Made by a program: the position numbers and the translations under genes
The notes under the pieces: model-generated
Told to the model about the DNA's origin: nothing
The model's database searches: none
The model's input: only the letters and a program-made list of their open reading frames with translations
Assembly: GCF_014696065.1 (NCBI RefSeq)
Contig: NZ_JACJPL010000002.1
Span: 1 to 64,000, forward strand
DNA: 64,000 bases
Direction: 5' to 3'
Origin: Leptolyngbya sp. FACHB-261
Lineage (GTDB): Bacteria; Cyanobacteriota; Cyanobacteriia; FACHB-261
In this document: positions 1 to 64,000 of the stretch, in pieces
Layout: each line of letters opens with the position of its first letter
Position numbering within the stretch: the stretch's first letter is position 1

Positions 1-140
<140 letters not shown>

Positions 141-160
141 TTAGTCCAGGCTAGTTAATC

Positions 161-192
161 AAAAAGCGCTCTCCAATGGAGAGCGCTTTTTG
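161..192 (+). terminator. Rho-independent terminator of psbA
   Basis: AAAAAGCGCTCTCC, a four-base loop (AATG), and GAGAGCGCTTTTT form a G+C-rich hairpin followed by a T run, 20 bases downstream of the psbA stop. The A run on the left makes it potentially bidirectional. It separates psbA from smc. Confidence 0.9.
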
Positions 193-389
193 ACGTTCTT
201 TCTAACCTTCTTTTCGACCTCTTTCTTCATAGGGCTTCATAGGGGTTTCCGCACTGGTGTTTTTTGCGTTTAGTCGAGCAATCCAGTTTGAATTCCAACC
301 CTTTGACTGATTCAGGAGTAGCAATTTCCGACTTGTAAGCCGACTCCAGTGCTACGGTATGATGGACGCTTCTTGGCCTTCCTAACTCG

Positions 390-3300
390 GTGTACATCAA
401 GCGACTGGAACTGACCCGCTTCAAGTCTTTTGGTAGTACGACGGTGATCCCGCTGCTACCAGGATTCACTGTCGTTTCTGGGCCTAATGGTTCTGGGAAG
501 TCCAATATTTTAGACGCCTTGCTATTTGCTCTGGGACTAGCAGGTTCCAAGGGTATGCGGGCTGAACGCTTGCCAGATCTAGTCAACAACAGCCAAAAGT
601 CGCGCAGCACAGTCGAGGCAAGCGTTAAAGTCACTTTTGACTTAGAAGACGGCAACGATGGAGAGTGGAGTGTCACTCGCAAACTGCGTGTCACGCCGCA
701 GGGCACTTACACCTCTACCTATGCCATTAATGACGTTCCCTGTACCTTAACTGAGCTGCACGAACAGTTAGCAGAGCACCGCATTTACCCTGAGGGGTAC
801 AACATCGTGCTGCAGGGGGACGTCACCAGCATTATCTCGATGAGTTCGCGGGAGCGGCGGCAAATTATTGATGAGCTCGCCGGAGTGGCCGCCTTCGACC
901 GCAAAATCGACCAGGCTAAGGAGAAACTGGACGCCGTTAAAGAGCGCGAAGACCGTTTTCGCATCGTTGAAAAAGAACTAATTGCCCAGCGCGATCGCCT
1001 TGCACAGGATCGCATTAAAGCCGAAAAATATCGAAAGCTCCGAGCTGAAATTCAGGCTATGGAGCAATGGGAGGTTGTTCTTAACGGCAGACAACTACAG
1101 CGACAGCAAACCCAACTGCGAGAGCAAATCCGAAGCTGTGAGCAAAACCGGACTGAGCTCAGTACTCAGTTAGCAGAGTTAACTATTAATATTGCTCGCG
1201 CCAGCGCTGAACTAGAGCATGCCAATCAGCGGGTTAAAGCTCTGGGCGAAGATGAGCAACTGGCACTACAGTCTCAGAAAGCGACACGTGAGGCAGAACT
1301 GCGAGCTGTGACGCGCTCTGCTCAGGAGTTGTCTCAAGCGCAGAAAACCGATCAAAATACACTGATTCACCTGCAAGGCGAGGTTCAGGAACACCACGGC
1401 TCTCTGGAGCGGCTCAATGACCAGTTCCGCGGTCAGATTGAGCAAATTGAGCAGCTAGTTGCCCGGCAACAGCATCAACAGCAATTGCTGGCCCGGTCCC
1501 GCGAATCGCTTCAGACCATTGCTGAATCTTCGAATACCTCGGTGCAGCAGCAAACTCAGCTGCGCCACCAGATCGATACCCTGCTGAGTACGCTCGACCC
1601 ACAGCGCCAAGAGCAAACTCGCTTGCGAGAGCGACTGAGCCAGCTTGAACGCCAGATTCAGGACCAGAAGACGGAATTAGCTCGTCTAGATAACGACTTG
1701 ATTGAGCGGCAGAACTTGCTCAGGGAAAAGCAAGCTGAATCAACCGATCAGCAAGAACGGGTCCAGTCTTTAGCGCAATCCTTGACAACGGCGCAGCAAG
1801 AAGGGCAGACCCAGCAGGCGACTCGCGACCGGCTGAGCGAAGAGCAAACTAACCGCCAACGGCAGTTGGACCGCATCGAAGCTCGGGCACAAGCTATCCA
1901 AGAAGTGCAGGGAACTTACGCCACGCGGTTGATTCTGCAGATGGAGTTACCTGGGGTTTGTGGGTTAGTAGCTCAACTCGGTCAGGTCGATCCGCATTAT
2001 CAGTTAGCTCTCTCGATTGCAGCAGGTGCGCGTTTGGGCCACCTAGTTGTGGAAGATGACGGTGTGGCAGCGGCTGGGATCGAACTGCTCAGGCGGGAAA
2101 AAGCAGGTCGCCTCACCTTTTTGCCCCTCAACCGCATCCAGCCCGCTCGCTCGCTCCCCCGCTTGCAGGCAAACGGAGCTATCGACTACGCGCTCAACCT
2201 GATTCAATTTGATGAGCGTTACATTGATGTGTTTGCTTATGTGTTCGGCAACACAGTTGTCTTTGAGCATTTGAGTGACGCCCGACGCTACCTCAACCAA
2301 TACCGCATGGTCACGATAGACGGGGAGTTGCTAGAAAGCTCTGGCGCAATGACCGGCGGTAGCGCGCAGAAGAACAGCCTTCAGTTTGGTACAGGCTCCC
2401 CAGCAGAATCAGATGAGGCAAAAGCCCTCAAGGAACGCCTTCAGGAAATTGAACGCTTGCTCAAGCTGATCAACCAGAAGATCCAGGTGGCTCAAGCCAA
2501 CATGACGCACCAGAGCGAGCAACTGGCTGAATCTCGCGCTCGCCATCGGGATGCTCACTCCCAGATTGATCCTCTCACTCAAGCGATTGCCAGCCTTAAC
2601 GGTCAGCGCGACCGCTTACGGCAAAACCTAGAGTCAAATCAGCAAGAACTCCAGGCCAGCCGTCAGCGGTTGAGTGAATTAGACCAGAACTTACCCGTTC
2701 AGGAAGCCGATTTGCAAATCCTGCGTCAAGAACTGGGTCTGTTGGAGCAGTCTCAAGACCACAGTGAGTGGCAGCAGGCTCAAGCGGCAGTTAGCGAGCA
2801 GGAAGTGCGGCTGGCAGAACTGGACGTGAACTTGCGCAGCGCCCGTGATCGCCAGAGTGATGCCACAACTCAAGCTCAAGTGCTTCAGGAAAAGATTAAG
2901 CAAAGCGAAGCCCGGATTCAGGAGTGCCGGCGTCGCCAAACTGACCAGCTCAACCAGCAAACTCAGCTGACCCAGCAACGGCAGCAGTTGGAAGCCACTC
3001 TGGCTCAGCTGCAACAACAACTGGCCACGTTAGAGGTGCAGCTAGGCTCCGAAAAACAGCTGCGAGATCGCCTAGAACGCCAGTTGCGCGAGCAGACCAA
3101 TGCCCGCCAGGAATTGGAGTGGCAATTGAGCCGGCTCCAAGAGCGTCAGCAGGAAGCGCAGCAACAGCTCGAAAGCGTCCAGACCAGTTTGCAAGAGTAC
3201 AGCCAGAACTTGCCCGATCCCGAACCTGAAGTTCCTGCCGATCTCACTTTAGAACAGCTGGCTTCTGAGTTACGCAGCCGCACTCGTCGCTTGCAGGCTA

Positions 3301-3896
3301 TGGAGCCAGTCAACATGCTGGCGATTGAAGAATACAACCGCACCCAGGAGCGCTTGGACGACCTCAGCCAGAAGCTAACTACGCTTGAAGAGGAGCGTAC
3401 CGAACTGCTGCTGCGGATTGAGAATTTCACTACGCTACGCCTGTCAGCCTTTAAAGAGGCGTTTGATGCAGTAGACAAGAACTTCCAGGTGATCTTTGCC
3501 GAACTCTCAGACGGTGACGGTCATTTGCAGCTCGAAAACGTAGCCGATCCTTTTGCGGGAGGTCTCAATCTGGTTGCTCATCCCAAAGGCAAACCGGTGC
3601 AGCGCTTAGCCTCTATGTCAGGGGGCGAAAAATCGCTAACAGCCCTCAGTTTCATTTTTGCCCTGCAGCTCTATCGGCCCTCCCCGTTCTACTCCTTTGA
3701 TGAGGTAGATATGTTCCTGGATGGGTCGAATGTAGAGCGATTGTCTAGAATGGTAAGGAAGCAGGCAGATTCCGCCCAGTTCATTGTGGTTAGCCTGCGG
3801 CGACCTATGATTGAGGCGGCTGAACGCACAATTGGGGTCACGCAAGCGCGAGGTGCTCATACACAAGTCCTAGGCTTGAAGCTGCGCTCTGGCTAG
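390..3896 (+). CDS. smc: Chromosome segregation protein SMC
   Basis: This 1168-residue protein is a bacterial SMC ATPase, which with ScpA/ScpB forms the condensin that organises and segregates the chromosome. Walker A GPNGSGKSN lies at residues 31-39 after the typical N-terminal KRLELTRFKSFG. Two very long Gln/Glu-rich coiled coils flank a hinge at roughly 510-660. The C-terminal head carries the ABC signature MSGGEKSLTALSF and Walker B FYSFDEVDMFLDGSN. Length is normal for the family. The start is GTG at 390, which begins the conserved MYIKRLEL; no ATG sits between it and the Walker motif. The extreme C-terminus is complete. It stands alone, with about 170 non-coding bases before the next gene. 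Confidence 0.97.
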   Translation: MYIKRLELTRFKSFGSTTVIPLLPGFTVVSGPNGSGKSNILDALLFALGLAGSKGMRAERLPDLVNNSQKSRSTVEASVKVTFDLEDGNDGEWSVTRKLRVTPQGTYTSTYAINDVPCTLTELHEQLAEHRIYPEGYNIVLQGDVTSIISMSSRERRQIIDELAGVAAFDRKIDQAKEKLDAVKEREDRFRIVEKELIAQRDRLAQDRIKAEKYRKLRAEIQAMEQWEVVLNGRQLQRQQTQLREQIRSCEQNRTELSTQLAELTINIARASAELEHANQRVKALGEDEQLALQSQKATREAELRAVTRSAQELSQAQKTDQNTLIHLQGEVQEHHGSLERLNDQFRGQIEQIEQLVARQQHQQQLLARSRESLQTIAESSNTSVQQQTQLRHQIDTLLSTLDPQRQEQTRLRERLSQLERQIQDQKTELARLDNDLIERQNLLREKQAESTDQQERVQSLAQSLTTAQQEGQTQQATRDRLSEEQTNRQRQLDRIEARAQAIQEVQGTYATRLILQMELPGVCGLVAQLGQVDPHYQLALSIAAGARLGHLVVEDDGVAAAGIELLRREKAGRLTFLPLNRIQPARSLPRLQANGAIDYALNLIQFDERYIDVFAYVFGNTVVFEHLSDARRYLNQYRMVTIDGELLESSGAMTGGSAQKNSLQFGTGSPAESDEAKALKERLQEIERLLKLINQKIQVAQANMTHQSEQLAESRARHRDAHSQIDPLTQAIASLNGQRDRLRQNLESNQQELQASRQRLSELDQNLPVQEADLQILRQELGLLEQSQDHSEWQQAQAAVSEQEVRLAELDVNLRSARDRQSDATTQAQVLQEKIKQSEARIQECRRRQTDQLNQQTQLTQQRQQLEATLAQLQQQLATLEVQLGSEKQLRDRLERQLREQTNARQELEWQLSRLQERQQEAQQQLESVQTSLQEYSQNLPDPEPEVPADLTLEQLASELRSRTRRLQAMEPVNMLAIEEYNRTQERLDDLSQKLTTLEEERTELLLRIENFTTLRLSAFKEAFDAVDKNFQVIFAELSDGDGHLQLENVADPFAGGLNLVAHPKGKPVQRLASMSGGEKSLTALSFIFALQLYRPSPFYSFDEVDMFLDGSNVERLSRMVRKQADSAQFIVVSLRRPMIEAAERTIGVTQARGAHTQVLGLKLRSG

Positions 3897-4069
3897 CAAG
3901 ATGTGACAGCATGGGTTGACGTCTCTACAAACCCGTGTCAGGAGCGCTCGTGTTATCGTCGTGATTGATGATTAGGCGAATAATCGCTCAGCATCGGTTG
4001 CGCCTCTCCTCAGTTTCGAGACTCTAGTTTCAAGATTGTTAATCGGCAATTCGGATTCAGTAGGACACA

Positions 4070-4990
4070 ATGACAACGACATCTGAACCTGTTCGCCAGC
4101 GCTCGTCGATCCTGGGCACCCAGGTGATCAGCAAGGCAACCGCCCGACGGCTCGGCGTGGTTTCCCAGCTCTGGCTGGACATGGATCAGCGGCAGGTTGT
4201 AGCAGTCAGCGTGCGAGACAACCTGATTGCTGGAACGCCCCAATACATGTCTCTGTCCAGCATTGCGCTGCTGGGACCCGATGCCATTCTGGTCGATAAC
4301 GAAGATGTCTTTGAAGACATCAACGTTGATGCTTACACCAGTCTGATTGGCAGTGAAGTCGTCACCGAGACTGGGGAACTGCTCGGTAAGGTGCGTGACT
4401 TCAAGTTTGACCCAGGCAACGGTGAGATCTTTCAGCTCATTCTGTCCTCGCTGGGTATTCCCCTAATTCCCTCTCAAGTGGTTAGCACCTACGAGTTGGA
4501 TGTCAATGAGATCATCGCTGTAGGCCGAGATCGCATCATTGTCACTGAAGGCATGGAAGAGCGTCTGACCCAGCTGACCGTGGGCATTCTTGAGCGTCTG
4601 GGCATCGGCAAGCCACCCTGGGAGCGGGATGAAGATTACATCTCGACCGTTGATCCCAATGACATGCTGGGCACTGGCTCCAGCCGTCCCTCTACCGCTC
4701 GCACCGTAACCACTCGGGCCAGTGAGGATATGTGGGATGACGACAACTGGTCTAAATCCCGCCCTGCTGCCCGCCGTAAAGCTCCAGAACCCTACTACGA
4801 CGAAGAGCTAGAGGAAGCTGATAACTGGTCGGACGAAGCTGAGGAATACGAAGAACCTTACGAAGAAGACAACCGTTACCGCCGCGACAACGAGGATGCT
4901 TGGTCCGACGAAGAACCTTACGAAGCGCCTCGAGTCAACATTCCCCAGAAGCAGCGCCAGCCCGAGTACGAAGAAGAGAAAGACTACTAG
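4070..4990 (+). CDS. PRC-barrel domain protein with acidic tail
   Basis: A 306-residue soluble protein with two PRC-barrel-like units, at about residues 10-75 (ILGTQVISKATARRLG) and 85-165 (YTSLIGSEVVTETGELLGKV). From about residue 200 the sequence becomes low-complexity, rich in Glu, Asp, Tyr, Arg and Trp, with repeated DNW, EEPY and DEEPYE blocks, and is probably disordered. PRC barrels occur in the photosynthetic reaction-centre H subunit and in RimM. Cyanobacterial two-barrel proteins of this kind are widespread, but their role is not known to me. It has no membrane segment. Downstream, bioF starts about 40 bases after the stop, so co-transcription is possible but not implied by function. 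Confidence 0.85.
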   Translation: MTTTSEPVRQRSSILGTQVISKATARRLGVVSQLWLDMDQRQVVAVSVRDNLIAGTPQYMSLSSIALLGPDAILVDNEDVFEDINVDAYTSLIGSEVVTETGELLGKVRDFKFDPGNGEIFQLILSSLGIPLIPSQVVSTYELDVNEIIAVGRDRIIVTEGMEERLTQLTVGILERLGIGKPPWERDEDYISTVDPNDMLGTGSSRPSTARTVTTRASEDMWDDDNWSKSRPAARRKAPEPYYDEELEEADNWSDEAEEYEEPYEEDNRYRRDNEDAWSDEEPYEAPRVNIPQKQRQPEYEEEKDY

Positions 4991-5030
4991 GCTCCCCACC
5001 CAAGGTGAAGCCCCTTCTGGTCCATAGCTC

Positions 5031-6218
5031 GTGAGTCCCTATCGCTGGCTAAGCCGCTCTCTGGCGACCTTAAAGCAAGCGGGTTGGTATCGCTCTGTAC
5101 AACCTGCCACTGGTCGGGCAGGGTCAGTCGTTGAGCTGGACGGGCAACAGTTGCTCAACTTTGCTAGCAACAACTACCTGGGATTGGCAGGCGATGAGCG
5201 CTTGATTGAGGCAGCAGTGCTTGCCACCCGTACCTACGGCACTGGCAGCACTGGCTCGCGGTTACTGACCGGCCATCTGGAGCTACATCGGCAACTCGAA
5301 CAAGCACTAGCGCGGCTCAAGCAGACCGAGGACGCTCTGGTCTTCAGTTCTGGTTACAGCGCCAACTTGGGAACGATCACAGCCCTGGTTGGTCAGCGTG
5401 ATCTGGTGCTCTCAGATGCTTACAACCACTCCAGCCTCAAGAATGGTGCGATCCTAAGCGGCGCAACGGTCCTAGACTACGCCCACCTTGACTTGGCTGA
5501 CTTGGGCCAAAAGTTAGCGCAGCATCGCCAGTCCTATCGTCGCTGCTTGCTTCTGAGTGACAGTGTGTTCAGCATGGACGGTGATTTGTGCCCTTTGCCA
5601 GCGCTATTGGATCTGGGAGACACTTACGATTGCATGCTCCTACTGGACGAGGCTCACGGCACGGGTGTTCTAGGAGCGCATGGAGCTGGGTTAGTTGAGC
5701 AGGCAGGTTGTACTGGTCGGCCTTTGGTGCAGGTAGGGACACTTAGCAAAGCTCTGGGTAGCCTAGGTGGCTATGTCGCCGGTTCAGCAGAGTTAATCGA
5801 CTTTCTGCGCAATCGTGCTCCCAGTTGGATCTACACCACAGCCCTGTCACCAGCTGACACTGCCGCTGCCTTGAAGGCTGTAGAAATTGTGCAGGCTGAG
5901 CCAGAGCGCCGCGCCCAGCTATGGAGCAACGTTACCTTTCTGCGCCAGGCGCTCTCTGGTCTCGATCTACTGCCTTCTGAATCGCCAATTCTCTGTGTCC
6001 GAAGCGGTGACATTCCGCAAACCTTACAACTCGCTCAAGCCTTGAGACAGGCTGGGATTTTTGCGCCTGCTATCCGTCCACCGACCGTACCAACCAGTCG
6101 GATTCGACTAACTGTAATGGCAACGCATACACAAACGGATCTAAGAAACCTGGCTCAAGTGTTACAAAGCTATGCCGAGGTATCCACAGATTCATCTTTA
6201 CCTACAAATGTTTACTAG
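5031..6218 (+). CDS. bioF: 8-amino-7-oxononanoate synthase
   Basis: PLP-dependent alpha-oxoamine synthase of 395 residues that condenses pimeloyl-ACP or pimeloyl-CoA with L-alanine in the first committed step of biotin-ring synthesis. Visible family features are the NNYLGL motif near residue 48, [11 protein letters not shown] near 72-82, DEAHGTG at 206-212, and the PLP-binding lysine in [13 protein letters not shown] (K240). Length is normal. The start is a GTG at 5031 preceded by a weak ribosome site. No other bio gene is adjacent, which is common in cyanobacteria. A closely related fold is KBL (glycine C-acetyltransferase), but the length and N-terminus favour BioF. Confidence 0.9.
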
Positions 6219-6371
6219 GATGATTGCTAGTGGATCTGCTTCCCTGCGGCCTGTCTAAAACCTGTTCAAAGTGTCTGCTTTTTATCAGCACAGCCTTGAC
6301 CACGTTCTTTGCCTGATTCGACTCTCGACTCATTACCGTGGCTGGCTCTGTCGATTTCTATTCCTGCTGAC

Positions 6372-6620
6372 ATGCTTCAAGATACCCAGACGATTCGCCA
6401 CTATCAGAGACTCACTGATGATCTCGCAGAGCTTTGGAGCCGGGGCTACCGGACCGATGAACTGCGCCTGTTCACCAATGGCTATCTAGCAGCTCTGCGC
6501 ACTTCCAATGTGGTAGAGCCCTACGCTATTCATCGTTTAGAAGAAGAGGCATTACGCTTCCTCTACGACTCGTCGAACTTCGCCATTCCCGAGCCGGAAC
6601 GGGACTACGATCTGCCCTGA
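6372..6620 (+). CDS. DUF6761 family small protein
   Basis: Small cyanobacterial protein of 82 residues when started at the ATG at 6372 (MLQDTQTIRHYQRLTDDLAE). An upstream in-frame ATG at 6309 adds 21 non-conserved-looking residues, and I prefer the shorter form. It has an alpha-helical, acidic core with the recognisable stretches ELWSRGYR, DELRLFTNGYLAALR and IHRLEEEALRFLYD, which match my memory of the DUF6761 family. It has no membrane segment or cofactor motif. Function unknown. It sits between bioF and cysH on the same strand, with 150- to 220-base spacers on both sides. Confidence 0.75.
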   Translation: MLQDTQTIRHYQRLTDDLAELWSRGYRTDELRLFTNGYLAALRTSNVVEPYAIHRLEEEALRFLYDSSNFAIPEPERDYDLP

Positions 6621-6840
6621 TCCTGGTTTGGAGTTGCCTTAGACCTTAGACCTTAGACCTGGCCTAGTGTTCGTCTGCCTTCAGCTGAGCCAAAGGTCAG
6701 GCTTATAGGCTCTGAGCAAGAAGTTCGGTTCCCCGAACCTTAGCTGCTGTTTGCCCCAACCCTTAAGAAAACCGTTTCTTGATAGGCTGGAGATAAATGA
6801 GCAGCTAATTCTGCTCCTTGTTTATTTGGTGCTGCTTTGC

Positions 6841-7581
6841 ATGACCGAATTACCTTCTGCTTTAGGGCTAGACTCAGGCAATCCTGCCTCGGCCCCTCGC
6901 ACCTTTGATCTTGACGCACTGAATACTCAGTTTGATCAAGCTCATCCCCGTGACATTTTACGTTGGAGCACCGAGAACCTAAGCCACTTAGTGCAGGTGA
7001 CCTCCTTTGCAGACAGTGGCATGGTGATCCTCGATCTGCTGGACCAGTTAGGGGCTCAGTTGCCTGTCCTGTTTATCGATACCCTACATCATTTTCCGGA
7101 GACTCTAGCGCACGTCGAGCGTGTTAGACAACACTACCGCCTAGACCTTCACATCGCCCATCCTGAGCCCTCCGATCGCAAGGCCTTTGAGGCTCGCTAC
7201 GGGGAACGTCTTTGGGAACAAGACCTGGAGCAATATCAGGTAGTTACGAAGGTGTTGCCTTTTAAGCAAGCCCTAGCCGATCTCCAAGTGAAGGCTTGGA
7301 TAAACGGACGGCGACGCGACCAAGCAACCACTCGCACCCAGCTCCCCGTGTTTGAGTGGCATGGTGAACGGCTAAAAGTGAACCCCTTGGTTCACTGGAC
7401 CAAGAAAGAGGTTTGGAACTATCTCTTGGAGCATAACGTTCCCTACAATCCTCTCCACGACCAGGGCTACAGCAGCATTGGCGACCAACCGTTGACAACG
7501 GCAGTTCAGGTTGGTGAGGACGAGCGTGCTGGTCGTTGGCGGGGAATGGGCAAGGTTGAGTGCGGCATTCACGTTCTCTAG
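6841..7581 (+). CDS. cysH: Phosphoadenylyl-sulfate (PAPS) reductase
   Basis: A 246-residue reductase of assimilatory sulfate reduction; it converts PAPS to sulfite and PAP with thioredoxin as electron donor. The start is the ATG at 6841 (MTELPSALGLDS); the reading frame continues upstream to 6751, but that part is hydrophobic and not family-like. The PP-loop region contains TSFADSGMVILDLL and the product-binding region contains FIDTLHHFPET. The C-terminus ends in the catalytic ECGIH. The paired CC and CxxC cysteines of the iron-sulfur APS reductases are absent, so PAPS is the expected substrate. It is monocistronic by spacing and convergent with the minus-strand gene that follows. Confidence 0.92.
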   Translation: MTELPSALGLDSGNPASAPRTFDLDALNTQFDQAHPRDILRWSTENLSHLVQVTSFADSGMVILDLLDQLGAQLPVLFIDTLHHFPETLAHVERVRQHYRLDLHIAHPEPSDRKAFEARYGERLWEQDLEQYQVVTKVLPFKQALADLQVKAWINGRRRDQATTRTQLPVFEWHGERLKVNPLVHWTKKEVWNYLLEHNVPYNPLHDQGYSSIGDQPLTTAVQVGEDERAGRWRGMGKVECGIHVL

Positions 7582-7660
7582 GTTGCCTCTGGGCTTCAGA
7601 CACGAACTATTAGGAAAAACCAGATAGTTTTAGGTGATAAGTACAGATTGGGGCCAAGGT

Positions 7661-8884
7661 CTAAAGGCTAGAGGACGATAGGCCAACTGATGCCGATGGA
7701 TTAGTGGTGCTCGCCTGTAACAGTTCTTCGATCTGGGCTAGGGCGGTTCGCGCCTCACGCGCATGACCTAGAAGGGTCTTAGCCATAGTCACATTTTCGG
7801 CAGCCGCTTGCTCAGTAATATCGCTGCGGTGCTGAATGCGGTCTTGGAGGCGCTGGAGTTGCTGATTCAGCTCATCAACCCGATCCACAAGTGCTCGGAT
7901 CTCTTTGGCAATGCGAGCAAATGCCTGACCGCTGACTCCTGCTCGGTGGGCTTCTACTGCTGATGTGAATGCCAGCAAGCGAATGTGGCCAGATAGACTG
8001 CTCAAGGAATCAGTGACGACCCGCAGCTCCTGCACCTCCTGCCCAAAAGATTGGCTATTCGCTAGAATGCGCCGGGTCCGTCGGTGCACTGACTTAACCC
8101 CAGCAAAGGTTGCTTGAAAGACCCGTTCGCCCTTCTGGACTAGTTGGCGGGTGGTGTCCAACAGAGAGTGTTGACGAACCACGACGTGGTGAGTCTTAGC
8201 CATCACCTCAGCCTGTTGCTGTTGCAAAATCTGGCGATGATAGCTGACTTCTGCCTGACATTGCTCCAAACGGCTGCTATGGTCTCGGACGCGGTTTCGT
8301 TCTTCTTGCAGTGAGTGCAGGTAGGCACTAATCTGAGCTTTTTGATGATAGAGGGACTGGGCAGCCTGTTCCTGCACCTGGACCTGAGCTAGCAGCAAGG
8401 TTGGCAGATCCAGAAGCGACCAGCCTTGGTCACAGGTTACAACCAGTGGCTCGTGAGCTAACTCGGCAGCACGGGTTAAGGCCTTGTGCATAGCTTCAGC
8501 AACCGTCGCCGTCCAGGGTAGCTGGAGATAAGTCGTTCGTGCTTGCTCAAATAAGACCCGAATGGGACGTTTCAAGAATAAATCCAGGCCATAGGGTCTG
8601 CTGAGCTGCTCCAAAAACCGCCGCCGTGACACCATCCCCAATAACTTGCCCGCCTCCACAAGGATGACCCCGGGCAGTAGAGGGTCTTCCTCAAAGCGAC
8701 GAGCGACTAACTTGCAAATCGTCGAGCTGTCTACCTCAAACCGGTGAAGCGCGAGCTGCCTGAGCCGCAGATCTAGCTCTGGTGTTAGCGCAGATAACTC
8801 TGGATCTAGCTCCAGATTGGTTAAAACATCTGTCTGAAGTTGAGCGTTTATGTCTACATCCGCTTCAAAGATCAATCGTCCCAT
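7661..8884 (-). CDS. Chemoreceptor-like signalling protein (MCP-type coiled coil)
   Basis: A 407-residue soluble protein. Residues about 1-165 look like a CBS-like or regulatory N-terminal region (ILVEAGKLLGMVSRRRFLEQL). A coiled coil follows, and then at about 265-370 comes a degenerate methyl-accepting signalling hairpin, with SGHIRLLAFTSAVEAHRAG and SGQAFARIAKEIRALVDRV corresponding to the conserved tip and its flanks. There is no transmembrane segment and no periplasmic domain, so it would sense a cytoplasmic signal or act as an adaptor. No che genes are adjacent. The N-terminal domain assignment is tentative; the MCP-like C-terminal half is clear. Confidence 0.75.
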   Translation of the reverse strand: MGRLIFEADVDINAQLQTDVLTNLELDPELSALTPELDLRLRQLALHRFEVDSSTICKLVARRFEEDPLLPGVILVEAGKLLGMVSRRRFLEQLSRPYGLDLFLKRPIRVLFEQARTTYLQLPWTATVAEAMHKALTRAAELAHEPLVVTCDQGWSLLDLPTLLLAQVQVQEQAAQSLYHQKAQISAYLHSLQEERNRVRDHSSRLEQCQAEVSYHRQILQQQQAEVMAKTHHVVVRQHSLLDTTRQLVQKGERVFQATFAGVKSVHRRTRRILANSQSFGQEVQELRVVTDSLSSLSGHIRLLAFTSAVEAHRAGVSGQAFARIAKEIRALVDRVDELNQQLQRLQDRIQHRSDITEQAAAENVTMAKTLLGHAREARTALAQIEELLQASTTNPSASVGLSSSSL

Positions 8885-9295
8885 CCCCTAAGCTTCACCT
8901 GTGCTCTTTAGCACACTGACAGTTTCAGATGCCCAATGCTTACATCACGGAAGGTTACAGAGCCAAACAGCACCCAAAGATCGCTTTCTGTCGAAGATGC
9001 GGCGCAGGAGGGGCATCAAAAGGCGGTTAGAAGCCTGCGCTCACTGGATAAACCTGGCTGATCGAGAACGAGGTCAGATCAGGGAACAACAAACTGTGAA
9101 CATTTTAACCACATCTGCCGAGGTGCCATGAAATTTTGTCTCAGAAATCCTGATAGTCGACCGAGGGGCTGGAAGGGTATAGATTAGTGCCGACCCTGGC
9201 AGCCTTGCGGGAATTGCATTAAGATTCGGGCAGGGTGCTCGGTCGGGACAGCGATAAGGCTAGCTCTAAAAAGCTTTTTGTATGACGGACTGCGA
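8885..9295. other. Intergenic region between divergent genes
   Basis: About 410 bases between the minus-strand chemoreceptor-like gene and the plus-strand pentapeptide gene, so it must hold both promoters. A 76-codon open frame at 8901-9131 has no recognisable protein character and I treat it as chance. No hairpin or repeat stands out. Confidence 0.5.
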
Positions 9296-10045
9296 ATGGA
9301 TGTAAACGGCTCTGATCCCAGAGACGCTTCGCTCTATGCGGTGCCCCACCGTCCCCCGATCATTAACAGCGCTCAAGAACTGCGCTCTGCTCAGAAACTG
9401 GGGTTGTCGCTGCGCGGGGCTATTGCTCGCAATATTGACTTAAGTTGGGCTCTACTCGACCAGCTTCGGGTACCCGGTGGAGACTTCCAAGGCGCGAATC
9501 TGCGCGGCGTTTCTCTGGGTGCTGCTGATTTACGCTTAGCTGACCTTAGCCTAGTGCGATTGGAGCAAGCTAATTTAGCAGGCGCCGATTTGTGGGGGGC
9601 AGACTGCTCTGGGGCGCAGGCCCAAGCAGTGAATCTGCAAACCGCGCGGCTAATTCAATCTCGCTGGTTACAGGCCAATCTGCGTAGCGCCCGTTTCGAT
9701 GGGGCCGACTGTACCAAGATTGACTTGAGTGGGGCTGATTGTCTGCGAGCAAGGTTTGAGAAAACTTGTTTACAACGCGCATTGCTGCGTGGCACTTTTT
9801 TAGGAGCCTGTAGCTTACAGGGGGCTGATCTTAGGGGAGCCAATCTCGCCGGGGCCAATCTCAGTGGGGCTAATTTAACCGGTGCGGTGATCACTGACGC
9901 TGACTTTTCCGAGGTGCAATTAGAGCCGAAAACACGACAGTATTTATTGAGTATTGCAAGTGGTATTCATCCGCTTAGCGGTCGCTCAACGCATGAGACT
10001 TTGCAGCCTAACCGCAAGAGTTTTCTGTTTTTCTGGCGGCGTTAA
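9296..10045 (+). CDS. Pentapeptide repeat protein
   Basis: A 249-residue protein, starting at the ATG at 9296 (MDVNGSDPRDAS); a TTG at 9278 could add six residues. Residues about 35-210 are a run of A(D/N)LXX-type pentapeptides (for example GADLRGANLAGANLSGANL) that folds as a right-handed quadrilateral beta-helix. Several coils carry Cys in place of the usual residue (GADCSG, GADCTK, GADCLR). The tail after 215 is unrelated and ends basic and aromatic (KSFLFFWRR). There is no signal peptide. Such proteins are numerous in cyanobacteria, mostly of unknown role. It is followed by a 310-base AT-rich spacer. Confidence 0.88.
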   Translation: MDVNGSDPRDASLYAVPHRPPIINSAQELRSAQKLGLSLRGAIARNIDLSWALLDQLRVPGGDFQGANLRGVSLGAADLRLADLSLVRLEQANLAGADLWGADCSGAQAQAVNLQTARLIQSRWLQANLRSARFDGADCTKIDLSGADCLRARFEKTCLQRALLRGTFLGACSLQGADLRGANLAGANLSGANLTGAVITDADFSEVQLEPKTRQYLLSIASGIHPLSGRSTHETLQPNRKSFLFFWRR

Positions 10046-10356
10046 CCTTGCTGCGGTCTCCTGGCTTTCCGCCTGCTAAAAAATGGAAACTTTAACAATC
10101 GGAGCATCAAATAAAAGCCAAAAAAGCAGTAACATCCCTGATACTAAATGTTGATAGCCAGAGACAAATTAACAGTCATTCTTGCGTAAAGCATTAATAA
10201 AACTGGCTATCATTCGTTAGATATAAGACTTTAGCTACACTTCAGAATCGAGTTCATCTTTAGATTCATACTTAGATATAACCTGCGAAGGATACCTCAG
10301 CAAGTTTAATTCCCCTATGCTGACCTCGTTGCTTTAAAAATTGAGGGATTAAAAAG
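10046..10356. other. AT-rich spacer upstream of psb35-like gene
   Basis: About 310 bases, clearly more A+T-rich than the neighbours, with TATAAG/TATAAC-like boxes near 10223 and 10275. It probably contains the promoter and leader of the small membrane-protein gene at 10357. I cannot fix a start site from sequence alone, and no open frame or strong hairpin is seen. Confidence 0.4.
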
Positions 10357-10551
10357 ATGGATGCTGCGCCTCATTTTCCATTCGCCGCTACACTGCTGTA
10401 CGTTGTTGGTTTTATCGCTGCTGTAACTTTCGGCTCAATCGCCTGGTACAACTCTAAGCGCCCTGTAGGCTGGGAGAACAAGGACCGCCCAGACATCGTG
10501 CCAGAAGTGAAAACAGAAGAAAATCCTGGTATTGGCGAACCGAATTCCTAA
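10357..10551 (+). CDS. Psb35-like photosystem II assembly small membrane protein
   Basis: A 64-residue protein with one transmembrane helix at about residues 10-30 (FAATLLYVVGFIAAVTFGSI), followed by the conserved-looking AWYNSKRPVGWENKDRPDIV and an acidic tail that ends near ENPGIGEP. This matches my recollection of the cyanobacterial family that includes Synechocystis Ssl2148/Psb35, which associates with the CP47 module and Hli proteins in photosystem II assembly. A Shine-Dalgarno-like GAGGGATTAAAAAG precedes the ATG. A long-stemmed hairpin follows the stop. The family call rests on memory of the motif; that it is a thylakoid bitopic protein is seen directly. Confidence 0.6.
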   Translation: MDAAPHFPFAATLLYVVGFIAAVTFGSIAWYNSKRPVGWENKDRPDIVPEVKTEENPGIGEPNS

Positions 10552-10564
10552 CTTTGAAACTGCG

Positions 10565-10637
10565 CGGATCGTTGCCTTGGCTCGCCTGAATTTTGAGAAG
10601 GCACCACAATAGAGGCAGCGATCCGTCAGGGAGTTTT
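10565..10637 (+). terminator. Long-stem hairpin terminator after psb35-like gene
   Basis: CGGATCGTTGCC at 10565-10576 pairs with GGCAGCGATCCG at 10614-10625 (12 pairs, one G-U), with a 37-base loop, followed by TCAGGGAGTTTTT. It lies just before the GTG of the ABC1 kinase, so it could separate the two transcripts or attenuate read-through. Confidence 0.6.
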
Positions 10638-10644
10638 TACCTTC

Positions 10645-12288
10645 GTGCTTTCCGGCCTCACTCAAACTAGTGCCCGTCAGCGGGAAATTGCTGAAGTTGT
10701 TCTGCGCAATGGCTGGGGCTACATGCGCCGCCTACTCACAGGGGGCAAGCCTGATGAACCCCGCCTGCCGACCCCCCGTATCCTGCGCAATATTCTGGTC
10801 GAATTAGGACCTGCTTTCGTCAAATTAGGGCAGCTACTCAGCACTAGACCTGATCTGCTGTCGCCTGAATACATCACAGAATTAAGCACCCTGCAAGATG
10901 AGGTGCCGCCAGTGGCTTGGGAGGAAGTGGAGATTGTACTGCGCTCCAGCCTGCCCCGACCTCTGGAGGAAGTCTTCGCTGAGGTCTCTGCTATCCCGGT
11001 TGCCGCTGGTTCGATTGCCCAAATCCACCGTGCCCGTTTAGCGGGTCCAGAAGGGCGGGAAGTAGCGCTCAAGATCCAGCGCCCTGGGATTGAAGCAATT
11101 GTGCGGCAAGACATGCAGCTATTGCAAAGCATTGCAGAGTTGGTTTCCCGCACTGATTTTGGTCAGTACTACGATTTGGTGAGTTTGGCTGAGGAATTTA
11201 GTACTGCATTGCAAGCGGAACTGGATTTTACGGAAGAAGGCCAGTCTACCGAGCAGCTACGCGATAGCTTACAAAATACGGACCTGATTGATAGTAAGCA
11301 ATTAATCGTTCCTGAGATTATTTGGGAACTGACTTCGCAACGCCTGTTAGTAATGCAATGGCTCTCTGGTGAGCCTGTTTTGGCTCACGACCGAGGACCA
11401 GCGGGGGGACCCATTGCAGTCATGCTGGTAAGAGCCTTCTTTCAGCAAATTTACATTGATGGCTTCTTTCACGCCGACCCTCACCCTGGCAACATTTTCT
11501 ACCTTCAAGACGGCCGAATTGCTTTAATTGATTGCGGTATGGTTGGTCGCCTAGACCCTCGCACTCAGCAACTCCTGACTCAGCAAATGCTGGCAATTGT
11601 CAATTTAGATGCGCGGCGCTGTAGCCAAATTATTTTGGAGCTGGGGGAACCGACCAAGCGGTTGAATCTTGTGCAGTTAGAGCGCGATTACGATCGGCTA
11701 CTGCGTCGCTACTACAACCGCAGCCTATCTCAAATCAACTTTGCACAATTGTTTTACGAAGTGCTGCGTTCCACCCGCAAAAATGGGGTGCGCGTCCCTG
11801 GCAACATGGGGCTCTATGTCAAAACTCTGGCTAATCTTGAAGGCGTTGCCCGTAGTCTAGACCCAGAGTTTAATTTGATGGGCGAAGTGCGTCCACTGGT
11901 GGCCGATCTGTTCCGGCGGCAGCTGATTGGCAGCACGCCTCTGCAGGATCTAATGATGACGGCTCTTGATTTGAAATCGTTATCCCTGGAGTCCCCCCGC
12001 CAGATTGAGACGCTGCTCGACCGGCTGGCCACGGAAAATCTGCAGTGGAATGTAGCTCTGCGGGGCCTAGACCCGTTACGGCGCAGCCTGGATGATTCAG
12101 CTAACCGGCTCTCTTTTAGTGTGCTGGTGGGCTCGTTGATTTTGGGAGCTGCAATTATTTCCAGTAGTGATATCGGTGGCCAAACACCGGTGCCCTTGGT
12201 TTGGATCAGTAGTGTGTTGTTCGCTACCGCCAGCTTTCTAGGTTTATGGCTGATAGTTAGCATTTTGCGCTCAGGAAGATTACGCTAG
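10645..12288 (+). CDS. ABC1/AarF/UbiB family atypical kinase
   Basis: A 547-residue member of the ABC1 kinase family, which in cyanobacteria and plastids acts on prenylquinone and tocopherol metabolism and stress responses. The family KxGQ motif is seen in FVKLGQLLSTRPDLL (about residues 54-68). The Ala-rich nucleotide loop AAGSIAQIHRA replaces the usual Gly loop, the lysine of VALKIQRPG is the ATP-binding residue, and the catalytic and metal region reads FHADPHPGNIFYLQDG and IDCGMVG. Two hydrophobic C-terminal segments (about 490-545) suggest membrane attachment. The start is GTG at 10645. Which of the several cyanobacterial paralogues it is cannot be told here. Confidence 0.93.
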   Translation: MLSGLTQTSARQREIAEVVLRNGWGYMRRLLTGGKPDEPRLPTPRILRNILVELGPAFVKLGQLLSTRPDLLSPEYITELSTLQDEVPPVAWEEVEIVLRSSLPRPLEEVFAEVSAIPVAAGSIAQIHRARLAGPEGREVALKIQRPGIEAIVRQDMQLLQSIAELVSRTDFGQYYDLVSLAEEFSTALQAELDFTEEGQSTEQLRDSLQNTDLIDSKQLIVPEIIWELTSQRLLVMQWLSGEPVLAHDRGPAGGPIAVMLVRAFFQQIYIDGFFHADPHPGNIFYLQDGRIALIDCGMVGRLDPRTQQLLTQQMLAIVNLDARRCSQIILELGEPTKRLNLVQLERDYDRLLRRYYNRSLSQINFAQLFYEVLRSTRKNGVRVPGNMGLYVKTLANLEGVARSLDPEFNLMGEVRPLVADLFRRQLIGSTPLQDLMMTALDLKSLSLESPRQIETLLDRLATENLQWNVALRGLDPLRRSLDDSANRLSFSVLVGSLILGAAIISSSDIGGQTPVPLVWISSVLFATASFLGLWLIVSILRSGRLR

Positions 12289-12556
12289 AGCTCTTGCCTT
12301 CCAGGTAGCAAATAATACTTTCTACGGTTTTGGATGAACGCTCACTTGTGCTGGTTTTCCGGTTCCAGACTCGATTCACAGGACTGAGACTCAGAGGGAG
12401 CGCGCTGAGGCTAGGAAGTTACTTCCGTAATGAATAATGAAAATGCTAGAACTCAGCAAGTAGGACAAGGGTAAAAGCAGTTACCCCTGCAACCTAGACC
12501 CCACTTTGGCACTTTGCTGTACTGGCCATAATGGATCTACCCCCCGAAACTCGCCT

Positions 12557-14224
12557 GTGAATCGCGTCGAACCCAATAACGATCACAATTTGGGGCGTAT
12601 CCTGCGGGAGCGCTACCGAATCAGCCGTTTGGTCGGGAAGGGTGCAATGGGGCGGGTCTATGAAGCCCACGACACACTGCTCGGTAACGTGCCGGTGGCA
12701 GTTAAGGTCCTATCCCGTGCGCTCATGGATCAACGGGCCCGAGTGCGCTTTGAGCGAGAAGCGCGCATCTGCGCCCAGTTGAGCCAGAAAAGTTTGCACG
12801 TTGTGCGGGTTACGGACTACGGCGTCAGTCCTGATGATGCACCGTTCTACGTCATGGAATACCTACAGGGCCGCAACCTGAGGGAAACTATTGGCGGACG
12901 GCCCCTACTACTGCCGCGTTTTCTAGCCCTGGCTCGCCAGATCTGTTTAGGTCTCCAATGCGCTCACAATGGCATCGCCTTAGAGGACGGCGAAATCTGC
13001 CAGATTGTGCACCGAGACCTGAAGCCAGCCAATATCCTGATTTTGCCGGACGAGAGTTTGGATGAGCTGGTCAAGATCCTGGATTTTGGTATCGCCAAGT
13101 ATATGAGCGAGAGCCAGCAGGGGTTAACCAGCGCCTACATGGGCACGTTGGCATACTCCTCGCCAGAGCAGATGGAGGGACGCACCCTTGACTCCCGTTC
13201 CGATATCTACAGTCTGGGCATCATCCTCTACGAGATGTTGACTGGCAGGATGCCCCTGGCAGCAGAAAGCTACACCTTTGGTAGCTGGTACAAGGCCCAT
13301 CATTATCAACCCCCCCGCGCACTAAAGTCAGCAAACCCAGCTCTGCGCATCCCGCCTGTGCTGGAAAATCTGGTGATGCGCTGCTTAGCTAAAGCGCCAC
13401 TCGACCGCCCTCAAAGCGTAAGCGACATTTTGCGCACTTTAGACAGCCTGGAGCAGCGCTCTACGCATGGTCGACAACTGGGCGAGCAGATCGGGGTTGC
13501 GATGGGCCGCTCAGAGGCACCCACAACCACCAAAGCCAGCACGACCCTTCGACCAGAAGCATCACCCGGCGCCGATCTCTCGCCTGCTAGCCTGGCTGAA
13601 GTCGGGCTAGAGAATGAAAATCAGCAAATCTCACCCGCCACTGCGGCAGATGTAGTCTGCATGCGGGCTCCCTGGCCAGACGATAAACCCCAGGCAGAAA
13701 TTGTCTTCCCAGAGATCATTCCCTTCGGTATGTTTGGCCGGCAAAACCTGCCAACCCTCTGGACCATGCTGGAACTGGAGCAGATTCACGCCCGGTGGGC
13801 CAAAAGCCCCTACAACCAGTTTTTGTTTCTCGGAGCCCCTCACCCCATGATTCTTTGGGTGACAGCGCTCTATTCAGTGGATCTCAAGCCCCGCTGGATG
13901 CCCTGCTATCTGGATCTGAAAACCCCTAAGGGCCAGCATCTTACCCGCTTACTGGGCGAGCAGGGTGAGTATCGGCTGCTGTTGTTTGCTCAAGGAGACC
14001 CTGGCGCTTGCCGCCGGATTTTGCGCTCGACCGTTGCTCCGATTCAGAAGGAACTGCTGCTTGACTGGGCCAACGCGGCCCAACTAGCGCCAGAAGGCCA
14101 GGTGAGTGTCAGCAAGAAGCTGCTAAAAGCGGAACTGGATAAGGTGAAGGTTCGGTTCATGACCAAGCTAGATCAGATCAGTCGCGAACCCTCACCGCCC
14201 CAGAAGCCCAGAGAGAGTGTCTAG
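12557..14224 (+). CDS. Serine/threonine protein kinase with unknown C-terminal domain
   Basis: Hanks-type kinase of 555 residues when begun at the GTG at 12557 (MNRVEPNNDHNLG); an upstream TTG at 12506 would add 17. The kinase domain spans about residues 15-285: glycine loop LVGKGAMGRVYEA, lysine in PVAVKVL, catalytic HRDLKPANIL, DFGIAKY, and the SPEQ activation-segment end. A Pro/Thr/Ser/Ala-rich linker follows, and then at about 380-555 comes a non-repetitive alpha/beta region that I do not recognise (FGRQNLPTLWTMLELEQIHA). There is no transmembrane helix, unlike PknB-type kinases, so it is cytoplasmic. It converges on the HtrA gene on the other strand, 28 bases away. Confidence 0.9.
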   Translation: MNRVEPNNDHNLGRILRERYRISRLVGKGAMGRVYEAHDTLLGNVPVAVKVLSRALMDQRARVRFEREARICAQLSQKSLHVVRVTDYGVSPDDAPFYVMEYLQGRNLRETIGGRPLLLPRFLALARQICLGLQCAHNGIALEDGEICQIVHRDLKPANILILPDESLDELVKILDFGIAKYMSESQQGLTSAYMGTLAYSSPEQMEGRTLDSRSDIYSLGIILYEMLTGRMPLAAESYTFGSWYKAHHYQPPRALKSANPALRIPPVLENLVMRCLAKAPLDRPQSVSDILRTLDSLEQRSTHGRQLGEQIGVAMGRSEAPTTTKASTTLRPEASPGADLSPASLAEVGLENENQQISPATAADVVCMRAPWPDDKPQAEIVFPEIIPFGMFGRQNLPTLWTMLELEQIHARWAKSPYNQFLFLGAPHPMILWVTALYSVDLKPRWMPCYLDLKTPKGQHLTRLLGEQGEYRLLLFAQGDPGACRRILRSTVAPIQKELLLDWANAAQLAPEGQVSVSKKLLKAELDKVKVRFMTKLDQISREPSPPQKPRESV

Positions 14225-14251
14225 GGATACACTCAGTCTTTACCGTGCCCC

Positions 14252-15424
14252 TTACTGAGCCGGATGCAACTCTAGAGTGACAGCAATGCGCTGCAACTTT
14301 GTCGCGGTGCTACTGGCTTGGGTGCCACGGACCACATCCAACTGAATCCGATCGCCAGGCTTACGGTCCTCGATTTCCTGGGCCAGTTCCTCGCCGGAGG
14401 CAATTGGCTTGCCATTGATGCCGGTAATGATATCGCCGCCTAGGGTCAGTTGCAGGTTGCCCAGCGCCACATCACGACTGCCACCATGCAGACCCGCCTT
14501 GGCCGCAGGACTACCACGCTCCACTCGAGCCACTAGCACGCCGCGATCAACCGGTAGCTTCAGCACTTCGCTCAAGGGAGGCGTTAGTGGTTGCACGGCC
14601 ACACCCAGCCAACCTCGCTGTACCTGACCATAGGCGAGCAGGTCGGGAACGACTCGGCGCACGGCAGTCACGGGCACGGCAAAACCAATCCCAGCGCTGG
14701 CACCACTGGCCGAGAAGATCATGGTGTTAACGCCTACTAGCTCGCCGTTGCGGTTGAGGAGAGGCCCGCCAGAGTTACCAGGGTTGATGGCTGCGTCGGT
14801 TTGAACCATGTTGCGGATGGCTCGACCTGCCACTTCTGACTTGATTTCCCGGTTTAGGGCGCTGACCACGCCAACAGTTAGGGTCAGGGATAAACCAAAA
14901 GGATTGCCAATGGCCAGAACCTTCTGGCCGACGCGCAGGCCATCAGTGTTGGCTAGGGGAATCGGCTGCAATAGCTTAGCTGGAGCGTCAATTTTGATCA
15001 CCGCCAGATCATTGAGCGGATCGGCTCCCACCAGTTGGGCCTCGTAGCGGGACTGGTCAGAAAGCGTTACCTCCAAGCGATTGGCATTGCGCACCACGTG
15101 ATAGTTGGTGAGGATGTTTCCCTGCTTGTCCAGGACACTGCCGGAACCGGTGCCCTGTCCCTCTGGGAAGGGACGGCGAAAATAGTCGTAGCCCACAATC
15201 GTCGAGGTGATGTTGACGACACCAGGACTCCGCTGCTCGTAGACCGAAACGTTGACCTGCTCGTCTTCATCAAACCCGGTTGAGCTTACAGAGGTATTGA
15301 GACTCGCACGTCCCTGGTTGTTCCCTTGAGCGAAGGCAGCCGGTAGGGGGCCAGTAAAGACTAACGCCAACACCAACAGGAGGCTCAAACAGCAGCGCCG
15401 AAGGCGGGTTGGACAGATGTTCAT
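14252..15424 (-). CDS. HtrA/Deg-family trypsin-like serine protease
   Basis: A 390-residue secreted or thylakoid-lumen protease. The N-terminus is a clear signal peptide (RLRRCCLSLLLVLALVF, cut after about AFA-32). The trypsin-like domain has the triad H109 in TNYHVV, D139 in DPLNDLAVIKID, and S218 in NPGNSGGPLLN. One PDZ domain follows at about 275-385 (GWLGVAVQPLTPPLSEVL, GGDIITGINGKPI). Cyanobacteria usually have three Deg proteases (HtrA, HhoA, HhoB) that degrade damaged periplasmic and photosystem proteins; one PDZ domain fits, but the paralogue is not assignable. The divergent neighbour is an Hsp70-like gene about 90 bases away, so the two share a regulatory spacer. Confidence 0.93.
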   Translation of the reverse strand: MNICPTRLRRCCLSLLLVLALVFTGPLPAAFAQGNNQGRASLNTSVSSTGFDEDEQVNVSVYEQRSPGVVNITSTIVGYDYFRRPFPEGQGTGSGSVLDKQGNILTNYHVVRNANRLEVTLSDQSRYEAQLVGADPLNDLAVIKIDAPAKLLQPIPLANTDGLRVGQKVLAIGNPFGLSLTLTVGVVSALNREIKSEVAGRAIRNMVQTDAAINPGNSGGPLLNRNGELVGVNTMIFSASGASAGIGFAVPVTAVRRVVPDLLAYGQVQRGWLGVAVQPLTPPLSEVLKLPVDRGVLVARVERGSPAAKAGLHGGSRDVALGNLQLTLGGDIITGINGKPIASGEELAQEIEDRKPGDRIQLDVVRGTQASSTATKLQRIAVTLELHPAQ

Positions 15425-15517
15425 CTCTTAGGTCGGAGGCTCAGATTCTGGATTTAGTTTTATTGTGTCAGGAGAAGACTTGTAAACAGCCCCCAGACAG
15501 AGCGAGAGAGAGCCAGC

Positions 15518-17125
15518 TTGAGCTACGCAATAGATTTCGGCACCAGCAATACGGTGGTTGCTCGGTGGAATGCAGCAACGCGGGAGCCAGAGACACTAAA
15601 ATTGCCCGGTTTAAGTGTTACCCAAGCCAATAATCCACCCTTAATTCCCAGCCTGGTCTACGTTGAAGACGCTGCCAATGAGTGCATCCTCACGGGTCAA
15701 CTAGTACGGGACCGAGGCCTGGATTTGAGCATGGATGCCCGCTTTTTTCGCAGCTTTAAGCGCGGCATTGGCTCCTCGATTCAAGGCTTTTTGCCTGAGC
15801 TGGACGGACGGACGGTTAGCTTTGAGCAGGTGGGGGCCTGGTTCTTGCGGCAGGTCCTGGAGCAAGTTCAGAAAACTGGACCGACTGACTCGATTGTGTT
15901 TACGGTGCCGGTGGATAGTTTCGAGCCCTACCGGCATTGGCTAGGGCAGGTGGTCAGTGCGCAGGGTCCTGCGGCTTTGCCAGTGGAACAGGTGCGTTTG
16001 CTGGATGAGCCGACTGCGGCAGCTTTAGGCTATGGCCTCCAAGCCGGTGAGCAGTTGCTGGTGATCGACTTTGGTGGTGGCACGCTGGACTTGGCCTGGG
16101 TGCAGCTCAACCTGGAAGCCAACGGCAGCAAGCCTTTGGGTTTTGTACTCAAGTGGGGCGAGAAGCTGTTTGCCGAAAAGTCGGGCCAGAGGCCAAAGGT
16201 GGCGCGGGTGATGGCAAAGGCGGGTATGAACCTGGGCGGCACTGACCTGGATAACTGGCTAGTCGATTATTTTGCGCAAACCCAAGAGCTGCCTCGCAAC
16301 TCGCTGATCACTCGGCTGGCAGAACGGCTGAAGATTCAGCTCTCGGCTCGGCCCAAGGCCAGCGAAGTCTACTTCAACGACGAGACGTTGGAGAGCTACG
16401 ACCTTAGCCTGGAGCGCAGCCAATTCGAGCAGATCCTAGAGGAGCGCGGCTTTTTTGCTGGGCTGGAAGAGACTGTGACCCAAGTGCTGCAACAGGCCCA
16501 GCGTCAGGGGCTCACCGCCAACGACCTGGATCATGTGCTGCTGGTGGGTGGTACGGCTCAAATTCCAGCGGTGCAGAATTGGGTGCGCGAACGCTTCGGC
16601 AGCGATAAGGTCCGAGGCGAGAAGCCTTTTGAAGCCATCGCCCACGGTGCCCTGCAAATCAGTCAAGGCGTCGAACTTAAGGACTTTCTCTATCACAGCT
16701 ACGGTGTCCGCTACTGGGACCGACGCAACAATTGCCACAGCTGGCACCCGCTCATCCCAGCGGGTCAGGCTTACCCAATGTCGCAGCCAGTGGAACTGGT
16801 CTTGGGGGCTTCGTTGGAAAGTCAGCCCAGCATTGAGCTGGTGATCGGGGAGTTGGGTTCAGAGAGCAAAGCGGCTGAAGTTTTCTTTGATGGCGACCGT
16901 CTGATCACCCGCACTAGCAGTCAGGCACAGACTCAGGTGCAACCGCTCAACGACCGAGACGGCGCACGCAGCATTGCTCAGCTCAACCCACCTGGCTATC
17001 CGGGCAGTGACCGGATTCGGGTGCTGTTCCAGGTCGATGTCCGCCGTACTTTGCGGATCACGGTTGAAGATATTCTGACCGGCGACACGTTGCTGGAAGA
17101 CCGGGAAGTGGTGGAGCTGAGCTGA
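15518..17125 (+). CDS. Hsp70-family protein (short DnaK-like)
   Basis: A 535-residue protein with a full actin/Hsp70 nucleotide-binding fold: phosphate-1 loop YAIDFGTSNTVVARW, DEPTAAALGYG, phosphate-2 VIDFGGGTLDLA, and adenosine-site HVLLVGGTAQIPAVQ. The substrate-binding half is short (about 150 residues, mostly predicted beta) and lacks the helical lid and EEVD-like tail of DnaK, so it is not the housekeeping chaperone. An insertion with KWGEKLFAEKSGQRPKVAR is unusual. The start is a TTG at 15518 and begins the conserved MSYAIDFG. It is divergent from htrA and is followed by a 9-bp-stem hairpin. The context suggests stress or protein quality control. Confidence 0.88.
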   Translation: MSYAIDFGTSNTVVARWNAATREPETLKLPGLSVTQANNPPLIPSLVYVEDAANECILTGQLVRDRGLDLSMDARFFRSFKRGIGSSIQGFLPELDGRTVSFEQVGAWFLRQVLEQVQKTGPTDSIVFTVPVDSFEPYRHWLGQVVSAQGPAALPVEQVRLLDEPTAAALGYGLQAGEQLLVIDFGGGTLDLAWVQLNLEANGSKPLGFVLKWGEKLFAEKSGQRPKVARVMAKAGMNLGGTDLDNWLVDYFAQTQELPRNSLITRLAERLKIQLSARPKASEVYFNDETLESYDLSLERSQFEQILEERGFFAGLEETVTQVLQQAQRQGLTANDLDHVLLVGGTAQIPAVQNWVRERFGSDKVRGEKPFEAIAHGALQISQGVELKDFLYHSYGVRYWDRRNNCHSWHPLIPAGQAYPMSQPVELVLGASLESQPSIELVIGELGSESKAAEVFFDGDRLITRTSSQAQTQVQPLNDRDGARSIAQLNPPGYPGSDRIRVLFQVDVRRTLRITVEDILTGDTLLEDREVVELS

Positions 17126-17152
17126 GCGCGCGATCGGGAAGATAAAGAGAAA

Positions 17153-17173
17153 GGGCTTGGCGGTGCCAAGCCC
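17153..17173. terminator. Hairpin after Hsp70-like gene
   Basis: GGGCTTGGC, a GGT loop and GCCAAGCCC form a perfect 9-bp stem 27 bases after the stop. The T run is poor on both strands, so termination may be partial. The oppositely oriented psb32 gene ends at 17307, so this spacer ends both genes. Confidence 0.65.
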
Positions 17174-17306
17174 CTAGATTAGGCGCGTAATAGGTAAATT
17201 GTGGGCGGGGGAAGTGGAAATACGGCGTAAATGGTGTGAATAAGGGGAATGGGATGGGGGACCAAGCCCCTACCGGGTGATGGGTCCGTACCGGGTGATA
17301 TGGTTG

Positions 17307-18113
17307 TTAGCTCTCGGCGGGGGGAGCAACTGGGCCGCTGCGAACTGGAATTAGATAGGCGATTAGGGCGCCGCCGCAGAAGCCTGCGATGTTGCGGAAG
17401 ATTGGTAGCCACTCGCTGGTGCGGGTCAGGACTGGACCCAGGCCGAAGGCGATGAATAGCATGGCCCATAGGGGCGAGAAGATTAGCGCCCACTGCCAGG
17501 CGAAGATCTGATCAGGCTTGCGGGGATGACCAGCGAAGCCGAAAATTACGCCGCCAGCGATAGCGCAAACCAGGGTCAGGACCCATTGCTCGTGGGGTAG
17601 ACCGGGCACTACGGCGCAGCCACCGCCGCGCAGACAGGTTTGGATTGCGTCAATAGCGGAGAGAATGGCCTGGTCTTCGCCGTTGTCTCGCACGAAAAAC
17701 TGATTGCCGTAGCGGGTTTGTAACTCTACCCAGAACACGCGTGGCAATAAAGGATAGACTGCATCACCGACGTTGAAGTTGAGGATGTTGCCGCCACGGG
17801 AGTCGGCTACCATCAGCACGCTCTTGTCGTTTAAGCCCCAAAAGTCTTTGACCGCTCGACCGGGTGTTTGGTCGAACTGCGTCAGCACTCGCACTTTCCA
17901 ACCTGTCTCGTCTTCGAAGTCGGTGAGCTTGCTGCTAAGTTGCTGCTCCTGCACAGAGGTGAGCACGTTACCCATATCAATGACTGCGGTGGGCTCAGAC
18001 GGCAGCAATTCAGGTGCATAAACTGCGTGTGCAGCCGGGGCATTCACCCAACTCACTAGGCTCAAGACCAGTGCGAACAGAGCTGATGTGAAGAGGCGGG
18101 AGGCGTATTTCAT
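17307..18113 (-). CDS. psb32: Photosystem II repair protein Psb32 (TPM domain)
   Basis: A 268-residue TPM-domain protein. Residues 1-30 form a signal peptide (LFTSALFALVLSLVS ... AHA). The TPM domain at about 40-170 includes TAVIDMGNVLTSVQEQQL, the conserved WGLNDKSVLMVADSRGGN and LLPRVFWVELQTRYGNQFF, and four hydrophobic helices follow at about 175-260. TPM proteins of plants (TLP18.3) and cyanobacteria (Psb32, Sll1390) act in photosystem II repair at the thylakoid membrane. The C-terminal membrane part is consistent with Psb32. The assignment is by motif memory, with little doubt about the TPM family itself. It is convergent with the Hsp70-like gene. Confidence 0.78.
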   Translation of the reverse strand: MKYASRLFTSALFALVLSLVSWVNAPAAHAVYAPELLPSEPTAVIDMGNVLTSVQEQQLSSKLTDFEDETGWKVRVLTQFDQTPGRAVKDFWGLNDKSVLMVADSRGGNILNFNVGDAVYPLLPRVFWVELQTRYGNQFFVRDNGEDQAILSAIDAIQTCLRGGGCAVVPGLPHEQWVLTLVCAIAGGVIFGFAGHPRKPDQIFAWQWALIFSPLWAMLFIAFGLGPVLTRTSEWLPIFRNIAGFCGGALIAYLIPVRSGPVAPPAES

Positions 18114-18370
18114 TGTTATGGGTTTCTCTCAACAGGCTACGGCAGAGCTAATAGCAGCCAGGCAACTCATACTTCTTTACATTTGTTTACTGACTGTGTG
18201 TAAATCTTAGTCTGAGTCGGCGAATCAGTCCAGTAGTCACTGGATGGAGATTAAGAAGCCTTTAAATTTGGGCGAGCTGAGGCTGGAAAGCAAGACCCGC
18301 AAGGCTTTTCGCTGAGTTTGCACGCCTGTTTTGCTTGCCGATGGGCCTGCAATTGAGACCTGCTCTTGAG

Positions 18371-18697
18371 TTAGCGCGGGGGTGGGGGCGAGTGCAGGGC
18401 TAGTTGGATGAGTTGGGTGGATAGGTTGTAGAGGGTGATGGGTGGGCGACCAGCGGTGGAGGGGACTGAGATCTTTTCGACCCAGTAGCTGGCTTCTAGG
18501 ATGGCCATCTGCCGGTTGACCTCGGATTCGGGCAGGCTGCTTTTGAGCACAATCAGGGAGAGGGGAACGCGGGCGGTGCGGCTGCGGGGGTCGGTGAAGT
18601 TGGCGATGATTAGCAAGATGAATTTGGAGGTGGACTGGAGATTGAGGTTGCGGGTGATGGTGTCCCAGAGGAGGAGGCGAATTTGGGAAGAGGTCAT
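18371..18697 (-). CDS. Hypothetical protein (second of a pair)
   Basis: 108 codons from an ATG at 18697, only five bases after the stop of the gene at 18703-19092, so the two are very likely one operon. Helical, with a central hydrophobic run SKFILLIIANFTDP and a region (SLPESEVNRQMAILEASYW) that has a winged-helix-like feel, but I cannot name a family. The plus strand here is strongly G-rich, so codons are C-rich, and this produces a long shadow frame in another phase. The Pro-rich end (HSPPPPR) may be disordered. Confidence 0.5.
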   Translation of the reverse strand: MTSSQIRLLLWDTITRNLNLQSTSKFILLIIANFTDPRSRTARVPLSLIVLKSSLPESEVNRQMAILEASYWVEKISVPSTAGRPPITLYNLSTQLIQLALHSPPPPR

Positions 18698-18702
18698 TGG
18701 GG

Positions 18703-19092
18703 TTAGCGGTTGGGGATGGGGGTGTAGAAGCTGCGCAGGTTGAGCTTGAGATCGAGTTGGGCTTTGTGCTGTTGCCAGAGACAGCGCAAATAACCGATGA
18801 CATCTTGGGGATAGTCAAAGCGTTGGATTTCGGTTTTGAGAATTGCGGCTAGGGCTTGTAGGGCTTGGTGGGTTTTGCAGGTGCGAATGGCTTCGATGCA
18901 GGCTTCGAGCCAGCAGGCTAGTTTGCGATAGCTAATAAATTGGCCGCCGCGATCTTGGCGGTGCACAAAGAGCACTTGCGCCCATTGTTCGAAGCGCAAA
19001 ATTAGGCTTGGGGAGATGCCTAAATAAGCAGCGATATCACTAAGCAGGATTTGGAGTTTACGCGGGTCGATAACAGTGGAAAGATTGCGCAT
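18703..19092 (-). CDS. Hypothetical helical protein (first of a pair)
   Basis: 129 residues from the ATG at 19092 (MRNLSTVIDPRKLQILL); an in-frame ATG 12 codons upstream is less likely. The product is almost all alpha-helical, with Cys and Trp scattered through it (YRKLACWLEACIEAIRTCKT, YLRCLWQQHKAQLDLKLNL). No cofactor motif or membrane helix is seen. It is coupled to the downstream small gene by a five-base gap. Function unknown. Confidence 0.5.
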   Translation of the reverse strand: MRNLSTVIDPRKLQILLSDIAAYLGISPSLILRFEQWAQVLFVHRQDRGGQFISYRKLACWLEACIEAIRTCKTHQALQALAAILKTEIQRFDYPQDVIGYLRCLWQQHKAQLDLKLNLRSFYTPIPNR

Positions 19093-19128
19093 AAGAGATG
19101 GGAATTGGTCGAGAAAATGACCCCTCAA

Positions 19129-19630
19129 CGCTGGTGGGAGAAAGAGGCTTGTTTAGGGTTTAGTTAGCTGGTTGAAATTAGGTCCGGTTCCCCCAGCATT
19201 GGGGGTTAGGGGGCCTCAAAATACGGCCTGTGGGTAGGGGCAGGGTTGTCCTGCCCTTACCGAGATGCCGCCAAAGGGTTAGCCACCCCGGTGGTTTGCC
19301 ATAGCAAGTCGGGGTGGCTAAGTAGGTGTTAAAATCACCCGTTAGCCTCCTGACTGTCCATAGAACAGTTGAGGGGTTAGCTACTCAGAGGTTGACCTAT
19401 AGCCTTTGAGTAGCGCTTAAGTTGTATGGATTGTTCGGCTGATTCGATAGGCAAATCCTCTGCTGCAAATGATTGAAGCTACAGTATCAGATAGTTGGGT
19501 GCTGTGCAATGGTATTGGTTTGCTATTGCAATAAGAGACCTACCCCCCCGACCCCCTTCCCTGCGAGGGAAGGGGGAGGCTCAGAGCTGACTTCCCTTTC
19601 TTCGTAAGGAGCATTCTATTTGATGTACTA
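19129..19630. other. Hairpin-rich non-coding region
   Basis: About 500 bases without a credible gene. It contains three adjacent hairpins (listed separately, 19279-19414), a C/G-rich palindrome near 19243-19260 (GGGGCAGGG...CCTGCCC), and near 19543-19580 a CCCCCTTCCCTGCGAGGGAAGGGGG palindrome that resembles the repeat copies at 55031 and 58549. It looks like a place where small palindromic repeats have accumulated. Confidence 0.6.
19279..19414. repeat. Array of three stem-loops, each led by GTTAGC
   Basis: Stem 1: TTAGCCACCCCG (19279-19290) pairs perfectly with CGGGGTGGCTAA (19310-19321). Stem 2: CCTC and ACTGT in 19346-19358 pair imperfectly with ACAGT and GAGG in 19365-19376. Stem 3: GCTACTCA (19380-19387) pairs perfectly with TGAGTAGC (19407-19414). 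Each begins with GTTAGC (19278, 19341, 19376), and a fourth GTTAGC stands at 19163. There is no T run after them, so they are not ordinary terminators. Confidence 0.6.
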
Positions 19631-19942
19631 CTAGGGCTGTTGTCTATTCTCTGCTCTCCAGTCTGCATAGTTTGCTAGTAGACGCTTCAGCTCATTTTGC
19701 TCACTGAAGGTGTAGACAGTTTCGAGGGGTTCCTGACCAGGCTTCGCTACAGAAGAAGTGATGGCTTGAAAGTTATGTCCTACAGCAAAACGAAAACCTT
19801 CGAGACCTGGCAGGTCTTTTACAAAGGTTAATGTTCCACCTGGAAGCGTGCCCACATACTCGAACTCTTCGAGATTAAGCCAGGTATACAAGTCGTCAAA
19901 GTTTTTGGTCAGTGTGGGCAACGTTTGAAGGCCAGTGGTCAT
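19631..19942 (-). CDS. Hypothetical protein
   Basis: 103 residues from an ATG at 19942. Compact mixed alpha/beta composition with Trp, Tyr and several acidic residues (LYTWLNLEEFEYVGTLPGG, FRFAVGHNFQAITSS), and a helical C-terminus (ELKRLLANYADWRAENR). No family recognised; it is probably a small soluble protein. An open frame on the same strand overlaps its first 47 bases in another phase (19896-20096) and could be an upstream partner. Confidence 0.5.
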   Translation of the reverse strand: MTTGLQTLPTLTKNFDDLYTWLNLEEFEYVGTLPGGTLTFVKDLPGLEGFRFAVGHNFQAITSSVAKPGQEPLETVYTFSEQNELKRLLANYADWRAENRQQP

Positions 19943-20096
19943 GTTTGCGTATATCCGTGCGTGTGTTTGTCAGATGGTTGATCACTCCACCTTCTATGGT
20001 TGCACAGTAGTCCAATAACTCGTGTTCTGTACAAAGTATCTGTACAAAGTAGTAGATGCTGTACTCAGCCCGTCTTGCTGCATGAAGTTGTAGCAA
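19896..20096 (-). CDS. Possible small protein or gene remnant
   Basis: 66 codons from a TTG at 20096. The same frame is open upstream for ten further codons without a normal start. The sequence looks protein-like (ARRAEYSIYYFVQILCTEHE, LDYCATIEGGVINHL) rather than random, but there is no ATG or GTG and no ribosome site. Either it is a decayed 5'-truncated gene or it uses the TTG. It overlaps the next gene by 47 bases. Confidence 0.25.
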   Translation of the reverse strand: MLQLHAARRAEYSIYYFVQILCTEHELLDYCATIEGGVINHLTNTRTDIRKHDHWPSNVAHTDQKL

Positions 20097-20192
20097 TTTA
20101 TAGAGGGCTTCTTCTTGATCTGTAACCTAGTGCATCGATAGCTTCAAAGTTATGTGACACATAAAAACAGTGTCTCTATCTCGTTTAGGCAC

Positions 20193-20241
20193 TTTAAAAA
20201 GCTCAGCCTGCCGTCTAGAAGTGTACTCCAAGCTGAACTTT
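20193..20241 (-). terminator. Terminator of the TIR cassette
   Basis: On the minus strand AGTTCAGC pairs with GCTGAGCT (eight pairs, one G-U), followed by TTTTTAAAG. It lies about 40 bases beyond the stop of the last TIR gene, which fits the end of that operon. Confidence 0.6.
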
Positions 20242-20278
20242 TCTAGCCTAGACTAAAGATAAAGGATTTCCACCAAAG

Positions 20279-21538
20279 TCAGATTGAGGAAACTGCACTA
20301 GTTGAGAATCCTACACTACTACCATTCGCGTTAGTATTATTTATCATCTCCTGAGCTACCTGCTTCTCAATCTGGTCAGTTTCATCGTCATTCAAGTACA
20401 AACACTTAACCTGTAAATAAGCCAGTACAGTACGGGCATCATTACCATGAATAGATTCTTCTTCAATTAAGGTGAGGAGCTTGGAATATATCTCTTTGTA
20501 ACGTTTCTCATTATATTGACGATTTGCTTCTTGCTCCTTGGATTCCTGTTCAATTACCTCTATATGCTCGCGTTTAATTCCTGTAGACTTTTCAATCCTT
20601 CTTAGCTCGTTTTTAACGTCTTCACTTATGACCCCCTGATTCTTCCGAATTCCATCAGAAAACACCTGTTTGTAGCGGCGCAAACTCTTCCGATACTCTT
20701 CCCTTGTCCCAACAACTCGTTCTTCTATTAGCCTTATATCATCATCACTAAGCTCCAACGATTGCTGTATCTTCCTCAACCCAATGCGGGTGTAGGGGCT
20801 AGGAGGATACTCTCTCTCCAATGCATAATACAACTGTTGCTCGTATTGTTGAAGCCTCTTTTGAAGTTCTATCCATTGTCGAGAATTAATTTGTCTGTCA
20901 ATTTGCTCTGTATGTTCCAACGCAAGCCCATATTTGGTTCTTAAGACATTAAGGACATCATTTCCAAGTGGAATTTCCTCAAGAAAGGCATCGGAGAAGA
21001 GAACTCTCTCAGAGAGCTTCTGCCGATAATCCTGCAAATTCCACTGTAATATCTTCTGCCTCCGATTTTCTATCAGCTTTTCAATACGGTCCTGAAGCCG
21101 TCTAACAATGTTTTGAAATGCATCATCTTGAGTTGGCCAAACCCTTCTATTATTTACGTGTTCACCGCCTTCAGGTAGGGGTTCAAGTTCGTGAAGCAAG
21201 GTAATCTCCCAGTTGACTGGACGGAGTATTACAGGAATAACACAAGCTTTTCCTGCTTCATGTCGTCTTATTGATAGCGTGAATACAGTCTCTCTTGCGT
21301 AATCTGAGCAGATCAGATCTGAACTCAGCAACAGCAAAATTACATCGGCTTCATTTATATGACGTTCGATTTCACACTTCTTATCTTGGGCCTCGATCTG
21401 TTCACAGTGCCAAACTACGTTTGTGAATAAATAGAGAGATTTAAGATGCTTCTCCAGGTCACCTACTAAACCTTTGTCTTTCTCAGAGAAGATATAAAAC
21501 GCTTTGATTGGTATATCAAGTTCTAAGAGTTCAGACAT
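20279..21538 (-). CDS. TIR-domain protein with C-terminal helical repeats
   Basis: 419 residues from the ATG at 21538 (MSELLELDIPIKAFYIFSEK); a longer form from 21586 exists but its extra residues look untranslated. Residues about 8-150 are a bacterial TIR domain: the FYIFSEKDKGLVGDLEKHL start, ADVILLLLSSDLICSDYARE with the Glu expected for NAD-cleaving TIRs, RHEAGKACVIPVILRPVNW, and the LEPLPEGGEHV end. After a long helix come repeated helical units that share the pattern L-R-x(4-6)-L-x(4)-D/H-I-x-x-I-E (near LALEHTEQIDRQ, LELSDDDIRLIEERV, TGIKREHIEVIEQE, LYLNDDETDQIEKQV). Third gene of a minus-strand cassette; probably a defence or self/non-self signalling protein by family, not proven. Confidence 0.85.
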   Translation of the reverse strand: MSELLELDIPIKAFYIFSEKDKGLVGDLEKHLKSLYLFTNVVWHCEQIEAQDKKCEIERHINEADVILLLLSSDLICSDYARETVFTLSIRRHEAGKACVIPVILRPVNWEITLLHELEPLPEGGEHVNNRRVWPTQDDAFQNIVRRLQDRIEKLIENRRQKILQWNLQDYRQKLSERVLFSDAFLEEIPLGNDVLNVLRTKYGLALEHTEQIDRQINSRQWIELQKRLQQYEQQLYYALEREYPPSPYTRIGLRKIQQSLELSDDDIRLIEERVVGTREEYRKSLRRYKQVFSDGIRKNQGVISEDVKNELRRIEKSTGIKREHIEVIEQESKEQEANRQYNEKRYKEIYSKLLTLIEEESIHGNDARTVLAYLQVKCLYLNDDETDQIEKQVAQEMINNTNANGSSVGFSTSAVSSI

Positions 21539-21646
21539 AGCAGGGCACCAAGAGAATAGATTGGGTAGAGAGGGCATTCGATCCAAATCTGACTATTTCC
21601 TTCCAAGCTCCCTTTATCCACAAGGAGAACAACACTAAAGGAAAGA

Positions 21647-22423
21647 TCAAGATAAATTTCTCATCTTCTTAGCTATAGTTCGGAGCCTGTCTTCAATCTC
21701 AGAGAATGCTTCATCCTCAGAAGGCCATACCTTTTTATTGGTAACATGTTGACCTTCACTAAGTAGCGGTTCCAATTCCCGAAAAGGTGTAGATTTCCAA
21801 CTGCATGGACGAAGAATAACAGGGATGACGGAAGCCTTTTTAGCTTTATATTGGCTCAGCGAGATTTCGGAAACTTCACGACATAGTGCGGAATTGATGG
21901 AATCATCAATAAAGTCTTGACTCATTAGAGGCAGAATAATACGCGCCGAGTTCAGATTCTCTATCACCACACGACGTTTATTACTACCTGGTTCAACGTA
22001 GCCCTCGTGCCAGTGCTTAATTAAGCCCTCATTCTCCAGTGAGTTGAGCCGCTTTTTAAATTCTTTCCAAAGCCTAACATCCCTGTTGGATTGGCGAGAA
22101 TACCAGCAAAAAACTCTGATAGGCGCCTTGGGAGGTACTGAAATATGATAGTTATCAGGGGGAGAACTTATTTCCATCCCCTCAATCTCTTTCATATCCT
22201 CAATTTCTAATCCACTAGCAGCTGATGAATGTTGACTCGGAGAAGATGGCAGACTGCTTGACAGTCTAGCAATGTTCTGGTGACACTCTTCGATCAGCTC
22301 ATCAAGCTCAAATTTTTGTTCAGCACTTGCAGTTTTAGCTCGCTCTTTCTCGAAAGAAAATAGCTTCTTTCTCCATATGTCGATTGCGTTGTTCGAGTCT
22401 GAAGAGGAATAACCTTGGTTCAT
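21647..22423 (-). CDS. TIR-domain protein with N-terminal adaptor-like helix
   Basis: 258 residues. Residues about 15-60 are a charged helix (KKLFSFEKERAKTASAEQKF) that closely resembles the N-terminus of the upstream protein. A Ser/Pro-rich linker follows, and then a TIR domain at about 100-255: RVFCWYSRQSNRDVRLWKEF, an EPGSNKRRVVIENLNSA segment, ARIILPLMSQDFIDDS, the Glu of CREVSEISLSQYK, KKASVIPVILRPCSW and ELEPLLSEGQHV. Its ATG overlaps the stop of the upstream gene (ATGA), so translation is coupled. The next TIR gene starts about 108 bases downstream. TIR enzymes of this type cleave NAD or make cyclic ADP-ribose signals; which applies here is unknown. Confidence 0.85.
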   Translation of the reverse strand: MNQGYSSSDSNNAIDIWRKKLFSFEKERAKTASAEQKFELDELIEECHQNIARLSSSLPSSPSQHSSAASGLEIEDMKEIEGMEISSPPDNYHISVPPKAPIRVFCWYSRQSNRDVRLWKEFKKRLNSLENEGLIKHWHEGYVEPGSNKRRVVIENLNSARIILPLMSQDFIDDSINSALCREVSEISLSQYKAKKASVIPVILRPCSWKSTPFRELEPLLSEGQHVTNKKVWPSEDEAFSEIEDRLRTIAKKMRNLS

Positions 22424-22923
22424 GCTTTATTGCTAAATAATGTTTTAATTCCTCGCCACACTCTAACTATTGAAGCTTCCGTGTCGAGTTCCATCTCATA
22501 TGATGCAATGAGTGGAATGACAGGCAAAGCTACTTTTAGTTTTGCTGCTGCGGTTTTTCCGGGGTCTTCTAGCTTCTCCCGGATATCCATTAATAGCTGT
22601 CTCATCTCGTCTGGATACTTGTCAAGCGGAGAACTTTCAAGGTGTTCGACAGCTTGAGTGACTTGAATGATAGCAGTCTCTGCATCTGGCTCTGAGATCA
22701 AGAATGCTTCTGACTCTTTAGCAAGGAGTTCACCATACTCAACTTCGTGCTTACGAATGCTGGGTAAGATTTCTCGTTTGATTCGCTGTCGTAGTTCAAA
22801 GTTTGCATTAGCACTAGCGCTAAGGTCAAGCTCTTTCTGAAATTCACCGAGCTTTTCGTATTCAATTTCAAGAATCTCTTCTAGATGAATCAACCTCTGT
22901 TGATTTATTCGATCAGGACGCAT
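22420..22923 (-). CDS. Adaptor-like protein of the TIR cassette
   Basis: 167 residues. Residues about 10-65 form a helical segment (EYEKLGEFQKELDLSASANA, NFELRQRIKREILPSIRK) that matches the N-terminus of the next protein in spacing and key residues (K-L-x-x-F-x-K-E...S-A-S-A...F-E-L), so both carry the same small domain. This resembles the effector-associated adaptor domains described in cyanobacterial conflict systems, an inference from pattern only. The C-terminal part (AAAKLKVALPVIPLIASYEM) has a mildly hydrophobic stretch followed by an ELDTE motif that I recall from other cyanobacterial signalling proteins. First gene of the operon, with a 733-base spacer upstream. Confidence 0.7.
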   Translation of the reverse strand: MRPDRINQQRLIHLEEILEIEYEKLGEFQKELDLSASANANFELRQRIKREILPSIRKHEVEYGELLAKESEAFLISEPDAETAIIQVTQAVEHLESSPLDKYPDEMRQLLMDIREKLEDPGKTAAAKLKVALPVIPLIASYEMELDTEASIVRVWRGIKTLFSNKA

Positions 22924-23656
22924 GGAAATACACCTCTATTAGGTTTTCACAGCAAAGTGTTCAATCACTAAAGCTGTAGAGACTGACTGCGCAATTTAGT
23001 TGTTAGAAATCAATTCACTGGCTCTAGAACATTACCGTTACAGGTGATTGGAGGCAAAGCTGGGTACCAGTATATATTCACCGACCGATAGTGTCGTGAT
23101 GTCAGCAGCCAAACAACGTGATCAATATCAACCAGAGTTGTCTGTTGTATGCAGTTGAATGCAGTTTTTTTTAACGCTACCTAAACGTTTAATGTTGGCT
23201 AACTTACCTCAAATATCTCTTGAGCTACCCTCTAAGGTAACTGTCAAGGCTAGAAGTTCTTGTTTTATAGCTAAAAACAGCGGTATCCATCCTTAAAAAG
23301 CAAATTCACCCCTTTTAGTGGAACCTTATTCTCTTTATCTCGACGCCGTTAGCCACAAAGCCAAAGGTTGCACCTTTACAAAGCTAAGGAACGCAGCTAG
23401 ATCTCTAGCTAAGCCTCCCAGAATTCAGGGATTGGAGCCTTAATGAGCTACTAAGTGACCTGCCTCCCAACCACAGCCAGTGGCTGAGCACAGGTATAAA
23501 TACTTATCTTAGGATTCACTGCCAAATTTTGAGGATGTTAGTCAAGATGGAGTTAAGGAACATTACGACTCGCTAGCCCAGCCACAGCAAAGCGAGAACG
23601 CAATAGTAGACTGATTCACATTGCACGGAAGCCGATACCTCACCGTTTTCTAAACT
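22924..23656. other. Long AT-rich spacer between TIR cassette and hemB
   Basis: About 730 bases between divergent transcripts, so it holds the promoters of the TIR cassette (minus) and hemB (plus). It is A+T-rich for this window, with a T8 run near 23166 and stop codons throughout. I see no open frame, tRNA, long hairpin or repeat in it. Confidence 0.5.
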
Positions 23657-24766
23657 ATGTTTCCTCAACAGCGTCCGCGCCGCCTGCGCAACCATCCCCA
23701 ACTCCGGCGTATGGTCCGGGAAACGGTTCTGACAACCGACGACCTCATCTACCCGCTGTTTGCGGTTCCCGGCACCAACTTCGCCAAAGAAGTCAAATCG
23801 ATGCCAGGTGTGTACCAGCTTTCCGTGGACAAGATTGTTGAGGAAGCCAAACAAGTCTACGACCTAGGCATCCCCGCGATCATCCTGTTCGGCATCCCCG
23901 AAATCAAAGACATCGAGGCCACCGGCGCTTGGCACGATCACGGCATGATCCAACAAGCCGCTCGCGCCGTCAAAGCTGCCGTGCCAGAACTGCTGGTCAT
24001 CGCCGACACCTGCCTCTGCGAATACACCAGCCACGGCCACTGCGGCTTCCTGCAAACCGGCGACCTCAGCGGTCGAGTGCTCAACGACCCCACCCTGGAA
24101 CTGCTCAAGAAAACAGCAGTCTCCCAAGTGCGGGCTGGCGCTGATGTGATTGCTCCCTCCGGCATGATGGACGGCTTCGTACGAGCCATCCGCGAAGGAC
24201 TTGACGAAGCCGGTCACACCGACATTCCGATCATGTCCTACGCCGCCAAATACGCCTCCGCCTACTACGGCCCCTTCCGCGACGCCGCCGAATCTGCACC
24301 TCAGTTTGGCGACCGCCGGACCTACCAGATGGATCCCGGCAACGGACGCGAAGCGATCAAAGAAATCGAACTGGACATCGCCGAAGGCGCGGACATGTTG
24401 ATGGTCAAGCCCGCCCTGTCCTACATGGATATCATCTGGCGCGTCAAGGAAGCCACCCATCTGCCCGTCTTCGCCTACAACGTCTCCGGCGAATACTCAA
24501 TGGTCAAAGCCGCTGCCCTCAACGGCTGGATCGACGAGGAGCGCGTGGTGCTAGAAACCCTGACCAGCATGAAGCGGGCCGGTGCTGATGGCATCCTCAC
24601 CTACCACGCCAAAGATGTCGCCCGTTGGTTAGGAGCAGGCAGCCAGCAAGCTCAACAGGCCGAGCCCAGCGATGACAAAAACACTGTCGCCCCCTGCCTG
24701 CGCACCCCCTCCGAGCAATATCAGCCGGTGAGCGAAACCCTGCTTCAGCCAGAAGTGCAAGTCTAA
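23657..24766 (+). CDS. hemB: Porphobilinogen synthase (ALA dehydratase)
   Basis: Condenses two 5-aminolevulinate molecules to porphobilinogen, the shared early step to haem, chlorophyll and bilins. The metal-binding cysteines are present (C119, C121, C129 in [14 protein letters not shown]), and so are both active-site lysines (K198 in [13 protein letters not shown]251 in [11 protein letters not shown]). At 369 residues it is longer than the usual 320-330: after the conserved end ([11 protein letters not shown]) there are about 40 extra low-complexity residues rich in Gln, Ala and Glu. The gene is strongly C-rich at third positions, more so than its neighbours, which suggests high expression. 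It stands alone, closed by a terminator. Confidence 0.96.
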
Positions 24767-24880
24767 GACTGCACTCTGAAGGGTCAATCTGAAGCCCCAA
24801 TCCAAAGCGTTCCTCTAGAGCAAAGACAAGACTGAGCTGAGGATCTGTATCCTCAGCTGGCAAGAACCTAGAACTCGGGC

Positions 24881-24909
24881 AAGGTAGGCATTACGCCTAC
24901 CTTTTTTTT
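24881..24909 (+). terminator. Rho-independent terminator after hemB
   Basis: GGTAGGC, loop ATTAC, GCCTACC and eight Ts form a canonical terminator about 115 bases past the hemB stop. The distance leaves a 3' untranslated tail that overlaps no gene. Confidence 0.9.
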
Positions 24910-24980
24910 GGCTTTCTCTAACCTTTTTTATCGGCCAAGTTTCCAAAGCGCAGCGGCCTGTGCCTGCCTGTGCCTAATGA

Positions 24981-26225
24981 TCAGCTCCAATTCTGGTCAG
25001 GAACTTTGCGCAAGCGTTTGGCCGCGTCTACCACATCCTGCAACTCCACCGGGTCACTGAGGGGGTCCTCATCTAGAGCGATGACCCGGTTGAATTCTTT
25101 CTGCCAGCGCCGCAGTTCTGCCACATAGGGTTCGTGCGGCACTCGCTTCAGGTCGTCCCCTTCTGGCACCAAATCGCAGATGCCGTTGTGTAACCACTCG
25201 CCCGTGTGCCAATCAGGCATATCAACAGCAGGAAATAAACAGATGCCATGCAGATCCATGCCGCTATTCACTGCTGCCAAAGACTCCTCGACCACATCCT
25301 TCAGCCAGGCTGCCCTGCCCCCACCTAGGCCACTGGTTTCGCCAATGATCATCGGTCGCTGATAGCGCTGCCAAACCGTTTGCAGTAAGTCATGGAGCGG
25401 CTTGATGCGGTCATCGTGGGGCTCTAGGGCCTGGTGCGGTCCCTGCGCTCGATACTCCATCTGACCAAACGAGTAATTATTGGCGCCCACAATATCGAGA
25501 ATCTCCGGCGACCCGCCCAGTTCTGGGTGCTCTTTGCCGTAGATGATGTCCCAAGCCAGAAACGTATCGACGTAGGTTTCGTGTTCGGCAGCCTCGATTT
25601 GATCCGGTTGGTCGCGGGGAGCCACCACCTGAACCAGCGGATCGATGTGAACCATCCTCGCCTGCGGCTCTACCTCGCGAATAGCTTTGACACCAGCAAT
25701 CGCCGCCTTGCACAAACTCAGCCTGAGACGAAAGCGATCCTCTTTTGTGGTTCCATAGGGCGCAGCCCAACCCCACTCACCGCCGCAGAACGAGAAGAAA
25801 GTGATCTCATTGATAGGCGTGAAGAAATAGGGACCACGCAGGCGGGGAATCACATACTCAGCGGCAGCGCGGCAGTAGCTGGCAAACCGTTCAGTAAACG
25901 CATCCGAGAACGGGTCCAAGTCATCAGGGTAGCCGTAGTGGCAGAGATCCCAAATCGGGCTGATCTGACACTCCGCCATCGCTTCGATCATCGGGTCAAT
26001 GCGGGAGAAGTCATAACGCCCACCGACATCAATCATGGGCCAGGGAATGCCCTCCCTAGCCACAGCAATACCCAGCGACCGCAAAATGTTGTAGTCCTCT
26101 CGGACATGGCGGTCGTGCTGCGTTTCCTCAGTCAAGTCGCGCCGCTGTTTTTCCTTCCAGCGAAAGGTCGAACATTCAAAGCCAGAGATGAAGAAAGTGG
26201 GGAAGATACCGGGTCGTTGAGCCAT
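24981..26225 (-). CDS. Glycoside hydrolase family 1-like protein
   Basis: About 414 residues of TIM-barrel type. The pair of catalytic glutamates expected for clan GH-A is visible: acid/base in FFTPINEITFFSF (about residue 150) and nucleophile in RPMIIGETSGLGGGR (about 300). FFISGFECSTFRW at the N-terminus and LRSLGIAVAREGIPW also fit beta-glucosidase-like enzymes. The barrel is shorter than typical GH1 (about 450), so it may be a divergent branch, and the substrate is not predictable. I start it at the ATG at 26225 (MAQRPGIFPTF); 26264 is possible. The next minus-strand gene upstream (DUF4336) ends 87 bases before, so co-transcription is plausible. Confidence 0.75.
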   Translation of the reverse strand: MAQRPGIFPTFFISGFECSTFRWKEKQRRDLTEETQHDRHVREDYNILRSLGIAVAREGIPWPMIDVGGRYDFSRIDPMIEAMAECQISPIWDLCHYGYPDDLDPFSDAFTERFASYCRAAAEYVIPRLRGPYFFTPINEITFFSFCGGEWGWAAPYGTTKEDRFRLRLSLCKAAIAGVKAIREVEPQARMVHIDPLVQVVAPRDQPDQIEAAEHETYVDTFLAWDIIYGKEHPELGGSPEILDIVGANNYSFGQMEYRAQGPHQALEPHDDRIKPLHDLLQTVWQRYQRPMIIGETSGLGGGRAAWLKDVVEESLAAVNSGMDLHGICLFPAVDMPDWHTGEWLHNGICDLVPEGDDLKRVPHEPYVAELRRWQKEFNRVIALDEDPLSDPVELQDVVDAAKRLRKVPDQNWS

Positions 26226-26311
26226 GTGTTGAGCCCTAGGTTGAGCCATATCTTCAGTGCCCATTTATTGCCCATTTGCTAATTGTTTGTTTAGCCCCAC
26301 ACCTTATTTCT

Positions 26312-27556
26312 CTAGACCTTCTCCTTCGCGGGGGGTGTGATGCCGCGCTTATTGAGACCTACTTCGAGTTCCTTGAGGAATTCAAAATCTTCCTCGGGTA
26401 GAAGCGGATGGGCCCCGCCGCTCGCGTCGCTGAGAGCCGGTTGCTTCTCCAAAAAGGCAAAGGCCTGGCGGAACTGGGCAGGGCCTACTTCTAACGGTGA
26501 GTCTAGGTGGCAGGGAATAATGCGCTCAAAATTCCAACTGGCGACTTGATCAGCCCAGTCAATCGTCTCCTGGGGAGCCCGGTTCAAGATTAGGGTCTGC
26601 AAAATCGGCGCAACAAACAGACGCCCACTGCCGCGTAGGGCCTCAAACGACTGCTGCCACTTCTCTTTCCAACTGAAAGGAAACCAACCGAAGAAAGCTT
26701 TTCTAGACCGATCCGGTGCTTTGAGCGCATCCCGAATCGACTGTCCCAGTTCAACCACTTCTAGGCTGCTGGGGCGGAAGTAAAAGGCAAACAGTGCAAT
26801 ACGCTGCCAACCTTTACGGCGATTGACCTCGTTATCCTCGACTGTGTCGAAGGCGCTATCTCTAGCATGGAACAGCAAGGCGTAGGGCTCCAATTGCACA
26901 ATAGCCGGTGGGTCTTCCGGCACAGAGAGCACAGAGTCCGTGACCAGTAGCGTGCGCGAGCGCTTGTGGAAGAAGGCAACTTCCCCGAATGGCCCTTGCC
27001 CTAAGTCAACGTCTAGGACCGCGTAGTCAAATTCATCAGCGAAGGGAGTTTGGCTGCTGTCTGCGGGGAGAACATGAGTGCGCTTCAGCGGAAAGCCGAG
27101 CCAACTCAGGGGCAGATTCAACGGAAAGCTCCACTGCTTCGCGGCAACAAACACCTGCGAATTAGGAAAGCGCCTAGCGAAAGGACCGACAAAAACCTTG
27201 TGCTCCAGGCCAGAAACCGTGGGCAGGACAATATATTTGATGTCCCCATGCTGCGCGACCAGCTCTTGGACCAGCCGAATGCACTCTGGCGTCGGCGCAA
27301 CTGGCGCGTAGACCAGCAGGCCGCCAGCTTCCAGCTTCACGACCGTCATGCGAATGGGCACGATCACGTAGATAATGCCCTGGACCTGGTCGAAGGTCCA
27401 AACCGTGTCCTTCACGACCTCCGTGCGCAGGGTTCGCCGTCTGCCATAGGGGTAGAGAGGCACCGCAGGCCAAAAAGGCCACGACCAATCTTTGGGTTGG
27501 ATGGCAGGAACCGGTTGCTCCTGCGTCTCCTGACCGTTCATGGTGGTTTTAGCCAC
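26312..27556 (-). CDS. DUF4336 domain-containing protein
   Basis: 414 residues. The sequence PYGRRRTLRTEVVKDTVWTF followed by QGIIYVIVPIRMTVVKL and YAPVAPTPECIRLVQEL fits DUF4336, a metallo-beta-lactamase-like fold common in cyanobacteria and plants. The usual HxHxDH zinc motif of that superfamily is replaced here by VLPTVSGLEHKVFVGPFARR, as in the rest of DUF4336, so enzymatic activity is uncertain. A C-terminal region (HLDSPLEVGPAQFRQAF) contains a conserved-looking His-Asp. Soluble, with no signal peptide. It is divergent from the methyltransferase gene. Confidence 0.8.
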   Translation of the reverse strand: MAKTTMNGQETQEQPVPAIQPKDWSWPFWPAVPLYPYGRRRTLRTEVVKDTVWTFDQVQGIIYVIVPIRMTVVKLEAGGLLVYAPVAPTPECIRLVQELVAQHGDIKYIVLPTVSGLEHKVFVGPFARRFPNSQVFVAAKQWSFPLNLPLSWLGFPLKRTHVLPADSSQTPFADEFDYAVLDVDLGQGPFGEVAFFHKRSRTLLVTDSVLSVPEDPPAIVQLEPYALLFHARDSAFDTVEDNEVNRRKGWQRIALFAFYFRPSSLEVVELGQSIRDALKAPDRSRKAFFGWFPFSWKEKWQQSFEALRGSGRLFVAPILQTLILNRAPQETIDWADQVASWNFERIIPCHLDSPLEVGPAQFRQAFAFLEKQPALSDASGGAHPLLPEEDFEFLKELEVGLNKRGITPPAKEKV

Positions 27557-27727
27557 TCCAAGCCCCTCTTACCAATCCTGCCAATATCAAAGCTTGAGAT
27601 CTGGATTAGTTCAATCTCTAAAGGTTGGAGTTTAGCAAATTTCGCCTGGATAACCTAACGATCTTCTAAACCCACTGACTAAACCTCGGCTTTTTGTGAC
27701 AATCTGCGTGACAGAGCTCAATGCAAG

Positions 27728-28819
27728 ATGGGCTCTAGTTATGGTCTGAGCTGTGATCTGAAAGATTGCCCTATGAAAATTGCTGAAACAGCAGTGACAG
27801 AAGCTGGAACCAGGAGAATCGCCAGCCAGGAGCATAACCTCTACCTCGCCCAGGGCATTCAACCCCACACAGCAACTCAAATTGTGCCCTCTGGACTGCT
27901 ACAGCCGTTCTCTGAAGCTCTGGAAGCTCAGCTTTTGGCTAGACACAAAGCAGTAGAAAAAGCCCTGCACCAATACTTGGGCAAACCTTTCTATTCTGAG
28001 CCCGGTTTTATTCTCTACCAAGGCGACTCAACCGAATTGCTCAGCCATTTAGGCAAGGCTGAAGTTAGCACTGAAATTGGTACTGAAGTTAGCGTTGACT
28101 TAACCGTCACTTCGCCCCCCTACAACATTGGCAAAGCCTACGAACAGCCCATGAGCGTGGAGGAGTACGTTGCCTGGTGTTCGGGTTGGATGGCTCAGGT
28201 TTATCAAGTCACCAAACCTAACGGTGCCTTCTGGCTAAACGTGGGCTATCTAGAGGTGCCGGGTCAGGGTCTCTGTGTGCCAATTTCCTATCTTTTGTGG
28301 AACCAGTCGCCCTTTTACTTATTGCAGGAAGTCGTGTGGAAATATGGGGCTGGCGTTTCAGCTAAGCGACGCTTAAGCCCACGCAATGAGAAGTGGCTGT
28401 TCTACACCAAAAACCCCAAATCCTACACGTTTAATTTGGACGACATCCGCGATCCCAATGTCAAATATCCTAATCAAAAGAAGCAGGGCAGATATCGCTG
28501 TAACCCTCTGGGAAAGAACCCCTCCGATGTATGGGAGTTCCCCAAAATCACGACTGGAGAAAACAGAAGCTCCAAAGAACGCACCAATCATCCAGCCCAG
28601 TTCCCCTTAGCCATCGTCGAACGAATTGTGCGCGCTTCATCGAATCCAGTGGAAATCGTGCTCGACCCCTTTGCCGGTTCCTGCTCAGCAGGCATAGCAG
28701 CGGCGGGTTTAGGCCGCATCTTTATCGGTTTTGAACTCAAATCTAACTACTGTGAAATGGCAGCCAACCGCTTTGAGCAGTTCCAGCAGGCTAGACGCAC
28801 TGCCACTCAGCAGGGGTAG
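27728..28819 (+). CDS. Orphan site-specific DNA methyltransferase (beta class)
   Basis: 363 residues from 27728, or 348 from the ATG at 27773. Motif IV comes first (VTSPPYNIG, residues 127-135) and the SAM-binding motif I is near the C-terminus (VLDPFAGSCSAGIAA, about 310-325), the order of beta-class enzymes. SPPY rather than DPPY favours N4-cytosine methylation, although some SPPY enzymes make N6-adenine. Residues 1-90 form an N-terminal extension not needed for the fold. No restriction enzyme gene is next to it on either strand, so it is an orphan methyltransferase that may act in regulation or protection. Recognition site unknown. Confidence 0.88.
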   Translation: MGSSYGLSCDLKDCPMKIAETAVTEAGTRRIASQEHNLYLAQGIQPHTATQIVPSGLLQPFSEALEAQLLARHKAVEKALHQYLGKPFYSEPGFILYQGDSTELLSHLGKAEVSTEIGTEVSVDLTVTSPPYNIGKAYEQPMSVEEYVAWCSGWMAQVYQVTKPNGAFWLNVGYLEVPGQGLCVPISYLLWNQSPFYLLQEVVWKYGAGVSAKRRLSPRNEKWLFYTKNPKSYTFNLDDIRDPNVKYPNQKKQGRYRCNPLGKNPSDVWEFPKITTGENRSSKERTNHPAQFPLAIVERIVRASSNPVEIVLDPFAGSCSAGIAAAGLGRIFIGFELKSNYCEMAANRFEQFQQARRTATQQG

Positions 28820-28858
28820 CGATTGAGGAGCAGATGCTCTTATTTCAAACCTACAGGT

Positions 28859-29383
28859 TCAAGCTGTTATTTCTGCATTCAGATCCCCATCAGCTCTCCA
28901 TTCGGGCACCAAGAGCCGATAGAACCGAGTGTCTCCTTGCATCATGGGGAACGTAGCAGGCAGGTCAGATTTTTCGACTTGCCGGAAACCATGCTTTTCA
29001 TAGAAGCGATGCGCGGCTTTGAAAGCATCAACTGTTCCTAAGTAGATCGCTCGAATCTTGTGTTCTACAGCCCAATGGCACAACGTCGCCAACAATTGCT
29101 GGCCCACGCCAATTCCTTGCCCACGGTAGGGGGACGCCACAAACATCTTGCGCAGAGCCAGATGGTGATCGCCAAAATCAATAGCTGCAATTGTCCCAAT
29201 CACCTGGTTTGCATCTACAGCTAGCCAGAAGTTGCCATGACCTTGTTGATAAACAGTTGGAATATCTAGCAGGTCAGGTTGATCAGCTAGAGTGATCGGC
29301 AAGCCAAACTCTTCTCGCTGGACTTGCAGAACTAGCTCAACAATTGAGGTTTCATACTGAGGGTGATAAGTCAAGATCTGCAT
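28859..29383 (-). CDS. GNAT family N-acetyltransferase
   Basis: 174 residues from the ATG at 29383 (MQILTYHPQYETSIVELVL). The acetyl-CoA-binding segment is clear: LALRKMFVASPYRGQGIGVG with the RGxGxG/A P-loop, then QLLATLCHWAVEHKIRAIYL and AAHRFYEKHGFRQVEKSDLP. The acceptor substrate cannot be predicted. It is followed on the same strand by a macro-domain gene and a GFA gene, all three running to the left with short gaps or an overlap, so an operon is likely (GFA first, macro second, GNAT third). Confidence 0.85.
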   Translation of the reverse strand: MQILTYHPQYETSIVELVLQVQREEFGLPITLADQPDLLDIPTVYQQGHGNFWLAVDANQVIGTIAAIDFGDHHLALRKMFVASPYRGQGIGVGQQLLATLCHWAVEHKIRAIYLGTVDAFKAAHRFYEKHGFRQVEKSDLPATFPMMQGDTRFYRLLVPEWRADGDLNAEITA

Positions 29384-29431
29384 ATTTGAAGGCCTCGCTA
29401 GTTCACAGCTAGTCAATGTCGGGTAGATAAA

Positions 29432-30067
29432 TTAGGTCACATCCCCTCCAGAACCAATGGCGGTTTGTCTCGACTCAGCATAGGGCCAGCTGATCGTTTG
29501 TGGTGGGTTCAAGAAATTTTTGTAGGCAAGCGCCATGTGTTTTGCCGCTCGCTGAAATGGCATTCGCCCGGTTGCTGTGCCTAAGCCTGGACAGGCAACG
29601 GTGCGTATTTTTCGTATCTCCTTTTGATTGTGTTGCCACACAGCCAGCAACATTGCCCACATCGCCTGGTAAACATTGTCTGTTTGACTAATCAACATGG
29701 GCACTCGCATGGTTGGCGTATGGGCCAGGAAAGGATGCTGAGGATGACCCGTACCGATAATGAATGAAGTACCAACCGGTTGCTCACCCCGAAACTGCTG
29801 GATAATGTGTTCTTGTACGCGCTCCATCAGCTCAAGGCCAAAATAGCGAATGATCGCCAGATCAACACCCCCATCCATCAGCCCGAACGAGTTGCCTGCG
29901 CTCACCAGGCAATCGTAGTCGGTTAGTTCTTCAAAGTAACCAGTTACGATTGAGACTGCCTGAACCCCATCAAATTCTTGTCGCCAAGCACTGCAAAGTT
30001 CTTCGATCGGATCAACCAGAATGAGTTTCAGATCCGTGACCTTCACTTGATTTTTCTCTGGGCTCAT
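29432..30067 (-). CDS. Macro-domain-like protein
   Basis: 211 residues. The macro (ADP-ribose-binding) fold is indicated by CLVSAGNSFGLMDGGVDLAI (catalytic-loop-like N-x-F-G-x-M-D-G-G), PVGTSFIIGTGHP in the middle, and VACPGLGTATGRMPFQRAAK near the C-terminus. Such proteins bind or hydrolyse ADP-ribose from proteins or from NAD-derived metabolites. The N-terminal 35 residues are extra. Its 5' end overlaps the GFA gene by 56 bases, so translation is probably coupled. A separate TIR cassette lies 7 kb away, but nothing links the two beyond both touching NAD chemistry. Confidence 0.75.
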   Translation of the reverse strand: MSPEKNQVKVTDLKLILVDPIEELCSAWRQEFDGVQAVSIVTGYFEELTDYDCLVSAGNSFGLMDGGVDLAIIRYFGLELMERVQEHIIQQFRGEQPVGTSFIIGTGHPQHPFLAHTPTMRVPMLISQTDNVYQAMWAMLLAVWQHNQKEIRKIRTVACPGLGTATGRMPFQRAAKHMALAYKNFLNPPQTISWPYAESRQTAIGSGGDVT

Positions 30068-30515
30068 TTCCTAAATGCCAACGCTCCAATAGTTGCGAGA
30101 AGTCAACCGGCTGACCCTCATAGTTCAGCATCTGTTCATTGATGGTCAGCCAGGGTTGAGCACTTTTAGTCCATAAATGAGCAACAGGTTTTAACCAGCG
30201 GGTATCATCTAAAGTCCCTGCCTTGACATTAGCGATCTGCAAATTACGCGCAGGATGGTGAAACAGCCTAGTTCCGCAATCGCCACAAAACAGGCAAGTG
30301 ACTTGACGACCGCTTTCGGAGCTGCGCTGCCAGGCTTTCGGTTGACCTTGAGTGATCACCACAGCTTCGCGAGGCACTGTCATAGACAGACCAAAAGCAC
30401 TTGAGGACTGCTTTTGGCACTCTTTGCAATGGCAGGCGTAAAGCGTCAAAGGTTCAGCGAGTAGCTCATAGCGGATGCGTCCGCATTGGCAACCTCCAGG
30501 ATATGAAACGCTCAT
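30012..30515 (-). CDS. GFA family zinc-binding protein
   Basis: 167 residues from the ATG at 30515 (MSVSYPGGCQCGRIRYELL). The Cys pattern of the glutathione-dependent formaldehyde-activating (GFA/CENP-V) family is seen: GGCQCGRIRYE, ACHCKECQKQSSSAF and CGDCGTRLFHHP. These cysteines bind zinc. The family name overstates function; many members are not formaldehyde enzymes. It overlaps the downstream macro-domain gene by 56 bases in another phase, so this end of the protein (GNEPREKSSEGHGSETHSG) is low complexity. Confidence 0.85.
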   Translation of the reverse strand: MSVSYPGGCQCGRIRYELLAEPLTLYACHCKECQKQSSSAFGLSMTVPREAVVITQGQPKAWQRSSESGRQVTCLFCGDCGTRLFHHPARNLQIANVKAGTLDDTRWLKPVAHLWTKSAQPWLTINEQMLNYEGQPVDFSQLLERWHLGNEPREKSSEGHGSETHSG

Positions 30516-30744
30516 AGCCAGCTCCTCTCTATCGACTCTTGCTAACGTAGCCTGCAATCTCAGCTATTCCTCTCAACTTCTGCAGCAATTTGGCCCAGAT
30601 TAACGGCTCAGATTAAAGTGCAGTAGCCAAGAGCAACGCCATTAGAAGCTTTGCGAACACTCTAGCTAGAGCATTTAAGCTACCTTATTCTCTAAAAGCC
30701 TTAAGAGACAAGCTTTGCCAGCCCAATCAGAAAGGAAGGCAGCA

Positions 30745-31269
30745 ATGAACACCGAGCCGGGGGCAAATAGCAGGATTGATCGCATTTTACCAACGCCGGA
30801 ACTGCATCCTTGGGCTTCAGGACCTGCTGTCATTGAATTACAAGAGCTGTTACGGGCACACGGTTTTGGGATCAAGGCCGATGGCGATTTTGGCGGCATT
30901 ACCGAGGCGGCAGTGAAGGCATACCAACGGCAACAGGGCTTGAGGCCGGACGCGGTCATTGGCCCCAAAACCTGGGCAGCATTGAGAACAACCGTTCAAC
31001 CAGGAACGCGAGTTCTACGCGAAGGCTATAGCGGTGTGGACGTGCGTGAACTGCAAGGACTGCTACAGATTTGTGGGCATCCAGTCAGTCGGAATAGCCT
31101 CTTTGACTCAGAAACCAAACAGGCGGTGCTAGCCTTTCAGAGACGGCATCAGCTTAAAGATGATGCCGTGGTGGGACCTATTACCTGGACCGTTCTTCGA
31201 GGCGGTCCGCCACTGCCCCAGCCGCCTAAGCAGACTGGCTGGTATGTAAACCCGCGCAAGTGGTGGTAG
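30745..31269 (+). CDS. Protein with two peptidoglycan-binding domains
   Basis: 174 residues from the ATG at 30745 (MNTEPGANSRIDRILP), which has a good ribosome site (AAAGGAAGG) 6 bases upstream. Two PG_binding_1 repeats: residues about 25-80 (AVIELQELLRAHGFGIKADG then VIGPKTWAAL) and 90-150 (DVRELQGLLQICGHPVS then VVGPITWTVL). The short C-terminus ends PPKQTGWYVNPRKWW. No catalytic domain and no signal peptide, so it may bind cell-wall glycans if exported by another route, or be the remnant of a longer hydrolase. Confidence 0.85.
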   Translation: MNTEPGANSRIDRILPTPELHPWASGPAVIELQELLRAHGFGIKADGDFGGITEAAVKAYQRQQGLRPDAVIGPKTWAALRTTVQPGTRVLREGYSGVDVRELQGLLQICGHPVSRNSLFDSETKQAVLAFQRRHQLKDDAVVGPITWTVLRGGPPLPQPPKQTGWYVNPRKWW

Positions 31270-31325
31270 ACAGGACTTACACAGAAATTTCAGCTAGAGA
31301 TATGCAGTAAATACCTGCTGGATCG

Positions 31326-31967
31326 TTATAAATAGACCACAGAGCGCTGCCTTGAGAAGTCATGCTCGGTCACAATAGTTGCGATTGCTTGAGCAATTTT
31401 TTGGCCTCCAGAGACGGAAGGTTCGATCGGAGAGACTGCGGCATAATCGCTTGCCTCATTGCAGATGATGCGCAAATCTATCACAGGCAGAGCCGCTTGA
31501 ATCGCCTCTCTGGTAATGCAGTCATTGAACATAGACAAGGCAGTAAATTGCAAAAGACGCATAACTGGATCCAAAAGCGGACATTGATCATAAATGGTAC
31601 AGACTGTGGTGGATTTGCGGAGCGCCAGCACTGCTTTTAGCATCTGCTGATAGTTTCGTTGGAACTCAGTTTTCATCGCTGCTAACCGCTCGAACACCTC
31701 GACAGAAGTTGAGGCTGCTCCGTGAAGACTGTAGGCGTACCGTAAGGCATCATTACCACCAACGCTAATGAATAAATGGCTGGCATTGGCTGGTACCCGC
31801 TTGAGCTGTTGGTGAACATCTTGAGTGACATTGCCGTCTACAGCAAGCAAAGTGGCTTGATGGGCATCTGGCAAACAACTCTGTACTTGCTCAATAACAG
31901 CTGGACCTCCGGATACATAGGACGAGTTATCAAAGATTGAATCGCCCAATAATATGATGTGTGCCAT
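31326..31967 (-). CDS. SGNH/GDSL hydrolase family protein
   Basis: 213 residues. Block I GDSIFDNSSYV (nucleophile Ser of GDS, residues 8-10), block III SVGGNDALRYAY, and block V region AVSPIEPSVSGGQKIA. In that last block the catalytic His of classical members (D-x-x-H-P) is not present; EPS stands in its place, as in a sub-branch I recall from other bacteria. Activity as a classical esterase is therefore uncertain. No signal peptide. It faces the tRNA modification operon divergently, with 184 bases between start codons. Confidence 0.82.
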   Translation of the reverse strand: MAHIILLGDSIFDNSSYVSGGPAVIEQVQSCLPDAHQATLLAVDGNVTQDVHQQLKRVPANASHLFISVGGNDALRYAYSLHGAASTSVEVFERLAAMKTEFQRNYQQMLKAVLALRKSTTVCTIYDQCPLLDPVMRLLQFTALSMFNDCITREAIQAALPVIDLRIICNEASDYAAVSPIEPSVSGGQKIAQAIATIVTEHDFSRQRSVVYL

Positions 31968-32151
31968 TTTATAACTTCCATTTCAAAATAGGTTTAGCCT
32001 TCTAAACTCAGGCTAACAGCTGGGCTGATTGGGAAAACATCTCCTAGGCAGGAACTAAGATAAGATGGAAAGCCCTGAGCCTTGAGACTTAGGCGCAAGC
32101 CTCTCAATTAATTGACTTCCTCCATTTGGTCAACCAACCAAGCCTGTTGCG

Positions 32152-33378
32152 ATGTGGAAACCTGAACTGCTAGCCCCAGCCAAGAACCTGGAACGGTTAA
32201 AAGTTGCCATTGCCTATGGCGCCGATGCCGTTTATCTGGGGGGGCAGAACTATGGTTTGCGAGCCCGTGCTGACAATTTCACCGACTACGATTTAGCGCA
32301 GGCTGTAGCATTCGCCCACGAACATAGAGCAAAAGTTTACGTCACCCTGAATGCCTTCCTCCATGATGCAGACTTTGAGGGGCTGCCAGAATACTGCCAG
32401 TTTCTCGAATCGACTGGTGTTGATGCGGTGATCGTGTCTGATTTGGGCGTGATTCGGGTCGTGCGCAAGTGCTCCAAGCTCAACATCCACCTGTCCACGC
32501 AGGCGTCTTGTCTCAATGCCTATGGCGCACGCTTATGGAAAGAGCTGGGGATCCAGCGTCTGATTGTGGGCCGCGAACTCAGCATTGCAGAGACTGGCCT
32601 GATTCGAGCGCAGGCCGACCTTGAGGTCGAAATGTTTACCCACGGTGCCATGTGCATGGCTTACTCCGGCCATTGCACGATCTCGAACTTCACAGCAGGT
32701 CGGGACTCCAATCGGGGAGGCTGCATTCAATCTTGTCGCTTACCCTATCATCTGCCCAGCAAGAGACAAGAACCCGATGAATTAGTGACCTTCATGTCCT
32801 CTAAGGATCTGTGGGGCATTGAGCAGATTGGTGCGTTTTTCCAACATCAGATCTGTTCGCTCAAGATTGAAGGGCGGATGAAATCTTCGTTCTATGTTGC
32901 CGTTACCTGCAAGGTCTATCGACAGCTAATTGATGCTTATGCAGAAGGAAGGTTGAGTGCAGATTTGCTCCAGCAAGCGGCAGCAGAATTACAATCAATT
33001 CCGCACCGAGACTATAGCTCTGGCTCACTAGAAACTCCAGCCGCTCAGGACTCAGTCTTCGAACAGTTGGCGGGTATCAATACCGGTAGTCATCAATACT
33101 TAGGGATGGTCTTAGAGGCAACACCTCAAGCCATTGTCCTGCAACTGGTTGAACCTCTAAGCGTTGGCGCTGAAATTGAAGTTGTTCCCTTTGAGGGAGA
33201 ACCTATTCGTTGGCAGGTAAATCAGCTTTCCTCAGTGACTGGAGAGCCATTAGAGCTGATGCGCAAGGATAGTATCGTTTGCATCGCCAAGCCAGATCAG
33301 TCAGCTCGATTCAATCAGATTGCGAAATTAAATGTTGTTCGGGCCGCTCAAAGGGCCGCACTGGCCAGTGCAATTTAA
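32152..33378 (+). CDS. trhP: Peptidase-U32 family protein, TrhP-type tRNA U34 hydroxylase
   Basis: 408 residues. The N-terminus KPELLAPAKNLERLKVAIAY and YGADAVYLGGQNYGLRA are U32 signatures, and MFTHGAMCMAYSGHC, then NRGGCIQSCRLPY, is the family signature. The four cysteines C168, C175, C191 and C195 are the probable [4Fe-4S] ligands. The tail (about 330-405) matches the extra domain of the TrhP/YegQ branch. TrhP makes 5-hydroxyuridine at tRNA position 34, with prephenate needed in vivo. That the neighbours are CmoA and CmoB, which convert ho5U34 to cmo5U34, strongly supports this over a protease or RlhA role. First gene of the 32152-37034 operon. Confidence 0.85.
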   Translation: MWKPELLAPAKNLERLKVAIAYGADAVYLGGQNYGLRARADNFTDYDLAQAVAFAHEHRAKVYVTLNAFLHDADFEGLPEYCQFLESTGVDAVIVSDLGVIRVVRKCSKLNIHLSTQASCLNAYGARLWKELGIQRLIVGRELSIAETGLIRAQADLEVEMFTHGAMCMAYSGHCTISNFTAGRDSNRGGCIQSCRLPYHLPSKRQEPDELVTFMSSKDLWGIEQIGAFFQHQICSLKIEGRMKSSFYVAVTCKVYRQLIDAYAEGRLSADLLQQAAAELQSIPHRDYSSGSLETPAAQDSVFEQLAGINTGSHQYLGMVLEATPQAIVLQLVEPLSVGAEIEVVPFEGEPIRWQVNQLSSVTGEPLELMRKDSIVCIAKPDQSARFNQIAKLNVVRAAQRAALASAI

Positions 33379-34525
33379 TACCTTCATTGCATCAATTCAT
33401 GACCTGGAGCGGTGCGCCAATGCTCCAGATTTAGCTGAGGTTTTGTTAGAACCACGGTTACTAGCCCGACAGGGGAAACTGTCAGACGGTGAAGTCCACT
33501 CGTTAGCATCTGAAGCCCTAAAGCAAGGCTTACGTCCAGTTCTGGTATGTGACGTGCTGATGACAGAGCGGAGCATGACTAGAGTTTGCGAACAGCTCAC
33601 CCACTGGGATCTCAACTGCTTTGGTGCCATTCGTGTCAGCGACCCCGGGGTTGCCTACTGGCTACAAACCCATTTCCCTGACCTGCCATTGCAGTTCATC
33701 GCCGAAACCGGCAATCACAACCTGGAAGCACTACAAGGTTGGTGCGATATTCTCGCTAGTTCGTTGGAACGGCTGATCCTATCAATTGAATTGCCCGAAG
33801 AAAAGCTGGTCGAATACTGTCAGGCGCTGCCTGTCGCTTGTGAGCTGTTGGGTGTCGGTCAGATTCTCCTGTTTTACTCACCCCGTCCACTTTTATCCGA
33901 GCCAAGCATTTCAGACGGCCAGGAGGAGCTGTATTTAGAAACTACTGCTGCCTTTGAAGAAGCCAGGGATCGCCATTTTCCACTTTTGCAAACCGAGCAT
34001 GGCACCTTCATGTTCCTGGACAAAGATCAGTTCATTCTGGATAAACTCGAGCGCCTGCAAGCAGCAGGGCTGCATACTGTACGCCTCGATTTGAGACACT
34101 TGAGCCAGGCAGGTGACATAGCCGTGGGAGTCGATCAAATTTGTCATCAAATTCGAGAAGATCCAGTTGCGCTGCGCACCAATTGGCCCCGGCCCACCCG
34201 CGCTCCCTTTTTCAAAGCTAACCGGACGACTGCCCTATTCCCGCGCATGAGATCTACGTTACTTGAACATCGAAATGCAGCTTGTCTAGCCGAAGTTTTA
34301 GCTGGAGAGGGAGGAAAGTACGTTGTTTTTCATAGCCTGCGCCCCTTCGAAACTTCGCTTGCCAAAAGTATCCTACTGCCCACGGGTGAAGAAATCGCTA
34401 TCCCTCAAAATCTTGCGTTCCGCGATTTGAGTGGCGAAGTGGCCGACAACTTTGAGTCAGAGCAGATTTTAATTACGGACTGGATCAAAAAGGTGACACC
34501 CGGGTCACTGCTGTTGGGACAATAG
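33368..34525 (+). CDS. Second U32-like TIM-barrel protein, cluster cysteines absent
   Basis: 385 residues from the GTG at 33368 (MQFNTFIASIHDLERC), which overlaps the previous stop by 11 bases; an ATG at 33332 is a weaker choice. It shares the U32 barrel pattern (LSDGEVHSLASEALKQGLRP, FGAIRVSDPGVAYWLQTHFP, QFIAETGNHNLEAL), but none of the eight visible cysteines fits the HGxMC-xSGxC or GxCxxxCR positions, so it should not bind the Fe-S cluster. Bacillus encodes two adjacent U32 proteins for ho5U34 (TrhP1/TrhP2), so this may be a partner subunit of TrhP. Alternatively it serves another RNA site. Confidence 0.7.
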   Translation: MQFNTFIASIHDLERCANAPDLAEVLLEPRLLARQGKLSDGEVHSLASEALKQGLRPVLVCDVLMTERSMTRVCEQLTHWDLNCFGAIRVSDPGVAYWLQTHFPDLPLQFIAETGNHNLEALQGWCDILASSLERLILSIELPEEKLVEYCQALPVACELLGVGQILLFYSPRPLLSEPSISDGQEELYLETTAAFEEARDRHFPLLQTEHGTFMFLDKDQFILDKLERLQAAGLHTVRLDLRHLSQAGDIAVGVDQICHQIREDPVALRTNWPRPTRAPFFKANRTTALFPRMRSTLLEHRNAACLAEVLAGEGGKYVVFHSLRPFETSLAKSILLPTGEEIAIPQNLAFRDLSGEVADNFESEQILITDWIKKVTPGSLLLGQ

Positions 34526-34567
34526 TGTTTTGCAGCTTATATGTGATTTTGACTCTGTAGGGCCAGG

Positions 34568-35278
34568 ATGCCCAATCCTTATTTCCGCTTCAAACAATTC
34601 ACAGTCACTCAAGATCGCTGCGCCATGAAAGTTGGCACTGATGGCGTTCTTCTGGGTGCATGGACCACTACTACCGATGCACAGCAAATTCTAGATATTG
34701 GCACCGGTACAGGCTTAGTCGCGCTCATGCTGGCACAGCGATCAACAGCAGCAATCGACGCAGTGGAGCTTGACCCAGAAGCTTGTAGTCAGGCTAGAGA
34801 AAACGTTCAGCGCTCGCCTTGGCGGGAACGCATTCAAGTTCATTCTGGCTTAGTTCAAGATTATGCTGTTACTTGTTCAAAGCGATACGAACTTGTAGTC
34901 TCCAATCCACCCTTCTTTGAGAACGCTAGCAAGACCCTCAAGCAGGCTAGAAATATAGCGCGGCACAATGACTTTCTGCCACAAGCCGACCTGTTGCAAG
35001 TGGCAAAGCAGCTTTTGCAAGATGAGGGCCGTTTGGCTGTGATCTATCCGCCTGAGCAAGCCCAAAGCTTTCAGAGCAAGGCTGCAAGTTTTGGCTTCTT
35101 TTGTAATAGAGTCTTATGTGTCAAACCAACTCTTGAAGGTCCGATCAAACGTATTTTAATGGAACTGAGCAAAAGCAAATTTTCCTATCAAGAAGATACC
35201 ATCGCTATCGAGGCAGCTAGACGCTTGTACACAACCGAATTTATCAGCTTGATTCGAGATTTCTACTTGAAGTATTAG
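34568..35278 (+). CDS. trmN6: tRNA1(Val) A37 N6-methyltransferase
   Basis: 236-residue SAM-dependent methyltransferase of the YfiC/TrmN6 type. The FRFKQFTVTQDRCAMKVGTD start and GVLLGAW are characteristic; the SAM-binding motif is ILDIGTGTGLVALMLA, and the catalytic NPPFF (residues 113-117) marks N6-adenine activity. The E. coli enzyme methylates A37 of tRNA1-Val (cmo5UAC anticodon), exactly the tRNA that also receives cmo5U34. Together with CmoA and CmoB downstream, this suggests one operon for that anticodon loop. The stop is four bases before the CmoA start. Confidence 0.85.
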   Translation: MPNPYFRFKQFTVTQDRCAMKVGTDGVLLGAWTTTTDAQQILDIGTGTGLVALMLAQRSTAAIDAVELDPEACSQARENVQRSPWRERIQVHSGLVQDYAVTCSKRYELVVSNPPFFENASKTLKQARNIARHNDFLPQADLLQVAKQLLQDEGRLAVIYPPEQAQSFQSKAASFGFFCNRVLCVKPTLEGPIKRILMELSKSKFSYQEDTIAIEAARRLYTTEFISLIRDFYLKY

Positions 35279-35281
35279 CCC

Positions 35282-36037
35282 ATGCTGGACCCATTTGATA
35301 CGGAGCTCTATCTCAGTTCTGAAACTGACGAATTGTTTGAGAAGGGACCGTGGCCCAAGCCATTTGTCTTCAATGAAGAAGTGGTGCGGGTTTTCGATGA
35401 TATGGTCTCACGCTCAGTCCCCTTGTATCGCCAAGTCGTAGCCTGTGCGGTTCAATGGGCTAGAGCTTACTATCAAGCAGACACCCGAATTATCGATGTT
35501 GGCTGCTCTACTGGCACCTTTTTAGAACTACTGGGACGCTTCTTGAAGCAGCCAGCTACATTAGTGGGCATTGACAATTCTCAAGCCATGTTAGAGAAAG
35601 CTCAACAGAAGTTAGTTCAGCTGCAACCGACCCATCAGATCGAGCTCATTTGTGCCAACGCTGAGCATTGTTCGTTCGAAAATAGCAGCGTGGTTGTCAT
35701 TAACTACACTTTGCAGTTTCTTCCTCTACACCAGCGTCAGAAACTACTCCAAAAAATTTACCAAGGATTGGTTCCAGGTGGGCTTCTTTTCTTGAGTGAA
35801 AAGGTCAAATCAGCACATCCACGGTTTCAAGAAACGATTACGCTTCACTACGAGGCTTTCAAAGCCCGCAATGGCTATGCCCGTCTAGAAATTGAACGCA
35901 AGAAAGAAGCGCTGGAAAATGTTTTAGTTCCCCTCACGGAAGCGCAACAAGTACAAATGCTGCAAGATAGTGGGTTCGCTCAAGTTGACTCGCTGCTCAA
36001 GCTGCACAACTTTATCTCATTGGTCGCTTTGAAGTAG
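35282..36037 (+). CDS. cmoA: Carboxy-S-adenosyl-L-methionine synthase
   Basis: 251 residues. The N-terminal WPKPFVFNEEVVRVFDDMVS and SRSVPLYRQVV are typical of CmoA. The SAM-binding motif is RIIDVGCSTGTFLELLG, and the FKARNGYARLEIERKKEALE region matches the E. coli segment that binds the carboxylate and prephenate. CmoA makes Cx-SAM from SAM and prephenate. No other use of Cx-SAM is known apart from CmoB, which follows 10 bases downstream. Start ATG at 35282, immediately after the trmN6 stop, so translation is probably coupled. Confidence 0.92.
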   Translation: MLDPFDTELYLSSETDELFEKGPWPKPFVFNEEVVRVFDDMVSRSVPLYRQVVACAVQWARAYYQADTRIIDVGCSTGTFLELLGRFLKQPATLVGIDNSQAMLEKAQQKLVQLQPTHQIELICANAEHCSFENSSVVVINYTLQFLPLHQRQKLLQKIYQGLVPGGLLFLSEKVKSAHPRFQETITLHYEAFKARNGYARLEIERKKEALENVLVPLTEAQQVQMLQDSGFAQVDSLLKLHNFISLVALK

Positions 36038-36047
36038 GGATAGCCTG

Positions 36048-37034
36048 ATGCTGGATGCAACCATTGGTTACATATCACCTGATTACCTGGAGCTTTACGA
36101 CGCCGCTTTTGATCGAGAGGCTATCTTAGCCCTGCGACAAGAACGCCAGGCTAAGTTGTTCGAGCCTCAGGCCAGGCAGTATCACGGCGCAGTTAAGACT
36201 ATTCGAGATCTTCAGAGCGACTGGTCTGACTTTTCAGGAACAGTTGTGAAAGTTGGTCGTGCAGATGAACTTTCAGCAGAACAACAGCAGCGTTTACATG
36301 AGGCTCTCCAAGTCTTTTGCCCTTGGAAAAAAGGTCCGTTTGACCTGTTTGGCATTACCATCGATAGCGAATGGCGTTCCGATTGGAAATGGGCACGGCT
36401 CCTGCCTCACATTCACTCCCTTAAGGATCGCAAAATCGCAGATATCGGTTGCCATAATGGCTATTTCATGTTCCGCATGGCCAATGAGCAACCGGCTTGT
36501 GTCATTGGCTTCGAGCCGGTTGCCAAACACTTTTGGAACTTCCAACTAATCCAAAACATTGTCCAACAGAAAACGCTGACATTTGAGCTGTTGGGGGTGG
36601 AGCATATGCACTTTTACCCCCACTTCTTCGATACGATTTTCTGCTTAGGTATTCTCTACCATCATCCTGACCCGATTGGCCTACTGAGCAAGATGCGGCA
36701 AGCTTTAGCTCCTCACGGTGAAATCATCATCGATTGTCAGGGAATTCCAAGCGAGCTACCTGTAGCGCTGACCCCGCGCAAACGTTATGCCCAAGCACGC
36801 GGCATCTGGTTTCTACCCAGCCAATCCTGCCTGGAGAATTGGCTAGCGCGGGCGGGCTTTACGAATATTCGCTGTTTCTTTGCTGAGCCGCTTTCGGTCG
36901 AGGAGCAGCGTCGCACCGCCTGGGCTGATGTGAATAGCTTGCAGGAATTTCTCAACCCTGATAATCCCTCACTGACTATCGAAGGCTATCCTGCCCCGTG
37001 GCGCTATTACGTCATTGCTACCCGCTCAACCTAA
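36048..37034 (+). CDS. cmoB: tRNA U34 carboxymethyltransferase
   Basis: 328 residues, matching E. coli CmoB in length and sequence landmarks: CPWKKGPFDLFG, DSEWRSDWKWARLLPH, DIGCHNGYFMFRMA (SAM motif), LGILYHHPDPIGLL and EGYPAPWRYYVIA. Three residues known in E. coli to contact the carboxylate of Cx-SAM appear conserved by position: Lys (K95; E. coli K91), Tyr (Y204; E. coli Y200) and Arg (R319; E. coli R315). The enzyme transfers the carboxymethyl group to ho5U34 to give cmo5U34, which lets one tRNA read several codons. Last gene of the operon. Confidence 0.93.
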   Translation: MLDATIGYISPDYLELYDAAFDREAILALRQERQAKLFEPQARQYHGAVKTIRDLQSDWSDFSGTVVKVGRADELSAEQQQRLHEALQVFCPWKKGPFDLFGITIDSEWRSDWKWARLLPHIHSLKDRKIADIGCHNGYFMFRMANEQPACVIGFEPVAKHFWNFQLIQNIVQQKTLTFELLGVEHMHFYPHFFDTIFCLGILYHHPDPIGLLSKMRQALAPHGEIIIDCQGIPSELPVALTPRKRYAQARGIWFLPSQSCLENWLARAGFTNIRCFFAEPLSVEEQRRTAWADVNSLQEFLNPDNPSLTIEGYPAPWRYYVIATRST

Positions 37035-37246
37035 CGAAGATGGTTCCTGCTACTCGTCAGTTTTAACGTGGAAACTCAGGCCAACGCAGCCACTCTATAG
37101 AAGTGGGAGAAAGAGGTGAGAGAATATACGGTCGTGGTAGAAGAGTTCAATGGCTTCGACCTGACTTTCAATCTTGGCTTTCAATCCGACTTTTGATATG
37201 CAACGATACCCGATGACGCCCTAATGACGCTAAATACTAAGGCTCC

Positions 37247-37885
37247 ATGAAACATAGCAAGATAGCAATTCTTCGATGGTTCCTGATTGGACTGCTCATT
37301 GCTTTAGTGATTTGGCTGCTCAATAAAGTTGACATTGAGCAAGTCCGAGAGCGGGTTGATCAGTTTGGCATCTGGGCCCCTGTCATTGTCTTTGGCCTAC
37401 GCTTTACCAGCGTGATTGTGCCAGTATTGCCGGGAACTGCTTACGCGGTTTTGGCGGGCGGGCTGTTCGGATTTGTTCAGGGTTTTCTGGTGATAGCGCT
37501 GGCGGACTTAGCATCCTGTACGTTCAATTTCTACATTGCTCGGCGCTATGGACGGGGCTTAGTTGAAAGATTTGTCGGTCAGCAATTTATGGAGAAGGTC
37601 GATCGCCTGGGCAAACGACATCTGGAACGCAACTTTTTTCTGATGGCAGCCTTTCTGATGACAGGGCTATTCGACTTTGTCACCTACGCTGTAGGACTGA
37701 CCCAAACCTCCTGGCAAAGCTATCTATTAGCGCTCATGGCTAGCATTCTCATTGCCAAGCCCCTCTGGGTAGCGGCTGGAGCTGGAATATTTGAAGGCAG
37801 CCAGCTCCTCTTAGGGTTTGCGCTACTGGCGGCGTTTGGCATTGGCGCTGTGACAGCGGTTGTCCAGCGGCAACCGGATCAGTGA
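37247..37885 (+). CDS. TVP38/TMEM64 family membrane protein
   Basis: 212 residues with about five hydrophobic helices. The SNARE-associated (DedA-like) core is seen in GTAYAVLAGGLFGFVQGFLV and ADLASCTFNFYIARRYGRG; the F-x-x-a-R motif FYIARRYG is the family hallmark. The family is implicated in membrane lipid handling in other bacteria; no function is known for this one. Start ATG at 37247 (MKHSKIAILRW). About 210 bases from cmoB, so it is probably not part of that operon. Confidence 0.85.
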   Translation: MKHSKIAILRWFLIGLLIALVIWLLNKVDIEQVRERVDQFGIWAPVIVFGLRFTSVIVPVLPGTAYAVLAGGLFGFVQGFLVIALADLASCTFNFYIARRYGRGLVERFVGQQFMEKVDRLGKRHLERNFFLMAAFLMTGLFDFVTYAVGLTQTSWQSYLLALMASILIAKPLWVAAGAGIFEGSQLLLGFALLAAFGIGAVTAVVQRQPDQ

Positions 37886-38042
37886 GCCATCGGGCTCAAA
37901 ATGAACCCATTGACAGGTGAGATCGCCTGTGAGCCTTGCCATGAACGATAGTGCGATGAATAACAATAACTTTTGAACCAGATTTTAAGGCTAGATCTTA
38001 AGACCAAATTGCAAACATTCAGAACCACCGGGAGAGCCATCA

Positions 38043-38285
38043 ATGCCACGCGAAGTTACTGACCAAGACGGCATCACTTGGACCTGCGCCCAAGCTTATG
38101 CAGGTCTTTCATCTGACGAAGAAAGCCAAAGCGCTGCGCAAGTCAAAGGAGAACCGGATCTCTATCACGTCGTTTGCACACCGAGTGGGGGCGCTCAATC
38201 TGTACGGCTTCAGTTGAAGGGAAATTGGCAAGAATCCTACTCGGATGAGGAATTGCTTCAGCAAATAGAGACAGGACGCAAGTGA
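38043..38285 (+). CDS. Small hypothetical protein
   Basis: 80 residues starting MPREVTDQDGITWTCAQAYA. The rest is soluble, with a short beta-rich middle (YHVVCTPSGGAQSVRLQLKG) and an acidic helical end. A strand-rich small protein of unknown function; the conserved-looking start suggests a genuine family. It lies 22 bases upstream of the frameshifted gene at 38307 and probably shares its transcript. Confidence 0.65.
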   Translation: MPREVTDQDGITWTCAQAYAGLSSDEESQSAAQVKGEPDLYHVVCTPSGGAQSVRLQLKGNWQESYSDEELLQQIETGRK

Positions 38286-38306
38286 GAACCATCGGGATTC
38301 AATCGA

Positions 38307-38875
38307 ATGCAGATTCGGGACAATGCACAGCAGATTGAGATCTATAACAGCGGTCTTCTGGTATTTCTATACGACGAGGCTAATCGTGAGCTGATCAATC
38401 GAGCCAATCCCGGCTTGCTCGCTGGTTTTGCTGGGGAAGAGGACCTACAGGATGAACGTCTAAAGGAGGTCGCACAGCAAAGGCTCCTGGTTGTCTATGA
38501 GTTGCAACAGGACGATTCGTTGGGCATTGATGTGTCAGTTGGTCCGAGTCTTTCGGAAACGGAAAAGCAATCGGCAGCTTGGTTAGCTCCCCAGATAGCC
38601 GAATCAGTTTGCCCAGTGGCAAGCTATGCATTGAATCCTATGATTCACTCCAACTGGGTTCTGAAACTCCCACTGATCCAGGTGCAGTTCTTGAGGTTCC
38701 ACTAGGAGGTTATGTGCTGACGCTGCATCGGATTGACTACGACGGTTTGAAAGCAATGGGCATGGCTGATCTAAATGATTATCAGGGTCCACAGGAATTT
38801 ATTAGCCTGGCTCCAGAGGCAAAAGCTGACCAGAGTTCCCCCTCAGAGGTTCTTTTGCTTTTTCCAATTTCCTAG
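38307..38875 (+). pseudogene. Hypothetical gene with a one-base frameshift
   Basis: Two overlapping frames read as one protein. The first (38307-38705) is protein-like up to WLAPQ; the second (ending at 38875) is protein-like from SRISLPSGKLCIE on. At 38589-38592 there is a run of four Cs; adding one C gives SAAWLAPPDSRISLPSGKLC in one frame, joining both halves. So either a single C has been lost in this genome or it is a homopolymer sequencing error. The joined product would be about 190 residues, soluble, with an acidic C-terminal end; family not recognised. A programmed -1 frameshift is less likely because there is no classical slippery heptamer. Confidence 0.75.
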
Positions 38876-39263
38876 ACACATCGCAGGCGCAAATACCCTT
38901 CAGCCGTAGCACTCAAGTCGCAGCGACCTGCCCTGCCTCCGAGCGAAGGGTAGCCGGTAGGCAATGTTAAACTTCCCACCAGCCATTAGTTTGCAGTTGC
39001 AATCTGAGGGTCAGTCATCTGGAGCTTGGTTGAGGCTCCAGGTGGCGCTTTGAGAACGTAACTATGAACCGTCGCTTTGCCCGCAAAACGCGCAAGGTTT
39101 AACCCAGTTCTGAAGCCTCAGCCTAAGCGCCTCATTCAAATTCTTCTACAATGCACCCTCGCGCCTTTTGCAGAAATCTGCGAGAGGCGTTTTTTTGCCA
39201 AGACCGATGAGCTACCCCTGCTGGCCAGTTAAAGTGAGAGCAGTCTCATCTGATGAATGTCTC
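38876..39263 (+). ncRNA. Candidate structured non-coding RNA region
   Basis: About 390 bases with no credible gene but clear structure: a 10-bp hairpin (CATCTGGAGC / GCTCCAGGTG) at about 39018-39046 and a strong terminator hairpin at 39162-39196. A 13-codon frame at 39064-39102 ends in a FARK-containing peptide, but it has no ribosome site. The terminator has no gene directly upstream to end, which is what a small RNA gene would look like. No family (6S, tmRNA, RNase P, SRP) could be matched. Confidence 0.35.
39162..39196 (+). terminator. Strong Rho-independent terminator
   Basis: CGCCTTTTGCAGA, loop AA, TCTGCGAGAGGCG and seven Ts. The stem has 13 pairs with two G-U. It lies about 285 bases after the frameshifted gene and 68 bases before the Uma2 gene, so it closes whatever is transcribed from 38.9-39.15 kb. 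Confidence 0.85.
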
Positions 39264-39854
39264 ATGAGTGTTGTGACGCCCAAGCGGTTCACCGTCGATG
39301 AATATCACCAGCTGATCAAACTCGGTTTTTTGACGGAGGGAGATCGGATTGAGTTGATTCGCGGGGAACTGATTCAGATGGCTGCGAAGGGAACACCTCA
39401 TACGGTCTGTAGTTCCATCCTGTATCGCCAATTAGATCGGCTTTTGGGAGACAGAGCTGTCATTCGTGGGCAAGATCCGATTACTCTCTCCAATCAGAGT
39501 GAGCCCGAGCCGGATGTTGTTATCGCACGAGGCAGAGATGAGGATTACTTGGCTCATCATCCTTATCCTGAAGACCTTTTGTTAGTCGTCGAGATCTCGG
39601 ACACGACGCTAGACTACGACCAAACCACAAAGCTGGCTTTGTATGCTGAAGCAAGAATTCCTAATTATTGGATCGTGAATCTGCAAGCTCGTCAGTTGGA
39701 GCGCTACAGCCAACCCTACGAAACGAGCCAAGGCAAGTTCAACTATCTCAACAAGCAAATCTCTCTTGCAAACCAGTTAGTTTCCATCCCTGGTTTTGGA
39801 GATGCGACGCTGAACTTGAACCGAGTTTTCCTAGAAAGTGCCATTGATAAGTGA
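39264..39854 (+). CDS. Uma2 family endonuclease-like protein
   Basis: 196 residues from the ATG at 39264 (MSVVTPKRFTVDEYHQL). The Uma2 (DUF820) landmarks are present: IELIRGELIQMAAKGTPH, SEPEPDVVIARGRDEDYL, DLLLVVEISDTTLDYDQTTK and YAEARIPNYWIVNL. The D-x(n)-E-x-K-like nuclease core is complete (E, D, E, K). Uma2 genes are present in many copies in cyanobacteria and are of unknown physiological role. A terminator lies 68 bases upstream. Confidence 0.9.
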   Translation: MSVVTPKRFTVDEYHQLIKLGFLTEGDRIELIRGELIQMAAKGTPHTVCSSILYRQLDRLLGDRAVIRGQDPITLSNQSEPEPDVVIARGRDEDYLAHHPYPEDLLLVVEISDTTLDYDQTTKLALYAEARIPNYWIVNLQARQLERYSQPYETSQGKFNYLNKQISLANQLVSIPGFGDATLNLNRVFLESAIDK

Positions 39855-39946
39855 ACGGTCAGAATAGAAGCTTTAAATGAGGGGATTTGCCTTAAGCACA
39901 AAGGAATTAAGTGCTACACTCGGAGCGCTTTTCCCCGATGGCAGCG

Positions 39947-40717
39947 ATGGTCAATTCCCCAACAGAGACATCCAGCAAGCAACATCCAACAGCAGCCCTG
40001 ATCGTTGGCGCGGGTCAGGGAATTGGTTTAGAGTTTGTGCGCCAATTGCTACAGGACAACCGTGCCGAACGCATCTACGCCACCTATCGCAACCCACACT
40101 CAGAGCTAGTGACGCTTGCCGATTCTCGCTTGCGTTGTCTGCCTCTCGACATTACTGAAGAGACACAGATTGCCACTGTCGTTCAAGAAATCCAAACAGA
40201 AACAGCAGCACTCCATACTGTCATTAACTGCGTAGGCGTGCTGCATGAAGGCACCATCCAACCGGAGAAGAACTTGCGACAACTGAATGTAGAGCAACTC
40301 ACGCGCTACTTTCAAGTGAATAGCATTGGTGCAGTGCTATTGGCAAAACATATCCAGCCCCTGTTGAAACATAAGGACCGCGCCATCTTAGCGACCATCT
40401 CTGCCAAAGTCGGCAGTATTGGCGATAACCAATTGGGCGGCTGGTATGGTTATCGTGCCTCGAAAGCAGCATTAAATATGTTCATGCGAACCACCGCAAT
40501 TGAATATAAGCGAACCTGCCCACAGGCCATCGTTGTCACCCTCCATCCCGGCACAACCGACACCCAATTATCTCGCCCCTTTCAGCGCAGCGTTCCACCA
40601 GAAAAACTATTCTCTGTTGAGCGGACAGTTCAGCAACTGCTGACTGTTTTAGAGCAACTACAAGCAAGCGATAGTGGCGAATTCTTCTCCTGGGACGGCA
40701 GCCGCTTACCCTGGTAA
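39947..40717 (+). CDS. Short-chain dehydrogenase/reductase (SDR)
   Basis: 256 residues from the ATG at 39947 (MVNSPTETSSKQHPTAALIV); starts at 39911 and 39938 are possible. Classical SDR elements are complete: GAGQGIGLEFV (NAD(P) binding), VINCVGVLHEG, catalytic Ser in ATISAKVGSIG, YGYRASKAAL (Tyr-x-x-x-Lys), and HPGTTDTQLSRPF after it. The C-terminal GEFFSWDGSRLPW is typical of the CsgA-like SDRs. Substrate unknown. It ends 16 bases from a minus-strand hypothetical gene. Confidence 0.88.
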   Translation: MVNSPTETSSKQHPTAALIVGAGQGIGLEFVRQLLQDNRAERIYATYRNPHSELVTLADSRLRCLPLDITEETQIATVVQEIQTETAALHTVINCVGVLHEGTIQPEKNLRQLNVEQLTRYFQVNSIGAVLLAKHIQPLLKHKDRAILATISAKVGSIGDNQLGGWYGYRASKAALNMFMRTTAIEYKRTCPQAIVVTLHPGTTDTQLSRPFQRSVPPEKLFSVERTVQQLLTVLEQLQASDSGEFFSWDGSRLPW

Positions 40718-40732
40718 GTTCGAAGCTTGGGT

Positions 40733-41218
40733 TCAGGAGACAGTTGTAGTTAAGCTCGGTTGGTTACGAGCAGCACCCGCCAACACCAAACAGAGGATCG
40801 TAATTGCCCTCTGCCATTCCTTCCGAATTACTGGCTCCTCCACAGAATCAAACAGACTAACCAAGCGAGGAATGGCCTGCTCCAAGGCAGCAGAAGGCAC
40901 CGAGCGATGTAAGTCAATCAGATGTGTCAAGCTTTCTTGCCGATTCAAGAAATTAACGACCCAACGAGTCGTATGGTCGGGACTATCGGGTACACGCTGC
41001 ATTCCTAGTTCAAACTTCAACCAATGATAAAAAGGTGGTAGACGTTCGGCCAGGATTGCTCCGGCGGTTGGCAGAGTCTGCCGCAAAAGCCCAACATCTA
41101 ATCTACTCAACTGCTCCTGAATCGAAGATTCTACCAGCAATTCCTGTTGGCTCAAGGACAGCAATCTTTCAACTTCCTGCACAGAAAAATCAAGCTGTTG
41201 GGCAAACGTAAGCAACAT
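40733..41218 (-). CDS. Hypothetical protein
   Basis: 161 residues, mostly alpha-helical (FSVQEVERLLSLSQQELLVE; VVNFLNRQESLTHLIDLHRS) with a more hydrophobic end (AITILCLVLAGAARN). No recognised motif, signal peptide or metal site. It is convergent with the SDR gene and divergent from the next SDR, so it is likely its own transcript. A single hydrophobic segment near the C-terminus is too short to be sure of membrane insertion. Confidence 0.55.
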   Translation of the reverse strand: MLLTFAQQLDFSVQEVERLLSLSQQELLVESSIQEQLSRLDVGLLRQTLPTAGAILAERLPPFYHWLKFELGMQRVPDSPDHTTRWVVNFLNRQESLTHLIDLHRSVPSAALEQAIPRLVSLFDSVEEPVIRKEWQRAITILCLVLAGAARNQPSLTTTVS

Positions 41219-41318
41219 TTCTTTCGTTTCGTAATGGCCTTAAGTTCAAGTTATCAATCGGTTGATTGCGCGTCTCTGAGCTACCTCATAGACACAGATC
41301 AATCCCCCTAGCAAGTTT

Positions 41319-41394
41319 TGCTGTTATGCTCACGCTTAGGCTGTACAACGGAGACTTCAAGTCAAAACTGGGTGCAAATCCCCCAACAACAGCA
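41319..41394 (+). promoter_or_regulatory. Folded leader element upstream of SDR gene
   Basis: TGCTGTT at 41319-41325 pairs exactly with AACAGCA at 41388-41394, enclosing 62 bases that include GGGTGCAAATCCC. The last base is 8 bases before the ATG at 41403, so the closing stem could occlude or expose the start. It has the length of a tRNA but not its arms, and the inner GGTGCAAATCC resembles part of cobalamin riboswitches without the rest. Confidence 0.25.
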
Positions 41395-41402
41395 GGAAAA
41401 TC

Positions 41403-42008
41403 ATGAAAGTAGTTGTCATTGGTGCAACTGGAACTATCGGTCAGGCCATCATTCAAGCTCTCTCAACTCGTCACCAAATCGTGCAGGTGGGCCGATCTAA
41501 GGGGGAGTATCAGGTGGACATGACCTCAAAAGACTCAGTGCAAAAACTCTTCGAGACAATTGCTCCGTTTGATGCCGTTATTAGTGCAGCGGGTCAAGCT
41601 AGATTCAAGCCTCTGGAAGCCTTGACCGACGAAGACTTTCAATTCAGCCTGGGTCACAAGTTAATGGGCCAAGTCAATCTGGTAAGGGTAGGGCTAGGTT
41701 ATGTCAACGACAATGGCTCATTCACCCTAACGAGCGGAGTTCTAGCTGGCGAACCAATGCCTGGTAGTGCTGCCATTAGCCTAGTGAATGCAGGAGTGGA
41801 GGGCTTTGCAAGGGCAGCAGCTTTGGAAGCACCCCGTAGTATTCGGGTCAATGTTGTCAGTCCGCCCTGGGTGAGCGAGACACTAGAGGCAATGGGCAAG
41901 AGCGGGTCTGATGGTCTGCCAGCTGCGCAGGTCGCTGCGGCTTATGTAGAGAGTGTAGAAAGCCAGCGCACAGGCGAGATTCTAGACGCTCGATCCTTCG
42001 GTTCTTAA
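41403..42008 (+). CDS. SDR-like protein lacking the catalytic Tyr-Lys
   Basis: 201 residues with an N-terminal GATGTIGQAI nucleotide motif and VISAAGQARFKPL. Where SDRs have Y-x-x-x-K this protein reads SAAISLVNAGVEG, so Tyr and Lys are replaced by Ile and Asn; the preceding Ser (TLTSGVLAG) is kept. It therefore may not be an ordinary oxidoreductase, or it belongs to the short SDR branch that tolerates these changes. The C-terminus ends GEILDARSFGS, typical of that branch. A leader hairpin precedes it. Confidence 0.8.
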   Translation: MKVVVIGATGTIGQAIIQALSTRHQIVQVGRSKGEYQVDMTSKDSVQKLFETIAPFDAVISAAGQARFKPLEALTDEDFQFSLGHKLMGQVNLVRVGLGYVNDNGSFTLTSGVLAGEPMPGSAAISLVNAGVEGFARAAALEAPRSIRVNVVSPPWVSETLEAMGKSGSDGLPAAQVAAAYVESVESQRTGEILDARSFGS

Positions 42009-42086
42009 GGCATTGAGTTACAACGACTCAAAACCCTGAAGCTAGAGAGTTTAACTTGAATTAGGAAATAGATAGAAGCAAACCCT

Positions 42087-42794
42087 ATGGCTCTTTTACC
42101 GGCCTGGTATTTTGATGAATCTAAAATGGCTGGGGTTGATTTTAAATCTATAGACCAGGTCGAAGCATTTGACCAAAAGCAGCTATCCAGCACACCTGAG
42201 AAAGAGCAGGCTTTGGTAGCGCGGCTGGGAATTGGCTCAGGTCACACAGTTGTCGATTTGGGAGCAGGAACTGGTGCCTTTGCGATTCGGGCTGCGCTCA
42301 GTGGCGCTGCCGTGGTTCATGCTGTGGATATCTCACAGGCAATGCTCACTTATGCCGAGAATAAAGCGCAGCAAGCGGGGGTTGAGCAGATCCAATTTCA
42401 CCGAGCTGGGTTCTTAACTTATGACCACGAGGGCAACTTAGCTGACTTTGTGATCAGCAAGTATGCACTGCATATCCTGCCCGATTTTTGGAAGATGGTT
42501 GCGTTTCTACAGATTGCCTCGATTTTGAAACCAGGCGGTGTTTTCTACTTACGCGATGTCATCTTTTCGTTTCCTCCTTCTCAATACGAAGCTGGCATCA
42601 ATGCTTGGATTGAGCGGGCCGCTAAACCAGAGGGCTGGACAGCTAGCGACTATGAGCTGCACGTGCGAGAAGAACACAGTACGTTTGCCTGGATAATTGA
42701 AGGGATGCTGACCCGAGCTGGTTTCGAGGTCGCAGAAGCCAATTACTTGTCGCCAACTGCTGCTGAATACCGCTGCATTAAGTCAGGCATTTAG
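42087..42794 (+). CDS. Class I SAM-dependent methyltransferase
   Basis: 235 residues. The SAM motif is TVVDLGAGTGAFAIRAA, followed by VHAVDISQAMLTYAENKAQQ (acidic loop II) and LADFVISKYALHILPDFWK. The methyl acceptor cannot be predicted; the residues after LKPGGVFYLRDVIFSFPP are typical of small-molecule methyltransferases. ATG at 42087 follows about 80 bases after the SDR-like gene on the same strand, so both may be one transcript. Confidence 0.85.
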   Translation: MALLPAWYFDESKMAGVDFKSIDQVEAFDQKQLSSTPEKEQALVARLGIGSGHTVVDLGAGTGAFAIRAALSGAAVVHAVDISQAMLTYAENKAQQAGVEQIQFHRAGFLTYDHEGNLADFVISKYALHILPDFWKMVAFLQIASILKPGGVFYLRDVIFSFPPSQYEAGINAWIERAAKPEGWTASDYELHVREEHSTFAWIIEGMLTRAGFEVAEANYLSPTAAEYRCIKSGI

Positions 42795-42861
42795 TGAGAT
42801 AAAACAACCAAGTGCAAAACAACCAAGAATTGCTGAATTAAAGATTACACCTCAGCCGCAT

Positions 42862-43512
42862 TTAATCTGCGCCCAGTAAGGGAGGACGCAGGCACAGATA
42901 GGCTAGAGGGCCAAACAACGGGATGAAAGCAACCAGGCGAAAGAGCTGAGAATCGCTACTCAAACCCCGGCGTGCCATGTCGTCACTCAACAAGGTTGGA
43001 AAGGGAAACAGGAAGCAAAACAGAAGAAACGCCAAACTCATGGCGTGAACAAAACGGTTCGTTTGAAACTCCTGACTAAAGGCTGACCAATCACCAAAGA
43101 ATAAGGCGAACGCTAGCAAAACAATCGTGCTAAAGGCCAAAATAAGGCCGGTCGAACGTGAATCCAGCCACTTCAACCAGGTGTCTTTGTGCCCCGAGAA
43201 ACTTTGATTGGGCTCACGCAGGGCTAGGTAGGGAATCAGGCCAAGCACTCCTGTTGCAACAGAGGCCAGCATAAAGGCCCAGGCAGGCACTCGCTGCATC
43301 CTGCCATCGGCAAAGGTCAGGCAACTGTAGATCAGTAACCAGATGCCAACCAGGCTGAACAGCGACACAATCACCGGATTAATAGTCGGTATTTGGCCCG
43401 AAAGCAGGGTTTGCAGCGGCTGAAAGGTGTCCGGCTGGACTGGAGGAGCAAACAGCAGCACATAGACAATAAAGCCAAGCCAGATCAACCAGAGCAGCAG
43501 TTTCCGTCCCAT
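42862..43512 (-). CDS. Multi-pass membrane protein
   Basis: 216 residues with about six hydrophobic helices (WLIWLGFIVYVLLFA; IVSLFSLVGIWLLIYSCL; AFMLASVATGVLGLIPYLAL; GLILAFSTIVLLAFALFFG; AMSLAFLLFCFLFPF; LVAFIPLFGPLAYLC). Conserved-looking loops include YLALREPNQSF and TNRFVHAMSLAF. I do not recognise a family with confidence. Alone on this strand; convergent with the methyltransferase. Confidence 0.7.
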   Translation of the reverse strand: MGRKLLLWLIWLGFIVYVLLFAPPVQPDTFQPLQTLLSGQIPTINPVIVSLFSLVGIWLLIYSCLTFADGRMQRVPAWAFMLASVATGVLGLIPYLALREPNQSFSGHKDTWLKWLDSRSTGLILAFSTIVLLAFALFFGDWSAFSQEFQTNRFVHAMSLAFLLFCFLFPFPTLLSDDMARRGLSSDSQLFRLVAFIPLFGPLAYLCLRPPLLGAD

Positions 43513-43727
43513 AGTTCCCTACACTTCTTCCTACGCACGCCTCCATTGTTGAAGCCCAAGCCAGCTGCAAACACTTCCTGGAGGCGGATACCAGGTCGTT
43601 GCGACCTATACATTGCTTTTGGCGTGCCAGAGGATTGCATTTCGAGTGAGATCTAGTTAACTAACGCATCAGCAATAGACTTAGGTGCCTGTATGCTGAG
43701 CTAGAAATTGCGTTATGAAGTACGAAT

Positions 43728-44201
43728 CTACTGTAAGAAAACCCAGCTACTGAACATAGCGGCTTGACCACAGGCTTGGTTTTGCTGATCGAGTAAATTC
43801 CAAATGGTTGCCTGTTCAATTGAAAAACGACGTCCAGTTTTACTGATACGAACGCCACTATAATCATCAATGTAACCCTGAGCAGCAACAGTGGTTAACA
43901 GGCGTTGCCGTTCTGACTGATGCACTGGTTCGGCTGAAAGGCGAGAAGGCATTTGGATGAGTTCCTGCCAGGAAAGTTCGAAAAGCCGCAAGGCCGTATT
44001 GTTGCCATAGGTGAAAATGGGTTCTGGCGCGTTGCTGTGGGAAAGTACCACAAAGGGAGCATAGAACAGTTGCTGAGCTTGCTCCTGCAGTGAGAGTTTC
44101 GGGTCGAGCAAGGTCTTGCCAGTCCAGTGCGAAAAGTTGTCAAGCAGAATTGCTGCATGGTTGACCAAGAAATCATTGTGTTGACTGGGTTGAGGGAGCA
44201 T
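43728..44201 (-). CDS. MEKHLA domain protein
   Basis: 157 residues, the length of a stand-alone MEKHLA domain (a PAS-related fold): ILLDNFSHWTGKTLLDPKLS, LFYAPFVVLSHSNAPEPIFT, YGNNTALRLFELSWQELIQM, PSRLSAEPVHQSERQRLLTT and YSGVRISKTGRRFSIEQATI. MEKHLA domains are found in plant HD-ZIP III factors and in bacterial PAS-like proteins. No effector domain is attached, so it could be a ligand-binding protein. Confidence 0.88.
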   Translation of the reverse strand: MLPQPSQHNDFLVNHAAILLDNFSHWTGKTLLDPKLSLQEQAQQLFYAPFVVLSHSNAPEPIFTYGNNTALRLFELSWQELIQMPSRLSAEPVHQSERQRLLTTVAAQGYIDDYSGVRISKTGRRFSIEQATIWNLLDQQNQACGQAAMFSSWVFLQ

Positions 44202-44571
44202 CAGGATAACAGGATAATGGCTAGGACCAAGTTTGGTGATTGAAAGGTTGAATGAATGTACTTTGACACCAGAAGTTGGTCAAGTCTGCTTGGTAATTCT
44301 TTCACGGGATTAAAGCTTGTCTGAGCTGATGCCAGTAAGCCCGCTAATAATTCTGCCGCCAATAGCTACATCCAGTCATTAGCTGAAGCTCATACAAAGG
44401 CTTTATGCTCAAGTTCTATGCCCAAGCTCTATGCTCAAGATTTTATGTGCAAGCCATGTAGATAAGCATCAGCTATGGTTTAGCCTGTTATCTGCGGTCA
44501 GAAGTTGCAATTATTTAACTACCTCTTGTATTAAACTGCACCTGTCATCTGTGAGCGTGGAGCGGTAGCCT
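44202..44571. other. Non-coding spacer with a short tandem repeat
   Basis: About 370 bases between divergent genes. Within 44400-44457 a unit of 13-14 bases (CTATGCTCAAG-like) occurs four times with changes. The rest is featureless to my reading; it must contain the promoters of the MEKHLA gene and of the cation-channel gene. Confidence 0.55.
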
Positions 44572-45195
44572 GTGATTCTTTATTTGCTAGATCTCTTAGG
44601 AGTCGCTGTGTTTGCAATTAGCGGCGCACTTGCCGCAGGGCGTAAGAGTTTGGATCTTTTAGGGGTGGTTGTCATCGCAGTGGTGACCGCCATTGGAGGA
44701 GGTACGTTCCGCGATCTACTCTTGGATCAACACCCAGTATTTTGGATTGAAGATCCAATTTACTTAGTGGTTATTCTCGCTGCTACCGCCCTGACCATCA
44801 TCTACACTCGCTTCCGCAAACCGCCTAGCAAAGCCCTACTAACCGCTGATGCTTTTGGGCTTGCTCTTTTCACAATTAGTGGTGCTCAAATTGCTGAGCA
44901 ATCTAACTTGAGCAGCATCATTATTGTTCTAATGGGAGCGATTACGGGTGTTGCTGGTGGAGTGATGCGCGATGTGCTTTTAGCCGAAATTCCCATCATT
45001 CTGCGTCGAGGCAATATCTATGCAACAGCAGCGATTATGGGGGTGATCGCTTATCTCATACTTCAACAAATTGGGTTTAACCGTTCTGTTGCTGCCCTTT
45101 TGGGTATGGGGGTGATCGCGGTACTTCGGCTTGCTGCTATCACTTGGGGGCTTACACTGCCAGTGTTCAGTTTGCCGGACCACGAGTCTGAGTAA
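44572..45195 (+). CDS. TRIC-type cation channel family protein (YadS/UPF0126)
   Basis: 207 residues with seven predicted helices in two homologous halves. The family glycine motifs are visible: [20 protein letters not shown] then [18 protein letters not shown], and [15 protein letters not shown] then [20 protein letters not shown]. Trimeric intracellular cation channels share this fold; bacterial members are K+-permeable. Start GTG at 44572 begins at the first helix. About 20 bases before the EamA transporter, so an operon is plausible. Confidence 0.9.
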
Positions 45196-45227
45196 GATTA
45201 GGAAGTCCCTGAAGATTGGTTTTCACA

Positions 45228-46172
45228 GTGCTTGGTTTTCTGATAGTCCTGCTATCTTCTTTCTTTTTTTGTTTTCAGAATGTAATTGTTAGGGTTCTCT
45301 TCCACGAGTACACAATTTTAGGACTATTCAGAACCGGCGGCTTTGTAGAGACGAACCTACAGAATTCGTTTCTACTGATGTTTTTGCGCATGCTGTTGGT
45401 TGTTCCCCTAATGGCAGTTCTGGCACCCAAGCTTTATCCAGCAACCTGGAAGGATATTGGCCAATTACGAAACATAGAACAGCGTCAACTCCTGCTGCAA
45501 TCGGTTGGTTGTGGCATCCTCATGTTCCTCTACTTAGCCCTACTCTACGTTGCCATTGGCATGATTCCGACTGGCATTGCCATGACCTTGTTCTTCACCT
45601 ATCCTGTCTTCACAGCACTGCTTTCCTGGCGATTATTCGGCAGCCGTCCTAGCCGTTTGCGTTGGGGGGTGATGGGCTCCGTCTTGCTAGGCAGCATTTT
45701 GACAATGCCTCAGATCAACTCAACAACCGATAGCAATAGCTTGATTGGCATCATTACAGGTATTGCATCTGGCATCACCTATGCTCTCTATACGGTGATT
45801 GCGCAAAAAAGCTTTGAGAAACTACACCCAGTTCCTTTCACCTGGATCAGTTTCGCAACCTCATTAGTTTTATCGGCAACCAGCCTGCTAATTTGGAACG
45901 TCCATGAAGCTCAGCTTCCCTGGCTTGCTCTCTGGATCGGTGGCCTGATCTCTGCCATCGTCACCTTCGCTGGGCACTTGATGAATAACTTTGGCATCCG
46001 CCTGATTGGGGCTACGGCGGCATCAATGGTTAGTGCTAGCAACCCGGCGCTCACGGCAGCACTAGCCTGGCTAACAATTCAGGAGACACTCAACGGGCTG
46101 CAACTGTTTGGCATCCTGGTCGTAACTCTGAGTGTTGCTTTGCTGAGCCGGGAACACCGTTCTTCAACCTGA
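45228..46172 (+). CDS. EamA/DMT-family transporter
   Basis: 314 residues from the GTG at 45228 (a TTG at 45216 would add four). Ten predicted helices in two EamA halves: FLIVLLSSFFFCFQNVIVRV, then IGMIPTGIAMTLFFTYPVFT, then GIITGIASGITYALYTVIAQ, and IGATAASMVSASNPALTAAL near the end. Such transporters export amino acids, nucleosides or other metabolites; the substrate is unknown. It follows the TRIC-type gene on the same strand with 32 bases between. Confidence 0.88.
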   Translation: MLGFLIVLLSSFFFCFQNVIVRVLFHEYTILGLFRTGGFVETNLQNSFLLMFLRMLLVVPLMAVLAPKLYPATWKDIGQLRNIEQRQLLLQSVGCGILMFLYLALLYVAIGMIPTGIAMTLFFTYPVFTALLSWRLFGSRPSRLRWGVMGSVLLGSILTMPQINSTTDSNSLIGIITGIASGITYALYTVIAQKSFEKLHPVPFTWISFATSLVLSATSLLIWNVHEAQLPWLALWIGGLISAIVTFAGHLMNNFGIRLIGATAASMVSASNPALTAALAWLTIQETLNGLQLFGILVVTLSVALLSREHRSST

Positions 46173-46228
46173 GACTTAGGCTCCCTATTCATAAGCTAGG
46201 CTGAAATGTTTTTTAAGTAGACAACAAA

Positions 46229-46278
46229 AAGCCCAGAAAACAAAGCCAAAATAAAGTCCAGAAAATAAAGCCAAAACA
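46229..46278. repeat. 25-base imperfect tandem duplication
   Basis: AAAGCCCAGAAAACAAAGCC and AAAGTCCAGAAAATAAAGCC, each followed by AAAA plus one base, stand side by side in the spacer after the EamA gene. A simple local duplication in A-rich sequence, not a known element. Confidence 0.5.
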
Positions 46279-46454
46279 ATACCGATGCTGATACCAAACT
46301 TTCGTTAGGGCAATCACCATCGGCAGTGTTAGAGTTTCAGCAAGTTAGATATGGATAGACCTTTAACCAACGCTGTGCTGATGGCTAATTCAATCTCCAA
46401 ACCTGCAACCACATTTTCCAAACCATCTTTTGGCTTAGAGATCTGTTGGTGTAC

Positions 46455-47552
46455 TTACTGTTTCGGGTATGGCTGGTAGTAAACTCCAGAACCCTGGTCA
46501 GGGACAAAATGACAGGCCCAGTAAGAGCGTACAAAGCTGCGCCAAATGGGTTCGTCCGACTTGCGATAATAGTCACCCAAAATCGGTTGAATGGCTGCCG
46601 TTGCTGTCCTCAGGTGGTAGTGTGGCATGTTTAGAAAAATGTGATGAGCCACATGGGTCCCAATGTCGTGGTGAATGGCATTGAACCAGCCATAGTCACG
46701 ATCGATGGTGGACAAAGCCCCCTTGAGGAAATACCAATCCTTGCCACGGTACCAGGGAATATCCGGTTCTGTGTGATGGAGGAAAGTAACCAGATCCAAC
46801 CAAATCACAAATACCGTATAGGGAGCCAGGTAATACTTCAGCAGAAACAACCAGCCGAACTCGTAAGTGAGCCAGCCTAAGCAAACAATCATCAAGCCCC
46901 AAAGCACAGAACTAGTCAAGACATCCTGCTTTTCTGAGGGCCGGAACAGTGGGCTGTTGGGAAGGAAGTGAGATCCTTGCTTACCAGGCGAACGCCGGAA
47001 CAGATAGAGCGGGTAAGCCAGCAAGGGCAAGTAGAAACGGAACAGCTTTTCATACCAGGGCATCTGCTCGTACTGAGCCTGGCCAATCGGGTACCAGCTT
47101 TCGTCCGTATCTAGGTTGCCCGTATTGGCGTGGTGAGTTCTGTGACTGATACGCCAGCCGTGATAGGGCACCAGGATTGGGATGTGAGAGAGGTGACCAA
47201 TCAGGTTATTCAGCCATTTGAGCTTGGAAAAAGAACCGTGACCACAGTCGTGCCCAACCACAAACAAGGCCCAGAACATGGTCCCTTGCATCACCCAGAA
47301 AATCGGTAGGAACCACCAAGAATCTAGAAAATGGGCGGTCGCATAAAGCCCCCCGATGATCGCAATATCCAGAAAGAAGTAAGTCAGAGACTTCCAGGCA
47401 GAAGGCTCAAAACAGGAAGCTGGAATTGCGGCTTTGAGATCTTGAAGTGTAAACGGAAGTTCCGCTGTACAGGTAGATGAGTCTGTAGGGTCTGTCTGAT
47501 TGAGAACGGTGTTTGATTGCACGAAGTTCCGATTTTTGATCTTAGAACCCAC
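46455..47552 (-). CDS. desB: Omega-3 acyl-lipid desaturase (DesB-type)
   Basis: 365 residues with the three His boxes of acyl-lipid desaturases: HDCGHGSF (about 112-119), HRTHHANTG (about 147-155), and HVAHHIF (about 305-311). The long block YLFRRSPGKQGSHFLPNSPL and WYRGKDWYFLKGALSTIDRD match DesB (omega-3, delta-15) rather than DesA (delta-12). The N-terminal about 30 residues are variable. It inserts the omega-3 double bond into membrane lipids from reduced ferredoxin, usually induced by cold. ATG at 47552; a GTG-rich leader follows upstream. Confidence 0.9.
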   Translation of the reverse strand: MGSKIKNRNFVQSNTVLNQTDPTDSSTCTAELPFTLQDLKAAIPASCFEPSAWKSLTYFFLDIAIIGGLYATAHFLDSWWFLPIFWVMQGTMFWALFVVGHDCGHGSFSKLKWLNNLIGHLSHIPILVPYHGWRISHRTHHANTGNLDTDESWYPIGQAQYEQMPWYEKLFRFYLPLLAYPLYLFRRSPGKQGSHFLPNSPLFRPSEKQDVLTSSVLWGLMIVCLGWLTYEFGWLFLLKYYLAPYTVFVIWLDLVTFLHHTEPDIPWYRGKDWYFLKGALSTIDRDYGWFNAIHHDIGTHVAHHIFLNMPHYHLRTATAAIQPILGDYYRKSDEPIWRSFVRSYWACHFVPDQGSGVYYQPYPKQ

Positions 47553-47951
47553 ATTTCGTCTTCTGCATGAAACATTCAGGTTTTCGTTGGGAGAACCTCT
47601 TCTGGGTAGGAGTTCTAAAGTTATTTAGTTCGCACAAACTGTCCGTCTGCGATTCCCAATCAAGCTAGCTTGTTGAGCGCACATTCTGGAGAAATTGTTG
47701 CGACCCCCATTGCTCCGCGAAGTGTTTAATGTGTCATTTAGAGTGCGAATGCAGGTTGGCAACGAGGGCTATTCTACCCTTTTATTTTCTAACTTCTCAC
47801 ATTAAGCCTCAAAAAAGCGGCTTGCCTATTTACTGTTCGCGTTCGTCCAATCCTACATTGCTGTCAGTAGGACGGGGACTTATTGTAGGCCCTACCGAAA
47901 ACTGGCTCATGCTGAAGCACAGCCAGCAACAGGGTGAGACGGAGTTGTCAA
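47553..47951. other. Spacer between desB and the MFS gene
   Basis: About 400 bases, containing the leader and promoter of desB (minus) and the tail of the MFS gene. A 6-bp inverted repeat (TCCTAC/GTAGGA, about 47850) and a minus-strand GCCGCTTTTTTGAGGC hairpin near 47803 are the only structures. A cold-regulated leader could lie here, but I cannot point to one. Confidence 0.4.
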
Positions 47952-49298
47952 TTAATATCGAATCACCCGTGCTAACCCATACAAGACTGCCGAGGCTAGC
48001 ACAGCTCCTACCACAATACTCAGAATGCCAGCGTCGAAACTGCCGGTAGCGGCAACGATCGAACCAGGAATCAGGGAGCCGCCAACCCCGCCAAATAAGA
48101 CTGAAAGCCCGTTGTATAGTCCAGTGCCCGCACCTACTCGGTCAGGGGGCAACAGATGTTGAACAATCGCGTATTCCTGAGCACCATAGGCACTTTGGAA
48201 AAATACAGCCATCGCGAAGAACAGCACTAAGAGTCCCAACGTGGTCATGCTCGACGCAACGTAGACCATCACCCCTGCCCCTAGAAATCCCGCACTAGCC
48301 AACAGAGTACGCTGCTGGAACCTATCGCCCAAGTAGGCCATTAAGATAATGCCTGCAATCCCCGCCGCAAACACTAACGCTAGTGGCCAGCCCAAACGCT
48401 CGAAGTCGATGCCCTTGGCTCGGTTGAAGTAGGTCGGCAACCAGTTGAGGGTGCCGAAGGCACAGAAGGCATTGAGCGTACCACTCAAGACCAACAGCCA
48501 GAAGCGTGGATCCCGTCGATAGTTTCTGCCCGAAGTTTCTATGGGTTGAACATTGGTCGCAAAACTGGCCGATCCAAGACTGGCCGATCCAAGACTGGCA
48601 GACCCGAGACTGGCTAGCCCAGCATTAGATGGGCCAGATGAAGATGAGCCAGAACCCGTGCTACCGTGGCCTGACTCACGACTGCTCAGGCTGTAGCCAA
48701 CTCGGGGCCGATCCTCCACCAAAAACCAGACAAGCGGAATGGAGAGCAACATGCCCACCACACCCAAAACCGCAAAGGCCAGACGCCAACCCATGAGGTT
48801 GATCAACGGGATGATGATCAGGGGGGCAGTCGCAGTGGCCAATAGGATGCCTGCACTCCAGATCGCATTGGCTCGGGAACGCTCGCCGACTGGAAACCAG
48901 TGGCTCGTGATTGCGCTCAGCATGGGAATATGGACGCCCTCCCCTAACCCCAGCAGCAAGCGCAGCACAATCAGTGCGGTCAGCCACTGCCCCAAGGGCG
49001 CACTCAGGATCGTGAACAGAGAGAACGCGACAATCGCAGCAATCACACTGCGTTTGGGGCCAAACCGCTCGGCGAATGGGCTGAGCAGCATGTTCGATAA
49101 GCCGTAGGACAAAAAGAACACCGCTAATAGCAACTCCCCGTTTGAACCAATCTCACGGTCGGTCCAACCAAAGTCCTCAGCGATACGGGGCAACGCTAGT
49201 GCCAGATTGTTGCGATCCAGATAGTTGACGAAGACGGTCACAGCAAGGACGACTGGAATCCGCCAACGGGTTTCGCGAACAGGTACAGCAATTGGCAT
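47952..49298 (-). CDS. MFS transporter
   Basis: 448 residues, 12 predicted helices. N-terminal half includes FVNYLDRNNLALALPRIAED and the motif-A-like SPFAERFGPKRSV, C-terminal half includes GILSIVVGAVLASAVLYGLA. The cytoplasmic loop between helices 6 and 7 (about residues 215-255) is very rich in Ser, Gly, Ala and Leu and is built from repeats (GLASLGSASLGSASLGSAS). The D-x-x-N-R-x-L pattern at the start is typical of the ACS/glucarate-phthalate-type MFS, so an organic acid is a possible substrate. The loop repeat is encoded by a 15-bp tandem unit near 48565-48615. Confidence 0.85.
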   Translation of the reverse strand: MPIAVPVRETRWRIPVVLAVTVFVNYLDRNNLALALPRIAEDFGWTDREIGSNGELLLAVFFLSYGLSNMLLSPFAERFGPKRSVIAAIVAFSLFTILSAPLGQWLTALIVLRLLLGLGEGVHIPMLSAITSHWFPVGERSRANAIWSAGILLATATAPLIIIPLINLMGWRLAFAVLGVVGMLLSIPLVWFLVEDRPRVGYSLSSRESGHGSTGSGSSSSGPSNAGLASLGSASLGSASLGSASFATNVQPIETSGRNYRRDPRFWLLVLSGTLNAFCAFGTLNWLPTYFNRAKGIDFERLGWPLALVFAAGIAGIILMAYLGDRFQQRTLLASAGFLGAGVMVYVASSMTTLGLLVLFFAMAVFFQSAYGAQEYAIVQHLLPPDRVGAGTGLYNGLSVLFGGVGGSLIPGSIVAATGSFDAGILSIVVGAVLASAVLYGLARVIRY

Positions 49299-49698
49299 AG
49301 CAGTTCTCCAAATTAATCTACAGTGAATGGCTCTACAGCAGGTGCAGAGGCAAGCGGTCTGTAATCAGCAGCAAGGCGGGCCACTGAGATGGGCCAGTGA
49401 AATGGGCCAGTAAGATGGGCCAGTAAGACGAGTAGGGATATAGGGACAGCGCTAGCCCAACCTCCAAGCAAAGAATGATTGTACAAGTTAGCGCCGAGCA
49501 GAGCGGTTGCCTTCATGGCTCAAGCCAGAACTGCACTGGAGGCAGGTACAAGCAGCCATGCTGTAGTTAAGCTGTGGGCCAATTAGGTTTCAGAAGCAGT
49601 AAATGATTTCGACAGAATTAGCTCAGACTGAAGTTTTTGGATCTGTCTGTTTGCTGGGCCTGGATATAGTGCCTGTAATGATCCAAGTCAATTCATTC
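49299..49698. other. Spacer with a short tandem repeat
   Basis: About 400 bases upstream of the MFS gene (minus) and of the small gene at 49699 (plus). At 49383-49428 a GATGGGCCAGTAA-like 12-13 base unit occurs three times. It resembles sequence inside the nearby MFS linker (GATGGGCCAGATGAAGATGA), so the two could have a common origin. An apparent 67-codon frame over this region is caused by the repeat. Confidence 0.45.
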
Positions 49699-49851
49699 AT
49701 GAAGCTAACTTCTAGGGGGTCTATTTCGCCTGCCAGGAACAGCCAACGACAGGCTGTCATTTTGGTTTACAGAGGCAATCAACTCCTTATCAAACGTCCA
49801 AAGCTTGCACAGAGCACAAGACCCAAGGTGCTATCCTTTGCAAAGACTTAG
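49699..49851 (+). CDS. Possible small DUF4278-like protein
   Basis: 50 residues from the ATG at 49699 (MKLTSRGSISPARNSQ). The layout M-K-L-x-x-R-G, then I-L-V-Y-R-G-N-Q-L in the middle, recalls DUF4278, a small cyanobacterial domain with two YRG elements. The first Tyr is Ser here. Not certain: a short frame with moderate resemblance. Confidence 0.35.
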   Translation: MKLTSRGSISPARNSQRQAVILVYRGNQLLIKRPKLAQSTRPKVLSFAKT

Positions 49852-49878
49852 CCGCGTGGTAATTCGTGCGCCAAACCA

Positions 49879-50514
49879 ATGGGTAAACCCAACCAGATAC
49901 TAATTTTGTTTGCTCATCCTGCATTAGAAAAGTCACGGGTGAATCGCTGCCTGATTCAAGCCGTCAAAGGGCTAGACTCAGTCACCATTCACGATCTTTA
50001 CGAGGTTTATCCTAACTTCCATATTGATGTGAAGTTTGAGCAGAATCTCCTCCTTGAACACGACATTATTGTCTTTCACCATCCTTTCTACTGGTACAGC
50101 AGTCCTGCCCTTTTGAAGGAGTGGCAGGATTTAGTGCTGGAGCATGGGTTTGCCTATGGACACGAAGGTATTGCCCTCCGAGGCAAGAAGTTTCTCACAG
50201 CCATTACAACGGGTGGCGGTGAGCAGGCTTATAGCCAGAAGGGATACAACCGCTTCACGATTCGACAACTGCTGGTGCCCTTCGAGCAAACGGCAAATCT
50301 CTGTGGCATGGAGTATCTGCCCCCCTTTGTGGTTCAGGGAACCCACAAGCTACGCGAGCAAAACCAGATCTTCAAGCATGCTGAGGACTACCACAGCGTC
50401 ATCACAGCCCTACGTGACAACAGAGTGGACTGGGAACAGCTCAGACAGCTTAAGCACTTTAATCAACACCTGGCTCAGGCCATACCGACTTCAGAGGTGA
50501 CGCACCATGCATAG
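49879..50514 (+). CDS. KefF-type NAD(P)H quinone oxidoreductase
   Basis: 211 residues of the flavodoxin-like fold used by KefF/KefG and NQO-type reductases: ILILFAHPALEKSRVNR, DIIVFHHPFYWYSSPALLKE and TAITTGGGEQAYSQKGY. E. coli KefF activates the K+ efflux antiporter KefC under electrophile stress and reduces quinones. The overlap of 8 bases with a KefC-type gene immediately downstream supports that role and suggests translational coupling. It is somewhat longer than KefF (176 residues), with extra residues at the C-terminus. Confidence 0.85.
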   Translation: MGKPNQILILFAHPALEKSRVNRCLIQAVKGLDSVTIHDLYEVYPNFHIDVKFEQNLLLEHDIIVFHHPFYWYSSPALLKEWQDLVLEHGFAYGHEGIALRGKKFLTAITTGGGEQAYSQKGYNRFTIRQLLVPFEQTANLCGMEYLPPFVVQGTHKLREQNQIFKHAEDYHSVITALRDNRVDWEQLRQLKHFNQHLAQAIPTSEVTHHA

Positions 50515-52411
50515 CGAAGGCTTCTTCTTTCAGGCGTTTGTTTATCTCATGGCCGCAGTGCTGTCGGTGCCCATTGCCCAGCGCTTGGGACTCGGCTCAG
50601 TATTGGGCTATCTGCTAGCAGGGGTGATTATCGGACCCTTTGTCCTGGGTTTTGTGGGGCAGGAGGGCAGTGATGTCATGCACTTCGCCGAGTTTGGGGT
50701 CGTCATGATGCTGTTTCTAGTTGGCTTAGAACTGCAACCCTCGCTGTTGTGGCGGTTGCGGGTGCCTATCTTGGGGCTAGGTGGTTTGCAGGTGGCAGTG
50801 ACTAGCCTGGGGATTGCGGGTCTCGGGCTTCTGTTTGGGCTCTCCTGGCAGATGGCACTGGCAGTAGGCATGATTCTCTCGCTGTCTTCAACCGCGATCG
50901 TGCTCCAAACGCTCAACGAGAAGGGGTTGACCAAAACCGAAGCTGGACAGTCGGCTTTCTCGGTGCTGCTATTTCAAGACATCGCGGTCATTCCCATGCT
51001 GGCCCTCCTGCCCTTGCTGGAGATCGCCCGTTCATCTGCCAATTCATCGGTCACTGTGGCTGCCAATGGCCTAGTTTTCGCCGCCGCGGAAACGGCAGAA
51101 CAAGGCGCAGCCCTACCGGGTTGGCAACAAGCCCTGCTGGTGATGGGAACGGTGGGTGGCATTATCGTTGCCGGTCGGTTCCTAATGCGCCCGGTCTTTC
51201 GATTTATCGCCAATACCCGGTTGCGCGAGATGTTTACCGCAAGCGCCTTGCTTTTAGTCATTGGGATTACCCTGGCCATGCAACTGGTGGGGCTCTCCCC
51301 CGCGTTGGGCACGTTTGTTGCGGGCGTCGTCCTGGCAGATAACGAGTACCGTCACGAATTAGAGACTGACATCGAACCTTTCAAAGGCTTGTTGTTGGGG
51401 CTGTTTTTTATCTCTGTTGGCGCCAGTATTGACTTTAATTTGCTGTTCCAACAACCCTTGCTAATTTTGGGTCTTGTCCTGGGGCTGGCAATCGCTAAGT
51501 TTGGCGTGTTGTTCGTGCTGTCGAAGCTCTTCAGATTGGAATTGAGCCAGGGCCTTATGTTTGCCTTTGCTCTAGCTCAGGGCGGTGAATTTGCTTTTGT
51601 GCTGTTTTCTTTTGCCACGCAAAACAACATCCTCACCCCAGCTGTAGCCAATCCTTTAGTAGTGGTTGTAGCCCTATCGATGGTGCTGACACCATTGCTG
51701 ATGATCATCAACGAAAAGCTGGTACAACCTCGCTTTAGAGACTTAACCCCCAGGCCAGAGGCAGATGAAATTGACGACAACGAAAATCCCGTAATCATTG
51801 CAGGCTTCGGTCGGTTTGGACAAATTGTGGGCCGTTTACTGCTGGCCAACGGCTGCACCATTACGGTTCTAGATCACAATGCTACCCAAATCGAAATGCT
51901 GCGCCGCTTTGATTGGAAAGTGTTTTATGGAGATGCTTCTCGGACTGATCTGTTGCATGCGGCAGGGGCAGAACAAGCCAAGCTACTGGTGATCGCAATT
52001 GACGATCCTGAAAAAACTCTAGAAACCGTTGACCGGGTTCGCAAGCATTTTCCCCACCTGAAGATTTTGGCCCGTGCAAGTGACCGCCGCCACGCTTACG
52101 AGCTAATTCGACGCGGCGTAGAAGTCGTTCAACGGGAGACTTTTGGCTCTGCTTTGGAGATGGGTGTAGAGGCGCTGAAAGCGCTGGGAGTTCGTTCCTA
52201 CCGAGCCCATCGAGCAGCCAATACCTTTAGAGAACATGATGAGCAGGCCTTGCAAGATATGGCCCATTTCACCGGCGATGAAAAGGGGTTGTTGGCGAGA
52301 TCGCGTCAAATGGCCAGAGACCTAGAGCAATTGTTGCGTTCGGATGATCGAGAGCTGACTCAGGACATCGATCGGGCCTGGGATACTACAACCCTACGCA
52401 AAGATAGATAA
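50507..52411 (+). CDS. KefB/KefC-type K+/H+ antiporter (CPA2)
   Basis: 634 residues. N-terminal CPA2 transport domain with about 12 helices (VYLMAAVLSVPIAQRLGLG, GVIIGPFVLGFVGQEGSDVM, MMLFLVGLELQPSLLWRL, ILSLSSTAIVLQTLNEKGLT), then a cytoplasmic RCK/TrkA-N domain from about residue 423 (PVIIAGFGRFGQIVGRLLL, LDHNATQIEMLRRFDWKVFY). E. coli KefC releases K+ on detection of glutathione adducts with electrophiles; the KefF-type neighbour supports the same here. About 20 bases separate its stop from the next (minus) gene. Confidence 0.92.
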   Translation: MHSEGFFFQAFVYLMAAVLSVPIAQRLGLGSVLGYLLAGVIIGPFVLGFVGQEGSDVMHFAEFGVVMMLFLVGLELQPSLLWRLRVPILGLGGLQVAVTSLGIAGLGLLFGLSWQMALAVGMILSLSSTAIVLQTLNEKGLTKTEAGQSAFSVLLFQDIAVIPMLALLPLLEIARSSANSSVTVAANGLVFAAAETAEQGAALPGWQQALLVMGTVGGIIVAGRFLMRPVFRFIANTRLREMFTASALLLVIGITLAMQLVGLSPALGTFVAGVVLADNEYRHELETDIEPFKGLLLGLFFISVGASIDFNLLFQQPLLILGLVLGLAIAKFGVLFVLSKLFRLELSQGLMFAFALAQGGEFAFVLFSFATQNNILTPAVANPLVVVVALSMVLTPLLMIINEKLVQPRFRDLTPRPEADEIDDNENPVIIAGFGRFGQIVGRLLLANGCTITVLDHNATQIEMLRRFDWKVFYGDASRTDLLHAAGAEQAKLLVIAIDDPEKTLETVDRVRKHFPHLKILARASDRRHAYELIRRGVEVVQRETFGSALEMGVEALKALGVRSYRAHRAANTFREHDEQALQDMAHFTGDEKGLLARSRQMARDLEQLLRSDDRELTQDIDRAWDTTTLRKDR

Positions 52412-52431
52412 GGGCGAAGCAATGGGTCATT

Positions 52432-53214
52432 TCATTGAGGCTGCTCCGAAGTAAGTTGCTCCTTCAGCTTGCGCAGGATTGGAATCTTTTTGAGTTGCTC
52501 AGGTCGCAGGGCATCCCAATCTAAACCGGCTGGTTGTAGATAGCTCTTGTTAGTTTCAATTACCTTTTCAGGCGTGACAATCCAATCGAGCGGCCAATCA
52601 TGAGCTTGCATTGGCAAACGTGAGTCTTCAACGACCTGCAAGGGATGTACCGTGGTTGCAATGGGGGTTTTAGATTCCACCAATCCAAACGCTTTTAGCA
52701 TTGCCAGTTCCAGGTCGGCAAAGCCAGCGCCTTTACCAGTTCGGCCTCCATTGCCGGTCACGGCTACGCAGCCCACCAAAACCAGATCAATCGGCTCCAT
52801 CTCCTCAAAGCTCACTAAGCGGCCATAAGTCAGGGCATTCCGTGCAATCGCTCCTGCTTCAAGCTGGACATCGTGCTGCTGCAAAGCCTCCGCAGTCAAC
52901 TCCACAAAGCAGCGAGCATTGGTCAGGCGAGGCACTGCCATATACAGGCGCTTACCCGCCTGCAAAGCGCGTAAACGCACGGGAGCTTGGGGTGAATCGG
53001 GATTACACTTGATGACCTTTGCCTGCTGCCAAATGGTTAGCTGCGCCAGTCGTTCAGCCGCCTGCTCAGCCCCGACAAAATTGGGAATATGGCCGAACGG
53101 GTCACGGATCGTTGCTTGCTGTTCCTTGAGCAAGGACCAGATTTCGGTTCTGAGTTTGTCTTTGTCAGCCTTGTCTTTGTCGGCGTGATGGCCGCTCCAA
53201 GCCTGTTGAGTCAT
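52432..53214 (-). CDS. 5-formyltetrahydrofolate cyclo-ligase family protein
   Basis: 260 residues from the ATG at 53214 (MTQQAWSGHHADKDKADKDK). The MTHFS fold is recognisable (IWSLLKEQQATIRDPFGHIP near the start, GRTGKGAGFADLELAMLKAF as the ATP/substrate segment near residue 175, and ATTVHPLQVVEDSRLPM). The family enzyme makes 5,10-methenyl-THF from 5-formyl-THF. At 260 residues it is longer than the usual 180-200, so it belongs to the larger branch that lacks proven function in some members. Downstream of KefC on the other strand. Confidence 0.82.
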   Translation of the reverse strand: MTQQAWSGHHADKDKADKDKLRTEIWSLLKEQQATIRDPFGHIPNFVGAEQAAERLAQLTIWQQAKVIKCNPDSPQAPVRLRALQAGKRLYMAVPRLTNARCFVELTAEALQQHDVQLEAGAIARNALTYGRLVSFEEMEPIDLVLVGCVAVTGNGGRTGKGAGFADLELAMLKAFGLVESKTPIATTVHPLQVVEDSRLPMQAHDWPLDWIVTPEKVIETNKSYLQPAGLDWDALRPEQLKKIPILRKLKEQLTSEQPQ

Positions 53215-53461
53215 GCAGGTTCTCTCGCTGAAGGTTCCAGGTCGGCGGACTAAGCCTGCTAGCCAGTGACCTGATTGACAATGAGAGTCAGGCAAAGCCT
53301 CGCAGCTCAGACAACACCTGATTCGTGACGCCTCTGCCAACGGCCTGACAGGTCAGCCAAGGTCAGTGAAGCCTCATGCTAGACTACTCAACCTCCAGGA
53401 TGCAATTCACTGGCATCACCGCAGAAGCAGGTCCACTGAAATCGATCAGGGAAACGCAATT

Positions 53462-53845
53462 ATGAGCCGTCATCTTATTTCCTCCGGTTCACCTTTCGAG
53501 CGAGATATTGGTTATTCCAGAGCTGTTGTAGATGGCGACTGGGTCTTCGTTTCAGGTACGACCGGTTTTGATTACGGCACAATGATCATCTCTGAAGATG
53601 TGGTGGAACAAGCAGAACAATGCCTTAAAAACATTGATGCGGCATTGGCAGAAGCAGGCTGCGCTTTAAAGGACATTGTGCGCGTGCGTTACATTCTGCC
53701 CAATCGAGAAGATTTTGAGCCTTGCTGGCCGGTGCTGCGTCAATATCTGGGAGAGATTCGCCCAGCGGCAACCATGATTGCTGCTGGGCTTTCAGACCCT
53801 CGAATGCGAATTGAAATAGAAGTGACCGCACGTCGTCAAAGCTAG
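53462..53845 (+). CDS. RidA family protein
   Basis: 127 residues from the ATG at 53462 (MSRHLISSGSPFERDIGYSR). The Rid fold is evident: VSGTTGFDYGTMIISEDVVE, VEQAEQCLKNIDAALAEAG, IVRVRYILPNREDFEPCW and RPAATMIAAGLSDPRMRIEI. Rid proteins hydrolyse reactive enamines/imines from PLP enzymes; the Arg that RidA needs is seen in MRIEIEV, but this sequence falls in a Rid subgroup without a proven deaminase. Confidence 0.87.
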   Translation: MSRHLISSGSPFERDIGYSRAVVDGDWVFVSGTTGFDYGTMIISEDVVEQAEQCLKNIDAALAEAGCALKDIVRVRYILPNREDFEPCWPVLRQYLGEIRPAATMIAAGLSDPRMRIEIEVTARRQS

Positions 53846-53907
53846 CTCTAGTGCATTGGATAGTGTGAGATTGTGTTGAGATTTTCATGTGGACCCTACA
53901 TCGGAAC

Positions 53908-54885
53908 TCACTGAGTCTGAAAGATGTTTTGAACCATTGGTTTAGCCAGCCCAGCCGCTGCCTGGTCGAGCGCTGTCACCTCGTTTTCGTCTAGCTGCCA
54001 GCCCAGCGCCCCTAGATTCTCCTTGGCCTGTTCTACAGTCTTCGCGCCTGGGATTGGCATCGTTCCCTTAGCGATACACCAGTTAATGGCAATCTGCGAC
54101 AGGGTCTTATTTCTCGACTTAGAAATTTCTTGTAAGCAGCCCAAAAGCGGGCTCATTCCTGGCAAGAGTTGCCTGAATAACAGACCGCGAATTCCCTTGG
54201 GCCAGGGGCCTTGCGGCGAATATTTTCCAGTGAGCAGACCCAGTGCCAGAGGACTGTAGGCAATCAACCGGATGCCGAGTTCATCACACACCTGCTTGAG
54301 GTCCAATTGGGTGACAGGATAGGTCGAGAGGAGTGAATATTGGACCTGAAGGGTAGCAATGGGAACGCCGCGCTGAGCCAGTTTTTGATGCACCCATTTC
54401 AGCCGTTGGGGTCCATAGTTAGACAGGCCCACACCCTTGACTAGCCCTTGCTCATAGAGGTCCGCCAGACCCTCCAAAAGCGCGCCCTCTTGCCAGGGAG
54501 CATAGTTGGCAGTAGACCAGTGCATCTGCACCAAATCGACTCTCCCTAGTCTTTGAGCAGAAGCTTGACCTGCTGATACCATCGACCGGCGACTCCAACG
54601 CCAGGGGTAAGCCGCTAGCTTGGTTGCTAGACAAACCTTTTCTTGATTTGGCCCTAGATACCCTTTGGCGAAACGTCCCAACAGCAGTTCGCTGCGCCCA
54701 TTCAACTTGCCAGTGCCGTAGGAATCGCCGGTATCAAACAGAGTCACGCCGCTTTCTACACACAGGTTGAAGACTGCTTGCAACTGGTCATCCATGCTTT
54801 CGTCATAACCCCAGAGCAGGCGATTGCCCCAAGCCCAGGTTCCACAGCCCATCGTTGGCAGAAAAAGGTTTTGACTCGTCTTCAT
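53908..54885 (-). CDS. Aldo/keto reductase
   Basis: 325 residues, AKR barrel. Catalytic tetrad by position: Asp and Tyr in LFDTGDSYGTGKLNGRSELL, Lys in VCLATKLAAYPWRW, His in VQMHWSTANYAPW. The NADPH-binding C-terminal segment reads PIPGAKTVEQAKENL. It begins with the conserved-looking LFLPTMGCGTWAWGN, as in plant and cyanobacterial chloroplast-type AKRs. Substrate not known. It converges on ridA. Confidence 0.9.
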   Translation of the reverse strand: MKTSQNLFLPTMGCGTWAWGNRLLWGYDESMDDQLQAVFNLCVESGVTLFDTGDSYGTGKLNGRSELLLGRFAKGYLGPNQEKVCLATKLAAYPWRWSRRSMVSAGQASAQRLGRVDLVQMHWSTANYAPWQEGALLEGLADLYEQGLVKGVGLSNYGPQRLKWVHQKLAQRGVPIATLQVQYSLLSTYPVTQLDLKQVCDELGIRLIAYSPLALGLLTGKYSPQGPWPKGIRGLLFRQLLPGMSPLLGCLQEISKSRNKTLSQIAINWCIAKGTMPIPGAKTVEQAKENLGALGWQLDENEVTALDQAAAGLAKPMVQNIFQTQ

Positions 54886-55321
54886 CTTGGCGTCCTGTCA
54901 GTCTCCTCAGAGCAGCATATTAGACGGGCCGAAGTTTGAACCGGGATGTTCTTAGAACTGCCCAGTTGACTCCAGCCCTAAGTCCTATCAAGATGTCTAA
55001 CACCAACTCACTTTTTAAGCGCCACACATACCCCTCCCAACCTCCCCTTGGCAAGGGGAGGAGCCGCAGGCGATGGAGTTTTGATGGGTAGCTCTCAGTT
55101 AGAGAAGCGGTATTAATTGCTTGGTCTAAATCGCTTGGTCTAACACCTCAATTTGCACCTTCTGCGCACAGGAACCATCAACCCACCCAACTCGTCACCT
55201 GTGAGCGATGAAACAAAGTGCTGATTTCGAAAGTGCTCAACACACTTTTTTAAAGTGCAGAACGTATTCAAGCCAAGGGTGCCATGCCTAGCTTCAGCTC
55301 AGATTCAATAGGGCAGTGCCT
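54886..55321. other. Spacer holding a palindromic dispersed repeat
   Basis: About 435 bases between divergent genes. The repeat copy at 55031-55097 is listed separately. GCTTGGTCTAA occurs twice near 55120-55142. The rest contains the promoters of the AKR (minus) and of the small membrane protein (plus); nothing else is recognised. Confidence 0.5.
55031..55097. repeat. Dispersed palindromic repeat, copy 1
   Basis: CCTCCCCTTGGCAAGGGGAGG is a near-perfect palindrome and is followed by AGCCGCAGGCGATGGAGTTT, then TAGCTCTCAGTTAGAGAA. The same order (CCTCCCCTT.AGGGGAGG, AGCCGTAGGCGGTGGGGTT, TAGCTCTCAATAAGAGAA) appears at 58549-58620. The shared length is about 70 bases; differences are scattered. 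Confidence 0.8.
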
Positions 55322-55738
55322 ATGTCTTCTCGTTCAATTCCGCGTTTTCTTACCGTGAGTTTTGTCTGCTCCTTGTTGCTTTTGGCAGCGGCTGTAGTCT
55401 TTGCCTATCTAGCTTCACCGCTCCGGGATTCAACCTTCCAGGCCAACAGTGCCAACGCCGGTACATTAACGCCCTGGTTGCAAGGGATGGGCGAGGAAGA
55501 TTGGCTGCTGGGCGCAACCGTTCTGGCGACGCTGCTAGCAACCAATCTCACTCTCGTTCTCTACCAGTGGAAACCCTTCCAGATCGCCAATCTATCTAGC
55601 TACTGGCAACAGGGGTGGCCTAGAGGAGCAGCTCAGTTTATGGGCTGCATACTCTGGTTGGCAATCTGGGCTTTGCTCCTGGGTGGCTTCTGGTTTGGGC
55701 TTTTCGTGTATTTACTAAACCAATGGTTACTGGACTAG
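55322..55738 (+). CDS. Small membrane protein
   Basis: 138 residues from the ATG at 55322; a GTG two codons upstream is equally possible. Three hydrophobic segments: FLTVSFVCSLLLLAAAVVFA, LLGATVLATLLATNLTLVLY, and GCILWLAIWALLLGGFWFGL. The order of helices and WLLD end suggest an integral membrane protein of unknown function. Convergent with the carotenoid-desaturase-like gene (4 bases apart). Confidence 0.7.
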   Translation: MSSRSIPRFLTVSFVCSLLLLAAAVVFAYLASPLRDSTFQANSANAGTLTPWLQGMGEEDWLLGATVLATLLATNLTLVLYQWKPFQIANLSSYWQQGWPRGAAQFMGCILWLAIWALLLGGFWFGLFVYLLNQWLLD

Positions 55739-55741
55739 CAG

Positions 55742-57304
55742 TTACCTGGCACCGACCAAAGGCCGTTGGGCTGCCGTTTTTCCCCATACGGCTTGGCCGG
55801 TGATCAGCTCCACCACATCCATGCCATTGCCAATTACACCTGGCACACTGGGATAACCCGCACTTGCGCCCACAAAGAACAGATTAGGCAACTCAGTCGC
55901 ATAGCCCAACCGATTCAAACCCACCTGTCTCGGAATGAGCTTAGCCCCGTAAATATTGCCCTGCGGTTGCCCCAAATAGAACTCACTCGTGGTCGGTGTG
56001 CCGTAGAGTTTCATGCGGGTGTAGGCATTCACATCTGGAATCAAATCCTGCACGCTGACCATCAGTTGCTTATAAATTTCTCGCTTCTTGGCTTTATAAG
56101 CCTTGGGATCAGTTTTGTGCAGCTGTTCAAAGGGTTCATAGGGACAAACAGTAGCAATTTCTAGAACGTGATGTCCTGCCGGTCCCATGCCCGGTTCGCT
56201 CGATTTCATGGTCGGGCAAGACAGGAAAATCCAGGGACGCTCCAGATTTCCCTCCAACTGTTGCTGATAGGCCCGGTTCAAATCACCGCCGGGGTAATAC
56301 CAGATATTCCAGTTGCCAATGCCATAGCGTTCGGGCTCAAAACGGCTGTCTAAGCCCAAGTAGATGTTGAAAGCACTGGCAGAATATTGGTAGCCGGTCA
56401 GACGTTGGCGCTCTCGCGAACTGAAAGCCCGAGGATTATTAACCAGGGAAACCGTTAACTTGGGGTCTAGGTCGCTGATGTAACCCTTGGTTGCGTAATA
56501 CTGTTGACCACCCGCCGTGAGCATTTGAACGCGGTGGTTCTCGACCTGGATATTTTCCACTGGTGTTGACAGTTTAACCACCCCACCGCCTGTGGTGATT
56601 GCTTCTACAATCGTGCCTACAAAGTGCTTGAAATGATGTTTGGGATAATAAGCCCCTTCTGAATAGTCCCAAACCAGCGAAGTATGGGTCATCAGGGCAA
56701 TCTCTTCGGGCGGCAAGGCATAATCGCCGCTCTGACCTGCTAACACCGCCTGCAATTTGGGCGATAGGCCAACCTGGTTGTACAAATCCTGCAAGGTCCA
56801 GGTGCGCTTCTGAAACAGGTCCCAGTATTTGGGCAGCTTCAACCAGTCAGTCCACTTCTGATTAAACCAACGCACTTCTCGTGCTAGCCCATGAATTTCT
56901 TGGTGGAGGTTCTGAATCGTATCGCAGTAGCGATTGATAGGCTCTGCTTCTTCAGGAAAATTGTCCAGCAAACGGGTCCGCAGCTTTTCCCAACCAAGCG
57001 GAATCTTAAAATCTGCCTCGTCTGTAATCACGCGGTCGATGCAGTCTGGATCAAGGCTATTAAAGACAACCTCGCGCTCAATGTAGTTTAGAAATTGACC
57101 AATGGTCTGATTAGGACCACATTGCGAAATGTAGTGGACATCCGCGCAGAAGCGGTACTCCCCATAGTCGAAGGTGTGACAGCAACCGCCCGGCAGGTAG
57201 TGCTTTTCCAAAACGGCAACCCGATAGCCTTGCCGGGTCAAACAGGCGGCGGCTGAGAGCCCTCCTAAACCAGCGCCTAAAATGATGTAATCAAAGGTTT
57301 TCAT
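55742..57304 (-). CDS. FAD-dependent carotenoid desaturase/retinol-saturase-like protein
   Basis: 520 residues from the ATG at 57304 (MKTFDYIILGAGLGGLSAAA); the upstream codons to 57406 look like 5' leader. The dinucleotide motif DYIILGAGLGGLSAAACLTR is at the N-terminus, YLPGGCCHTFDYGEYRFCAD follows, and GYPSVPGVIGNGMDVVELIT is the typical C-terminal FAD segment. This is the CrtI/CrtISO/RetSat superfamily. It is not phytoene desaturase of the CrtP type; isomerase or saturase roles are possible. Substrate not determinable. Confidence 0.8.
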   Translation of the reverse strand: MKTFDYIILGAGLGGLSAAACLTRQGYRVAVLEKHYLPGGCCHTFDYGEYRFCADVHYISQCGPNQTIGQFLNYIEREVVFNSLDPDCIDRVITDEADFKIPLGWEKLRTRLLDNFPEEAEPINRYCDTIQNLHQEIHGLAREVRWFNQKWTDWLKLPKYWDLFQKRTWTLQDLYNQVGLSPKLQAVLAGQSGDYALPPEEIALMTHTSLVWDYSEGAYYPKHHFKHFVGTIVEAITTGGGVVKLSTPVENIQVENHRVQMLTAGGQQYYATKGYISDLDPKLTVSLVNNPRAFSSRERQRLTGYQYSASAFNIYLGLDSRFEPERYGIGNWNIWYYPGGDLNRAYQQQLEGNLERPWIFLSCPTMKSSEPGMGPAGHHVLEIATVCPYEPFEQLHKTDPKAYKAKKREIYKQLMVSVQDLIPDVNAYTRMKLYGTPTTSEFYLGQPQGNIYGAKLIPRQVGLNRLGYATELPNLFFVGASAGYPSVPGVIGNGMDVVELITGQAVWGKTAAQRPLVGAR

Positions 57305-57968
57305 CTTAGATTCCTCCAAGAATTGAGTTACCGATTTAGACCGGCTGTCAGATGAGCCAATTTGTGTGCTGTTGTCATAGGAATATTGCAAGAGTGAGCA
57401 ATTCAAAACTCACCTTTCAATACTTTGGGATGTTAATGGGATATGAATGAGGAGCTTTGCAGAGACTAAAGCACCCAGCACTATGCGCAAAGGCTGATTT
57501 AGATGCTTAATTCGTTAACAGGAAAACGCCCAGGACATCAATATCCTTAGCCTGTATCTTTAACCTGTTCTAGGTCCAAGGGAAACCCAGATTTTTCTCA
57601 TCAAGAGACTTTAAAAGAAGAACTGGCCGCTGTGGATCGATTGTTGTAAACTAATGGACCGTGGGCTGATAGTGTGAGCTATAAATTGAAGATTTCAATT
57701 TCTACTCCACGCCATTGAGTTTATCAAACAAACAATAAATAGGTTTGATTAAAGCGAACAATCTTTGTGTTTCTCAACTTGCAGTTACAACACGAAGACT
57801 GATCGTGGTGGTGGTTACACTCAAGCTTGCCAAAGCTAATTGAGCAGGTTTCTATGTCTGTTCGGCCAGAACTTACAAAACCGCTAAAGTACGAGAGGCT
57901 AGTTTTGCAAGGTTGCAAAACTGATTGGCAAAGCTAATGGTGTGCTCAGGCTGGCTAGGAGTGATTCA
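57305..57968. other. Long intergenic region
   Basis: About 660 bases between divergent genes. Includes the leader of the flavoprotein gene (minus) and the promoter of guaD (plus). A 64-codon frame at 57724-57918 is not protein-like. I found no hairpin, repeat or RNA gene in it. Confidence 0.5.
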
Positions 57969-58445
57969 ATGACAGACTCAAACAATCCCTTTATGCAAGA
58001 GGCAATTGCGCTGTCTCTGCACAGTATGCGCACTGGCAAAGGGGGACCCTATGGAGCCGTGGTTGTGAAAGATGGCGAGATTATCGGCAGAGGCATGAAC
58101 GAGGTCACCTCCCGCCATGACCCAACCGCCCACGCGGAAATGACAGCGATTCGTGAAGCCTGCCAAAGCTTGCAATCTTGGCAACTGCTAGGCTGCGAAC
58201 TCTACACTAGTTGCGAACCCTGCCCCATGTGCATGGCCACAATCTATTGGGCAAAACTAGCTCGGGTCTACTATGCCAACACTAAAGAAGACGCCGCTCA
58301 ATTTGGCTTCAATAGCCTGTCGATCTACCAGGAACTCGCGCTGCCCATAGAGCGCCGCCAACTGCCAATGGATCAGCTCATGCAGGAGCAAGCTCTAGTT
58401 GCCTTTGAAGAGTGGCAGAACAAAGCAGACAAAGCACCGTATTAG
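57969..58445 (+). CDS. guaD: Guanine deaminase (cytidine-deaminase superfamily)
   Basis: 158 residues from the ATG at 57969 (MTDSNNPFMQEAIALSLHSM). The zinc site is HAEMTAIREA (His, catalytic Glu) and PCPMCMATIYWA (Cys pair). The C-terminal SIYQELALPIERRQLPM and FEEWQNKADK match Bacillus GuaD, which has the same length and converts guanine to xanthine and ammonia. TadA-type tRNA adenosine deaminase is less likely because of this tail. A terminator follows 6 bases after the stop. Confidence 0.87.
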   Translation: MTDSNNPFMQEAIALSLHSMRTGKGGPYGAVVVKDGEIIGRGMNEVTSRHDPTAHAEMTAIREACQSLQSWQLLGCELYTSCEPCPMCMATIYWAKLARVYYANTKEDAAQFGFNSLSIYQELALPIERRQLPMDQLMQEQALVAFEEWQNKADKAPY

Positions 58446-58451
58446 TTTGAC

Positions 58452-58508
58452 CCAGCATTACTGGCTGCCACTTCTCTAGCTCCGGCTCAGAGTAATGCTG
58501 GCTACTTT
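58452..58508 (+). terminator. Terminator after guaD
   Basis: CCAGCATTACT (58452-58462) pairs with AGTAATGCTGG (58491-58501), an 11-bp stem with a 28-base loop, followed by CTACTTTTTA. It ends the guaD transcript. Confidence 0.75.
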
Positions 58509-58548
58509 TTAATCACTTTCACTTTTTAATCACTACCCATTGCCCCCT

Positions 58549-58622
58549 CCTAACCTCCCCTTGCTAAGGGGAGGAGCCGTAGGCGGTGGGGTTCTGATTT
58601 TTAGCTCTCAATAAGAGAATTG
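58549..58622. repeat. Dispersed palindromic repeat, copy 2
   Basis: CCTCCTAACCTCCCCTTGCT followed by AAGGGGAGGAGCCGTAGGCG, GTGGGGTTCTGATTTT and TAGCTCTCAATAAGAGAA. The same layout is seen at 55031-55097. A shorter relative without the tail (CCCTTCCCTGCGAGGGAAGG) is near 19550. Confidence 0.8.
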
Positions 58623-58680
58623 ATCTAGCTCTGGTTTAGAGCCCAGATTTAGCTCTCAGATTTAGAGCTTACTAGCCCAC

Positions 58681-59109
58681 TCACTGCGCGGGATCCGCTA
58701 GCAAGTCTGCCGCCACAACATGCAGTCTGGCAACCTCTGGGTCGCGTTCTATCGCCTGGTAGTAACGTTGCTCCTGCGGCGTACCCTCTGCGGAGGAACG
58801 GATTAATTGGCGGGCGGTGGCAAGAAATCCATTCACCTGCTCCAGGGTCATCGGCTGCTTCGCTGCCAGGGTTTCATCCACTTGGGCCACAAACTGAGAC
58901 ATGGGACGCAGCCAGTTAAACCATTCGTGGCCAATCACTAGCCGAAAGAAATCGCCGGATGTAGCAATGCGACCATGAACCCGTTCGTACTGCACTCGCT
59001 CCGAATCCAGCAACGCTTTGTGGAGACGGAGAAAAGCCAAACGAACATTCTGAAGGTGCTGACGGACAATCTGGGGAGCGGGCTGGGGGGCGGGACCGGT
59101 TGAAGACAT
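58681..59109 (-). CDS. Hypothetical protein
   Basis: 142 residues, all-alpha by composition: ALLDSERVQYERVHGRIATS, FFRLVIGHEWFNWLRPMSQF, VNGFLATARQLIRSSAEGTP and YYQAIERDPEVARLHVVAAD. The His-rich GHEWFNWLRPM looks conserved. It may belong to a proteobacterial-cyanobacterial hypothetical family; function unknown. Soluble. On the same strand as the TspO-like gene, with about 130 bases between. Confidence 0.6.
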   Translation of the reverse strand: MSSTGPAPQPAPQIVRQHLQNVRLAFLRLHKALLDSERVQYERVHGRIATSGDFFRLVIGHEWFNWLRPMSQFVAQVDETLAAKQPMTLEQVNGFLATARQLIRSSAEGTPQEQRYYQAIERDPEVARLHVVAADLLADPAQ

Positions 59110-59238
59110 CGGCTAGCAAACGCGAAAAGCAGCTTTTTCATGCTGCCACAGGCGCATACTGCTATAGGAAAACCTGGGCCAGATGCAGAACTCCCCTCGT
59201 AACCTCCCCTCGCAACCTTGACTCTTAGTCTCCTGCTG

Positions 59239-60036
59239 CTAGGCGTCTAAGCTCCCAGGTCTAGATGACCTGCGACTGCGGCTAAACACTAGCAAGGCAA
59301 TCATTGCGATCGCTGCCATACCTGCCGTTAGTCGAATTGCAGGATTGTCAACCTGACGCACAGCAATCGCCACATAGGCCCAGACGAACACCAGCGTGAA
59401 CGCAACATCTGCGCGGCGAAGCGCAATCAGGCCACCAATAGCAGCGCCCACGATCAGCATGATCACCGTCCAACCTTCAGCAGAAATGCCCCAACCATTC
59501 CAACCGGAGTTGTAGAGGGCAGAGGCGACATTGACAATTGTGGCAACCGAAATCCAACCCAAATAGATGCTCAAGGGCACATACACCAGCCATCGCTGCG
59601 TTCGCGACGGGCGGCGACCCGCACCCAAGCGCAGATAAGCCCCAATCAATGGCAATAGGATGGCTAGAATTGCCACGACCGAAAGCCAGAACTGTTGCAG
59701 GGTGAAGAGATAAACCCAAATAATCTGAGCAATGCAAGCAATAATCAGCAGCGTATCCACCTGACGCAGGGTTAGATTACTGCGCTGCGCCGGAAGCAAC
59801 TGGTAGATGCCATAGCAAATCAAGCCCAGGTAGATTAAGCCCCAAATTGCAAAGGCATAGTTAGCAGGCGTAATCTGCACGCCTCGCAGAATGGTGTTGG
59901 AAATTTGACCAATATTTAGCCCTTGCGGCGGAAAGAAATTCGACAGGACGTTGACGGTCAGGGTTGCCAGGATCGCGACCAGGGTTGCAATGGGCAGTGC
60001 GAGCCCTGGCTGGGGCTCTTGCGCGGATGTTCTCAT
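59239..60036 (-). CDS. TspO/MBR-related multi-pass membrane protein
   Basis: 265 residues with about eight predicted helices. The TspO landmarks PANYAFAIWGLIYLGLICYG (P-x-x-x-F-x-x-W-G-x-x-Y) and YVPLSIYLGWISVATIVNVA are present. It is longer than classical TspO (150-170 residues), with extra helices at the C-terminus (EGWTVIMLIVGAAIGGLIAL, TAGMAAIAMIALLVF), as in the long TspO-like branch. The family binds tetrapyrroles or sterols in some cases; not shown here. Confidence 0.8.
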   Translation of the reverse strand: MRTSAQEPQPGLALPIATLVAILATLTVNVLSNFFPPQGLNIGQISNTILRGVQITPANYAFAIWGLIYLGLICYGIYQLLPAQRSNLTLRQVDTLLIIACIAQIIWVYLFTLQQFWLSVVAILAILLPLIGAYLRLGAGRRPSRTQRWLVYVPLSIYLGWISVATIVNVASALYNSGWNGWGISAEGWTVIMLIVGAAIGGLIALRRADVAFTLVFVWAYVAIAVRQVDNPAIRLTAGMAAIAMIALLVFSRSRRSSRPGSLDA

Positions 60037-60147
60037 TCACGTCTCCTACAAGATGCACAATCGAATGCTGCCTTTCACCTTCAGGCCCATCATCTCATTG
60101 CCAGTAATTCCACGCCCTAGCCCACGGCTAGGACCAGACCTCAAAAC

Positions 60148-62028
60148 TCAGCTTGTTTGTTGTCGTTGGGTGACCAGTTGCTGGTGAGCCGCGCTGAAGT
60201 CATCAGCCGTAATTTGAATCGTGCTGGGGTCGCTGTGTCCTTGCCGACGGTGACGACGAATCGCTTCCACCGCCGCCTGGTTACTTAACAGAGTGAGGTC
60301 AGCGCCGTTCCAGGCCTCAGTTTCAGCCGCCCAGTGAGCCAAGTCCACACCCGCCAAAGGCCGGTCTTGATTGTGGACCTCTAAAATCGCTAGGCGGCTG
60401 GCCTGATCTGGTAAATCAACTTTCAGTTGCAAGTCCAAACGTCCAGACCTGAGCAAGGCCGGGTCCAGCGCTTCGGGGCGGTTGGTCGCTCCCACCAGCA
60501 AGACGTTAGGGCAGTCTTGCAAACCGTCGAGTTCAGTGAGCAACTGGCCCACCACACGGTCACTCACGCCCGAGTCGCCCTGAAAACTGCCCCGAGCCGG
60601 AGCCAGGGTGTCAATTTCATCCACAAACACCACGCAGGGAGCGGCCTGCCGCGCTTTGGCGAACAAATCTCGCACTGCCTGCTCCGAGGCTCCCACCCAT
60701 TTGCTCAGCAGTTCGGGACCATTGACGGCAATGAAGTTGGCCCGAGCTTGTGCCGCAACCGCCTTGGCTAGCAGAGTTTTGCCGGTTCCCGGTGGCCCCC
60801 AGAGCAGAATGCCGCGCGGCGCTTTGGCTTTGGTGCGGTGATAGAGTTCGGGGTACAGCAAGGCCCCCTCGACCGACTCTTTCAGCGTTTGCTTGACGCT
60901 CTCTAGCCCACCAATCTCGTCCCAGGTGACTTTAGGGGCTTCAACTTCTACCGAGCGCAGAACCGCAGGCTTGATTTGCTTGAGTGCCTGGAGAAAATCG
61001 GCTTGCGTCAGGTTCAGGCCACGGGGCACTGGCCCTTGAAGGAGCGGCACCGAACGACGCAGGGCGGTATAAGCTGCCTTCTGGCAGAGGGCTTTCAGAT
61101 CGGCACCGACCATGCCCACAGAGGCATCGGCAATTGCTGCCAAGTCTACAGACTTACTCAGGGGCATTGGCTTGGTCAGAATTTTGAGAATCTCCAGCCG
61201 TCCGGCTCGGTCAGGAACACGGAACTGAATTTCTCGGTCAAACCGCCCTGGTCGCCGCAGGGCTGCGTCGAGGTGCTCGGGTCGGTTGGTTGCTGCCAAC
61301 ACAATCACGCCTTTGGTGCGGGCAAAGCCATCCATTAAGCTCAACAGCTGAGCCACTACCCGCTTCTCGACTTCGCCTTCTACTTGGCTGCGGTCGGGGG
61401 CCAAACTATCAATTTCGTCGATGAAGATGATACAGGGAGCAGAGCGCGCCGCTTTCTCAAACAGACTCCGCAGGCGCGACTCAGCTTCGCCGTAGAACTT
61501 ACCGATGATTTCCGGTCCGACAATGGCGATGTAGTTAACGTCTAAATCTTGAGCCAGAGCTCGGGCGGTTAGAGTTTTGCCGGTCCCCGGTGGCCCCACT
61601 AAAAGCACCCCGGAGGTAGGCTCCAGGCCAAACATCGTGAGCAGATCGGGACGCTTGAGCGGCAGCTCGACCAGTTCCCGCAGTTCTTGCAGAACCTCGG
61701 CTAAACCGCCCACCCCTTCCAAGGAAACCGCTGGCGTACTGCCCGGTGGTGGGGGCGTGACAATTACCTCATCAGTCGCAGCGGCAGAGGTTGACTGAGG
61801 ATTGGCTTGCTGTGAATTGGCTTGCTGCGAACCGGCCCAACTAGTAGCCGTTGAAGTATTGCCGCCAGGGCTACCAGTATTGTTGCCTGCATTACTGCGG
61901 GAGTTGCGCTGCACGGGCGTCTTAAACTCTCCTAGATCCGCTCGTCCTTCTATTTCGCGAACGAAATCTAGGAAGTCGCCAACTCCCTTATCAACAAAGT
62001 CTTCAAATTCTTTAAAAAGGTCTGTCAT
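60148..62028 (-). CDS. CDC48-type double-AAA ATPase
   Basis: 626 residues with two AAA domains. D1: LLVGPPGTGKTLTARALA, FIDEIDSLAPDRSQVEGEV, and AATNRPEHLDAALRRPGRFD. D2: LLWGPPGTGKTLLAKAVAAQ, FVDEIDTLAPARGSF, and GATNRPEALDPALLRSGRLD. Both have Walker A, Walker B and the Arg-finger region. The classical N-domain of CDC48/p97 is missing; residues 1-100 are a short charged helix (FKEFEDFVDKGVGDFLDFVR) followed by a Ser/Asn/Gln-rich linker. So it is a cyanobacterial CDC48-like unfoldase with a different adaptor surface. On its own transcript. Confidence 0.9.
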   Translation of the reverse strand: MTDLFKEFEDFVDKGVGDFLDFVREIEGRADLGEFKTPVQRNSRSNAGNNTGSPGGNTSTATSWAGSQQANSQQANPQSTSAAATDEVIVTPPPPGSTPAVSLEGVGGLAEVLQELRELVELPLKRPDLLTMFGLEPTSGVLLVGPPGTGKTLTARALAQDLDVNYIAIVGPEIIGKFYGEAESRLRSLFEKAARSAPCIIFIDEIDSLAPDRSQVEGEVEKRVVAQLLSLMDGFARTKGVIVLAATNRPEHLDAALRRPGRFDREIQFRVPDRAGRLEILKILTKPMPLSKSVDLAAIADASVGMVGADLKALCQKAAYTALRRSVPLLQGPVPRGLNLTQADFLQALKQIKPAVLRSVEVEAPKVTWDEIGGLESVKQTLKESVEGALLYPELYHRTKAKAPRGILLWGPPGTGKTLLAKAVAAQARANFIAVNGPELLSKWVGASEQAVRDLFAKARQAAPCVVFVDEIDTLAPARGSFQGDSGVSDRVVGQLLTELDGLQDCPNVLLVGATNRPEALDPALLRSGRLDLQLKVDLPDQASRLAILEVHNQDRPLAGVDLAHWAAETEAWNGADLTLLSNQAAVEAIRRHRRQGHSDPSTIQITADDFSAAHQQLVTQRQQTS

Positions 62029-62371
62029 AAGTTTGTTACCGCCCGTTGCTTTAGTATAGTCACTTCAGTTCTGGGGGCCGATGATACTGTGTTAGGTCTT
62101 GTTACAAGTGCAAGCGATGCAGGCCCAAGAATACAGGCTCAAACAATAGCTAAGCAGTGCTATTTCCAGGCTATTTCTTCCGAGCTTTTCCAGGTTATTT
62201 CTGGACAGAAAGCAGTAGGCAAAAAACACAAAAGAACACACCCAAAAGAACACAAGCTTGAAGCCCCTAAAACCTAAACAGAACCTCTACCCAGAGATAG
62301 AGGTTCTAGCTCAGAAGCACCCCTCGAGGCTGCAATTCCTCAATGCTCAATCAGAGCCAATTTGACAAGTT
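62029..62371. other. Spacer with direct repeat and terminator
   Basis: About 340 bases. TTCCAGGCTATTTCT and TTCCAGGTTATTTCT occur as a near repeat about 25 bases apart (62165-62206). The inverted repeat at 62280-62307 is listed separately. Promoter of the AAA gene (minus strand) is in the left part; nothing else is recognised. Confidence 0.5.
62280..62307 (-). terminator. Terminator-like inverted repeat after the metallopeptidase gene
   Basis: AGAACCTCTA (62280-62289) pairs perfectly with TAGAGGTTCT (62298-62307). On the minus strand it is followed by GTTTAGGTTTT, which fits termination of the gene ending at 62372. Confidence 0.65.
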
Positions 62372-63226
62372 CTAGGGGTTTTCAGCTGAGAAAGCATCGC
62401 ACTGCTCAGGGTTGCCACTTTCGACTCCACGCTTAAACCAGCGCGCCCGTTGCGCTGCACTGCCATGCGTGAAAGAGTCCGGCACAACATAACCTTGAGC
62501 TTGTTTCTGCAAGCGGTCATCACCAACACTGCTAGCGGCGTTGATTGCTTCTTCGATGTCACCTTCTTCCAGAATCTGGCGTGACTGTTGCGCACGATTG
62601 GCCCAGATACCTGCAAAACAGTCTGCTTGTAGCTCCTGTCGCACGGAGAGTTGATTAGCTTCTTCTTTGCTAACTTGTCTTTGCGCCGCTCGAACTTGCT
62701 GAGAAACACCTAGCAAATTCTGGACGTGGTGACCGACTTCGTGGGCAATTACATAGGCCTGGGCGAAGTCGCCGGGGGCTTGATATTTAGTTTGCAGATC
62801 ATCGTAGAAGCTCAAGTCAATGTAGAGCTTTTGATCGGCAGGGCAATAGAAGGGGCCAACTGCTGATTTGGCAAAACCACAGGCAGACTCTACAGCGTTG
62901 GAATAGAGAACTAATTTTGGCTCTACATAGTCGCCACCAGACTGTCTGAAGATATCGCTCCAGGTGTCTTCTGTATCGGCAAGGACGACTGAAACGAACT
63001 GAGCCTGTTTGTCCTCAGCAGGGGGTGCACCTGCGGGCGCTTGGGAAGATGAGCCACCCGTGGACCCACCCTGGTCCAGAATGACGCTGGGGTCGCCACC
63101 TAACAGAGCCACCAGCAGGGACAGGACAACTGCGCCAAGCCCACCACCGACAGCCACAGGACCAGAAATACCTGAGCCGCGTCTGTCTTCGACATTGGTG
63201 CTTTTGCGACCAAATTCCCAACGCAT
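62372..63226 (-). CDS. YpfJ-type neutral zinc metallopeptidase
   Basis: 284 residues. N-terminal part has one membrane segment (about 25-45, GGGLGAVVLSLLVALLGG), then a Gly/Ser/Pro-rich linker and a zincin domain with HEVGHHVQN (about 165-175) and QELQADCFAGIW, the expected third-ligand region. The N-terminal MRWEFGRKSTNVEDRRG matches the KPN_02809/YpfJ family. Probably membrane-anchored with the catalytic domain outside; substrate unknown. Confidence 0.9.
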   Translation of the reverse strand: MRWEFGRKSTNVEDRRGSGISGPVAVGGGLGAVVLSLLVALLGGDPSVILDQGGSTGGSSSQAPAGAPPAEDKQAQFVSVVLADTEDTWSDIFRQSGGDYVEPKLVLYSNAVESACGFAKSAVGPFYCPADQKLYIDLSFYDDLQTKYQAPGDFAQAYVIAHEVGHHVQNLLGVSQQVRAAQRQVSKEEANQLSVRQELQADCFAGIWANRAQQSRQILEEGDIEEAINAASSVGDDRLQKQAQGYVVPDSFTHGSAAQRARWFKRGVESGNPEQCDAFSAENP

Positions 63227-63380
63227 AGTTTAGAGTCTCCGAGCGATTAATCCGAAAGGAAGTTCTAGCCAAAAATGCAGCAATCTAGATAGAACCTTAG
63301 TCGCTCGGTTTGTTTAACTCATCTGTCACAGGAGCAACAATGTCTTCAGGGCCGGTCAGCCTTAGGGCTGACTGCTTCAG

Positions 63381-63701
63381 CTATAGCGATTTAGAGATAT
63401 AGAAATACCAGGGTTGAACAAAGCTCGTTTCTACGCCTGGAACCGATTCATTAACCAGGCTCATTAACCAGGCAAAGACTTGGCCCTGGTTCATCTGACG
63501 GCTACGTTGAAAGGCTTCCTGGAGCAGGCCAATGGCTAGAGGCAAGACTTGAGATTGCTGGATGCGCTTACTACCTCCATCGACAATTCCAAACGCTATA
63601 ACCTCCATATTCTGCACATCAATAATCCAATATTCTGTTACTCCTAAAACTTGATACAAAAGCCGCTTCTCACCTTTATCAGCAGTTAAAGATAGGACCA
63701 A
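63381..63701 (-). pseudogene. Uma2 gene fragment (N-terminus missing)
   Basis: The frame begins with TTG directly after a stop and reads LVLSLTADKGEKRLLYQVLG then VTEYWIIDVQNMEVIAF, the C-terminal half of Uma2 (DUF820). The N-terminal half and part of the active site are absent. The truncation point lies about 30 bases from the end of a transposase fragment, which suggests that an insertion or deletion broke the gene. Confidence 0.75.
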
Positions 63702-63728
63702 CTATCCTTAAACACCCAACAGGGTTTG

Positions 63729-64000
63729 TTAACCAAAACGATCTAGATCAAAGCGATACTTTATCGTTTCGAAGAAACCCTCAATTGCCCAGTGATGCCG
63801 ACCCCAGCGAGTCATAGTGCTGGCCTTTAGGGCTTTGTTTTTAATTTGCCCTCTGGTCGCACAAGACGCAATCCCAGTTGAGCTAGAGAGGGAGTATCCT
63901 TGCCACGATAGACTTGAACCCCCCCTACAAAGACTATATATCTGTTGCGATGAAAATTTCTGTTTTGAAGGTTGGAATTATTGCTGCCATTTCCTTTTTC
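63729..64000 (-). mobile_element. Transposase fragment (C-terminal, runs off window)
   Basis: The minus-strand frame from 64000 to the stop at 63729-63731 is open for about 90 codons and reads YIVFVGGVQVYRGKDTPSLA, LVRPEGKLKNKALKASTMTR, then RWGRHHWAIEGFFETIKYRF and DLDRFG. The W-x-I-E-G-F-F-x-T-x-K-x-R-F-x-L block is typical of cyanobacterial IS4-like transposases. The frame stops just after RFG, where related proteins usually continue, so the gene seems truncated at this end. The other end lies beyond the window. Confidence 0.75.

Follow-up and report, generated by a model that had tools for sequence, protein, structure and literature searches.

Among the bacterial systems that come closest to the locus described here are those built on effector-associated domains (EADs), i.e. 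small, mostly helical modules that are found fused to effectors (caspases, TIRs, kinases and others) and that occur, according to the parts of the two papers drawn on here, in conflict systems with cyanobacteria among their hosts (PMC7159879, PMC8195603). Other points of comparison are the TIR protein ThsB of the Thoeris system, the tandem helix pairs of HEAT/ARM-type repeats, the ENT domain and, outside the bacteria, Tic110. The latter belongs to the inner envelope of plastids and has membrane helices at its N-terminus, and its fragment CmTic110C forms a rod-shaped scaffold of helix repeats (PMC3823011, in the part drawn on here).

The protein under study, P0001, is encoded on the minus strand of a window of 64,000 nucleotides (the whole stretch of DNA that was analysed) at 20279..21538, stop codon included, and counts 419 residues from its ATG or 435 from an alternative TTG start at 21586. 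It consists of a TIR domain (residues 10-157; 21068..21511, minus strand) followed by four tandem repeats of ~58 residues (residues 167-394), and represents a plain version of this architecture, as no domain was seen C-terminal of the repeats. Like the EADs, the repeat has caspases, TIRs, kinases and further effectors as fusion partners, but it is present in tandem whereas EADs are single domains, and, where an EAD would be expected to recur in an adjacent gene, the host-genome searches showed no copy of the repeat in either of the two genes adjoining P0001. No EAD match was obtained for P0001 at E-values up to 10 in Pfam, a library expected to contain EAD models, and the repeat is not named as an EAD in the parts of PMC7159879 and PMC8195603 drawn on here. 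The array shares its tandem helix pairs with HEAT/ARM-type repeats, but its helices are unequal (about 35 and 13 residues) and no HEAT or ARM family of Pfam matched P0001 at E-values up to 10.

We consider it probable that the C-terminal half of P0001 is a four-copy array of a cyanobacterial two-helix repeat that forms an elongated scaffold, in which each unit would comprise a long (~35 residues) and a short helix (~13 residues), each followed by a loop, with a period of 56-61 residues. The resulting helical rod would bind putative partners or self-assemble, and the TIR domain, having probably lost NAD cleavage, would serve as an adaptor domain within a putative three-gene cyanobacterial operon of the conflict or cell-death type.

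The repeats themselves were recovered in several ways. The original prediction saw a sequence pattern that recurs four times at a spacing of 50-65 residues, and the four strings concerned indeed begin at residues 205, 261, 319 and 380 (counted from the ATG), i.e. at spacings of 56, 58 and 61. They cover only part of the repeat unit, which also has a first helix near an 'LxxYxxxF' motif and a second helix that comes after a 'YPLSxxTR'-type loop. Ungapped self-comparison of the repeat region peaked at an offset of 58 with a score of 54, a score reached by none of 1000 shuffles (mean 28). An HMM built from relatives, with the rows of P0001 deleted, placed copies at residues 169-217, 229-275, 286-332 and 367-394, the last of these lacking its first helix. 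We delimit the repeats as R1 (residues 167-217; 20888..21040), R2 (228-275; 20714..20857), R3 (286-332; 20543..20683) and R4 (345-394; 20357..20506), all on the minus strand. Their domain E-values with the P0001-free HMM, in a search of this one sequence, were 0.0025, 1.1e-18, 1.2e-8 and 0.00039, respectively, and among 2000 shuffles per region the real score was reached once for R1 and never for R2, R3 or R4. R2 is the canonical, best conserved copy and R1 and R4 are divergent; since the first seed of the alignment contained R2, the repeat register is not fully independent of P0001. The repeats had no significant match in Pfam or NCBIfam; a hit to DUF4226 in Pfam (E 0.092) and weak matches in the PDB to biotin ligase and demethylases were set aside as chance similarities between helix-rich sequences.

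Two AlphaFold2 models bear on the fold. The model of full-length P0001 (alignment of 16 rows) has a mean pLDDT of 73.3, with means per ten residues of 85-94 in R2-R3 (residues 231-340), of 33-71 near R1 and of 63-81 near R4, where confidence is thus low to moderate; in its confident part, helices of 35 and 37 residues lie between short ones of 13-14 residues. For the second model, built from 12 rows for the seven repeats of L101, a caspase protein from Nostoc, the mean pLDDT is 89.5, and this model shows the same alternation (helices of 33-37 and of 13-14 residues). P0001 hence displays both features by which we define the two-helix repeat family, the HMM score and, as predicted, the alternation of long and short helices, and the notion of repeated helical units is borne out by copies that score beyond shuffles and by both models. 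The predicted fold is an elongated helical scaffold of two-helix units. One might instead propose a coiled-coil stalk through which the TIR domain dimerises and which holds no real repeat units, on account of the long helices rich in Gln, Glu and Arg and of weak matches of single units to families of the apolipoprotein and spectrin kind. Both models, though, show short helices and loops between the long ones, the single continuous coiled coil that had been named in advance as the contrary outcome appears in neither, and the loop motifs are conserved across units, which makes such a stalk very improbable. In comparisons with solved structures, Foldseek gave no match to the L101 model at E <=0.001. 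The best VIA match was the ENT domain 5zx1, which superposes on one unit (Z 9.8, 61 residues, 1.5 A), a Z-score below the ~13 under which, as the tool warns, a match may signal a mere common arrangement among helical repeats; the Tic110 structure 4bm5 was absent from the best 50 of 57 Foldseek and the best 50 of 215 VIA matches.

The TIR assignment relies on a match to the PADLOC model of ThsB (1.1e-24), on Pfam TIR_2 (5.3e-6; 27.4 bits, slightly below the cut-off of 28) and on the modelled fold, which resembles the TIR domain of RPS4 (4c6t_B; Z 14.1, 133 residues, 2.6 A) in a search with the whole model that covered the TIR domain alone (residues 8-157). P0001 thus has a TIR fold, as modelled, and matches the profile of ThsB, but differs from ThsB in the added repeat array and in carrying Val85 (21284..21286, minus strand) at a column where 36 of the 38 aligned TIR rows have Glu (two of these rows, L127 and L155, being one protein) and the neighbouring TIR has Ser. 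With the addition of six TIRs from the host genome, drawn from seven others that matched there, Glu occupies this column in 39 of 44 rows. We take this Glu to be the catalytic residue of NAD-cleaving TIRs. Because of the Val at this position, the TIR domain of P0001 is probably non-enzymatic, i.e. has lost NAD-cleaving activity, with the caveat that Glu83 lies only two residues from Val85. Given a TIR that is probably devoid of this activity, P0001 is most likely a TIR-bearing adaptor, and the suggestion in the original prediction that the repeats drive the TIR domain becomes doubtful.

An active Thoeris-like enzyme, in which the repeats sense or oligomerise and the TIR domain either turns NAD into a signal or depletes it, would agree with the strength of the ThsB match and of the fold similarity and with the Glu retained in the nine other distinct TIR-repeat proteins (L128, L141, L148, L155, L156, L157, L158 and L159 by alignment, L027 by eye). 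We regard it as unlikely: besides the Val at the Glu column, P0001 has Ile16, Phe17 and Ala81 where Ser (36/38), Tyr (37/38) and Cys (35/38) are usual, its ThsB score is 85 bits versus 197 and 189 in two relatives, and the host genome gave no match to a ThsA-type STALD/SLOG domain in a search that ran without a working positive control.

The adaptor reading also draws on the neighbouring genes, two of which lie upstream of P0001 on the same strand. The first (21647..22423, minus strand; 258 residues) encodes another TIR domain, ~40% identical to that of P0001, after an N-terminal helical 'KFEL' segment; the second (22420..22923, minus strand) encodes a small helical protein of 167 residues and overlaps the first by an ATGA. 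The gap upstream of the ATG of P0001 amounts to 108 bases, a scan for terminator-like sites returned none, and a promoter scan gave 6 sites versus 7.4 in shuffles. The 167-residue protein has no significant Pfam match and its family is found in 18 of 145 genomes, host included. In five neighbourhoods, as classified by eye, this family is accompanied by an NB-ARC-like STAND gene, a second STAND-like gene, CHASE2- and CHAT-like genes, a MoxR-vWA-like pair and an unclassified gene, and the N-terminus of the second TIR protein matches those of the STAND protein (5e-8) and of the unclassified gene (2.8e-5). The locus fits the published conflict-system loci, as far as these are described in the parts of PMC7159879 and PMC8195603 drawn on here.

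The Glu column has Val in one TIR of the window and Ser in the other, and with R1 and R4 divergent the genes might be decaying, both TIRs having lost the catalytic residue as the operon dies. This we judge to be quite unlikely, as none of the three reading frames is interrupted and each overlaps its neighbour or lies near it, and as three of the six other host TIRs (L188, L190 and L192) have Gln at the Glu column, so that change at this position is not confined to the P0001 locus. The locus also supplies TIR domains that look non-catalytic and may be useful for asking what such domains do in bacteria.

The repeat has no name in the libraries searched and is widespread in cyanobacteria. Queried with the repeats of the window, 142 of 388 genomes of the host's class gave a match (E 0.01), and a 40-row repeat profile matched 133 of 242 genomes of that class at 1e-6. 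A degenerate DNA pattern run over the genome_contigs collection retrieved 77 stretches, 75 of which encode the repeat according to the HMM; 74 of the 77 carry titles that we take to be cyanobacterial, judging genus names from general knowledge. In the data searched, the family is nearly confined to cyanobacteria. Single-protein scans of genome_contigs and viral_contigs returned no relative, and our search of the open-access literature found no report of the repeat, which does not imply that none is in print. The sole other repeat-bearing record, a 'Tatlockia' MAG contig (L095), carries genes of cyanobacterial type for caspase-like, WD40-like and repeat proteins and, by eye, is probably misbinned.

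Clustering at 50% identity reduced 123 ORFs with at least two repeats to 33 clusters. The representatives of these clusters together with P0001 (34 proteins) were compared to Pfam and, among the matches listed (25 of 89 families), caspase was found in 14, GUN4 in 11, TIR in seven (P0001 included), and WD40 and FGE-sulfatase in four each. Individual examples of fusions are those to a kinase plus WD40 (L026), to DnaJ_C (L030) and to TIR plus GUN4 (L027), and three repeat proteins (L037, L038 and L041) have CHAT-like N-termini by eye. That one repeat recurs alongside caspase-like, kinase, TIR, GUN4 and further modules makes a role as a platform for protein interaction or oligomerisation the most likely one. 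The variety of effectors to which it is fused thus lends plausibility to the oligomerising half of the earlier proposal of a ligand-binding or oligomerising repeat, while none of the results points to ligand binding. By linking caspase, TIR, kinase and GUN4 proteins, the repeat is a candidate shared adaptor in the wiring of cyanobacterial conflict and cell-death responses.

Some members of the family deserve separate mention. L148 (220-1989) combines a TIR domain, three repeats and an ARC6-like IMS domain (Pfam 5.4e-9) in one protein, the IMS domain taking its name from a plastid-division protein (ARC6). L036 (943-2604) joins a repeat array to a GUN4-like region, and PDC-S48, a candidate defence model of PADLOC, hits the repeats of this protein (8.8e-9, residues 140-263); matches of relatives to PADLOC PD-T4-6 fell mostly outside the repeats (in the kinase end or C-terminal region) and were discarded. 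In L160, a TIR gene (846-3797 and 4552-5448 being the two genes concerned) lies upstream of a seven-repeat caspase-like gene on the same strand, and the TIR-gene match contains one in-frame TAA.

At the sequence level the repeat units resemble the helical repeats of Tic110 (PF16940; CmTic110C, 4bm5), which consist of helical units with a similar motif, e.g. FRAEIEHAIENGLITPENQSLLKESQEELGISAEKA in the 4bm5 chain, and the two may be related by descent. P0001 itself differs from Tic110 in carrying a TIR domain, stays without a match to the Pfam model at E-values up to 10 and so does not reach its curated score. Among relatives, the L036 array scored 39.5 bits (E 3.5e-10; cut-off 27) and L022 gave 2.4e-4, under the cut-off; with the L036 array as a single-sequence query of the PDB, 4bm5 was the sole match at E-values up to 1 (E 0.11). 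A double-repeat profile searched against 177,635 PDB sequences ranked 4bm5 first (E 0.0057, at least four stretches), whereas the reversed profile gave a best E of 0.12 and no Tic110. With a type-A repeat profile Tic110 was the top natural protein (1.6e-4 versus 0.021 for ENT), outranked by four chains that are, by their names, of the designed-repeat type. Four repeat models scored a 212-residue stretch of 4bm5 at 23.7-26.3 bits, versus at most 14.3 for every scored shuffle of 20,000.

In the opposite direction, a profile of three Tic110 units was run on 547 ORFs (127 of them repeat ORFs) plus 127 reversed decoys. Repeat ORFs took 39 of the top 40 and 97 of the top 100 places, decoys none and one, and reversed Tic110 units selected reversed decoys. 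Sixty column permutations of the profile yielded a mean of 11 repeat ORFs in the top 40 (maximum 28); thirteen column rotations still yielded 20-40 and so are no useful control. When each unit was run by itself, the top 40 contained 31, 13 and 27 repeat ORFs and 0, 12 and 2 reversed decoys for the first, middle and third unit, so that the middle one gave no signal. As the units had been picked for an earlier alignment to the repeat, this test and that on the 4bm5 stretch are partly circular. Unit-level resemblance is thereby seen in both directions, the second with that circularity, for the family and not for P0001 by itself.

Whether the resemblance reflects descent or convergence is a matter of weighing. 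Convergence on a generic hairpin of helix, loop and N-cap ('LGLSxEEA'), as in ENT domains and designed repeats, has in our estimate close to an even chance. It would account for the designed-type chains ranking above Tic110, for the ENT domain as best VIA match and for the absence of any Tic110 match at E-values up to 1 for the seven-repeat L101 array. Single units match other families equally often or better: among 40 double units compared singly to Pfam, Tic110 and Spore_III_AB were each hit by seven (best Tic110 E 0.0023) and PG_binding_1 by two, with a best E of 7e-6. Arrays also inflate summed scores, as the L036 array when reversed scored 27.0 bits against an unrelated family, compared with 11.7 bits or no match at all for four shuffled copies. 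Over the 388 genomes, the Tic110 model matched in 11, one of them above the cut-off, versus none of 14 controls; six matched through a repeat protein (L036/L047, L037, L038, L040, L041 and L046). The matches in the other five, without the repeat, were set aside (L043, L044 and, gyrase-like by eye, L039, L042 and L045), and the gyrase-like proteins reach 4.5e-4 with the Tic110 model, again as convergence would have it. Against convergence stand the missing Tic110 with reversed double units, the precedence of Tic110 over ENT with the type-A profile and the near-exclusive recovery of repeat ORFs by the Tic110 units compared with reversed decoys and permuted profiles. The rod shape of CmTic110C fits a common origin but is a common shape (PMC3823011, in the part drawn on here).

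Descent would mean that Tic110 derives from a cyanobacterial repeat module now found in signalling proteins that contain caspase, TIR, kinase or GUN4 domains, and that the signalling or suicide machinery of the endosymbiont supplied part of plastid import; we put this forward tentatively, with the chances somewhat against it. To our knowledge, Tic110 is usually held to be without a cyanobacterial homologue, and our open-access literature search found no link between Tic110 and cyanobacterial repeats, which is no proof of absence from print. If the link is one of descent, a testable cyanobacterial source for a component of plastid import comes within reach.

Within the host genome, searches located the repeat in the P0001 gene and on contig C22, with a weak match on contig C27 (E 0.045). 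On C22 (10110-13505; L161, 111-3506) it is carried by a Tubulin_2 protein (1.4e-95) with two repeats at its end, and the gene that follows (L034) encodes, by eye, CxxC motifs and a region like that of substrate-binding proteins.
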